Origin: Norana najaformis
Lineage: Eukaryota > Annelida > Clitellata > Crassiclitellata > Hormogastridae
Length of the DNA: 64,000 nt
Reading direction: 5' to 3'
Assembly: GCA_964023275.1 (NCBI GenBank)
Contig: OZ029923.1
Coordinates: 10,306,238 to 10,370,237 of the forward strand
Part shown: positions 1 through 64,000 of the stretch, piece after piece
How the letters are laid out: every line of letters begins with the position of its first letter
How positions within the stretch are numbered: the stretch's first letter is position 1
Translations under genes and position numbers: made by a program
Notes under the pieces: model-generated
Told to the model about the DNA's origin: nothing
What the model saw: only the letters and a program-made list of their open reading frames with translations
The model's database searches: none

Positions 1-95
1 GCTTATTCAAACAAAGTCGCAGAAAGGGTTCGGTTCCAGGTCTAGACCCAAGTGTCAGGCAGGCAGGCAGGCAGGCAGTCAGCCATAGCTGGTTG
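1..95 (-). repeat. SINE-like family A copy, cut by window edge
   Basis: This is a degenerate minus-strand copy of family A. It has the family words GCTTATTC and GGGTTCGGTTCCAGGT, followed by a short (CAGG)n run. It lies back to back with the next copy. Confidence 0.6.
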
Positions 96-100
96 ATGGA

Positions 101-278
101 AACAAACATCATCCACCGTTGCCGTCCGACTGAGTGCCCGACTCCTGGATCTTGACCTGGAACCGAACCCGTTTGCCTATCGATTTTGTTTTGACTGAGC
201 GCCTGTGAATAAGCTGGTTCCCGCTACTTAGCTCTTGTTGAGCGCTGTAGAAATCTCGAGATTACGATTAGGAAAACA
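101..278 (+). repeat. SINE-like family A copy
   Basis: The copy contains the family core: CTTGACCTGGAACCGAACCC, CCTATCGATTTTGTTTTGAC, the stretch GCGCCTGTGAATAAGCTGG, and GCGCTGTAGAAATCTCG followed by the tail ATTACGATTA. At least 12 related copies lie in the window. Confidence 0.8.
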
Positions 279-589
279 TAAAGAACCAGAATAGAATTTG
301 TGGAACAGCAGTGTTTTCAGTTTGGAGTGAAAGACATGCACAGAAATTGCAAGAGGCGAGTGTGGTGGAGTTCGTGTGATGGGTCAAATAACTGGTCCAC
401 GGTGTCCACTAAGAAAATCTGCAGTGTCACCCATGCGCACAAGGGGAAGGGATTATTAGATGTGTACGTCCGCGTCTAAATTTAGGTTATTTTATCAAAG
501 CTCGAGTCTTCAAACCCAGCTTCAGTTAGATTCTGTACTACGTTGGATCTAATTAGTCTCTGCTGGAGTGGCAGTATTAAAGTACTCCG

Positions 590-775
590 CTCCGTTGCAC
601 ATAGCCCTGCGAGATCAACAAGATAGCCTATTTGTCTTAGTATTCCGCTGGAATGCGGACGTCTGAAAAGGGGATGAGGAGGGTGGCGCCAAATGCGGAC
701 TTCGGACAAGGGGAGGGAGGTAACAAACATTGGTAGAGTTTGTGATGTCCTTTATGGACGACCCCTAAGAAGGGA
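590..775. repeat. Dispersed repeat related to 33270-33665
   Basis: The words AATGCGGACGTCTG, a run of CTCCC/GGGAG blocks and TTTATGGACGACCCCTAA recur near 33300-33660 (TTTGCGGACGTCC, TTTATGGACCACCCCTAA). The family is unknown. It could be a non-autonomous transposon, but no terminal repeats were established. Confidence 0.4.
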
Positions 776-1334
776 CTAGACCTGGATTCAGAGCTTAAAT
801 CCTAGCGTTCTTCCAAACTGCCATTTTATTGTGCAAGTCATCAATCCACGCCTGCTTCAGTTTAGCCTGTCTGGACCGAGTGTTTTGTCCAAAAAAAGAA
901 GCAAAAAGCGCATCCGCCATTGCCCTAAGTTAGACTGAAATGCACGAAAAATGCATCAGGGCATGATCGAAGTGCGACCCAAGTCCCATTTCCAAGGGCT
1001 TGCAGGTACTTAATCGCAGGGGGCCTGTCCAGGTTGCTTGACTTTTAAGCACACTATACGAACAACTGGGAAAATCTGAATTTTCTGAAGTACATGTAGC
1101 TTAAAACTAAAGACGGCAATTATGAGCTCATCAAGAATTGTTGGACAATGCGCTGCAAGTGTTACAAGTACAGTAATAAGCAAAATCATTCTGACGTCAG
1201 TCACTGTACTCATTAATGCTCAAGGCGTCGTAGATCCCTATTAAGCCAAACTGGCGTGCAAGCCAAATTCCATGTCAGCAGCCAAGAAGGAACTCCGAGG
1301 AGACATGAAACCGCCTAATCCCAATTGTATTCCA

Positions 1335-1520
1335 GAGATTTCTACAGCTCCCAACGAAAGCCATGTCACGAGGACCACATGCGCTCAGTCAAAACAAAAT
1401 CGATAGGCAAAATGGGTTTGGTTCCAGGTCAAAATCAAAATCAGGCAGAGAGACAGCATAGCAGCACAGTGGGTGACATTTAGGATTCGAGGGGAATGAG
1501 AGATAAGAAAGTGGAAGAAG
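1335..1520 (-). repeat. SINE-like family A copy, diverged
   Basis: This is a reverse-complement copy that starts at AGATTTCTACAGC and runs through CTCAGTCAAAACAAAATCG and GGTTTGGTTCCAGGTC. It carries many substitutions. Confidence 0.7.
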
Positions 1521-2069
1521 GTGAGGCTAAAGAGGAAATATGTCCACTGCCTTTAATCATGTCTCAGAGTGCCGCAGATGTGTATGACTCTGTTGTTACA
1601 TAAATGAATATGGCGATTTTGTAGTAGCCATTTGGTCCGATATGCTGTCTGTACAGACACAAACGTTTCAGCTCATTTTTCGTTGGGTAAGAACCGTGTA
1701 GAAATTCCTTCTGGAGAGGCCCCTGAAACGCACAGTCAAAGGCATCCTGCTTAAGTTTACGCTACAGCATCCGTAAACGAGTAACGACAGAGACAAACAA
1801 GTCATAACGCTAATAGGCAATTATGCTTGAAACAGTAGACTCCACTTAGCAGCAGCCAGTGGCTCACACAAGCTGTTGGTCAATCATTACACCACCTCTT
1901 TAAACTCTGTCACAGCTTGGAACATTTAGATGTCCTGGTAAAACAATCACTACTGGCTGCATAAAAAGATTGTGCATTTCACATGGCTCTCTGGGATTCA
2001 AATCCGAAAGTTAGAAGTAAATGGTAACATACACTTTAAACACCCAAAACTAAACAGATTTTGGCATTT

Positions 2070-2460
2070 ACACCACCTTGTCACCTTGTGCTGTCAGCTC
2101 TTTGAGCTCTAGCGACCGTCATGATCAATCTTCTCCATTTCTTTCTTTCCAATGCCGCGTCCCTTAGTTGTGCCAAGTTCATTCCAGTTGCTTCGTGTAT
2201 CTTGTCCATCCATTTTTTCCTTGGTCTCCCTTGTTTTCTCTTTCCCTCTCCACAAGCCAGCATCATTTCTTTTTCCAATCCATCTGATCTCATAACATGT
2301 CCAAAGAACCTCAGCTTTGATTTTAGCACTGTTTGTTGTAACGTCTCATCTTGCTCAATTCCAATCGCCTTGCGTACCCATTCAGTAGTCCTTTTCTCCG
2401 TCCATGATGTTCTCAGCATCTTCCTCCATATCCACATTTCACAAGCACTGATTTTTTTAC
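2070..2460 (-). mobile_element. LINE fragment: C-terminal tail of a non-LTR retrotransposon ORF2
   Basis: Read on the minus strand, 2458-2081 encodes about 126 residues ending in a stop. The motifs are typical of the region after the reverse transcriptase in many invertebrate non-LTR elements: CEMWIWRKMLRTSWTEKRT, FFGHVMRSDG, and GKRKQGRPRKKWMDKI. The open frame continues upstream to 2590, but that part looks unrelated and hydrophobic, so the LINE part probably begins near 2460. The copy is 5'-truncated and lacks the endonuclease and polymerase domains. It lies about 0.6 kb downstream of SREK1 in the same orientation. Confidence 0.85.
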
Positions 2461-3171
2461 ACCACAGCAGATTTAAAACTAAAAAAAACAGATCCAGGAT
2501 TTGACTCTGGAAAAGCCAGACAATATGGTGCTGAATTAACTTAAGAAATTTCATCAGAAATAAACAGCCAACTATAGGGGCACATACCATCCATCACACC
2601 CAGACGAGGAAACACACAACTACATTACAGGGTGCAATTTGTGTGGCAGAACAACAATAATGTTTACAAGCCTAGAAATATGCCAATTTTTCATGTTTTG
2701 AACAATGCAGGTGGAAATTTTGTTGCGATCAGTCTCAACCAAATGCCACGACCAGGACTTTGTCTTATTTCAACGACCGTCACTCTACATCATTCCTTCT
2801 AACACCTCAAATCGATCTGAACAAACAGAAACACAAAGAACAAACAGACGCATTATTCAAATCATCAAGACATGTTTTCAAAACAAACACTAAATATCAA
2901 AGTTACACATTTTGCCCAACCTACCAAAGTTTGCAATCTACCAACCCTTTAACCTACTTTCGTCTAGCAAAACTGCCAATCTGCGGACAAACTTTTGAAC
3001 AAAAAAAGTTTTAAAATTGTCAACTGTAACTGAATCCTATCTCTACAACCATCCCAGGCAACTTTTGGAGGTGCCAAGAAGATACACTGATGTCTCAACC
3101 TGAAGTATGCCAAAATTAAGAGTCTCCATAAAAATTTGTATGGCATCTGAAACAAAAATCAGAGCACATTA

Positions 3172-4983
3172 CTACTCGCTGTCAACATCCATGTCCATCT
3201 GGGTCAGATTAGTATCAGCTGGAGCCCCTCCTAAACCCTCATGAGCTCTACGAGCACTGGAAGGCCGCTCCTCGCGATCGGATTCTTCTTTCTCAGATTC
3301 TGGTTTCTTGGCCTTCTCTTCCACACCTCCTCCAACCAAATTCTTCTCTTCCTCATCGTAGTCGCGTTTCACCTTTCTCGGCTTCTCCTCTGCCTCACGC
3401 TCCTGGTCTTTGTCACGATGTCTCGACGACTTGCCATCTCCTCCAGCCTCGCGTCGCTCACGACTGCGGTTGCGTTCACGACTTCTGTCAAGCTCTTTCC
3501 TGCTGTCACGGTCACTTTCGCGTTTCTTCTCAGGACTGCGGTCTTTGTCACGACGGCTGTCACGGTCACGGTCGCGCTTGGAGTCCCGATCTTTGTCGCG
3601 CTCTCTATCACGATCTGTTCCCTTTCGATCCAAATCACGGTTGGAATCTCGAGTCTTGTCTTTCCTTGCTGAGCTTCTTGGAGACTTGCTTTTCGACCGG
3701 CTCTTTTTCGGGGATTTCTTCGGGCTTCGAGACCTTCGCCTGGATGATTCCTTCCTTGAGCTTGACTCTTCCGGCTCCGTCTTACGTTTCTTGGAAGGGT
3801 TCTCATGCTCTGAGACACCTGACCCTTCTTTTTCAAGTTTTGGGATTGATGGTGAGTGGCTCCGTGACTTCGACTTCTTTGTAGCAGCTTCACGACTTTT
3901 CACCTTGCTTCCTGATCGACTTCTCTTTCTCTTGCTCCCGCTAGGTGACCGAGACTTCCTTGACTTTGATGGCCTTGGCGATCGTGACTTGCTCCTGTGT
4001 CGCTTATGATCATGGTCCTTTGACTTTGACCTTGACCTCCGTCTTCTTGGAGAACGTGACCTGCGTCTCGAGTGTGACCTTGAATGACGTCTTGACCTGG
4101 AGTCCTTGTATGACCTTGAACTAGACCTCTTGCGAGACCGCGACCTCCGTGATCGTGACCTCGACCTGTGCCTTGACCTCGACCTATGTGAGCGAGAGCT
4201 CCGGTGCCGTGAAGATCGTGACTTGGATCGCGTTCTTCGGCCGTTGGCATCTGGATCAACTGCAGCTGCAATCAGCGGTTGTGCTTCGTTGACCTTGCGC
4301 ATTGCTTCCTCAATTTCACGGCTCGTCGCATTCAGACCTGGTGCCACCGGCTTCACAATCGCATTATTTGATGGCGTCACGCGGATCGCCCGTCCAGCAA
4401 ACACCTGACCATTAAGGGACAGAGCTTTGACCACAGACACCTGGTCAGTGTATTCGACAAACGCACTACGGACCAGAAGGTTTTCATCTCCCGCCATACG
4501 AACATACTTCACCTCTCCAGCCTGCCCGAAAAACTGCAGCAGTGCTTCAGCCGAAACTGCCGCATCAATGTTACTGACATAGACGGTGCGGCGAATCTCC
4601 TCCACTTTAGAGAGCTCTGTCGATGCCGGAAGTGCTGGATACTGCGCCAGACCCATGTACATCGTGCTTGGATCATGGGAGGCTGGGTTGTTGATCAAAC
4701 CCAAAGCGGCTGTCTCATCTGGAATCTTCCCATCCGGGACTGGAACGACAATCAAAGGCCGGTCGACAAAGACTGTGTTCGTCAGATGGAGTGAAACTCC
4801 CACGTCTTCTGAATCGCGGAACTTTACAAAACAAACACGAGAAAGAACGTCTGAAGATTCTTCTGGATAAAGACGAATGTCATCGATTTTACCGATGAAA
4901 CCGAACAGAGTTTTCATCTGGTCTTTTGTTACACTTGGTGACAGGTTGCTCACCTGAATTACCTTTGTGTCTTCGTCAGGCAT
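3172..4983 (-). CDS. SREK1: Splicing regulatory glutamic acid/lysine-rich protein 1 (SR-related)
   Basis: This is a predicted nuclear SR-related splicing regulator of 603 residues, resembling SREK1/SFRS12/SRrp86. RRM1 lies at about residues 7-82 (IQVSNL, VCFVKF). RRM2 is at about 131-205, with VYVSNI as RNP2, SAFVEY as RNP1, and the family stretches EVKYVRMAGDE and SNNAIVKP. A helix at about 220-240 (SREIEEAMRKVNEAQPLIAA) matches the human protein. An Arg-Ser domain runs from about 250 to 440, followed by an R/D/E/K-rich tail ending MDMDVDSE. The whole coding sequence is one exon, while the human gene is split by many introns. The start is the first ATG of the frame and gives a complete RRM1. 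The long open frames on the opposite strand are by-products of the RS codons. A retrocopy is possible, but the frame is intact and the long two-RRM form is complete. Confidence 0.93.
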   Translation of the reverse strand: MPDEDTKVIQVSNLSPSVTKDQMKTLFGFIGKIDDIRLYPEESSDVLSRVCFVKFRDSEDVGVSLHLTNTVFVDRPLIVVPVPDGKIPDETAALGLINNPASHDPSTMYMGLAQYPALPASTELSKVEEIRRTVYVSNIDAAVSAEALLQFFGQAGEVKYVRMAGDENLLVRSAFVEYTDQVSVVKALSLNGQVFAGRAIRVTPSNNAIVKPVAPGLNATSREIEEAMRKVNEAQPLIAAAVDPDANGRRTRSKSRSSRHRSSRSHRSRSRHRSRSRSRRSRSRKRSSSRSYKDSRSRRHSRSHSRRRSRSPRRRRSRSKSKDHDHKRHRSKSRSPRPSKSRKSRSPSGSKRKRSRSGSKVKSREAATKKSKSRSHSPSIPKLEKEGSGVSEHENPSKKRKTEPEESSSRKESSRRRSRSPKKSPKKSRSKSKSPRSSARKDKTRDSNRDLDRKGTDRDRERDKDRDSKRDRDRDSRRDKDRSPEKKRESDRDSRKELDRSRERNRSRERREAGGDGKSSRHRDKDQEREAEEKPRKVKRDYDEEEKNLVGGGVEEKAKKPESEKEESDREERPSSARRAHEGLGGAPADTNLTQMDMDVDSE

Positions 4984-5027
4984 GGCTAAGTTCAGTCTTG
5001 TGACCTATGCAACATATAAGAAGTGCA

Positions 5028-5101
5028 CTGTTATAACCACAACTTTACATTTTTTGGAAGTTTCCAAAAATTACCTGTTTCTTTTTGACTATCTGACTTA
5101 C
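5028..5101 (-). other. Candidate 5'UTR intron of SREK1
   Basis: On the minus strand a near-perfect donor (CTCAG/GTAAGTC, exon end at 5102) is followed 74 bp later by an acceptor (GGTTATAACAG, exon start at 5027). The SREK1 ATG at 4983 lies 44 bp further on. If spliced, SREK1 would have an intron only in its 5' leader. Much of the upstream exon would derive from a family B repeat. No transcript is available to support this. Confidence 0.35.
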
Positions 5102-5190
5102 CTGAGTACGGCTTGGTTTTGGTGCGCCATCAGTCGACACCCTGTACATATGACACGGACGGTACAGAAGTGGCCAATTGCTGGCATACT
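5101..5190 (+). repeat. SINE-like family B fragment
   Basis: The words CTTGGTTTTGGTGCGCCATC and GTACAGAAGT match the family B core seen at 49490-49555. It lies just upstream of SREK1, on the strand opposite to that gene. Confidence 0.6.
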
Positions 5191-5199
5191 TACAGTATC

Positions 5200-5782
5200 G
5201 TGGGAACGCTCTATTCTGGGCTGGCTATGGGTCCGAATGGGCACTTACAGAAGCCTGTCTATAATTAACGTCACTGCGGCGCGCCACGCCGAAAAGCACC
5301 GGCCAAAACAGTGCGGTACCCGATACTATAAATATGTCCCATTGTTATTACTTCCACTTCACTGATGTTAATTCTGCAACTCTGCCTATGTAGTCGCTAA
5401 CAAATTAAAAACTATCAATCTGCTAGTAAATATTAATTTACATTACACAGAATAACAAATAAAATGTTGAGTTAACATTAAAGAGGGCGACCACGCCAAG
5501 GGATCTGGCTGAAATCTACGACTATCCGACTATCCCTGCAATTATCTGCCCAAAATACAAACGACCAATTAAAAGTATTCTTTACCCGATTCACCCCTAA
5601 ATGCTCGACTACAATTTCAGACCTGTAACGAACAGATGTAGAAATGTTAATCTAAATCCGAAGAACAATGGAAAATTTCTAGAACAAATTTAAAAATGGC
5701 CGATTAAGATGGCAACCCTGCAATCGGCTTCCCTACGCCAAATAAACCGTTTATATAGCGCTTACTTATTTAGCGCTGGTTC
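5200..5782. other. SREK1 upstream region
   Basis: No gene is seen here. A TATA-like word (CATATTTATAG on the minus strand, about 5327-5337) could belong to the SREK1 promoter. TATATAGCGCTTACTTATTTAGCGCTGG at 5752-5780 resembles the end box of the SINE-like repeats and leads into the AAT microsatellite. Confidence 0.35.
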
Positions 5783-5791
5783 ATAATAATA

Positions 5792-5886
<95 letters not shown>

Positions 5887-5901
5887 TACAAATATAAATA
5901 C

Positions 5902-5932
<31 letters not shown>

Positions 5933-5950
5933 TAACAATAATAATAATAA
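5783..5950. repeat. (AAT)n microsatellite
   Basis: The stretch is about 165 bp of nearly pure AAT repeats, with a short interruption near 5882-5905. Confidence 0.95.
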
Positions 5951-6109
5951 GGTACAGTGAAGGAGATGTTTAAGTTTTTTCCAAATATCGCGATTTCGTT
6001 GTTTATGTTATTCTTTATGCTTCAGCTTATAATCTGACTTTGTTGTTATGCAGTGTACACCTAGAAAAACGTGTACATTTGCGTTCTGCGCTATGCAACT
6101 GTAACAAAA

Positions 6110-6386
6110 CTGCATAATAATTAGCAACTTCCAATGAAAAGACTGAAAACACTTCTTTTCCAAAAATCTTATGCTGATTCTTCCTCTTCCCCTTATCTCT
6201 CTTCTCGCTTCAATTTCAAACATCATCCACCGTAGCCGTCTGACTGCCTGACTCCTGAATCTTGACCTGTAACCGAACCCTTTTGCCTAGCGATTTTGTT
6301 TTGACTGAGCGCCTGTGAATAAGCTGGTTCCCGCGACTTAGCTTTCGTTGGGCGCTGTAGAAATCTCGAGATTACGATTACGATGA
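6110..6386 (+). repeat. SINE-like family A copy, long form
   Basis: This is one of the longest copies. A pyrimidine-rich 5' part (CTTCCTCTTCCCCTTATCTC) is followed by the core (GATTTTGTTTTGACTGAGCG) and GGGCGCTGTAGAAATCTCGA, ending in the tail ATTACGATTACGA. It abuts a minus-strand family B copy. Confidence 0.85.
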
Positions 6387-6505
6387 CAAGGCATCAACTG
6401 ATGGCACACCAAAACCAAGACACAATCAGGTCGATATCCAGAAGGTCAGTCCTATGGTGGATAAGCAATTTGAAACAGATAACTTTTAAGTTGAGAACGA
6501 AAAAA
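6386..6505 (-). repeat. SINE-like family B copy
   Basis: The reverse complement of the family B core is present: AAGGCATCAACTGATGGCAC, ACCAAAACCAAG and CCTATGGTGGATAAGCAATT. The last word is shared with the copy at 23585-23720. Confidence 0.65.
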
Positions 6506-6910
6506 TAAACAAACAGGTTGCTCACCTGTTGCATTCATCTTTATTTATGTTAAAACTTAAACTCGTATTTCATGAGTTCAACGGTGTTAGTTTTCTTGTT
6601 TAAAAGTAGCCGAATCTTTAGAGCGCTCAGCTTGTTACGCGGAGAGTGCAGGTTTAAGCATTCATGTTTATTTATTAATTTATTAAATACCTCTGGCAAA
6701 GATCTTATAGTCTTAGCCTCTGACACGGTTACTGTGTATGGACATTGCGCAAGTCGTTCACTGACAACTGCTCGACACCATCGACTTGTACTTAGTCATT
6801 AGTTAGTTACGCTTAATAAATGCAGAAATTATATAGAAAACATATACTTTTACTCTGATACTGAAAGCTTATAATTGTAAATAATGGCACATTCAACACA
6901 CCCTTACCTA
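6506..6910. other. Intergenic, nothing recognised
   Basis: This is AT-rich sequence without a recognisable exon or repeat. It ends at the 9-bp target duplication of the foldback element. Confidence 0.5.
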
Positions 6911-6919
6911 TTAAATCAG
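6911..6919 (+). repeat. Target site duplication, left
   Basis: TTAAATCAG stands immediately outside the left end of the foldback element and recurs exactly at 15490-15498. A 9-bp duplication is typical of Mutator-like elements and of Drosophila FB elements. Confidence 0.75.
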
Positions 6920-7084
6920 ACGCGGCGAAACCTATCAACAAATACAAATACAAATATAAATACATATCCGGATTCCGGGTTACTAGAGCGTCACCTAGGG
7001 AAATGTAATGCTTCAACAAAAATGCGTAGCACGAGTCATTGATTGAAACGTTCACGAACGAATTGGAACTGGATTGTTCGCCAA

Positions 7085-10000
7085 ATGTATATCGAACCCA
7101 TACACCGTCCATATGGGTGTCATCAAATGAATCTATTACCACTCTGGCAGTCAAAGTGCTTGAACACAGAGTCGCCAAAATCCGGAAATGCAGCAGATTC
7201 TATTACAGATTCGCCTATAGAAGCAGAATGCACAATTCAGGCGAGGATGGTCATGAGGGTACATAAAGAACCCATACGTGGTCCATGTGGGTCTCATCAA
7301 ATGGATATATTTGCACTCTGGCAGCCGCACTCCTCGAATACAGATTCAAATACAGATTCGCCAAAATCCGGAAAATCAGCATATACAAATACAGATTCGC
7401 CTGTAGAAGCAGAATGCACAATTCAGGCCAGGATGGTCATGAGGATCCATAAGGGAACTGTACTTGGTCCATATGGGTCTCATCAAATGGATATATTTGC
7501 ACTCTGGCAGCCGCACTCCTCGTATACAGATTCAAATACAGGTTCGCCAAAATCCGGAAAATCAGCATATACAAATACAGATTCGCCTGTAGAAGCAGAA
7601 TGCACAATTCAGGCGAGGATTGTCATGAGGGTACATAAAGAACCCATACGTGGTCCATATGGGTCTCATCAAATGGATATATTTGCACTCTGGCAGCCGC
7701 ACTCCTCGTATACAGATTCAAATACAGGTTCGCCAAAATCCGGAAAATCAGCATATACAAATACAGATTCGCCTGTAGAAGCAGAATGCACAATTCAGGC
7801 GAGGATTGTCATGAGGGTACATAAAGAACCCATACGTGGTCCATATGGGTCTCATCAAATATATATATCTGCACTCTGGCAGCTGCACTCCTCGTATACA
7901 GATTCAAATACAGATTCGCCAAAATCCGGAAAATCAGCATATACAAATACACATTCGCCTGTAGAAGCAGAATGCACAATTCAGGCCAGGATGGTCATGA
8001 GGGTACATAAAGAACCCATACGTGGTCTATATGGGTCTCATCAAATGGATATATTTGCACTCTGGCAGCCGCACTCCTCGTATACAGATTCAAATACAGG
8101 TTCGCCAAAATCCGGAAAATCAGCATATACAAATACACATTCGCCTGTAGAAGCAGAATGCACAATTCAGGCCAGGATGGTCATGAGGGTACATAAAGAA
8201 CCCATACGTGGTCTATATGGGTCTCATCAAATGGATATATTTGCACTCTGGCAGCCGCACTCCTCGAATACAGATTCGCCAAAATCCGGAAAATCAGCAT
8301 ATACAAATAGAGATTCGCCTGTAGAAGCAGAATGCACAATTCAGGCCAGGATGGTCATGAGGATCCATAAGGGAACTGTACTTGGTCCATATGGGTCTCA
8401 TCAAATGGATATATTTGCACTCTGGCAGCCGCACTCCTCGTATACAGATTCAAATACAGGTTCGCCAAAATCCGGAAAATCAGCATATACAAATAGAGAT
8501 TCGCCTGTAGAAGCAGAATGCACAATTCAGGCCAGGATGGTCATGAGGATCCATAAGGGAACTGTACTTGGTCCATATGGGTCTCATCAAATGGATATAT
8601 TTGCACTCTGGCAGCCGCACTCCTCGTATACAGATTCAAATACAGGTTCGCCAAAATCCGGAAAATCAGCATATACAAATACAGATTCGCCTGTAGAAGC
8701 AGAATGCACAATTCAGGCGAGGATTGTCATGAGGGTACATAAAGAACCCATACGTGGTCCATATGGGTCTCATCAAATATATATATCTGCACTCTGGCAG
8801 CTGCACTCCTCGTATACAGATTCAAATACAGATTCGCCAAAATCCGGAAAATCAGCATATACAAATACACATTCGCCTGTAGAAGCAGAATGCACAATTC
8901 AGGCCAGGATGGTCATGAGGATCCATAAAGAACCCATACGTGGTCCATATGGGTCTCATCAAATGGATATATTTGCACTCTGGCAGCCGCACTCCTCGTA
9001 TACAGATTCAAATACAGGTTCGCCAAAATCCGGAAAATCAGCATATACAAATACAGATTCGCCTGTAGAAGCAGAATGCACAATTCAGGCCAGGATGGTC
9101 ATGAGGATCCATAAGGGAACTGTACTTGGTCCATATGGGTCTCATCAAATGGATATATTTGCACTCTGGCAGCCGCACTCCTCGTATACAGATTCAAATA
9201 CAGGTTCGCCAAAATCCGGAAAATCAGCATATACAAATACAGATTCGCCTGTAGAAGCAGAATGCACAATTCAGGCGAGGATTGTCATGAGGGTACATAA
9301 AGAACCCATACGTGGTCCATATGGGTCTCATCAAATATATATATCTGCACTCTGGCAGCTGCACTCCTCGTATACAGATTCAAATACAGATTCGCCAAAA
9401 TCCGGAAAATCAGCATATACAAATACACATTCGCCTGTAGAAGCAGAATGCACAATTCAGGCCAGGATGGTCATGAGGGTACATAAAGAACCCATACGTG
9501 GTCTATATGGGTCTCATCAAATGGATATATTTGCACTCTGGCAGCCGCACTCCTCGTATACAGATTCAAATACAGATTCGCCAAAATCCGGAAAATCAGC
9601 ATATACAAATACAGATTCGCCTGTAGAAGCAGAATGCACAATTCAGGCCAGGATGGTCATGAGGGTACATAAAGAACCCATACGTGGTCTATATGGGTCT
9701 CATCAAATGGATATATTTGCACTCTAGCAGCCGCACTCCTCGTATACAGATTCAAATACAGGTTCGCCAAAATCCGGAAAATCAGCATATACAAATACAC
9801 ATTCGCCTGTAGAAGCAGAATGCACAATTCAGGCCAGGATGGTCATGAGGGTACATAAAGAACCCATACGTGGTCCATGTGGGTCTCATCAAATGGATAT
9901 ATTTGCACTCTGGCAGCCGCACTCCTCGAATACAGATTCAAATACAGATTCGCCAAAATCCGGAAAATCAGCATATACAAATACAGATTCGCCTGTAGAA

Positions 10001-10465
10001 GCAGAATGCACAATTCAGGCCAGGATGGTCATGAGGGTACATAAAGAACCCATACGTGGTCCATGTGGGTCTCATCAAATGGATATATTTGCACTCTGGC
10101 AGCCGCACTCCTCGTATACAGATTCAAATACAGATTCGCCAAAATCCGGAAAATCAGCATATACAAATACACATTCGCCTGTAGAAGCAGAATGCACAAT
10201 TCAGGCCAGGATGGACATGAGGATCCATAAGGGAACTGTACTTGGTCCATATGGGTCTCATAAAATGAATCTAGTTGCACTCTGGCAGTCACACTCCTTG
10301 AATACAGATTCAAATACAGATTCGCGAAATTCCGGAAATTCTGCATAAACAAATACAGATTCGCCTATATCGAGAAAATGCACGACTCAGGCAAGTGTAG
10401 TCATATATGGGTTCATAAGGAACCCATACATGGCCCTTAAGGGTCTCATGAAATGCGTATTGACC
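7085..10465 (+). repeat. 186-bp tandem array, left arm
   Basis: There are about 18 units, most with CCAAAATCCGGAAAATCAGC, GCAGAATGCACAATTCAGGC and ATGGGTCTCATCAAAT. The spacing measured between two consecutive units is exactly 186 bp (7361 to 7547), and one unit near 8270 lacks 12 bp. Recurrent variants include GGTACATAAAGAACCC or GGATCCATAAGGGAAC, and GGATATATTTGCACTC or ATATATATCTGCACTC. The outer units are the most diverged and the middle ones nearly identical, as expected of arrays evolving by unequal exchange. An open frame runs from 7043 to 9727 because the period is 62 codons. It has no recognisable domain. Confidence 0.95.
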
Positions 10466-11218
10466 TGCTGTAGTTCAAGTACTTCCCAGCACTGCCCAGT
10501 CGCCTCTAGGAGTGAGGAGAAAGACGTCCTGCTTGTGTCGGCTGCTATGTCGGCAAAGTCGCTGCTCGGGTTGGACGTTGACCGGATAGAGCGGACATCC
10601 GTCATCCTATAATACTATCTGCGTCATGTTTTTTCGCCCCTGACATTCACGCTAGGTGAGATAGTACCCGTATGCCCGCGTTTTGACTCCTTCTGGCGCT
10701 ATCCACTTTTTCGTGTCCCGAAGTCTCACGTTGGTCTTGTTCTGCTCATATACGCCCAGCAGGTGTCCACGGCTGAGTAGTGCTGGTTTTCACCGTTTCA
10801 CAACAGTAGAAGAGCGACGTTGTGTGAATCTAGCCTCGCATGAGACATCTATTGGATGCAACCCGCGATTCCACCCTGTCACAAAATGCGCTAATGCTTG
10901 CCCATTCCTGTTGTAAACGCACCTGGGTGGCAGGAAAGTAGGATCGGCTGTTGGGCACGGTGAATAAGAAGGACGGCCGTACCGAGGGTTGGGGAGTCGC
11001 TGGGTTGAGTCAGTTTCTGAGTGACGGAGCGAGGAGAAGATGATTTTCGGGAATTCGAAGGAGGGTTCAGTCAAAGGAATTGGAGGAGCGGTCCGTGGCT
11101 GGAGTGACGGGTAGCTTGAGAAGCCGAGAAATGCTTTCCTTCCCTTTATCTTCGTATTCGTAAGTTTGTGTATATATAGTGTTACATTTCAGCTAGTTTA
11201 AAATGTATGTATTTCGAG
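10466..11218. other. Core of foldback element, left part
   Basis: The sequence is of unknown origin and more GC-rich than the surroundings. Short open frames exist on the minus strand (10605-10387 and 11074-10790), but neither resembles a family I know. Confidence 0.4.
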
Positions 11219-11251
<33 letters not shown>

Positions 11252-11252
11252 G

Positions 11253-11286
<34 letters not shown>

Positions 11287-11297
11287 TACATACCTAC
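11219..11297. repeat. (TA)n microsatellite with TATG interruptions
   Basis: Alternating TA with regular GTATA interruptions, about 75 bp. Confidence 0.9.
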
Positions 11298-12027
11298 ACA
11301 CTCGTGTTAGTGCGTAATTGAGGAGTCTGCTTTAGTTGTAGGCTACACGGGATTTAAATTATGCATATAAGTCTGGCTATAAGTAAGACTCGTAGCGATA
11401 TCTATTTGAATAGTTGAGGTCTTAGGTGTCCTATTTGAATAATGGACTTCAATTTTTGCAGTTTGTGTATGCAGATATATTAGAATACTTTAAATGTATA
11501 TATCTGCTGTATTTAATATCTGCCGGAGATGGTATACTTTGTGCTTTATTTGGTACGCAATTTTGTGGTTTATGTAGGCTTACATGCTGGAAAACTGCAC
11601 TCATTGGAATTTAGTATTCAAGTATTTTGAAAAAAAGTTTATTGTATGTGAATTTAGCTCGGTACCCTGGTGGCGTGGGTGAATTGGAGCTGGTTGGTTT
11701 GATGACACGGGGCCGTTATAGAGCTTGTCGACTGTGTATGAGGGATGGAATCCGAATCCAGTCAAGTATTTCTGAGTGGTGATTCTGCGAGTGGAGAAGT
11801 CGACCGGAATAGGCCAGCGCCAGATGCCTGAGACTTCTACTACTCCCGTAGGGCTGTGGTAGTCGCGAGAGTTTATTTTGGTGTCTCTGTGTATAGGATG
11901 GCTTGCAGTGTTTTTGATAAGACAGTTATTGGTTATTCTGTTGAAGGAAGAGTCTTTGTAAATAAAATCTGTAAATAAACATTGTAAATATAACAACTGA
12001 AATTAGAAATTGGCTTTTCCTTGAAAC
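11298..12027. other. Core of foldback element, middle part, unassigned
   Basis: A minus-strand open frame of 131 codons (11996-11601) includes SGIWRWPIPVDFSTRRI. I do not recognise it. It might belong with the fossil fragment to its right. Confidence 0.35.
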
Positions 12028-12440
12028 TTAGTTAAACGAATTCGCGACACACCCGAACACGCTTACGCTATGGGCAGGTTCTGGCGCTCGAACTTGCCGA
12101 CGTCGGACACCTTTACAGGGAATTCGATCCCGGAGAAATTCAGCTCTCTTAGATGGGCACTGCATTTGATTGAACGTTGGGAGTCTTTTCTGCCGGATAC
12201 ATTGCCGACAACACAGTCGACTCAAAGCAGCGGTTGTCTCTGTTTTGCACGTTAATGACATAGCGCGGTCGAATGTTACTGCTGTCGTGAAACAGCCGAT
12301 GCTGAGCCGTACCTAGATTCAGCGCCTCTACATTTCTGAGTCTCCACCCTGACCCTTCATCTGTGTACTCTTCTCGGCGTCTGAGCATCTGCGCCTTCGC
12401 TGCCTCGAGTGCATCTTCGATGTCACCCGCATTCTATAAT
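12028..12440 (-). mobile_element. Possible fossil fragment of a PolB-encoding (Polinton-like) element
   Basis: Minus-strand peptides around SGWRLRNVEALNLG and YVINVQNRDNRCFES resemble a conserved protein that, as I recall, accompanies family-B DNA polymerases in animal Polinton-like elements. Only a short piece is present and it is broken. It lies inside the core of the foldback element. The family assignment rests on motif recall alone and is weak. Confidence 0.3.
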
Positions 12441-12900
12441 GGACAAGTGTCTGAGTAAGGTGTAATCAGCATGCGATCGATGTTGTAACACGGCGCTGCT
12501 CAAGTATTTGTTGCTATGTCATATAGCGCCTTTGCATTGCATCGGATACAAAGTAAGGTAAAATACAGAGAAGCGCTACAGTGTGGAATGAACGCGAGCC
12601 CAGGACAGTTCTGCATCGTGGCTCAGCCAAAAGACCCGTACCTGAAGATCGTAGGCTGCGAGAAGGGATGCAAAGAGAGACTTTTCATTTAAGGTAGTTA
12701 GGAGTGCTAATGGCATGAATTTTATAGGTAAGACCGGATACCTTAAATCTTATCCGGATTTTCGGAGGAATTCAATGGAGCTCGTTTACTATAGCTAAGG
12801 AATTTGTACGAGGAAGTGCACGCAGCACCACACGAGCCATGAAATTTTGGATGAACTGAAGCCTTTGAGTTCAAGATCTGAAATACCTCGTTGGCATAAT
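12441..12900. other. Core of foldback element, unassigned
   Basis: No recognisable coding or repeat sequence was seen, apart from the word TATAGCGCCTTTG near 12521-12533, which recalls the shared 3' box of the SINE-like families. Confidence 0.35.
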
Positions 12901-13360
12901 CAAGACGAGATCAGATCAGACAACAGGTTACAGTTTGTGCCATGTTTTTGGTAAAAAGCAGACCTGATGTGACGTAATGCCCAGATATGATAGAAACAAG
13001 ATTTACATAAGTTTCTAAAGTGGGGTCGAAATGTGAGTTTGCTGTCCAAAATTACACCAAAAATTCTGCTTAATAGCGGAACAGTGCCAGCTAGGTCAAT
13101 GCTGGAATGTGAAGGGAGAAATCGCAGATGTTGGCATGAGCCAAACATGATCACCTCAGATTTATCTGGTTTTCTGGCCAAACCATTGAAACAGAACCAT
13201 TCATGAACAGAACAGAGAAATTCACCAAGTTTCACCTTGACTGACTGATCAGTGGGTGAAAGAGCAATGCAAAGCCGATTGTCATCAGTGCACTGCTGTA
13301 CCTTCGCTCCAAAGTCGTTGGCTATGCGGGTACCTGGTGCAGTGGATTGTAAATAATAAA
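12900..13360 (-). mobile_element. LINE reverse-transcriptase fragment
   Basis: Read on the minus strand, the peptide has the finger/palm-to-thumb layout of a non-LTR reverse transcriptase. CTDDNRLCIALSPTDQSV stands where the catalytic YADD-type motif is expected. It is followed by VHEWFCFNGLARKPDKSEV, then FGVILDSKLTFRPHFRN and CFYHIWALRHIRS. The first residue of the YADD box is Cys-Thr instead of Tyr-Ala, and only about 150 residues remain, so the copy is dead. It abuts the right array of the foldback element and was probably inserted there. Confidence 0.75.
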
Positions 13361-13394
13361 GGTATAAGGACAGATACTTGTGGGCTCCACAAGT

Positions 13395-15215
13395 GCAGAA
13401 AGAATGATCACACCATTTTTCCGAAATTCCTCGAATCTGTATTTGTATATGCAGAATTTCCGGAATTTCGTGAAACCGTATTTGAATCTGTATACGAGGA
13501 GTGCGGCTGCCAGAGTGCAAATATATCCATTTTATGAGACCCATATGGACCAAGTACAGTTCCCTTATGGATCCTCATGTCCATCCTGGCCTGAATTGTG
13601 CATTCTGTTTCTATAGGCGAATCTGTATTTGTATATGCTGATTTTCCGGATTTTGGCGAATCTGTATTTGAATCTGTATACGAGGAGTGCAGCTGCCAGA
13701 GTGCAAATATATACATTTGATGAGACCCATATGGACCACGTATGGGTTCTTTATGTACCCTCATGACAATCCTCGCCTGAATTGTGCATTCTGCTTCTAC
13801 AGGCGAATCTGTATTTGTATATGCTGATTTTCCGGATTTTGGCGAACCTGTATTTGAATCTGTATACGAGGAGTGCTTCTGCCAGAGTGCAAATATATCC
13901 ATTTGATGAGACCCATATGGACCACGTATGGGTTCTTTATGTACCCTCATGACCATCCTGGCCTGAATTGTGCATTCTGCTTCTACAGGCGAATGTGTAT
14001 TTGTATATGCTGATTTTCCGGATTTTGGCGAATCTGTATTTGAATCTGTATACGAGGAGTGCAGCTGCCAGAGTGCAGATATATATATTTGATGAGACCC
14101 ATATGGACCACGTATGGGTTCTTTATGTACCCTCATGACCATCCTCGCCTGAATTGTGCATTCTGCTTCTACAGGCGAATCTGTATTTGTATATGCTGAT
14201 TTTCCGGATTTTGGCGAACCTGTATTTGAATCTGTATACGAGGAGTGCGGCTGCCAGAGTGCAAATATATCCATTTGATGAGACCCATATGGACCACGTA
14301 TGGGTTCTTTATGTACCCTCATGACAATCCTCGCCTGAATTGTGCATTCTGCTTCTACAGGCGAATGTGTATTTGTATATGCTGATTTTCCGGATTTTGG
14401 CGAATCTGTATTTGAATCTGTATACGAGGAGTGCAGCTGCCAGAGTGCAGATATATATATTTGATGAGACCCATATGGACCACGTATGGGTTCTTTATGT
14501 ACCCTCATGACAATCCTCGCCTGAATTGTGCATTCTGCTTCTACAGGCGAATGTGTATTTGTATATGCTGATTTTCCGGATTTTGGCGAACCTGTATTTG
14601 AATCTGTATACGAGGAGTGCAGCTGCCAGAGTGCAAATATATCCATTTGATGAGACCCATATAGACCACGTATGGGTTCTTTATGTACCCTCATGACCAT
14701 CCTGGCCTGAATTGTGCATTCTGCTTCTACAGGCGAATCTGTATTTGTATATGCTGATTTTCCGGATTTTGGCGAACCTGTATTTGAATCTGTATACGAG
14801 GAGTGCGGCTGCCAGAGTGCAAATATATCCATTTGATGAGACCCATATAGACCACGTATGGGTTCTTTATGTACCCTCATGACCATCCTCGCCTGAATTG
14901 TGCATTCTGCTTCTACAGGCGAATGTGTATTTGTATATGCTGATTTTCCGGATTTTGGCGAATCTGTATTTGAATCTGTATACGAGGAGTGCGGCTGCCA
15001 GAGTGCAAATATATACATTTGATGAGACCCATATGGACCACGTATGGGTTCTTTATGTACCCTCATGACAATCCTGGCCTGAATTGTGCATTCTGCTTCT
15101 ACAGGCGAATGTGTATTTGTATATGCTGATTTTCCGGATTTTGGCAAATCTGTATTTGAATCTGTATACCAGGAGTGCGGCTGCCAGAGTGCAAATTTAT
15201 CCATTTGATGAGACC
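13395..15215 (-). repeat. 186-bp tandem array, right arm (inverted)
   Basis: About 10 units are the reverse complement of the left arm, with the same variant types, including the ATATATATCTGCACTC class. On the minus strand a frame stays open from 15204 to 13408 (598 codons) in the same register as in the left arm. The innermost unit is the most diverged and touches the LINE fragment. Confidence 0.95.
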
Positions 15216-15489
15216 CATTTGAATGCGATAATTCGATCGGCAGTTTATGGGTTTGTACGTGTATCGCACAATTCTGTTCAATATACGGTCTTTGGGCGAA
15301 TTTTCGTTAATATGCGCCTTTCGTTAACAAATTGTGCAGTTCCTATTGATTCATGAACATTTTTATCGTTTAATCCTCTTTGAAATTTGAGATGCCAAAT
15401 ATTGCACTACTATTTCGCTAGTTGGCAGCACAGAAACCCGGAATCCGGAACGGAAATGTATTTATATCTGTTGATAGGTTTTTATACGT

Positions 15490-15498
15490 TTAAATCAG
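15490..15498 (+). repeat. Target site duplication, right
   Basis: TTAAATCAG is identical to 6911-6919 and directly abuts the right inverted end (TTTTTATACGT on the plus strand). Confidence 0.75.
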
Positions 15499-16175
15499 TC
15501 GGTGTTTCCGGTGCGGACGAGTAACACGCTTTTAATGTAAGAATCGGTTTTTCTTTCGTGTTAATATTTTGCAGTTTATTGTGTCAACGGCAATGTTCCA
15601 TTTCTTAATTATTGCAAATTAATATTTGTTTCAGCGTACGATTTGTAAAGATTTTCGACCCTTGATTGGATGCTTTGGACAACCCCACTGACTTGACGAA
15701 GCGCTCGTGAATAAGCTAGTGCCCTGGGCACGAGTGTAGATTTGGTGACTGTTATCAAATGTCTTCAAATTTTACCTCGTTTTGTGCCCTGCGCTTAGGT
15801 TTTAAGTAGCGCTTGAGAAATTTCGAGTTTACGACCACAACTAGTTTTGATGCCTTGTTTAAGTAAATGCTGGTCGGCACATGGTCATTTCCTAATGTCT
15901 TCTGGAAAGAAGTAAAATGATAGCATAAATTGCCAACCTGCCACTTGGCCATAGATACCAAGAAAAATACAAATGACGTGTAATACAAAATGTTTACCAC
16001 AGCATTATACAAATACCCCACCTGTTTTGCAAAATTAGAATGCAACTATTTGGCGAATCAGAGGTTGTAGTGGAGCACATCCCTCAACGGACTTACGTTT
16101 TGCCTCATTGATCATTATGCCTCAGGCTGCATTTTCGCTTTGTCCTGCAAACTCCATATCTTGTTGCCTCTAATA
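15499..16175. other. TRMT1 upstream region
   Basis: The region holds a diverged family A copy (about 15660-15845) and AT-rich sequence. A possible acceptor (TTTGTTTATCAG, ending at 16199) lies between the two candidate TRMT1 start codons, so a short 5' exon may exist. Confidence 0.4.
15660..15845 (+). repeat. SINE-like family A copy, variant subfamily
   Basis: GACAACCCCACTGACTTGAC, AGCGCTCGTGAATAAGCT and TAAGTAGCGCTTGAGAAATT match the variant copy at 56645-56756 better than the main family. Confidence 0.65.
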
Positions 16176-19100
16176 ATGAAGAATAATTTTGTTTATCAGT
16201 GGAAGATGTCAAAAGAATGTGTCGATGTGGTCACAACAACCGCTCAATCGGTACGTGAAGGAAAAGCCGAAGTTCTGCTTCCACCCAATGTCTTCTACAA
16301 TCCAGTTCAGGAATTCAACCGTGACCTGACGATTGCTGTAATATCACAGATATCAGTTGAACAGTGGAATAGAAAGAGAACTGATGATCACTCTACAAAA
16401 TCTGACAAAACTCTCGAATTGGAGAAGCCTAAAAATGAAGGCATTGCTACATTGAATGCCAGTGCTGAGGTTACGAGTAAAGGCAAAGAATGTACGGATT
16501 TTGTAGCAGAAAATTTGCCTACAGAATCAGAAGCTTCTTTGGAATGTGATGTAGCTGTTGTGAATGTAGCTGATGTGTCAAAAGAAAATATCACAGATGA
16601 TGCAAAGACAAAATCAGAAGCTGACATTTCTGTGGAGCCAGGGAAGCGATATGCTGGTGGCATTCGCATTCTCGAAGGTTTGGCTGCTTCAGGGTTGCGC
16701 TCTGTTCGATTTGCGCTGGAAGTTCCGGGGGTCAGAGAGATCGTTGCTAACGATTTTGACCAGGTGGCTTTTGATTACATAAAACAAAATGTCAAGAGAA
16801 ATGGTGTCGAGGAAATTGTCACCCCAAGTTACTTGGATGCTGCGATGCTCATGTATCAGAGTCGCCGAATTTCTGAGCAGTTTGACGTCATTGACCTTGA
16901 CCCATACGGGTCCCCAGCAATCTTCTTAGATGCAGCAGTTCAGAGCGTCCGTGATGGCGGTTTGTTGTGCGTTACATGCACTGACATGGCGGTCCTCTGC
17001 GGAAATGCGACAGAAACATGTCATGCAAAGTATGGCTCTACATCGCTTAAGGCTCGATTCTGTCACGAGATGGCGGTGCGAATACTACTGCGTAGTCTTG
17101 AGTCCCACGCCAATCGTTACTCACGCTTCATCGTTCCCATGCTCTCGATCAGCGTCGATTTCTACTGTCGAGTGTTTGTGCAAATCTTTACGGGTCAGAA
17201 AAAGGTGAAAGACTCGGCAATGAAGCTGTCGATGGTCTATCACTGCAATGGTTGTGGGTCGTACGCACTCCAGCCTCTCGTTACGAAGACCCCAACACAT
17301 AACAATAATTTCAAGTATGCCGTTTCAACCGGGCCGCCGATTGCTCCCCGTTGTGCTCACTGCAACGGCCGGTTCAACCTTGGAGGTCCAATCTGGTCTG
17401 CTCCAATTCATGACAGAGGTTTCATCGAGCGGGTGATAGCAAGCGTAGAGAGTGACAAGAACAGGTTTGGCACTAGGCAAAGAATTCTCGGAGTGTTGAA
17501 CGTCGTGTGCGAGGAACTTGAAAATGTACCATTGTACTACGATGTGGATCATCTGTGTACCGTTCTGCACTGCACTGCCATTGGTTTTATTCCAATTAGG
17601 TTAGTTTTTTGGTATTTTATTATTTAATTTCGTTTAATTCTTTTATTTACGAAGTACTACTGTAGAATGTAATAAGTTAAACAATTAAGTAGTAAATTAA
17701 TTTAGATAAATTAATAGCATTACGTTTATTACAGTTGTAATACATGCGAAGGAATTTACTCCAAATCCATAGAAATCATTTTAGATGGTAAATTACCAAG
17801 TAAATTAAATTATAAATTATGTACAAAAGAAATTTAACTGCTCCAAAACCCTATGCAGTAACCACTGAAAATGAATGAAGTAATGAACTAATGAATTGCT
17901 TGTGAGCAAAGGAATTTTCTCCTTGTCTCTACATAGTAACTGTAGAAAATTAGCCATAGAAAACAAATGAAATCATCACGAATTAGAAAGACTAAATATT
18001 TTTTATGTATAATTTCAATGTTACTGTTTTGGTTGCTTTCTGTAGGTCAGCACTTCTGCACAGAGGCTTTGAGGTGTCGCTTTCGCACGCAAGTAAGAAG
18101 TCTCTTAAGACAAATGCGCCATCAGAAGTCATTTGGGTTGGTCTGTGCTTCTGTATCAAAACTAGCTTGCTTAAAGCCAGGATTTATGTTCACTGTTTTT
18201 CTTTTGTTTAGAACAAGTCATGGCATTTTTCTTTGTTTTCCTAAAGTGTTCACTGTTTTGCTATAGTGTATGCAATAAGCCAATGACTTTTGACTGATGC
18301 TCTCAACAAGTGCTTAAACAAGCATTGGCTTTTGAGTCTGTTACTCACATCTATTGCTTAAAATAAGCCACGGATTCTGAGTCTGGTGCTTTCATCTACC
18401 ATTAAAAATGAGCCATGGCTCTGTATCTGTTGCTTCCATAGTAAACAAAATAAGTCATTGCTTTAGGGTCTGTTGCTTTCACCAAGTGCTTGTTAAATAA
18501 GCCATGGCTTTAACCTCATTCTTTTCATGTAGGGTCTGACATAGCCTTTTCAGTCTGTTGCTTTAATCTTGTGTTTAAAATAAGCTATGGCTTCTGAGTC
18601 CTTTTCCTTGCACAGTATCTGACATAAGTGATGGCTTTTATTTGCAGGACATCTTATGCTGCTGGGTGAAAAAGAATCCTGTCAGCGCTGACCGGCTTCA
18701 GAAGGGATCCACAGCAGAGACAATCCTTTCCAAAGAACCATCCTTTGAAGCAGACTTTTCCACACACCCGGACGCAAATCCAGTTTCGCGACGAAAAGGC
18801 CTCGTCCGCTGGCAGCTCAACCCAGAGAAGGACTGGGGGCCCAAACCGAGGGCGGCCCGGAGCAAGCAGGCCATTGAAGAACGGAAGCAGGCGCAGGATG
18901 CAAAGTGTCACAAACTGAAGGCAAAACGGAAAGCGGAAAACGAGGCAAGGCAGGTTTAATTCACCCATAAGAGGTTATGTTATGACGGCAGATTGTAACA
19001 TGTGCATTTTGTAGTGTTACTGGACGTTTGCATAATTTACATGCTTATATGCTTACACTACACTGCATTATAATAACGGCGCTACAGAAGTCGCTAGATT

Positions 19101-19775
19101 AGATACCCTACATTGTCTGACTTCTGGATGCTCTAACCTATCAGAGTTTGACTGGGCTTCTCCAATGGATTACACTTTTTGGCTACTGTTTCACCTGAAA
19201 CAACCAATGACTGATGTCTTTTGTGCATTACGATAACAGGACCCTAGAAGACACTACGTAATACTTTGGTAATCCCTTGTAATTACCAAAGTAATTTGGG
19301 ATTATACAATCTTTCAACTGTTCATAATGCACTCTGACATCCCTTAGGCAAGCAAGTAGTGCCTGTGAGAGGTACTAAAATGGGCTATAAAAATGTTCAG
19401 CTACAGTAAACTACACTACATCATCAGATACTTTGTGCTTTAAAACTACACTATGCTACCTCATCAGATACTTAGTGTTTTATTAATTAATGTTACAACA
19501 TTTTGAACTCTAGATTCAGGGATTAAAGGTTTGTATGATAGTCGGAAACATGAATCGATATTGGAATCTTTTAGGAGGATCTGCAAACGACTGTGAAGTC
19601 CTACGGGTGCAAGAGATTCCGGAAAGGTCTATGCGACCTTGGAACAACATGTCGTTACTCCCATTCGGAGGACGCAGAAAATCCGGAAGACACATCAGCA
19701 TGTAATACTCAAGAAACATGTGACAGAGCATCGTCCAATGCCACGAAGGCAGAAACAGCCTCAGTAGACAACTGA
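16176..19775 (+). CDS. TRMT1: tRNA (guanine26-N2)-dimethyltransferase
   Basis: TRMT1 makes N2,N2-dimethylguanosine at position 26 of tRNAs, using S-adenosylmethionine, in mitochondria and nucleus/cytosol. The coding exons are 16176-17599, 18046-18136, 18648-18953 and 19575-19775. The phases join and give about 673 residues (human 659). Family landmarks are FYNPVQEFNRDLT at residues 40-52, the SAM-binding stretch EGLAASGLRSVRFALE (167-182), and the catalytic DLDPYGSP (240-247). Further on come a Cys pair region (CNGCG, CAHCNGRFNLGGP) and SALLHRGFEVSLSHA. The C-terminus carries a CCCH zinc finger (C-x7-C-x5-C-x3-H, CKRFRKGLC...CRYSH), as in human TRMT1. A Ser/Thr/Glu-rich linker at about 66-155 is low complexity. 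The first exon is unusually long. ATG 16176 is the first in frame; ATG 16206 is an alternative. Confidence 0.96.
18260..18640. repeat. Degenerate ~60-bp minisatellite in TRMT1 intron 2
   Basis: About six diverged units share the pattern AAATAAGCCATGGCTT, then TGAGTCTGTTGCTTTCA, then a TGCTTA-like word. They fill most of the intron up to the exon 3 acceptor. Confidence 0.75.
19030..19265 (+). repeat. SINE-like family B, two adjacent copies (TRMT1 intron 3)
   Basis: A 3' end (GGCGCTACAGAAGTCGCTAG, then ATTAGATA) at about 19040-19100 is followed by a longer copy. That copy includes CTTCTCCAATGGATTACAC and CAATGACTGATGTCTT. Confidence 0.75.
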
Positions 19776-19799
19776 ACTGTGATTACAATGCTGGGAAGT

Positions 19800-20000
19800 T
19801 AAGGAAAGGGACAACCCATGATTGGCAAAACCCAAGAATGGAAAACCCATGATTGCAAACAACCGATTGGAAAAAAACAAGACTGGGTAAACCTGAGTGG
19901 GAAAATCCATGATTGAGAGAAACTTAAGATTGTGGGAAAACCATGAATGAGATACCCATGATTGAGAAAATCCATGATTGGGAAAATCCATGACTGCCAT
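19800..20000. repeat. Degenerate ~18-20-bp minisatellite
   Basis: Repeats of GGGAAAAYCCATGATT with many changes begin about 25 bp after the TRMT1 stop, so they probably lie in its 3' UTR. Confidence 0.7.
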
Positions 20001-20414
20001 TAAACAATTATCAGATGCTGGAACAATACCATTTTTCATCATTTGATGCAGCATTGCGTGGGGATGGTAGTCGATATCAAGAAGTGATTGCACCGCGCTT
20101 ATTTGCTTGCATTAACGATTTAAAGGAAGTCAGTTCTGTAGACATTTGGCTAGATTGAAACACTTGTTCAGGCAATTAATTCAGATGAACACTTGCTAGT
20201 GTTCTGTCAACTTGTCATGTGGCTGTTACACCAATGCTTCTGTTATCAAAAGTATTAACCTGGTTATTAACTGTTGCCGGAATTTTGGCAACTTTTTAAC
20301 CCTTGATTGTTTGATTTCTAATCTGGAATTATAAAATAATTTCCCAAAGATCATATTCAACAAGACTGGCAAAAACCCAAGAATGGGAAACTCAACACAG
20401 ACCACGTTCGTTGC

Positions 20415-20590
20415 TTGTCCGCCATAACTTGGCTTCTGGTTTCTTTGACCCCTCGGAGTTTGACTTGCCTTCTCCAATGGATTATGATTTTTAATTACAA
20501 TTTCACCTCAAGCAATCACTTATTTTGACTGATGCCATGAGCATTATAAGAATGGTGCTATAAATCGCTAGATTAGATTAGATAACCAAA
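20415..20590 (+). repeat. SINE-like family B copy
   Basis: It contains CTTCTGGTTTCTTTGAC, TTCTCCAATGGATTATGA and TTGACTGATGCCATGAGCAT, and ends with CGCTAGATTAGATTAGAT. Confidence 0.8.
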
Positions 20591-21114
20591 ATTAACACGA
20601 TTTCTCACATAACACCACTGGGGACAAGGATCCCAAAATTGTTTCATCTAAAGAAAATAACCTAGTTGTAATATGACCTCGTTAAAAGGCGGTTCTTGAT
20701 GTGGCTTCAAAAGACAGCATTACAACGAGTTTCTGGTGCATTATAAACCAGTTAAAGCAGAAGTGAAACAAATCAATGGATTACTTGTGGATTAGTTTTT
20801 TAAATGTTAAGATATTTTAAAATATTATTATAGTTAAAAATATTATTTTTAACTTTAAAATTTTTATTAAGACAGAAGAGAAACGAATTTTGACAACACA
20901 CTAGGTCGAAAAACCAAAACGACAGTCATGGCAGTTGAATTGCTTGAGCTGGGCTGCAACAGTTGCCTCAAAAGTCTTCAAATGATACACAAAAGTTTTA
21001 ATACATGCCACTTCAGTATGTATTTATCAGGACGCTCAATAGGGCGCATTTTGAGCACCTCACAGAAGCACTGCAAACAATAGTATAAGATGGGCTGGAA
21101 GACATAGAGAATAG

Positions 21115-21395
21115 TCAGAAAGCAGACTGAAATGATTGGGATATGTGGTTCATACGAAAACAGACAGAAAAGCCAATCAAGCAATGAACTGAATCCCTGA
21201 GGGGAGAAGACCACCAAAGAACCGGCTGGAGATGATCAGAAATGTCTGTAGATGTCATGGGACAAAGTAAAAACACTGGCGATGGGGAGAGATGAGTAGA
21301 GATGCCCCTTGGCCTGATACGCAGACCTGCACAGGAAGGACTTGATAAAGTACTATGAAAGCAAGTAAATACATCGCCATAAGAATGTCTCAATA
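21115..21395 (+). mobile_element. LINE 3'-end fragment
   Basis: AAAAGCCAATCAAGCAATGA, then ATCCCTGAGGGG and AAAGAACCGGCTGGA, match the copy at 44685-44895. In plus-strand translation it resembles the post-RT tail of invertebrate LINEs (QAMNWIPEG..RPPKNRLE). It is diverged, with stop codons, and ends about 70 bp beyond the OXNAD1 stop. Confidence 0.6.
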
Positions 21396-21467
21396 AAAAA
21401 ATTTTGTTAAAAATTTCCTAGATTTGTGCGTTGTTTCCATGTTTGTAAAGATTGGTTGTCAATTCAG

Positions 21468-24400
21468 TCACCACCATTTTTCATACTTTATATGATCGGA
21501 TAATACCCCAAGATCGAGAAGGGTTCGATCCACGTCATCGATCATTGAACTTGGGCCACATACGTAGCAGTCGATGTTTTTAATGTCTACGAACTCGGTT
21601 GACAGAATGACTGACAATGCTTCGCGGTCAATACGATGATTTGCTAAAATGGAACAGGACTGAGTTGCTAAAAAAAGATCCACTGGAGTACGATACAGTG
21701 TTAAAACAAATCCACAGTAATAGGGTAATTTCCTAAACATACTTTCACTGCATAAGGTGCATTGCAAAATCTAGTCGCAGAAGTTAATTAGCTAAAAGCA
21801 GATCCATTGGATCCATTTCTGACAGTTGTAGAACATAACCATTGGTTTAGGTTTATTTGTTAAATATAGATCAAGTGGCATAAGATAAATTCCCAAAAGT
21901 TTCATTTGTGCATGGTAAACTGCTAAAAAAATAGATCATTTATTTGAAAAAATACATTTGCTAGAATGTAAATTGCTAATAATACGTTAGCATATGGTAA
22001 ATTCCCCAAAATTGGCTAAGGGGAATTGCTAGAAGTCTAGCCTTGAAAAAGGAACCTTAACCAAACCTTGGAACTTACTGAAAACGTCAACTCCCTTGAA
22101 GCCGTCCACACCCTTTCCGTCATAATGCGTGATGAAAAATTTTGCATTCATTTCGCTGTTTTTGGCAACAATTTCACAAATTTCATCCTGAAATACAAAT
22201 GACATGATTAGTTGTTCATAATAGAAATATCCAAATATGTTAATGGGGTCATGAATTTATACAGTAGGAAATTTTATCTTGATATGCAAACAAGGTCAGT
22301 AATTATTCATCAAGTAACGTCAACCCATTATTTATATGAGACAATGAATTATTCATGAGGTAATTTAATCTCAAGATGCAAATGTGGTGCTAAATTATTC
22401 ATAAAGCAGAAAATTTTGAACATAACTTGTGTGTACCTTGAATACGAGGTCTGCAACAGAGCGTGCGCTGTAGGCTAGTACTAGTCGACTGGGAAGGCCT
22501 TGACCTGTCGTAACCTTGAGGTCTGCAACGTGTCGAATGATGGAGACCAAGGGGTTAATACCAACACCCCCAGCGACGAGAAGAAGGTCACGGCAGTGAT
22601 CAGTGGGCTGCGGGGCATACCAGAAGTCGCCTCCGGTGACCAGACCAACCTTTGACCCGACCTGACACTAAAAAGAACTCTCAAGTTTTAAAAACAAAAA
22701 AGAAAAAAAAATTAACTATAAAATTTATATAAAAAATTTGTGTAAAAATTTATTTATACAGATATACATAATTGAAATATAAATTTAAATAGGAAAAATA
22801 TGCAGAAAAGTAAGCTATGGTAAAGTCACTATGTTCCATCTATCAAGGTAAATTATTATAATTACTATTATTAATATTATTAAAATTTATAAAACACTAA
22901 TAAGAGACTCAAGTACCAGACATCACACTTCAGAGGTAAAATGTATTTATTAGGCGCCACTATCTTTTAACTAAACATCATTCGATGGCACCAAACAACT
23001 GTGTGCAAAAGTCTTGCTCCTATGGAACGTTGGGGAGGCACTCATTTCCTCTCCTTAGGCTCTTGAGTCTGCAGTGGAAAAATCCCATGATCCTAGACTT
23101 TACTTCCAAGTTTATCCCTCGATAAAATTCCTCTTCTTGGTAAAGCAAGCACGTTCAAACAACTTTCCCAGGGTCATTACACAGAATCTGCTCAACATGC
23201 TCAAACCCACAGTTGTAGAATTACAGACCCAGGACGCTATCAAACAGATCACCCTGCCAAAAAGAAAGGTTAAAGCCTCTTACTTTCTCATGAACCCACT
23301 TCGTAGGAGGAAAGTCGCTAAACTTGATGGCCAATTCGATTTCATTCTTCTTGCGAAGCAGCTTTGGTGATGAACAAATAGAATAACCAGCTACCTCCGT
23401 TATATTTGGCACAAGGAAATCGACCCTGAAATGAATGAATGATAAGAAGAATTTCAAGAACAAGTAACTGAAAGTACAAATGAATGAATGAATGAAACAA
23501 TAAACATATGAAAGGGTAAATGAATGAATTAATTCATAATAAAATTCATTAATGTGCTTGTAATTAGTAACTTCTATTGTGCCAGTGTCTAATGCATAAG
23601 TCATCAACTGACAGCACACCAAAGCCAAACTGCAATGGCAAGTGTCCAGGTCAGGCTACTATGACAGAGAGGCAGCCTATGGTGGATAAGCAATTCGAAA
23701 AAAGGTAAGTGTTAAGCCGAGAACAGAATGACACAAGTGATTTAGCAGAATGAACACATACAGGAAAAGAGTTCTTAAATTTCTGTCCAGGAACTGAAAA
23801 AGCTCATTCACCAGGAACAGTTCCAGTTTTATGTATGACCTGAGAAAGATAATTATCACTATCATTCTTAAAACTCTATCAGTTCCTGGATTGCATTATC
23901 ATCATCCTTAACAATCTGTCAACATTATTATCAATGTCATCACCAGAATGCTTTTCCTACCACTGGCCAGGTTTAAAAGTGAATTCTTTGCTTGGAACGA
24001 AGAGTTTAAGGCCACGGACCGTTGGTGAAAGATCGCAAATCGTTCGAACTGTACCCTCCACCATGTTCTGCTTTCGCTGCGAACGTAAAACCAAACAACG
24101 ACAGCATTTTAAGAAAGTTGGAAAACGTTTTCTGAAAAGAGTCCGATGCAACAGTCGGTAAGTGCAAGGCAGACTTCTCCAGGTAGTTGGCCCAATACAC
24201 AAGAAGGCACAGTGGCCTAAAGTTGATGGGTGGAAGCACAAACCTCCTCCCAATCATATGTAATTAACATTTTTAATAAATAGTAAAAGAGCAAAGGCCC
24301 AAAGTGAAACTCGGGGTGGCACTCATTTCCCGCTTTTAGACAACTGCGCCAGCAATGGATAAATCTCAAGGTCATGGACATGACCATCTGTCAGGTCAGG

Positions 24401-24743
24401 ATAGAGGATTTGTCGTTTACTTCCAAGCTTATACTGGTACAAAATATTGCATGTTGACTACACACAAGTGCACACAAACACCCTGTTTGTGCAGCAGACC
24501 AGAACCACAATTGTTCAATTACAGGTTAAGCGTGCTGTTGAAACATGTCGCATATTTTAAATGAAGCAAATGAATAATGACAAGTACACACATTACATTA
24601 CACAAATTACAATAGGACTGTGCAGGAAAGGCCATACCCGGAGTTTGATACCCTTGTCCAAAATGGCCGTGTGAGATAGAGGTGCTGGCTGGTCACAGAA
24701 ATATCGCCGATGCCTCAAGAAGGTGTTGCCAAGTTTAAACCTA
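21468..24743 (-). CDS. OXNAD1: Oxidoreductase NAD-binding domain-containing protein 1 (5' end incomplete)
   Basis: This is a ferredoxin-reductase-type FAD/NAD(P) oxidoreductase, predicted mitochondrial in vertebrates; its substrate is unknown. The exons are 24743-24638, 24076-23961, 23425-23284, 22667-22437, 22187-22079 and 21643-21468, with all phases compatible. Landmarks are FTFKPGQWVDFLVP and GYSICSSPKLL in the FAD-binding barrel, WVHEKCQVGSKVGLVTGG, and LLLVAGGVGINPLVSIIRH in the NAD-binding fold. CYVCGP follows, and the invariant end is YEKWW. No in-frame ATG was found in the first listed exon, so at least one upstream exon with the targeting peptide must lie between about 24.75 and 25.3 kb. 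Further acceptor-like sites near 24864 make that end unclear. The gene converges with TRMT1. Confidence 0.93.
21640..22040. repeat. Degenerate minisatellite in last OXNAD1 intron
   Basis: Irregular repeats of AATTGCTAAAA plus AGATCCAYTGG-like words fill the intron between the last two exons. Confidence 0.45.
22960..23130 (+). repeat. Dispersed repeat, shared with 24300-24450
   Basis: GGCACTCATTTCC, then AATCYCAWGRTC and TTTACTTCCAAGYTTAT, occur in both OXNAD1 introns in the same order. The family is unknown. Confidence 0.5.
23585..23720 (-). repeat. SINE-like family B copy
   Basis: AAGTCATCAACTGACAGCAC, ACCAAAGCCAAACTGC and CCTATGGTGGATAAGCAATT match the copy at 6386-6505. Confidence 0.65.
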
Positions 24744-27454
24744 CTGAAACACACAACAACAAAAACAAATAGCTGAATGGAATAAATCCTCTCAAAACAG
24801 TTGATCAGACTGGAGTCAGCTGGATTTATTTTGCTAGATAACTGAGGTCGTCCCGAATTCCTGAAAGTGTTGAAAATACACAACCGCCCGATTTCCCAAA
24901 AACAGTTTTATAGAAAGCAGTCAAAATCCCAAAAACTAGTAAGGACTACCTAATCAGCAATAATAACCGAACGTATAGGATCTCAGTTTCCCCCCATGCA
25001 ATAACATCCCATCTCGTCGTGTAGACACTGAATTTCAGGGAAGAGTCTCAATTCCACCATACAAACGTTATCTTCTTAATAATCGGGAATCCGGGTCGCA
25101 CTTAGAAAATCGATTTCAGGGATCCGGTCGAAATTCGTTTCGAGGGTTTAGAGATTCACTCTGCACCCAGATAACTAGGCAATGCAAAATAAATCGAACT
25201 GTACTCATCATTTTATAATTTTCTTAAGGATGAATCTTCTGGGGCGGAAAAAATTACTTGTTCGGCGGAAATCTCATTCAAAACTTTCGCGCATGCGCAT
25301 TAAAAATCTTCGCGTATGATATTTACGTTGTAAAAATACGTTTTACAAAGTTAACATGGCAAAATTAATCTTTGGACAAACTTTTGGTAGCCAGCAAGAA
25401 GCTGAACTGTTTGTGACTTCGTATTGTGCTCGAAATTATCACCCAGTGCCATAAAGGCACAATGTAACACGGAAGCTTCCGCCGCACAAGCAATTTCTGC
25501 ATGCGTAGGGCGGCGGAATCTTCCGCCGCAGAAGCACTACGCTTTTCTTAGTAAAAGCAAACATTAGCAACCATAAACCGACTGGAAGAGGTAAGTTTTC
25601 CGTTTAAATCGAATGATGGCCTCGGTAAAAGAATCACGGAAATGAGGCAGTAGAGGGTTCCAAATGGTGGGACCAGCAACTGTGAATCAGCAATGGAAAA
25701 GATAAGTCGCGTACCTCTGACTTAGTATTTCTATAACGAATTTGACCCGGACTTTAATGCTGACAAACCTTCGGGTAACATCGTTTATATTTGTCGAAAT
25801 AGTTTTCCATATATACATTTATGCTGCTAATCAAATAATGCATAAACCACAGAAACTGGACTTTTAGTTAAAATTTGTACAATCACATGTAATACAAATT
25901 TGTTTACATGCACCAATGAAAATGGCGATCAATGTCAAACCAGCACGAGCAATGTGACTAAACTATTCTTAGTTCCTTTTAAATTGCGCTTATATCTGAT
26001 AGACTTTTGGGTAAAAATAATACCAATAATAATCATTCGGATATTTATATACATTTTAGTTTAATCACTAAATATAAAGAATATAAGCAATTTTTTGTTA
26101 AATATTTATAAGAAAATGGGGTTTGAGGCTAACGAGCACGTAGCGCCACCCAGAGTATATTTTAGAAATCCTTAACATTGATTAAGCTGATGTGATCATA
26201 ATGTTATTATATCTATGGATGTGATATTATCTCTATGCTCTATTTAACCGACTTGGATTCCGTTCAGATAGAAGATACAATAATACAATACAATACAACT
26301 TGTATTTATAACGCGCCTTAATAAAACAATGTCTTACTCAAAGAACGCGTTACAACATAATAATTAGTTATAGTACTGAGAGAATAAATGAGTCTTAAGT
26401 TATAATTTAAAAGTATCTATTGAAGAGCATTCAGGTTTCAACAGTATGATTTACTTCCAGCATCCCGCCAACTTTTTCTTCCATTGGTCATGTCAGAAAG
26501 ATATCTTTCTTTTCCTTGTAATCCAAATGTTTACAACATAAAAATGCTGATGACAATTAAGCAGCCCTATCAACAAATTATGCAGTGCAGAGATATGAAA
26601 TTAAATAATTAATTTCTTCGAATTGAAACATCGGCGAAGACAAGGCATTTCTAACTAATGCTCTCTTTAACAGATCTGTAACATTTGAGAAACTGCCATC
26701 GTAAACAATAACAAACCAAAAAAACCCAAAGAAAGCTGATCATCAAATGCCGGAGCTACTTGCATCAAAGATCGGTCATAGCTTGCATTATCTCCGACAT
26801 TGGGATGTACATATGTGCAGACTGAGAGTTGACTCTCCTGTTTTTCTTTATCTATCATAAACATTTGTGCCTGGCTCGGAACTTTGACCTTTGAATTCCA
26901 GTTGTAATTAGCTTTTGTGATGCAAGATAAGGCTGTTTCGAACTATGCAAATTTTACCAGGTAGTCTTACTTATCAAAAAGACCAATTTAAGTAATTACA
27001 GAAACTACTCACTCGTAGTACGAGTTTTAAAATCACATCAAACTGATGAAACAAAATAATTTTACGAAATAACAAACGAATGCTGCTTTTGTTTCTGCAT
27101 TTAATTAGCCCGCATCCATTCTTATAGACCCTCTGAGGCGGGTCAAAAGCTGGGCCAGTGAGAAAATAGTATTGTGCAGGAACGACAGCTCAGTTTCCAT
27201 GAGTTTGTGCTGCTACATCACAACCACCTGTTTTGTTTCCTGATTGCCGTCGTTGCTTTGTTATTGTTAGGATTTGAGCCGCTTGTTCAGAAAGATCTCA
27301 TCAGTTTGATGATATTTTGCGTCATAGTTTACTTCTGTTGTGTTTAGTGAGTCAACCGCATGGATTTTACTAGTTTCGATAATTTCATCCATGGTTGCTA
27401 TCGTCACCGCGTGGTCGCTGCCATGTTTTGGATGAACTAACAATGAGCCTGTGT
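24744..27454. other. OXNAD1 5' region and intergenic DNA
   Basis: The missing first OXNAD1 exon should lie at the left end, next to the NRF1-like site at 25288. Further right the sequence is AT-rich. Words near 26275-26370 (TATTTATAACGCGCC) recall the SINE-like 3' box in reverse. No other gene was recognised. Confidence 0.45.
25288..25299. promoter_or_regulatory. NRF1-type palindromic site
   Basis: CGCGCATGCGCA is a perfect match to the NRF1 consensus YGCGCAYGCGCR. NRF1 commonly controls nuclear genes for mitochondrial proteins, which fits OXNAD1 as the target. It also marks a likely OXNAD1 start region near 25.2-25.3 kb. Confidence 0.5.
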
Positions 27455-27700
27455 AATCGTAATCTCGAGATTTCTACAGCGCCCAACGAAAGCTAAGTCG
27501 CGGGAACCAGCTTATTCACAGGCGCTTAGTCAAAACAAAATCGATAGGCAAAAGGGTTCGGTTCCAGGTCAAGATCCGGGAGTCAGGCAGTCGGACGGCC
27601 GCGGTGGATGGTGTTTGAAACTGAAGCGAGAAGAGAGATAAGGGGAAGAGGAATCAGGATAAGATTTTTGGAAAAGAAGTGTTTTCACCGTTGAATGTAA
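27455..27700 (-). repeat. SINE-like family A copy, long form
   Basis: A full core in reverse complement begins with the tail GTAATCTCGAGATTTCTAC. GCGCCCAACGAAAGCTAAG, AAAACAAAATCGATAGGCAA and GAAGAGAGATAAGGGGAAGA follow. Confidence 0.9.
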
Positions 27701-27721
27701 ACGTGTGTCGTATTTTATTTA

Positions 27722-27930
27722 AGAACGTATGTAAATTTGAATGTATGCGGTTTTATGTAGCGACTGTATGGTATTGAACCTTCTCATTTTTCAATGAATT
27801 TATTGCTTAAGGAAGGTCATTGACCACCGCTACCTGTTTGAATGGGTTCCACGCCATTTAAGCTGCCAGTTTATGGATTATGCTAGCCCGAGATCCATAT
27901 CTTTGAAATATAGCCACGATTGGTATGCGA
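27722..27930 (-). repeat. SINE-like family C copy (tRNA-derived body)
   Basis: The reverse complement has GATCTCGGGCTAGC, CATTCAAACAGGTAGCGGTG, TCATTGAAAAATGAGAAGG, CAGTCGCTACATAAAA and an ATTTACAT tail. It parallels the copy at 33854-34090. Confidence 0.75.
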
Positions 27931-28078
27931 ACCAATATGTATTTTGTAAAGCTTGAATGTTTGTATTATAATAAGAAAAGAGTACTACGTAATTACGGCT
28001 ACGATTACGAATCTGCCATTTACAAGGCTGTAACTGCCCAGATGGCGGATATTCTGACGTCGTCAGGCGGCGTTTCAA

Positions 28079-28147
28079 CCAATGACGCAGAATCGAAGTC
28101 GACATGGTATAAAGGCGAAGCTGTATCTCCTGCGTGCGCCTCAGTCT
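28079..28147 (+). promoter_or_regulatory. Core promoter of the first FABP gene
   Basis: A CCAAT box (28079-28083) is followed by TATAAAG (28108-28114). An initiator-like TCAGTCT begins at 28141, with its A about 35 bp after the start of the TATA box. A CRE-like TGACGTCG lies just upstream near 28055. The ATG is 127 bp after the putative start site. Confidence 0.55.
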
Positions 28148-28269
28148 TATCATTCTCGATGTGAGGGCGTGCTAAACAAACGTTATAAAGCCAGATCCAG
28201 AAAAAGGTGGCCGACTTTTGAGAGCTTCCCAGGTTACGGAATATTTCACTCTAACATCTGTTCGTCAAA

Positions 28270-31200
28270 ATGAGCGGAGAAGAAACCACGGGCACCGAAA
28301 AGCCGAATTTTCAGGGCAAATACAGCCTCATCCGAAATGAAAATTTCGAGAGCTTTCTCGAAGCGAACGGTAATTTTTGAAAAACGATTTTGTTTTGACG
28401 CTTGCGAATTTAACGAATTGTACTAAGTAGACGTTGGCATATAAATAGGGGGGTGGTATTTGGTCCGTTATTTACATATAATAATAGCATCGTATTTTGG
28501 GATTTGATTTTTCGGTAAAATCGAGGATTTTAGTTGAATTTAGTGACGAAGTTTTTTGTATTGCGTTGAAAAGTGGAGACTTTGAAAGGAACTTTTTGTA
28601 ACTTGATCTATTCAAGAACTGGGTCAGAGACGCAGTTTAGAGCAGAACTTGTCCTGGAAATGAGGAAAGTTTGGCTGTTGTCATTTGTCTGCAGAAAGTT
28701 CCTTAGCCTCGGGTCTACTTTAAACATCCGTTGAAAGAAGTTTGCATCATATGAAAAATGAGCCTCCTTTACCTTACTTTACCTGAATCCGTTTTAATAT
28801 AAGACCACAACTGATGTAGTAACTAACTTACATCAAATATTTCTTAGCTACAAACTGCTGCTTTCAATTAAAGTCTTATTAAATTCCTTAGACTGTAAAC
28901 GTTAAAAATTCATATTGGATTTTTAAAAATGGCCTAGTCTTATCTTACTTTACCAAATAAATTTGAATTTAAGACCACTACTGATACAGTGTAACTACAA
29001 AATTATCGAATTTTTCTTAGAAACTGGTTCCTATTTAATGCCTTATTAAGTTCTTAGAATATAAGTATTAAAACTTTCTGTTGGATTAACAAAAGGGTCT
29101 ACCTTGCATTGCCATGTAGACTGGACATTACCTTTCCTGTGAACTCACGAACCCTGCCCTCTTACAATCTCTGCCCAGGTCTTTACTCAAAATTGAAATC
29201 AGTCCTCTTCCACAGACCCTATCGTGATTCCTGCTCTTTCCCTTATCTCTCTCTCGTTGTGGCAATTGTAAACTGACCCTTGGATCTTTACCTGGAACCC
29301 AGCCTGACCTTAACAGCATATTGATTTTGTTTTGATTGAGTGCCTGTGAATAAGCTGGTTCCCACATTTAGATTTCATTGGGTGATGTAGAAATGTTGAT
29401 TTAATTTTGGCCTAAAGCGAGAAACTGTCAAAATTTTCCTTCCTGCAGGTGGCTACATCCTGTGGCTCCTGTTAAATTTTGACAGTGGAAACGTACTGAA
29501 CAAAATGTCTGACCTGATGTCACCTTGCCCTATCTAATGCAAATCAGTGTTAGTGTTGATTGATGCAAAACTGTAAGATTATTTGTTCCACAGATTAGAT
29601 TAGGTTACAGATTAATTTATTGTCTCTGGAAACACTTCTCCGGATGGTCCCGGGGATGAGGCCTGATTTTATCCAGAAATAATATTTCACCACTTAAAGT
29701 AATTTTTACATTCTGAGGGATCATTCCTGCCTTGGGTAAAAAAACTTACACATTAGATTAATAGATTAGATTAAGGGAGACAGACGTGGGTTAACGATTT
29801 CAATTTCTTAGCTTCAGCATTTGAGTGTGGGTGGATTAACCAAACTGTGTCTGCTGTCACAGGTGCCAACTGGATGATCCGGAAGATGGCTGCGAGTGCG
29901 TCTCCAGACCTGGAAATAACACAGGATGGGGATAAGTTCAGGGTGAAACTGCAGAGCATGTTCCATAGCAAGGATTCGTCATTCACAATTGGCGAGACCT
30001 TCGAAGAGACACAGCAGAATGGAGTTGTAATGAAAGTCAGTCCATAATTAAATTCTTTAATTACAAAACATTAATTAAAGAAATAAATAATGAATTGATT
30101 AAAACTATTAACAGGAAAAATCATTAATTGACAACTTTCTAGAGTAAGAGTGACATGTACATAGTCGCAAGGGTTCGATGCCAGGGTGGTTATTTAACAT
30201 TATAAATTAATTATTAGAAATTCTAGATATCAGGGATGATCTTTGAGAGATCAGTTAATTTTTACTACTGACGACCTAATTCTTTTGTTCCCAAGAGATC
30301 ATTTCTGAATCAGGTAAAAATACTAATTAGAAAAATAAATAATAAATATATTATGATATATTTTTAATATATTATATGATATATTTTGAGGTGAATTTCC
30401 AAGATTTTGAGTTGAAGTCATACATATAGCACAATACAAGTATTTAATTAATAATAATTACGTAATTACAAAATATTAAATGTTAAATTTTTTATATTTA
30501 CTACCGTAATAAGTGATTAGTCTTAATCATATTTTACAATTTTCCTTTCAAGTCTTTAGCAGGTTTCAGTAGGCAATGCATACTGTTTCTTGAAGCTATA
30601 CTGACCTTACCCTAGCATACTCGGCTCTGCCATACTAGACCCAATCATACTATTCTCAACTCAACTCTACCCCTACCTGCTCTACTTTTTCTAACCCAAC
30701 CATTTCTATCATACCATATTCAATCCTGTCCTGCTTTTCCCTACCCTATCATACCACTGCTAAACCATATACAATTCTCTACCATACTATAACCTTCTCT
30801 ACCATATCCTGCCCTAATTAACCAATACCCTCCCCTCCCGAAATATTAATTCTAAAATACTTGGATTGTTAGGTAGGTTGTTTAGTGCGAGTTTTCTGAT
30901 ATTATTTTGTGATCAATTACTTTGTTGTGGTGTCTGATTGAATTTTTAATTGAAGCGTCAGATGGTGAGATGATTATTTCTGGTAAATTGTTCTAGACTA
31001 CTTGTATCGTTCATTGAAAATGTCATCAAGCATAGGCTGGTTGGCAACCTGTAACCCGTGAACAACGTCTGCCTGCCTCGGTCGTCGCTGGGCTACAAGC
31101 CAGCTGCAGCGATGACTATGCAGCCAGGCAGGGCTATGAATATTCATTAGCGTCTTCCTGTTGGACGACGTTAATGAATCGTAACTGTACCCGCTGGACT

Positions 31201-32332
31201 CAGTATTTATCGATGCCATCCCTTTGGACGACTTCAATAAATATCAAATTATTATATGAAGCACTGTATTTAATTTAAAACAAACCCATGCAAACTAAGC
31301 TACATTAACTTGTTTTAACTGTGATGCTATATAAGGTGTCTTTCTATATTTAGTATCTTTGGTTCCATTGAGTGAAGTTAATAATACATCTAATGTACTG
31401 ATGTTACAAAAAAATAGCCATTTTGTGTTACTGCATCTTTTTGAGAGGTACGACTTGTAGTCTGGAAAATACAATAGTAAGTTACTCTGTGATTGACTGC
31501 AGGTGACCCCACAGTGGGATGGAAACAAATTGGTGATGAACTATGTTCCGAAGGAGGAGAGTCAGGGTGCAAAACCCCAGAAGCACACGAGGGAACTGCA
31601 GGGCGAGGAATTGGTTCTGGTGGGTTTTGTTCTCTAAACTAATCAGTGACCAAGTGTCTAATTAAATTGATTTATCTACTACCGTTTCCTGCTCAGAGCA
31701 TCTGGGTGGTAGTTCCGCAAAATGTCCCTTCTGGGAAATTTCCTGATGCTCCCCTTTTGCCCTCTTCCATGCCGTTCCACCTAATGTACTAAATGGACCA
31801 CCAAACCACCCCACCAAACTACTAAATGGACCACTGAACTAAATGTCAAACTGTACTAAATGGACCACCATACCACCTCACCAAACTACTAAATGGACCA
31901 CTGAACTAAACGTCTGAATGTACTAAATGGACCACCAAACTGCCCTACCAAACTACTAAATGGACCACTGAACTAAATGTCTAACTGTACTAAATGGACC
32001 ACTGAACGTCCCGTCTAACTGTACTCGGTGATTCAGGGACCACGGATACATCTGTCTATACTGTAGATTCTGTTCCATTCTAATCCGTTCTTTGAGTCAC
32101 TAAGCTAGTCTGATCTAATCTGTAATCTAATCTAATCTGTAGAAAGTGTTTTATTAATAACATTCATAACATTATGCTTAAATCATGATGTTATAAATGA
32201 GATTTAAATAATGTATGTATTTTTTTCTGAAATCTTTCTTTTAATTTACTATTTATTTGTTTCTGTTTTTGCTCTCAGACGCTTGAGGTGGGGGATGTCG
32301 TCGCCAAGCGGATTTTCAAGAAGAGCAGTTAG
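28270..32332 (+). CDS. Fatty acid-binding protein-like, paralog 1
   Basis: This is a cytosolic carrier of long-chain fatty acids or retinoid-like lipids of the iLBP family, 147 residues. Exons are 28270-28369, 29863-30035, 31503-31619 and 32279-32332. Their junctions and phases (1, 0, 0) match the classic four-exon FABP layout. Visible elements are the start of the barrel (NFQGKYSLIRNENFESFLE), the helix-turn-helix cap (GANWMIRKMAAS), EITQDGDKFRVKLQS, FTIGETFEETQQNG, VTPQWDGNKLV and the last strands TLEVGDVVAKRIFKKSS. In most family members the last strand carries R-x-Y; here it is R-I-F, with Phe for the ligand-binding Tyr. A 12-residue N-terminal extension precedes the barrel. The ligand cannot be told. 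A tandem paralog lies 5.7 kb downstream. Confidence 0.93.
29125..29400 (+). repeat. SINE-like family A copy, in FABP paralog 1 intron 1
   Basis: A diverged long form: TTCCCTTATCTCTCTCTCG, TGATTTTGTTTTGATTGAG, GTGAATAAGCTGGTTCCCA and GGTGATGTAGAAATGTTGAT. Confidence 0.8.
30590..30835. repeat. Degenerate CATACTA/CTACC minisatellite
   Basis: Irregular repeats such as TACCATACTA and CTACCCTATC lie in intron 2 of FABP paralog 1. Similar sequence recurs in POMT1 at 50830-51380. Confidence 0.55.
31780..32025. repeat. ~66-bp tandem repeat in FABP paralog 1 intron 3
   Basis: Nearly four units of ACTAAATGGACCACC, an A/C-rich CACCAAACTA part, and AAATGGACCACTGAACTAAA. Confidence 0.85.
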
Positions 32333-33269
32333 GATCTTCACCGCAAGAGATACGACACAAGACTTGGCCAACATCATTCTCCTTGATTGTTCGTTACGAA
32401 TTTGATATTGTCCGTGCAAAACGATATTTGCTTCAATGTGCCAGTGTTCATCGTTACTGAGATCTATTTTTTTGTCTGCTTTCCTCTGATATGGAAGTTT
32501 TAACTTGTGTGGGAAAATGCTGCCCTGTGCTGGAATGGATCTCGTGCGCTGGAACTGATCCGAGTTGCAAGAATCATATTCTGGCTTTAAAAAACAGGAT
32601 CTTTTCTTAGCAAACGAGATCGATTCGCAATTTTTTTTATAACAGTATTAAAGTTAAGTTGTGAAGTTTGGACATTTTTTAAATCCTGGGTGTTAAAGTA
32701 TAAGATTATGATAATAATAAATAATATATGTCTGCAGATTTTTTGAAATTCCAAAATTGTTACTTTGGGCATAACATTAATAATACAGAATAATAATAAT
32801 AATAATTGTGATAATTCATAATTAGTGCAGAATGTATAGTTTACCACTTCCTCAGTATTTCATCCTTTAGTTCAAAACAAAATGACACTAAATGTATTAT
32901 TTTGTTTGTTTTGTATATTCTTCATCATATTAATTCCATTGTGAAGCAACAATAAGAAAAATGCTAGTAATAATATTAACTGCCTACTGTGATTTGTGAC
33001 AGTCTTCAGTGTTGCTCACTACATAAAACTATTAAAAATAATCGACTGCAAGTTATTTAATACTAATGGTTACTAACCGTACAGGATATTAATGGTTGAC
33101 ACTATTAAATCACTATACGTCAGTTCTTTGCGTGTTGGTATGTTGGCGAGCATGCTGGACGTTCAACCCCGAGTTCTGGGTTTTATGTCGCCACCAGGGC
33201 AGAAGGATATTTGGAGATTTCTGCTTCACTTGCGCCCCTGGCTATAATGAATCTAGCAATAAGTCGCTA

Positions 33270-33665
33270 ATAAGGAGTCGTTATAAAGGACGTCTGGGAA
33301 ATTCTGGGAAAAAATGACCTACTTTGGACCCCTTCCTCCCCTTTGTCCGCATTCGGCGTTTTCCCATACCCGTTTGCGGACGTCCGCTCTCCAACTGAGT
33401 ACTATGGCCTAGATTATGCTAGCCTGTTGCCCATGCGCGGCTAACAGTGCTACGAGGAGGGGTATTACGATCCTGCCTCGTCCAACCAAGGGACTTTATA
33501 TAGGTCCAGTACCATGCAGACCATTTGCTGTCTGAATTGGTGTTTGCGGCATACGCTGTACTGAAATTACTATGTAAATGTCCACATTGGCAGAACTCCC
33601 CTTCCCTTGTCTGCATTTGGGTGGCCCCTTCCCTCTACGACCGTTCTTTATGGACCACCCCTAAC
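33270..33665. repeat. Dispersed repeat related to 590-775
   Basis: It shares TGCGGACGTC and TTTATGGACCACCCCTAA with the left end of the window. C/T-rich blocks (CCCCTTCCTCCCC, CTCCCCTTCCCTTG) alternate with them. Confidence 0.4.
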
Positions 33666-33853
33666 TGGTCACCTGCAGATTTGACTGATTTGAAATAGTG
33701 ATTTTTACAACGCAGTTATAAAGTTAAGTGGCAGAGCAGAATATGCGTATTTTTGTGCTGCTTGAAGTTGCGTTGCTTACATTATACCTGAACGAATGGA
33801 GTACAAAGTGCTATAGCTTACCTATAATACACGTCAGTCATCCCAACCCTCCC

Positions 33854-34090
33854 GCTGGCCTGCTTAGCTACATTGGTTAACGCGAACGTCAAGGCGCCCC
33901 TGAGCGGGAGGATGCCGGTTCGAGTCCCGGCAGTGGCTTATTTTAGAGATTTGAATCTCGGGCTAGTACGGTACGTACACGGGCAGCGGTGATGAAGGAT
34001 CTCACCCGATTCATTCATTTAAAGTGAGCAAGTTCGTGGCCATACGGTCGCTATAGAAAAACCTGTACTTTTGCATTTACGTAAGTAAGT
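33854..34090 (+). repeat. tRNA-derived SINE, family C copy with intact head
   Basis: The head carries a pol III B box GGTTCGAGTCC (33917-33927) and an A-box-like TAGCTACATTGG (33865-33876). Their spacing suits a tRNA with a long variable arm. The body has GAATCTCGGGCTAG, CGGGCAGCGGTGATGAAGG, GGCCATACGGTCGCTATAGA and a TTTGCATTTAC tail. The acceptor stem does not close, so this is a SINE and not a tRNA gene. Confidence 0.8.
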
Positions 34091-34439
34091 AGGCTTTTAT
34101 TAATATCAGACAAACGCTAACATTTTAAACTATGCAAAATTGATGTAGTTAACTGTTACTTTAAGTCAGGAAAATCCCAAAACGGCCTGCCCACAGCAGC
34201 TACATACATTCATTTTCGTCAGTTATTTACTATCTAATCACTCCGTTCAACCTTCGGCTCTTCTGCCCTAACACCTCCGCCCGTCCGTCACCTCACCCTC
34301 ACAAATTATAAATAGCCATAGATGCCCCACCACTCTGGAGTGAACTTCCACCAGAAATACGACAATTGTCTGTATGTCTGTCGGTCTCTGTCTATATTTC
34401 TGGTTGTTGACCTCTCCTTCAAACTCGACAACGCTGCAT

Positions 34440-34792
34440 CTCTTGCAATCTCTGCGAAGATCTTTCCACTGAAAACACTCCTTTTATAAATCCTATCCAG
34501 ATTTCGCCTAATATGCCACAACAGTGAGAACTGTCAACAAAATTTCCTACCGACGTCTGAGGCCTTTGAAACCACACGATGTCGTTCATCTGTGTGAACC
34601 AACCAACCCCTTTCCCTTCTCTCTCGCCTCTCCAATTCTAAACACTATCAACGCAGCCGTCTGCCTGACCCTTGGATCTTGACCTGGAACCGAATCTGAC
34701 CTCACCTGCCTATCGATATTGTTTAGACTGTGAGTCAGCTGGTTCCCGCTACTATTTGTTTTTCACTGGGCTTGGAGTTTACGATTACAATT
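34440..34792 (+). repeat. SINE-like family A copy, long diverged form
   Basis: TTGCAATCTCTGCGAAGATC, CCTTGGATCTTGACCTGGAA, GCCTATCGATATTGTTTAGA and the tail TTTACGATTACAATTACGAT are present. A piece near 34540-34610 resembles the family E repeats at 41690 and 46830. Confidence 0.75.
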
Positions 34793-35184
34793 ACGATTGC
34801 TTCCTAGCACCTACTACTGTACTTAAAAGCCAGGCCGTAAATGACAGCCGTAGGGGTGGTAGTCCAAAGCACTGGTAAAGGGGCAAAGCTCGTCTAGCTG
34901 AGGTCAAAGGTTGATAAACTCACACGCACACAACACGCCTGCGGGAACGACGGTCAACAGGGAGACCAGCGAGCCTGTAGCACAGACAGCCCTGTTGACA
35001 CGCAGATACTACGTGGACCATGTTTTCAAGCCCCGTAGCCTCGTGAGAACAGCATATCCTGAGTTTCTTTGTTATTCGCTTCTTCCTTCTGTTTACCTAT
35101 TTTGGACTGCAGCACTGGATTTCTGGTTCAGCTTGTCACCTACTGGCACGCGTGCCATAGGCTGCCGACGGCTGTAGTAGATAT
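34793..35184. other. Intergenic, nothing recognised
   Basis: No convincing exon or repeat was identified between two family A copies. Confidence 0.4.
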
Positions 35185-35560
35185 TAATCGTAATTTAATC
35201 CCGAAATGTCTACAGCTCCCAACGAAAGCCGCGCCGCGGGGACCAGCTTATTCACAGGCGCTCAGTCAAAACAAAATCGATAGGCAAAAGGGTTCGGTTC
35301 CAGGTGAAGATCCAAAAGTCAGACGGAGAGACAGCGTGGCAGCTACGGGGGTGGTGGTATTTGGGGTTGGAGAGAGAGAGAGGTAAGAGGAAGAAGGGGT
35401 GTCGGGGTAGGATCTGTGAAAGAGGTATATTTTCAGTTTTGAGTGAAAGGTGGAAGCAGAAATTGCAAGCGGTGGAGCATCGATGAGTTTGTATGACGGG
35501 TCAGAAAACTGTCGCAGTTCTGGGGGAAGTTTATTCCAGAGTGTTAAATAACAACAGGAT
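35185..35560 (-). repeat. SINE-like family A copy, longest form
   Basis: From the tail (TTAATCGTAATTTAATC) through TACAGCTCCCAACGAAAGC, AACAAAATCGATAGGCAAAA and AGAGAGGTAAGAGGAAGAAG to TCGATGAGTTTGTATGACGG. It shows that the family exceeds 350 bp. Confidence 0.85.
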
Positions 35561-35827
35561 TGTCCCTATTTGTATGTCCAGTGGATTTTTTGTTCGTTGG
35601 TAAAAATTCCAAGAATTGGTTTTAAGGTATATAAGAAAATGTGATGGAAAGCTATGTGGAAATTTGTGAATCGATGGCATAGTAATATTTTAAATTTCAA
35701 TGATTTTTGCTTCGTGTCTTAGTGTTAAGTCCAGAGTGTACAGCATTTTGTGCTGTTTCATGTTTCCAAACTTCTTACTTACTTGCCGATCGACGTAAAC
35801 AAATTTATAGTGTTCGTTCTATGCCTT

Positions 35828-35883
35828 GTTGTGTCTGTCTGTCTGTCTGCCTGTCTGTCTGTCTGTTTGTCTGTTTGTCTGTT

Positions 35884-35925
<42 letters not shown>
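35828..35925. repeat. (TGTC)n microsatellite
   Basis: About 100 bp of TGTC with TGTT variants. Confidence 0.95.
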
Positions 35926-35927
<2 letters not shown>

Positions 35928-36039
35928 ATTGAAGTGGAATTAGGATAGGACAATGAGGGGACAAGTAGATGTATACAGATAAGTCTGATGAGATAGATAG
36001 GTAGATCGATAGACTCAATAGATCTATGAATAAAGATGG

Positions 36040-36153
36040 ATGGACGGGTGTTTGGATGGATGGAAGGATAGATGACGTGGGTGGATGGACGGATCGAAGG
36101 ATATGTGTTGGGTGGGTGGATTGATGAATAGATAGGAGATCAGTTGATGGATG
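36040..36153. repeat. (GGAT)n microsatellite, left part
   Basis: A degenerate GGAT/GGTGGAT run interrupted at 36154 by a 923-bp insertion. It continues at 37077. Confidence 0.85.
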
Positions 36154-37076
36154 TGTGGCAGACCGGCGACGTTGTTATAAATGTAGGTCTTGCGAATAAT
36201 AATATAATTTTATTTAATTAGCATAGGATTCATATAATAGCTTGATATTTAAGTTGGCGGAGATGTTTCCCACGATAAGCATTAGATAGTAATTGGATAG
36301 CACGGAAGATAATGGCGTTGGCCAGGCGACACTATATGATGCAGACAGCGAAGTAGGGGTTGAATATAGCGTGTCGTAGCTTTAGACTTAGAGCTCCGGC
36401 GCGCGTGCTCTGCACGTTCGCAAACCAAGACATACCGTGTGGTCAGATATGTATACAATACATTTGTGTGCTGAGACAGCGTATACGAGTCAAACCCGAA
36501 TCTGGGGGCAAGTTACGAAATATATATTGGGACGAGAGGGTGTCCGAGAAATAGGCTAATCAGTACGCTACCGAGTCACAGCCGAAACAACACACTGCCT
36601 AGTTACTGGCTGGCTTCGCTGATTCGACAGGGCTCGAGCCCACTCTGTTGTAAGATCGCCAGACGGTCTAAGTCCAGACAGTGGGAAGAGAGGAGACTGT
36701 GGGGAACTCGGGGAAGTCCCGTTCGTGATACAAGATACAGTAACAGGTACAACGAGGGGTTACGCTACGGAAGCTTAGCCAACCGGTCCCGTTCACAAAA
36801 GGCACCAACAACGGGACCCGACTGTTGTCGGTAAAGGAACGAACCCCGCTATGAGAAAAGGCCATCGTAAGGATGTTGTCCCGAGGCAGAGCTTTACAGT
36901 GTTGAGGCCAATTATGAACCCTCCTTTGAGAGAACGGACAACATAGGGAGGGAAGCGGTGCGGAACGGCCATAATCAATCGAGGGTAGGAAGGGCAGTGA
37001 TGCGAGTGGCTCTGGGCGTAGACCTGAGCTGAAGTCACCCCGGCCCGCTAAATTACGCTAAGACCGCACTGCCACA
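36154..37076. mobile_element. 923-bp insertion with TGTGGCAG...CTGCCACA ends (solo-LTR-like or TIR element)
   Basis: The block is unlike its flanks and splits a GGAT microsatellite. Its ends form a perfect 8-bp inverted repeat that begins TG and ends CA, as LTRs do. No long open frame is seen. The flanking bases (GGATG, GGTGT) do not make a clear target duplication, so a small TIR element is also possible. If an LTR, it is a fossil without an internal region. Confidence 0.45.
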
Positions 37077-37460
37077 GGTGTATGGATGGATCAGTATATG
37101 GATTGGTGGATGAACGAGTGGATGGATGGATGGATGAATGTGTGGGTGGATGGAGAGGTAGAGGTGGATGGATGAACGTGTGGTTGGATGCATGGATGGA
37201 TAGGTGGGTGGATACATACGTGGAAGGATAGATAGGGTTGGGATTTGGGTGGGTGAATGGCTGTATGCATGGGTGGGTGGATGGATAGATAGGTGGAAGG
37301 AGATAAGATTGGGTGGGTGAATGGATGTATGTATGGAAGGGGTGGGTGGGTGGATAGATAGGTGGAAGGAGAGATAAGATTGGGTGAGTGGGTGGGAGAA
37401 TGGATGGACGAAAGGTTGTATGGCTGGAAGGAAGTAGGAAGAAGAAAGGAGTGGATGATT
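37077..37460. repeat. (GGAT)n microsatellite, right part
   Basis: Degenerate GGATGGAT, GGTGGGTGGA and ATAGATAGG runs. The open frames in it are artefacts of the repeat. Confidence 0.85.
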
Positions 37461-37679
37461 TGATGGATAGATTCTGATTGTTACGGATGGAGAGATCGAG
37501 TTAAATGGACAGGCCTTGGCAAATTAGATACACAGACCGAAGGATAGACAGACAGATGAGCATCCAGACGGACGGATGTATTGATTGCCGACCAATTTTC
37601 CGGTAAATACCAGATGTCGCTTTTTATGTCCTTAGTGATGACAACAACGTCTGCTGCCGCATCCCATATTAACCCGACT

Positions 37680-37990
37680 TCCCTGCCACATCATCTTTCA
37701 CCTTCTGGCGCACCTGCTTCTCTGTCTCATCATCAGCCTCCTTCTTGGCGATCGAAATCCGAGCCTTTGATCTGACCGCAGTCGACGTTTTGCGCTTCTT
37801 GATTGTGCCGCCTTCGATCTTAAGTTCCGCCTTTGATCTTAAGTGTTGCATTTGAGTTTGCAAGTGCCACCTTCGATTTAGCATTTGCCGGTTTTGATCC
37901 AGCAAGTATCGCTTTTGATCTAGATTCTAGAAGGTGTCGCCTTTTTGCAAGTTTCTCCTTTGATCAGGGATTTGCCGCCTTTGATTGGAA
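37680..37990 (+). promoter_or_regulatory. TCF/LEF-like motif cluster upstream of FABP paralog 2
   Basis: A degenerate ~20-bp repeat brings the word CCTTTGATC, the optimal TCF/LEF site, at 37764, 37830 and 37957, and CCTTTGATT at 37978. Near matches lie at 37811, 37870, 37891 and 37911. The last stands 20 bp before the ATG. That it acts as an enhancer or promoter is inference from motif density and place. Confidence 0.4.
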
Positions 37991-38005
37991 ACCGCCGCCG
38001 TCGTG

Positions 38006-40973
38006 ATGAGTAAGAAGCAGCCAGCCGCGGCTCCCGCTCCCACTCCCGCTCCTGAACCCACTCCAGCTCCTGCTGCAGTTAAACCGAACTTTCAGGGAAA
38101 GTACAAGCTCGCAAAGAACGAAGATTACGAGGCTTATCTCACGAAAATCGGTAACTCGGACTTATTCTACCAAATCTATAACGCCCCTTTAATATAATGT
38201 AAAGGTCGTATGTATGTATGTATGTATGTATGTATGTATGTATGTATGTATGTATGTATGTATGTATGTATGTATGTATGTATGTATGTATGTATGTATG
38301 TATGTATGAGGACACTTAATAGGGCATATTTTAAATACCTCACAAAAGCGCTGAACAAATGACTTAAAATGTCTATTAAACTGAAAATCTTTTAATGGCG
38401 ACTATAACAGCTACTGAATCTAGACTTACAAAACACTCTGTGTTTAAAATAACGTCACAGTTACGTCATTTGTAAAAAATAACCCTTGCAAAATGGCGAT
38501 CAACTGGAAAACGATCCTGCTGCCATAGTTGAGTGCCGTGTGCACCCTAACTTCTTGAGGCAAGTATTGAAACCGAAGGAGGGCATTTCGAACATAAAGT
38601 ATACTTAAATTGTAGCCAAAATAAATCTATATCCATTGTACTAAAATTTTTCTAGTATGGAGTAAACTTGTATAATAATTTACATTGATTGTTGGAACAA
38701 AATTTAGGGGTTCGCCTTTTCGTTCACGGTGTACAAAGCGTAGTTAAAGAATCACACAAAGGCGTGGCAACATGACTCTCCAACAGATCTGCAGATATAA
38801 TATTTTGTATTCAGTAATTCCGAGATTTCTTTTAACACAATATAAGCTGTAAATATTTCTTCTCCTGATAAAGTTCGGGCTTGCTTTGGGTGTTTGGTCC
38901 ATAACGAAAGTCTAATTCAGACGAAAGCACGATATGCTCCGGTCTTCGTTACGTGAGCGGGGGATCGACAGCTCCCCACTGGCTGAAGAGCGGAGTGATT
39001 GACGACCCGCCTGGCTCGAGACAGGAACGCAGAGCTGTTTGAAGTTTGCGTTTGAGTGAGAGAAATATAAATGAAAATCTCTTAAAATTTCTCATCCCCA
39101 CACAAAAGCAACGATACAGATACCAGCTCAGGCATCGGTGCTTTATCAAACAAGTCGGCAAGAATCAGGTTGTTCGGTGTCAGGTTAGAATCCGGGGTCA
39201 GGCCGGGAAAGTGGAAACATATTGCTACGGTGGGAAACGTTGGTGATGGTAAATGTAAATGTCCACGTTTTCCAACAGCGACCGTATGGCCTTCAACAAT
39301 ACTCGGTTTTCAATGATCAGCTGAGATCCTTCACTACCGCTGTTCGTTTGAATGGGCGCCATACCATATAAGATCCCAGCGCACGGATTAAAACGTAAAT
39401 GTATAGGTTTTATATAGCGACCGTATGGCCTCGACCCTGCTCATTTTGCAATGAATTTATCGGGTGAGATCCTTCACCACCGCTGTCCGTTTGAATGGGC
39501 GCCCAGTACACGGACAGCAGTCATGGGATGGTGCAGTTACAGAAGCAGGATGGGATAGTTGAATGAGCGTTCTTCAGTTACTTAGTCTCTCCCCTACCCA
39601 GTCTCGCAAACGCCTGAAATCATTTTTGTTTGTTCAAGTCGGGAGCGCCACTGTTTCCTAAGAGGCGCTTTATAAATGTTTGTTTACAATTACAATTCGA
39701 ATTCATTTCGAGACTTTCCTCATCTATCTGCAGATCCAGTTCCAAACACCACCCACCGGAACCTCCTGTCTGACTGACGCTTGGATCTTGACCTCAAACC
39801 GAACCCTTCTTGCCTATCGATTTTGTTTTGACTGAGCGCCAGTAAATAAGCTGGTTCCCGCGACTTAGCGCTCTTTGCGCGCTATAGAAATCTCGAGTTT
39901 ACGATTACGACGAGTGTAACCTACTTCGCAAGGCAACCAGCAGCCATTTATGCGTGTGTGTGCGTTTGTGTGTATGTGCGAATGTATGTATGTCTGAGTG
40001 TATGTGTGCGTGGGATGGCGGGTGGAAATGACTCATCCTGTGAACCGCATAAGCGAACCTCGCGTGCAGATGACGGTAGACGGGCGGAGACCCAGCGAAT
40101 GTAGATCAAGGGGCAGCAGATGTGCTGTATACGCCCCGGGCAGGGGCCACTTCAAGCCTAGTCCGGAGTTTTGACCGAGGCTGCATCAGATAGGGCTGCG
40201 ACCTTTGAACCTTTGGTAAAAACAGTCTACACTTCTCGAATTCTGTCTGTTCGTCTGTGTGTCTGCGCGTACATCTGCTTGTCAGTCAGTCAGTCATTCA
40301 GCAAATTAATCAGTCAATCAGTAAATTAGTCAGACAGTCAGTCAATCAGTAAATTAGTCAGTTACTCAGTCAGTCAGTAATTCAGTCAGTCAATCAATCA
40401 ATCAAGAAGTAATTCAATCAATCAGTGCGTCTGTCTGTCTTTCTGCATTACGATCCTTGCGTTACATTACCTCCCTTGACCCAAGACACTGAAGGCAAAT
40501 TAAAGTATCATCATCATCATCACCACCACCACCACCTGACGCCAGCCATTTGGCGGCGATAAAGTATCATAAAACACAGTACGATATGGGTAATGGTAAG
40601 GTAGCACGGTCCGTAGATGGGGACCTTAAATGTGTGGCGACCATTCAAACGGGGTAGCGGTGGCGAAGTATCTCTCCCGATCAATTTATTGAAAAACGAG
40701 CAGGGTCGATGCCGTAAAGTCGTTGTAGAAAAACGTGTACATTTACATTTCGGATGAGGAAAGGCGAAGCAAGGTAGAGACCCTCGCTTAAAACTGTGTC
40801 CCATTTTAGCCGAGCTGCAAAATAGGTCGGTAGCAAATTTTCCATAAATAAGAAAATTTCGAGCACTACTATTGGCTATGCAAGCGTTTGAAAGCAAAAT
40901 TCAAGATGTTTCAGTCGCACCTGTTACCAACTTCAGAACAAGAAAATCTGCAAACAAGCGATAAGACTAAACG

Positions 40974-41015
<42 letters not shown>

Positions 41016-41228
41016 GAGACAGAGAGACAGAGACAGAGACAGACAGAGAGAGACAGAGAGAGACAGAGAGAAAGAGAGAGAGAGAGAGAGACAGAGAGAG
41101 AGAGGAGAGAGAGAGAGCGCCATTTATAGTTTCATAATTATATATATACCATGGCTGATTTATGCATATTGTGTGTTTCAGTTACATACAGGCCTATGTA
41201 TATTCAGACCCATTATATATATATATAT

Positions 41229-41320
<92 letters not shown>

Positions 41321-42958
41321 ATATTAATAAATTATGTTTTGGGCTTGAGTAACAGCTTTGACTGTTGAAAGTCTGGTTCGTTCGGGATATTTGAAAGCTA
41401 ATCGATTGGATACATGTCCAACTGGAAACAAGGATCGTAGGATAGGCCTATATAGGCCTACTGTAGGCTAAACCATGCACTGTAGACAGACATATAGGCC
41501 TATAAGTTTCTGGAGTAGGCCCCTAAGTCTAGTCGTTAGCGGCCTCGACTGCCAACCGACATGTCGACAAATTTTCGCGTCATAGTCACGTGAACCAATC
41601 GCAAAATGTTTCGGAACTGTTTTCGCCCCCGACCTGATTTGGCTCCACATTGGGCGTCATATAAAACTCGAAAACTACAACAAATGTCCAATGGACGTCA
41701 ACGGCCTTTGATGCCACAAGATGTCGCTAAACTGTTTTAATCCAAGCCAATCGACACCAAGGGACTGCGAAGTTGACCAATCGCAGTTACTGAAACAATG
41801 ACCAATCAACTGCCGCGTTACACTGCAATTAATTGAGGGTGACTCAGCTATTTTCTATTCTCTCGTAGATTTTAGCGCGATGTTTAAATGAGTTCTGCTT
41901 AAGGATGAATCACATTCGTAGCGAATTAGAAACATAGTAATATAATGAGATATAATGCAAGAAACTATTCCGTGATTGCCTTTCTGTGGAATATATAAAA
42001 ACTATCACAGAAGACCAATTTTGGGCATTGACTAGCATTTTTTAAATGAATACATGCAAATGTTAATCGGATGTATTCCAGTGATGGCAGTATACTGTTT
42101 CACAGCTGTGTGAGTTTTGGGAAAATAGTTATATATCTTTAATCGTGGATTCCCAAGAAAAATACTTATTATCATCTTATGATTTGCAATTCCTGTTGAA
42201 CCGAACCCTTTTGCCTATCGATTTTGTTTTGACTGAGCGCCTGTAAATAAGCTGGTCCCCGCGGCGCGGCTTTCGTTTGGCGCTGTAGAAATCTCGGAAT
42301 TACGATTACGATTGATGCTAATTCAAACTTGACTCATTTGCAACGTGGCAGCGGATTGGTTATAGTTTTAGTAACAACGATTGGTCGCTTTCTTATATGC
42401 ATGTGAAGCTCCGCCTGTGGTGGCGAGACCATGTATGTTCTATTTATACGCCATCGGGCGCCATCTCGCGAGTAATATGAAAACGGTATTTCTTTGCATT
42501 CGGTCAGGGAGTAGGATTTAAATTTGTTAGATTTGCTGCGCTCTTTCTGTTCGTTTCCATGGTAACAGGGTTGGGTTGGTTGTCACGGGTGATGGCGCTG
42601 CACGCATCTTCTGACCTGACGATCAGCCAAGAAGAAGAAAAGTTCACGATTAAACAGGACGGAAGGGAGATCAATTTCACCGTCGGAGAGGACTTCGAGG
42701 ACAAGCAGAACGGTCATGTCATGAAGGTCAAGGCTACGCACCCAGGGAGGGTCGGAGACATGGAAGAATGAATGGAAGGATGCATGAATGGATAAATGGA
42801 GGGAGGGAGGGGGATGGAAGGAAGTGTCGGAAGGACGGAATGGGGATGGATGGATGGACAAAGGAGGGAGGAACAGAGAGAGAGTGAGAGAGAGAGATGG
42901 ACGGATGGATGGATGTGTCGGAAGGACGGAATGGGGATGGTTGGATGGACAAAGGAGG

Positions 42959-43026
<68 letters not shown>

Positions 43027-44223
43027 TGGATGGATGGATGGACGGAGGAACGGATGGATAGAGGGATGGAGGAGGGAGGGTTGGATGGTCGGGTGGATGA
43101 TCGACCGATTGATGGATGAACGGAGATGTTTGGATGGATGGAAAGAGATGGAGGAGGGATATGATTGAGGGAGGATGGGCGGATGGAAGGTGGGATAGAA
43201 AGACAGAAGGAGGGACAGAAGTAGGGAGGAAAGAAGGGAGGGAGAAAAGGTAGGTAGGTATATGGAGTAGGGAGGGATATTTTAAAAGATGATTATAGAT
43301 GATTATGGATGATGATGATGGTTATGATGATGATGACGACGACGACGATTACTGTATATGTTAATTTTTAGAGCGCCTCTTTTTGCTCAGTTTTAAGACG
43401 AGCCACCTGAGCTCGGGTAGTAGGTAAAAGACTGTTCCAAAGTGACGGACCCACCGCCACCGGAACTTAACCCCTCTGCTGAGCCATGCGAACCTGAGCT
43501 CAGTAAAACAAAAGTATCATAGATGAAAATCATGATTGGAGATGATTAATGACTGGTGATGAAGAAGTAACGATGACTTGTGGATTGCTGCTGCTGCTGC
43601 TGTAGGTGACGCCGCATTGGGATGGAGCGAAGCTGGTTCTAAGTCTGGAACCAAAGGTAGAGGGGAAAGGACAGGCGGAAAAACAGATAAGAGAAGTAAC
43701 CGAAGAGGAACTCACCCTGGTAAAATTAACAACAACAATAATAATAATAATAATAATAATGCGGTCCCTAATATCTGAAATCCTGAGGGATCATAAATAC
43801 ATCTGGTAAAAAAATAATATTAATGAAGCTGATGATGATGTTGATGATATTAGTAATATTAATAAGCATCATTATCACCATCGTCGTCGTCATCAGAGTC
43901 CTTACTGTTGCCATCACTGTCTAATCTTTGTTATCATTATCGTTATCTATCGTTTCATCCCGGTTATCATCATCTAGTAGGCCTAGTTGCTGCAGTCATC
44001 ATCATTCACTGACAGGGTTAAATCATTTCATTTCGTGTCAACATTATCATGATCTTCCTCATATTCATTTTTAATGGGAGAAGAAATAATGATTATCGTT
44101 TTATCGATCATCATCATCATCATCATCATCATCATTATAATCTTAATGTTTGTCTTTCAGACCCTGGAACTCGGCGAGTTCTCGGCCAGAAGAATCTTCA
44201 AGAAGGTTCCAGAAGCCAAGTAG
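38006..44223 (+). CDS. Fatty acid-binding protein-like, paralog 2 with Pro/Ala-rich N-terminus
   Basis: This second iLBP-family lipid carrier has 159 residues. Exons are 38006-38150, 42569-42726, 43606-43719 and 44161-44223, with the same intron phases as paralog 1. The barrel is recognisable from NFQGKYKLAKNEDYEAYLTK, the cap GLGWLSRVMALHASSDL, QDGREINFTVGEDF, VTPHWDGAKLVLSLEP, and TLELGEFSARRIFKKVPEAK. It shares the R-I-F ending with paralog 1, which supports a tandem duplication within this lineage. The N-terminus carries about 26 extra residues made of Ala-Pro repeats (APAPTPAPEPTPAPA), coded by an imperfect short repeat and absent from typical FABPs. The first intron is 4.4 kb and crowded with microsatellites and SINE-like copies. 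A transcript starting further upstream is possible, but ATG 38006 is the first in frame. Confidence 0.92.
38200..38308. repeat. (TATG)n microsatellite
   Basis: About 100 bp of pure TATG begins 50 bp inside intron 1 of FABP paralog 2. It leads into a repeat (AATAGGGCATATTTTAAATA) also present at 21040-21110. Confidence 0.97.
39245..39520 (-). repeat. SINE-like family C, two tandem copies
   Basis: Two reverse-complement copies follow each other (about 39245-39375 and 39385-39520). Each has GCGACCGTATGGCC, GAGATCCTTCAC and CCGTTTGAATGGGCGCC-like words and an AAATGTAAATGT tail. Confidence 0.8.
39715..39915 (+). repeat. SINE-like family A copy
   Basis: GCTTGGATCTTGACC, CTATCGATTTTGTTTTGACT, AAATAAGCTGGTTCCCGCGA and the tail TTTACGATTACGACG. 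It sits in intron 1 of FABP paralog 2. Confidence 0.85.
40270..40440. repeat. (CAGT)n microsatellite
   Basis: Degenerate CAGT/CAAT tetranucleotides, about 160 bp. Confidence 0.85.
40545..40757 (+). repeat. SINE-like family C copy
   Basis: It contains ACCATTCAAACGGGGTAGCG, CTCTCCCGATCAATTTATTG and AAGTCGTTGTAGAAAAACGT, with the tail ACATTTACATTT. Confidence 0.8.
40978..41118. repeat. (AG)n / (AGAC)n microsatellite
   Basis: A polypurine run of about 140 bp. Confidence 0.95.
41213..41318. repeat. (AT)n followed by (TG)n microsatellite
   Basis: A short AT run and about 78 bp of pure TG. Alternating purine-pyrimidine sequence of this kind can form Z-DNA. Confidence 0.97.
41685..41765 (+). repeat. 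Short dispersed repeat, family E
   Basis: GACGTCAACGGCCTTTGATG, CCACAAGATGTCGCTAAACT. Copies or parts recur at 34545-34610, 46645-46695 and 46825-46875. Confidence 0.6.
42193..42313 (+). repeat. SINE-like family A copy, 5'-truncated
   Basis: It starts at GAACCGAACCC and runs through the core to GGCGCTGTAGAAATCTCGG, with the tail ATTACGATTACGATT. It lies about 260 bp before exon 2 of FABP paralog 2. Confidence 0.9.
42750..43260. repeat. Purine-rich (GGAT)n/(AG)n/(GGGA)n satellite
   Basis: About 500 bp of almost pure purine on the plus strand begins 25 bp after the donor of exon 2 of FABP paralog 2. It includes a pure GA run near 42963-43020. Confidence 0.95.
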
Positions 44224-44354
44224 AGGTCAACATCCAGGCTTTGTTGACATGACCTAAATAGACGCCATCTTAATTAAACAACAGAGCTTAAGTCGAGCTT
44301 CTGTTTCGTATACACTAGACTAACGCAACGGTCATCCTCTGCTGTCGTTCGCAC

Positions 44355-44561
44355 ATGCAAATTTATGCAAATGTAAATTCCTTTGCATATGTAAATTCGT
44401 TTGTATTATGCAAATCATTTGCACATGCAAATCCGTTTGCTTATTTAAATTCACTTCAGACCTATACAAATTTATTTGCATATGAAAATTCGTGGGTGTT
44501 ATGCTAAACCGCTTGCATATGCAAATTAGTTATCCTTAGCATATTAGTTGCATATGCAAAT
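44355..44561. promoter_or_regulatory. Array of POU-octamer-like motifs
   Basis: ATGCAAAT occurs on the plus strand at 44355, 44365, 44408, 44425, 44519 and 44554, and in reverse at 44474. Several near matches and TTTGCATATG palindromes lie between. The array begins 130 bp after the stop of FABP paralog 2. It may be an enhancer or just an AT-rich degenerate repeat that happens to contain the motif. Confidence 0.45.
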
Positions 44562-44684
44562 TGTTTGCTTAATTTATTAGTATCTTTTCAATCTCTTTGT
44601 TTCCTATATATTCCTTTCTATGTACAGACTATACAGTTAGTAGTAGATTCTTTAAAAGATTAAACTCAGCCTTTCTTTGGTTGA

Positions 44685-44895
44685 ATAAATCGAATATGGA
44701 AAACAATAAGAGAACGACAAAGATATGGACGAAGATAAAAGAGCCAACCAAGCGATGAACTGGATCCCTGGTGGAAAAAGATGAAGGGGAAGACCAAGAA
44801 AGACCTGGCCCAGAGCAGGGTTTTCAGAGAATCAGAGGCCCAGGGCACTGCAAATCCGTGGCCCCAATCTTGAAGCATGCGCATCATAAGCCTAA
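44685..44895 (+). mobile_element. LINE 3'-end fragment
   Basis: AAAGAGCCAACCAAGCGATG, then TGGATCCCTGGTGG and GAAGGGGAAGACCAAGAAAG, parallel the copy at 21115-21395. In translation it resembles the post-RT tail of invertebrate LINEs. Confidence 0.6.
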
Positions 44896-46307
44896 GCCCA
44901 CAAAATCACGACTGTGATTTATAATACAAAAAGGAGAAATAAATATTAATTAATACATACCAACTTTTCCCAAAATTTGAGGCCTCTTCTCTACGCGAGG
45001 TCTGGGCCAAATGGCCTTTCTGCCCCCCCCACCCCGATAGGCCCTGACGTTGACTTTCGGAGCCAGGCTGTTGGGTCAGTTTCGGTGTCAGGTCAGAGTC
45101 CGGGGAGGCGGTCAGGCTGGGGGAGACCGCGTGTTGCTAAGGAAGAAAGTGGTCGTGCTGGTAACGGTGGTCGTAGGATAGCAAGGATCGGGTGCAAAAG
45201 ATAGCACAGAATACATTCGCACATACATAAATACGTACACAGACACAGGTACATTGACGAACGAACAAATTAACAATATTGTGAGGGTCCCAAAATTCAT
45301 CGGACTCTAAGCTTCAACCCCGTTTTTCTGACCACTGTGTACTCGGGTCACGCGTTCCCGCCCCATATCCGCCTGCTATTGCCGGTTCGCCTGGGACATC
45401 GGCAGCCCTCAGCTGCTGTAGCCAGACGAACATCCTGTGTTACGGAACGCCCTGTAGGCTACAGCTCACCTCACGCGCAGATAACATCATCTTCATTCTG
45501 CATACAAAGCGTTCACAAAAACATGTCAACTTTCGCGCCAACTATTCTCTACAGCGTACACGGTGTTTAGAAAGTCCGGTACGATTTCCAATGACCGAAC
45601 TTTGGACTGTGTTATTCGGTACATGGCGTTCGCAACATCTCAGCTTACCAGGGTGTCATTATTATGTACACAGTGTTCTCAAAGTTAGAGACTACAGTAC
45701 TTTCTAATCCTGAAATTTTGGATTATTATTATTAAAATTTTTACCCAGGTTAAAAATGATCCAATCAGATTTTTAAAATGTCAAGGGAAAATAAAAATTA
45801 TCTGTAATGGCTACATCATCATCCTCATCCTCATCATTTTTATTATCTAAAGTAGAAACGATCCTGAAAATTTTAAAAATTTCTGGAGAATAAATAAAAT
45901 TATTACATACATTTACCTCAGGTGAAAATGATCTTCAAGACTTATAAAATTCTTGACAGAACGAAACAGTTCTGTTATGGTAAGATCCAGCAAATAATAA
46001 TAATAATAATTTAGTAACAACAATAATAATAATAATGCGCATTGCTATTGCAATCAAATGCTTTAATGCCACTGTCTTCCATCACTTTTGATCTGCCAGA
46101 TCTTGACAAATTTTAGCAGCTGGAGAACTTTTTTAATTCTCCAGAGAATTTTTAAATTCCCGCAGGAAGGATCATAATATACCTTGGGTAAAAAAAATAA
46201 TAATAAAGCTAATAAAGTATTTTTCGTTCCTGATGGAATACACTTAACTCGGGTAATAATAAGAATATTTTTATCATTTCATTATTATTGTAAAGATTAT
46301 TATTGTC

Positions 46308-58042
<11,735 letters not shown>

Positions 58043-58502
58043 CCTGACTTTCACGGCCACCCCACTGCATACGCTACACGATGGCCACAATTACGCTACT
58101 AATAACCGCCAGATTTATTGAAAAATCCATTTAATTATACATTTTCAAACATAATTAAGTCTTCTATAAAATCCCTAAAGTTTCGGCCACTATGAATCAT
58201 TTTCGGGCAAATTTTTAGGGTGCCGTTTACAAAACTTTATAAACTTGCAACCGATGTTTGACCCGACCCCTTAATTATTTTATCTGACCCAGATTCCTCA
58301 TTTGACAGGTCATATAGCGCCGTTCTTGGGATGAAGTGGTGTTGTTCGCGTATGGTCTTATCATAAAGTTTTAACTTTTCTGCTATACTGAAAAGAAGAT
58401 CAGCTATTTAAAAGACAAGAAAATACGCAGGCGATTGCTTTGAAGTGCTGGACTGTATTCATTAGCTACTTTAGGATTTTTAGTCATTGCGTGTCTTGCA
58501 AG
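58043..58502. promoter_or_regulatory. Shared POMT1/ABITRAM promoter region
   Basis: The start codons of POMT1 (minus) and ABITRAM (plus) are 460 bp apart and point away from each other, so one bidirectional promoter probably serves both. No repeat copy and no clear TATA box for either direction was recognised. Confidence 0.6.
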
Positions 58503-60970
58503 ATGAGCGATATTGAGGATCAAACAAAATCCGACGACTTTTCCCATCCATCAGTTGTGGATCGATACTTTGTAAGGAGATACAGAACAGGTTTGTTTGG
58601 AGTGCCTTTTAGACAGATAGTTATGTCTTAGCTGTTTCTGGAATCTATTCCACTAATTTCCACGTGGGTTAGTCGGATGTTAAGTATGTAAGCAAACGAA
58701 ATTTGTAGCTCTTTATAAATAACACGAATAGTTTACTAATATCTAGAATGTGCTCGAGAAGATATCACTTTACAAGTCGATTTGGTTTGTTTTGTACAGT
58801 TGTTTTTTGTTTCATAGATCAGAAACGCAAAGAAGGAGAGGATATATGCATCTTAGAACACTCAAACAGGTAGAGACTTTCAGATCTGAACAAATGTAAA
58901 CTTTGCTACGGAAGGCATTAATTGATGCCTTATAGTTTGGTTAACAGCTCTAGAGAAGTCATTAGATTAAGATTAGATTAACCTGCTTACACACCGTAGA
59001 GTGACTTCTAGTTTCTCTGAGCTTTTGAATTTCTGTCAGGTTTCTCAAATGGTTTGCAATTTTTTTAGTATGGTTTCGATTGAAGTGACCATCAGTTGAT
59101 GCCATGTGCATTTTGGTGATTGCGTGGTAGATGTCATTAGATTTGACTGGAGTAGATGAGCTGAGTCTCACAATAGTTTTGATTGTTCTTGTGGCATTGT
59201 CAGTGTATGCATTAATCAAATCTAATCTAAAGATTTTGATAGTATCATTGTTATAACGCACAACATCCTTCGATGCTTGCTTCAAAGTGAAATCATGGTT
59301 TGTGGCGGAAATCTGTTTAACACTAGTCATTAAGATAATGTTTTACACAAATTGGGAAATTAAAAGACGTGTGCCATTATTAACTTGTTGTAGTAAGTAG
59401 GGCTTTGTTTGCAACTGCAAATGGTCCTTGAATTTTTAGAATATGTATTGTCACTTTGGCACGATCGCATCCTGTTGTCGAGCAGAAGAAGACTGTCACA
59501 AAAGTTGACTTCCAAGCTGATGAGAAAACCAACCGCTTAGACAATAAAGTTTCCGGGAAACTAAAACGTGTAAGTCTTTTGAGGAGTACACTAGAACTTT
59601 GGAACAATACAATTAATGTGATTGTTGTGTCTTGTTATATTACTTTCAATTTAAAAAGCCTATCCTGATATCTTCTCCTTGTCTTTCTCTCTGCTCTGGT
59701 TCCAAACACAGACGTCTTGCTTTTGAAATGTTTAATTCATTCCAGTTAAACATGAATGTTAATTTTTAATCGGAACAACCAACACCAGGTGGCCTAAAGC
59801 ATGGTCTTGTTGCAACAGGGTGCGCAGTGGATTAACGAAGGCTCCCTGTTGTGTCACATTACATGCGATGATGGTAGCGTGTACTCGATCAGCGGCTGCA
59901 TCAGAGGAAACTTGGTCGAAGTGAACGAAAACCTCGTCACGAATCCACATCTTATAGTCACAAAGGTGAGCAGTTTGCTTATTATAATTAATCAAATGCT
60001 TATATATTGCAATAATTTATGAATTTTTTCAAAAGTTCACTTAGCTGGAAAAATACAAGTCTACAGTTGTTTGCGAAATGCGATAATACAAAGAGAAGGT
60101 TCCTGCAAAGCTGGTGGTAGAAGAAGAGAAAATGAACAGAGGCCTCATCTTTATTAAACCAGGGTAATAACCAGCATACTTATTTTAGTGGATTTTGAAT
60201 TGTAATAAGGAGTTGTTCTGCTTTAGTGCAGTTTAATTGTTCCAGAAAATTAATTTTTTGGTTGATTTTAATCTCATCTCAAATCCCAAGATAGCAGTTT
60301 TCTTTCAAAAAACGCATAGAGCATATACCGGTATCTTAATATGAACTTCTTTGTCCAAGTCTTATGTTCTCAAGTTTTCGTTACGTCTTAAATTTTTTAT
60401 TTACCTTGTGATATAGTTTTTGGATCTCGATGAAAAACTCATCTCTTCCTGGACTTAACTCTGTATGCTGTTTTGTCTTCTTGGATTGCCTCTAGGCTTT
60501 TGACGGGACTTGAACCTCGAATTTTGGCTTGTACACCAGGTTTGCTCAGCAGCAACCATGGACTGATGCCTTGAGTGTTATTACAGTGGTTTTACAGAGG
60601 TTGAAAGATTATTATTAGTATTAGCATTATTAGTTTCTGAAGGACTTGCTTACACAGCAGTCATCTTCAGAGAGGCTTACAGGTGCTAACCCAGCTGGCC
60701 ACGGCTTCAGTATTACTGATGTGTATTTCTGCTTCACAAGCAAAATGTTTCAAGCTCTGCTCCTTGAAATGCAATTTTGTGTTGTATTGCTGACTATACA
60801 GTTACAGTATTTGTTGCTTTTAGCCTGATACCGAGGGATACGTCGCCATGCTGCTACCAAAACAGACAGATCAACTGAAGGAGATGTCAAAACTGTTGGA
60901 CGAGGAAGCGTATCAAAAGGTTCTAGAAAAACGGACGCATCCGGCAGAAAAAACCCTGTGTCAGCCATAG
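58503..60970 (+). CDS. ABITRAM: Actin-binding transcription modulator (Simiate/FAM206A family)
   Basis: ABITRAM/Simiate is a small conserved protein reported in vertebrates to bind actin and to act in transcription and dendrite growth. Exons are 58503-58590, 58818-58869, 59440-59569, 59819-59965 and 60824-60970; phases agree and give 187 residues (human about 181). Matching stretches are PSVVDRYFVRRYR, EDICILEHSNRICIVTLARS, NKVSGKLKRGAQW, ISGCIRGNLVEVNEN and TEGYVAMLLPKQ. The middle part is a lipoyl/hammerhead-like beta domain in the family. It is head to head with POMT1 and tail to tail with the zinc-finger gene. Introns 2 and 4 contain family B copies. Confidence 0.95.
58895..59160 (+). repeat. 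SINE-like family B, two copies in ABITRAM intron 2
   Basis: The first ends AGAAGTCATTAGATTAAGAT. The second has CTTCTAGTTTCTCTGAGC, ATTGAAGTGACCATCAGTTG and GTAGATGTCATTAGATT. Confidence 0.8.
60505..60615 (+). repeat. SINE-like family B copy in ABITRAM intron 4
   Basis: GCAGCAACCATGGACTGATG, CCTTGAGTGTTATTAC and GGTTTTACAGAGGTTG, with a GATTATTATTAG tail. Confidence 0.7.
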
Positions 60971-61422
60971 CATTAGAAAAAAAACAGATGTGCTGACAAA
61001 TGAACTGCCGATTTCTAGCAGTGGTTGTGACTGGTTAAATTTTAAGTGTTAAGCTAGAGGATAATACACAAACGAGATAAACGCCATTTGTGAATACTAG
61101 ATTAATACTGTGAAGCACAATTCCTGTAAATTTACATTTTCATTGTTGAGTTTGAGGGTAACATTATGCACAAAATGCCAGCTGAATGCCTCTTTGCAAA
61201 CAAACTGCACAGTTATGAATCCTGCTAATAATGCCGATGCAAAGTTATGACCAAAACTATAACTCTTATTTTGCCAGCTGAGTTTGATTTCCATTTTACT
61301 CGGTTTAAAGCAATTAACATGTTGCTTCACAGTTCTTCATAAGCTTTGTTACAACATTCTTGGACAGAAGTAACACTTGGGCCATGCAGAAACTACCAAA
61401 GTTTGGAGTATACAATAGAGTT
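60971..61422. other. Tail-to-tail region of ABITRAM and zinc-finger gene
   Basis: The two convergent genes are separated by 452 bp, which must hold both 3' UTRs. No further gene is seen. Confidence 0.6.
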
Positions 61423-62922
61423 TTACTTTAAACCACAACTCCAGATAAATTCTTTGACAGGTTTTTCTGGAGTGAATAACTTCAAGTAAATCACTTTTTC
61501 CGATTTCTTGGTGGCAGATGCCTTTGCACGAAGATGCTTGTCACTGCGCTTTTTACTGCTAGAGAAATCCCCAGATCTGGTTTTTGATGCAATTTTTTGT
61601 TTAGAAGGAACAGTGCTTTGTTCGGTGGTCGCCAGAGGGCTGATGAGGCTGGTTGTCTGTCTACAAGACTTGAATACATTTGTTATCATGTTTTCAACAT
61701 TGGGAAGGTTGTTGTTCGACTCTTCAGGAGATAGCTGTGCATCCCACCTGGAAAGTGTGGTTGAAACCAATCCACTCGTTGAGGAATGATCTGTATGAAA
61801 GTTTTTGCTGGATTGAGATACCGAGAAAGACAGCGGAATTGCATCAGACATGTGAGGAATTTTTTCAACTTGTCTTGCTAACTCACTCACTTCCATCTGT
61901 TTAGTGTTGATGGCATTAGTACGTACCCAGATGGGCAATGGATGTTTCTGGGCTGGAACCGAGTAATTGGAAACTGTGGCTGTTGCGTCTTTGCTGCTGA
62001 CTTCAACTTTGCCGTGGTTACCAGAAGTTGAGCTGATTTCATCAGCAACTCTCTGATCACCTGCCGAGTTGGATGCTGCTGAAGTTGAGGCATCTGTGAA
62101 GTGACACGATGTTTTGTCACCTGTAAATGCATCACGTCTATCATTTACATCCTTACAATGTGGTGTACTCGATGGAACCTGCCTTGAAGCAATTCTGGAG
62201 TCAAAGTCTTTCTTAGCGTTGAGATATACTGCTGAATTACAGGATTTCAATCTTTCTGCCTCTTGAACATCAGACAGAAGGTTAACAACACTTGGATGCT
62301 CTTCATTTTCAGACTCATACTCTACATCAGAATTTGACTGAAGTTTGTTTTTAGCAGGGACCAGTATAGAATTATGCGAGGTTTTCGAAGCATGTTCAGC
62401 CGTTTGAAGCAAATCGTTTAATGCTGGAACAGATGTTCTGTTCTGTGACAGGTCTGCTATTCGTGTTTCTTTATTTGAAGTGTTTGATGCTTCCGTGTAT
62501 CGGCATTTGCCAATATCTTGATTGCACTGTATAGTAGCACAGCTGCCTGAATTGCTTTTATTAACGATGTCAGCATCACACACTTGTGAACTTTCACTGG
62601 TAAACAGACACTTTTCTTTATGACATCGTTTGGCTTGTTTGTAGCCATTCATGCACTTCTCCCTTCTGAGATCCTGTCGCAGTCTAGGGCTGCAATGCGT
62701 ATCCTTTTCCTTCTTTCTGCTTAAAAGAGTATCGTTTCTTACGCTCTCCAGCGTCCCTCTGTGCCATCTGGAAATGTGAACCCGTAAGTTGGAATGTTGT
62801 CGAAATGTCTTTTCGCAGTAACAGCATGGAAATGGCTTGGTATTGGTGTGGATCAGTTTGTGTGTTTTGAGGGTTGATTGCTGGTGGAAGCTCTTTCCAC
62901 AGCTTTCACAGATATACGTTTT
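61423..62922 (-). CDS. C2H2 zinc-finger protein, last exon only
   Basis: A probable DNA-binding nuclear protein. The exon starts after an acceptor (GCTTGGTACAG) and codes 499 residues with no ATG near its start, so the N-terminal part lies in exons further right. Two C2H2 fingers come first: CESCGKSFHQQSTLKTHKLIH (C-x2-C-x12-H-x3-H) and, after the linker TNTKPFP, CCYCEKTFRQHSNLRVH...H (C-x2-C-x12-H-x4-H). The remaining ~440 residues are rich in Ser, Thr, Asn and Lys and have no recognised domain. The basic region DKHLRAKASATKKSEK near the end may be a nuclear localisation signal. More fingers probably precede in the missing exons. No orthologue could be named. Confidence 0.8.
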   Translation of the reverse strand, partial: KTYICESCGKSFHQQSTLKTHKLIHTNTKPFPCCYCEKTFRQHSNLRVHISRWHRGTLESVRNDTLLSRKKEKDTHCSPRLRQDLRREKCMNGYKQAKRCHKEKCLFTSESSQVCDADIVNKSNSGSCATIQCNQDIGKCRYTEASNTSNKETRIADLSQNRTSVPALNDLLQTAEHASKTSHNSILVPAKNKLQSNSDVEYESENEEHPSVVNLLSDVQEAERLKSCNSAVYLNAKKDFDSRIASRQVPSSTPHCKDVNDRRDAFTGDKTSCHFTDASTSAASNSAGDQRVADEISSTSGNHGKVEVSSKDATATVSNYSVPAQKHPLPIWVRTNAINTKQMEVSELARQVEKIPHMSDAIPLSFSVSQSSKNFHTDHSSTSGLVSTTLSRWDAQLSPEESNNNLPNVENMITNVFKSCRQTTSLISPLATTEQSTVPSKQKIASKTRSGDFSSSKKRSDKHLRAKASATKKSEKVIYLKLFTPEKPVKEFIWSCGLK

Positions 62923-64000
62923 CTGTACCAAGCACAAAGCACATAAATTATCACAAGATTCTACCCACGTACTTGGAGTAAACCGTATTTGCTCTCAGAC
63001 ACAGTGTAAACACTCTTGTATTTGTGAAATTTACTAATGTTTATACATCACTTCATTTAGTGTTGGGTTCTCCAACATTCACGGCGTCTTGTATAAAACT
63101 TTGGAATACACTGCACACTTTTTTGCATTTTGTCAGTTCATTAATGTTATTTTTAAGGTCTAAACTTAACACTTGTCTGTTTCAATTTGCTTACCCATCT
63201 TAGCCTGAATTCTGATTTCTCTGACATATCGGATTTTGACTGGCCTCTCCAATGGATTGTGGTTTTGACTACAGTTTCAGTTGAAGCAACCATCGATTGA
63301 TGCCTTGTGTAATATGATAATGGTGCTATAAGAAGTCACTAGATTAGATTAGATTAGCTTGTGAAATAATTCCTGCTTGTCGTAATTAAATTTGGAATCC
63401 ATGCCCCGAGCCATGTTGTATCGCAGTTCATATGATAACAAAGCTTGTTAGAGGAGAGTTCTTGTGTACTTAAAATGCTCAGCAATACTAACAATGGGTG
63501 AGGCACAGTAAGTTACACCATGGATGGAAACAAGCAAAATGTTTTTAAAAACAAAATAAGAAAACAGAGCCTCTCTTTTGCACAAATAACAATTCTGTTT
63601 TTTGTGATAAATCTTTGAAATGTTTTTAATCCAGTTGTTTTGATTCTCTGGGTATTGACCCTGATGACCCTCCCTTGTTTTCAAAAACTGTTCAAGACCC
63701 ATTAATGACCTGGTTTATCTGAGACGCAAAGCGCGTATCATGTAGGAACTGATGAATGCTTACGTCATGTTACATCAGCCATTTTAGGGCATTATGCCCC
63801 AAGTTTGGCTTTGCATTGTAACAGATGTAGAGAAACTGAGGGTCAATCCCAAACTGCCTTCAGTATTCCCCAAGGATGTAGTACTTGGTACACTAGTTAT
63901 CATTGCTACTCTAGTACTTGCACTTTCAGTACTTCAAACAAGCCCAGTATTCCCATTTGATAAATACAGGGTGTAATTTGTGGTTCGGCAGCAGTGGGGG
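62923..64000. other. Intron or upstream region of the zinc-finger gene
   Basis: No upstream zinc-finger exon was found in the remaining 1.1 kb. It contains a family B copy at 63160-63358 and otherwise unassigned AT-rich sequence. Confidence 0.5.
63160..63358 (+). repeat. SINE-like family B copy, long form
   Basis: CTAAACTTAACACTTGTCTG, GGCCTCTCCAATGGATTGTG, CATCGATTGATGCCTTGTGT and GAAGTCACTAGATTAGATTA. Together with 50385-50578 it defines the full ~200-bp unit. Confidence 0.9.

Follow-up and report, generated by a model that had tools for sequence, protein, structure and literature searches.

A probably non-autonomous foldback transposon family with unequal ends and a core in both orientations in Norana najaformis

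The 64,000-nucleotide window of the Norana najaformis genome analysed here (contig OZ029923.1) contains an 8,570-bp element that we interpret, with high confidence, as a foldback DNA transposon of the non-autonomous kind: its movement would depend on a transposase supplied in trans, probably of MULE type, and its arms would recombine and flip the core. The unequal ends of the family, the pairing of a left (L) with a right (R) end and the flipped core go beyond the preliminary description of this locus.

Structure of the element

The element occupies positions 6920–15489 and is bounded on both sides by a perfect 9-bp sequence, TTAAATCAG (6911–6919 and 15490–15498, + strand), which had been read as a target duplication and which is present exactly twice in the window, both times on the + strand. 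The left arm (6920–10455, 3.5 kb) starts with the terminus ACGCGGCGAAACCTATCAACA (6920–6940, +) as part of an outer single-copy segment, L (6920–7165, +), whose inner ~60 bp are related to the repeat unit, and continues into an array of 17.7 tandem 186-bp units (7166–10455, +; 93% matches; one unit is 174 nt long). The right arm (13432–15489, 2.1 kb) consists of an inverted array (13432–15221, −; 9.6 units with 95% matches at 13432–15218) and an outer single-copy segment, R (15222–15489, −), closed by a terminus (15469–15489, −) that reads ACGTATAAAAACCTATCAACA inward. The best pairing between arms joins 8574–10363 with 13432–15221, 97% complementary across 1,790 nt; the outermost single-copy parts of L and R are far less similar (73% across 86 bp). 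Long inverted arms composed of tandem repeats are the structural mark of foldback elements, and the foldback plan with 186-bp tandem arms of 3.5 and 2.1 kb, as first proposed, is confirmed by the two inverted arrays. Between the arms lies a core of ~3 kb (10456–13431, +) with no recognisable gene, whose orientation in the window we denote 'a'. ARAGORN found no tRNA in the window.

Genomic copies and target-site duplications

Of 298 left-end candidates 40 were scored, and in 33 of these homology starts at query base 9 or 10; of 187 right-end candidates 40 were likewise scored, and in 28 it starts there. In the remaining end matches the start is shifted by a few bases; three start within the element, at query bases 16, 17 and 36. 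The preliminary description would have given up its boundaries and its single element had other copies not shared these ends, or had the duplication lain away from the edge of homology. The ends proved common to the copies, the edge of homology is the edge of the duplication in most of them, and both the boundaries and the single-element reading hold across dozens of genomic copies.

Perfect 9-bp duplications, every one different, flank 15 of the 18 copies with both ends placed, a count that omits L013–L017, L019 and L020 (seven of 24 stretches), where an end is unplaced at one or both sides. Among the other three copies, one has a single mismatch and two have no duplication. The duplications of two deletion derivatives (L010 and L027) are also perfect, as is that of a 51-bp remnant. 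At L009 we identified an empty site: the joined flanks align without gaps across the junction to members of an interspersed repeat, in which the 9-bp site is single, with one base changed. These are the properties of a discrete mobile element with target-site duplication, as in the foldback group, and this family of mobile DNA is real and recently active.

Unequal ends and their pairing

Comparison of the left terminus with the reverse-complemented right terminus revealed a common ACG, then five aligned bases that differ, then 13 identical bases. The unequal ends of the family are ACGCGGCG (left) and ACGTATAA (right); the form of the end sequence for comparison with the ends of other elements is ACGNNNNNAAACCTATCAACA. 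A genome-wide search (608 Mb) for exact ends yielded 99 L and 80 R, and the reversed pattern, used as a control, gave 0 matches. Within 13 kb these ends form 60 exact pairs (59 L+R, 1 L+L, 0 R+R), and 59 exact ends are without a partner. This nearly strict pairing suggests that the transposase does not treat L and R ends alike. Pairing is not absolute, because there is one L+L pair and because one copy, L011, carries R ends at both sides (duplication absent). In an older relative, L055, the first 33 nt from the left end are identical, though its L segment overall is 75% identical.

Search for a transposase

MULE domains occur at 68 places in the genome and Merlin-type domains (PF12762) give 13 matches. 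None of these 81 matches lies inside any of the 60 exact pairs (0/68 MULE; 0/13 PF12762, where a Merlin element would have an IS1595-type transposase between matching ends), with the two closest lying 5.4 and 8.7 kb away from an exact end. Where middles were read, the largest pair (12.6 kb, contig 15) has the ordinary core, two 8.6-kb pairs have array together with fragments of the core, and a 4.1-kb copy has nothing but array; no autonomous copy was found among these middles, and the foldback family looks non-autonomous. At L055 a MULE lies 4.3 kb from the core fragment; the analysis did not place it inside the element, and a search for the ends of this MULE did not find them. In the two MULE copies, of one family, that were read from end to end, the termini do not resemble those of the foldback family and the duplication reads 9 or 10 bp.

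The link to Mutator-like elements drawn in the preliminary description is supported only indirectly. Duplications of 9 bp, within the 8–11 bp of the Mutator superfamily (MULE), unequal termini like those of Tm1 and the MULEs with tandem arms in this genome speak for it, and the lack of a transposase inside exact pairs speaks against it. Because the test covers exact-end pairs and MULE and Merlin-type domains, it does not prove the superfamily.

Exact pairs without any MULE inside, together with the 13 Merlin-type matches in the genome, would also fit the same foldback element served by an enzyme that is no MULE transposase (Rehavkus-like, Merlin, P/Galileo or undescribed). We consider this unlikely, though it deserves serious weight: no Merlin-type match falls inside an exact pair, and the duplications measured here are 9 bp, in contrast to 7 bp in Galileo and 7–8 bp in the P superfamily. 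In the parts of the literature used here, the foldback plan occurs in different superfamilies, Galileo having a P-type transposase (PMC3573991, PMC3169594), yet MULEs are described with unequal termini outside the inverted repeat (PMC3169594).

Content and orientation of the core

The same ~3-kb core is present in 22 of the 25 copies read, as blocks K1–K4 that are 93–100% shared, with small gaps in L022 and others. As first noted, it holds no recognisable transposase: a Pfam search with five core frames (E ≤ 1) gave no match, nor did a repeat search with three core stretches (E ≤ 10). Two of its frames are broken and without a Pfam match; one (12149–12433, −) presumably resembles a Polinton-type protein region, and the other (12900–13343, −) we take to resemble the tail of a non-LTR reverse transcriptase. 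A scan of viral contigs with the 12149–12433 frame found no relative. Diversity along 21 cores is 1.3–4.9% per site, and the third codon position is the most variable in none of the five frames; on these figures the core was rejected as coding sequence.

Relative to the ends, the core is inverted in 19 of 41 copies. Among the matches listed, 18 copies have both ends and a core, seven oriented as in the window and 11 inverted. On a tree of 42 cores, 41 of them labelled (L011 has no orientation label, owing to its two R ends), orientation requires six changes (5–6 in bootstrap trees; three changes forced by starred branches); with the 29 copies that have both ends, it requires four (3–5 in bootstrap trees; two forced). 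In summary, the orientations of the core call for about 4–6 switches on the tree.

One orientation divergence between two lineages, or assembly error in the inverted arms, could in principle replace repeated inversion. Orientation is indeed clustered (a clade of nine is all 'b', and 13 of a clade of 14 are 'a'), and all orientations come from one assembly. We nevertheless find both alternatives improbable: none of 200 bootstrap trees is compatible with a single change, and random assembly error is disfavoured because random flips would scatter rather than cluster, while none of 500 shufflings of the labels needs as few changes.

Tandem arrays of the arms

Units diverge by 4.6% within the same arm, 5.3% between opposite arms and 7.4% between elements. 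In 17 of 19 copies the opposite arms are closer to each other than to the arms of other elements (the exceptions, L021 and L031, have opposite arms no nearer than other elements), and the difference is small in L009, L020, L023 and L028. The 43 places from the unit matches listed, chosen to cover the clusters of such matches (40 of 299 candidates scored), are all at most 5.5 kb away from an exact end. On contig 9, right ends occur in an array at 2,554-bp spacing.

Open frames run through both arrays (894 and 632 codons), with the unit read in one and the same frame, the arrays of other copies also hold long frames, and 186 is divisible by three, as would be expected if the arrays encoded a repeat protein of 62-residue units. 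This reading is very improbable, as the 178 distinct variants of the array frame (37 synonymous, 132 replacement, 9 stop) follow the neutral expectation (41.9, 129.1 and 7.0) and fall 53, 68 and 57 times on the three codon positions. In addition, 35 of 289 units contain a stop, and in 39 the alignment shows a net gain or loss of bases not divisible by three. The frame varies neutrally, and these counts refute the array as a protein gene.

The view that a plain satellite array or an inverted segmental duplication only imitates an element, for which the mainly tandem arms and the spaced right ends on contig 9 might be cited, has a negligible chance of being correct and is refuted by dispersed copies with exact common ends and differing perfect duplications, by the empty site and by the proximity of the 43 places to exact ends.

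Proposed mechanism

For the foldback transposon moved in trans, we propose that its transposase is produced elsewhere, belongs most likely to the MULE superfamily, binds to the ~21–33-bp ends, with L and R as two different sites that would have to pair, and makes cuts staggered by 9 bp at the target. Unequal exchange and conversion within an element may expand, shrink and homogenise both arrays, and crossing-over between the inverted arms would flip the core and leave the ends unchanged. Long inverted arms are believed to be prone to recombination, a proposal made for Galileo in the part of its description used here (PMC3573991). The combined picture, in which transposition demands L with R while recombining arms switch the interior repeatedly (fixed poles, an invertible centre, a trans-acting transposase and homogenised arms), is one that we advance at even confidence.

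Comparison with known systems

Published systems are compared here through parts of their descriptions, and the statements below hold to that extent. Drosophila FB-NOF is grouped with Rehavkus as a comparison system. Rehavkus shares a 9-bp duplication and a minisatellite ahead of one end, and differs by its PHD-finger transposase (PMC6446971); no Pfam domain of that kind was found in the five core frames searched here. Galileo, of the P superfamily, likewise has long arms; some of them contain direct repeats of ~210 bp, unequal in number between arms, and exchange between its copies has been proposed; its transposase is of P type (PMC3573991). Within the same genome, a FLYWCH-MULE (L053, L054) resembles the foldback family in its unequal first nucleotides, inverted tandem arms and 9–10-bp duplication, and differs in size (2.1 kb), unit (14 bp), end sequence and an encoded 469-aa frame carrying both a MULE and a FLYWCH domain.

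The closest described plans are those of Tm1 and Tetris. Tm1 of Meloidogyne (Mutator/foldback) has composite arms with variable numbers of tandem repeats, mostly 9-bp duplications without consensus, and unequal 7-bp motifs that lie beyond the inverted repeat, each end generally carrying a single kind; most copies are non-autonomous, some are MITE-like, and one encodes a MULE-type transposase (PMC3169594). Composite arms with tandem repeats in variable number, 9-bp duplications lacking a consensus, non-autonomous and MITE-like copies and an unequal short motif per end outside the inverted repeat recur here, where 59 of 60 exact pairs are L+R. In contrast, the Tm1 unit is ~14 bp and its motifs are CGGTTAA and CCTACCC, GGA, whereas here the unit is 186 bp, the ends are different and no transposase was found inside exact pairs. 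The part of the Tm1 account used here does not mention an invertible core (PMC3169594), and we met no report of one in the corresponding parts of the literature on comparable elements, which does not prove its absence.

Tetris, a foldback element of Drosophila virilis, has arms of ~220-bp tandem units, an outer flanking domain, a non-coding middle that varies in composition and size, and 8–10-bp duplications; no autonomous copy was found, in two of the three copies the units cluster with others of their own element, and units also occur in longer satellite-like arrays (PMC4079207). The likeness, drawn from the description of its structure, extends to tandem-unit arms, an outer segment, a non-coding middle, the duplication length, the lack of an autonomous copy and the grouping of units by element. 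The family described here differs in its shared core, in that none of the unit matches checked belonged to a free array, and in number: Tetris offers three complete copies only (PMC4079207), whereas 60 exact pairs in one assembly allow direct counts of how often arms exchange, cores invert, ends pair and losses occur.

Structure and boundaries of the foldback element

The foldback element spans 8,570 bp (window 6920-15489) and is flanked on either side by a perfect TTAAATCAG, a sequence found just twice in the 64-kb window. In each arm a 186-bp unit is repeated in tandem (17.7 units on the left, 9.6 on the right), the two arrays being inverted with respect to each other, and their best pairing covers 1,790 nt at 97%; the outer single-copy parts of the left (L) and right (R) sides are only 73% alike across 86 bp. 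Both termini begin with ACG, followed by five unlike bases (CGGCG at left, TATAA at right) and then by the common AAACCTATCAACA. The neighbouring genes encode an RRM-domain protein with an RS-rich tail (3172-5004, minus strand) and a member of the Pfam TRM family (16071-17627, plus strand).

We searched the 608-Mb genome (17 contigs) for family copies and scored 40 of the 298 candidates for the left-end query and 40 of the 187 for the right-end query. The match starts at query base 9 or 10, the edge of the 9-bp duplication, in 33/40 and 28/40 of these, which bears out the boundaries proposed in the preliminary description. Both ends could be placed in 17 of 24 fetched genome stretches and in the window. 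Perfect 9-bp duplications, every one different, flank 15 of these 18 copies; the L030 duplication has one mismatch, and none is present in L011, which has R ends at either side, or in L022. The window structure and the genomic copies thus confirm a foldback element with 186-bp tandem arms and a 9-bp target duplication.

An empty site, also called for in that description, was obtained in paralogous form for the element in fetched stretch L009, which sits outside the window inside a member of a ~240-bp dispersed repeat. When the L009 flanks are joined around a single 9-bp site, they match uninterrupted members, window 6211-6384 among them, with an ungapped junction; in these members the site is present once with one base changed. 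Several diverged copies of this repeat occur in the window (6145-6387 and, for example, 27453-27687, 39718-39913 and 57668-57909).

Family size, end pairing and derivatives

The pattern ACGNNNNNAAACCTATCAACA has 191 exact genome matches, and the two main terminus forms have 99 (L) and 80 (R); reversed-pattern controls for L and R gave 0. Pairing neighbouring exact ends that face inward ≤13 kb apart yielded 60 pairs (1.8-12.6 kb, median 5.9), comprising 59 L+R, one L+L and no R+R, and left 59 exact ends without a partner. The L+L pair (5.8 kb) lies on contig 11 of the host assembly (3681535-3687335). On contig 3 (17674835-17697542), two R ends face inward with 22.7 kb between them, an arrangement that may have arisen when two copies underwent exchange. 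On contig 9 (7542859-7550600), R ends form doublets whose two members are 59 bp apart, and these doublets are repeated four times at 2,554-bp spacing; here a tandem array has taken in a piece of a foldback element.

The ~3-kb core is common to 22 of the 25 copies read (24 fetched plus the window), some with internal deletions or insertions, and L010, L027 and L030 retain nothing but part of one core block. In first-look genome searches, core segment 12000-12700 drew 770 candidates versus 247 for neighbouring 10456-11200, so part of it may derive from another repeat. A 51-bp remnant (L061) has L and R termini back to back within a perfect duplication and may either have moved in this form or have shrunk afterwards. 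In an older relative (L055), the L segment is 75% identical, yet its first 33 bases are unchanged, suggesting that these contain the recognised site. A retroelement-like stretch with integrase domains (L055:7509-9478) adjoins the L end of this relative and is probably situated inside it.

Core inversion and arm likeness

Among 18 top-list copies with both ends and core, 7 cores are oriented as in the window and 11 are inverted. On a tree of 42 cores, the 41 with an orientation label (22 and 19) require 6 orientation changes (5-6 on bootstrap trees; well supported branches force 3), and the 29 both-end copies (15 and 14) require 4 (bootstrap 3-5; 2 forced). The labels are clustered, as shuffled labels gave means of 13.8 and 9.8 changes and 0/500 shuffles were as low; cores therefore flip less often than they are copied, and random errors of assembly are unlikely to explain the flipped cores. 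Because reversal of the core leaves one end L and the other R, we infer that the simplest cause is crossing-over between the inverted arrays.

Across 250 units from 19 of the 20 entered copies (none from L022), divergence is 4.6% within an arm, 5.3% between opposite arms of one element and 7.4% between different elements. Opposite arms are closer to each other than to other elements in 17/19 copies; L021 and L031 run contrary to this trend, and L009, L020, L023 and L028 show a small gap. The window copy has identical units in its left and right arms. A stop codon occurs within 35/289 units, unit variants look neutral, and the open frame through the arrays is a by-product of 186 = 3 x 62.

Source of transposase and comparison with known elements

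The core had been described as carrying no recognisable transposase, and indeed none of five frames tested in the core of the window element has a Pfam match, and the 60 exact pairs enclose none of the 68 MULE and 13 Merlin-type domains found genome-wide, the nearest of which are separated from an exact end by 5.4 and 8.7 kb. The family looks non-autonomous, as that description proposed. In one FLYWCH-MULE family of the host genome (2.1 kb, 469-aa frame), the two copies read (L053, L054) are 98.5% alike, so that it has apparently been active recently; the frame occurs at six other places, two with one inner stop. These two copies resemble the foldback family in their unequal first bases, tandem-repeat arms and 9-10-bp duplication, but are smaller, with a 14-bp arm unit and other sequence. 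Given the 9-bp duplication, unequal termini like those described for Tm1 (PMC3169594), and a FLYWCH-MULE of the same plan, our best guess is that the foldback family is probably moved in trans by a MULE-type enzyme. The element is of a known foldback kind, that of Tm1, Tetris and FB; to this the present analysis adds the family itself, the almost invariable pairing of an L with an R end, and a core that has been inverted repeatedly.
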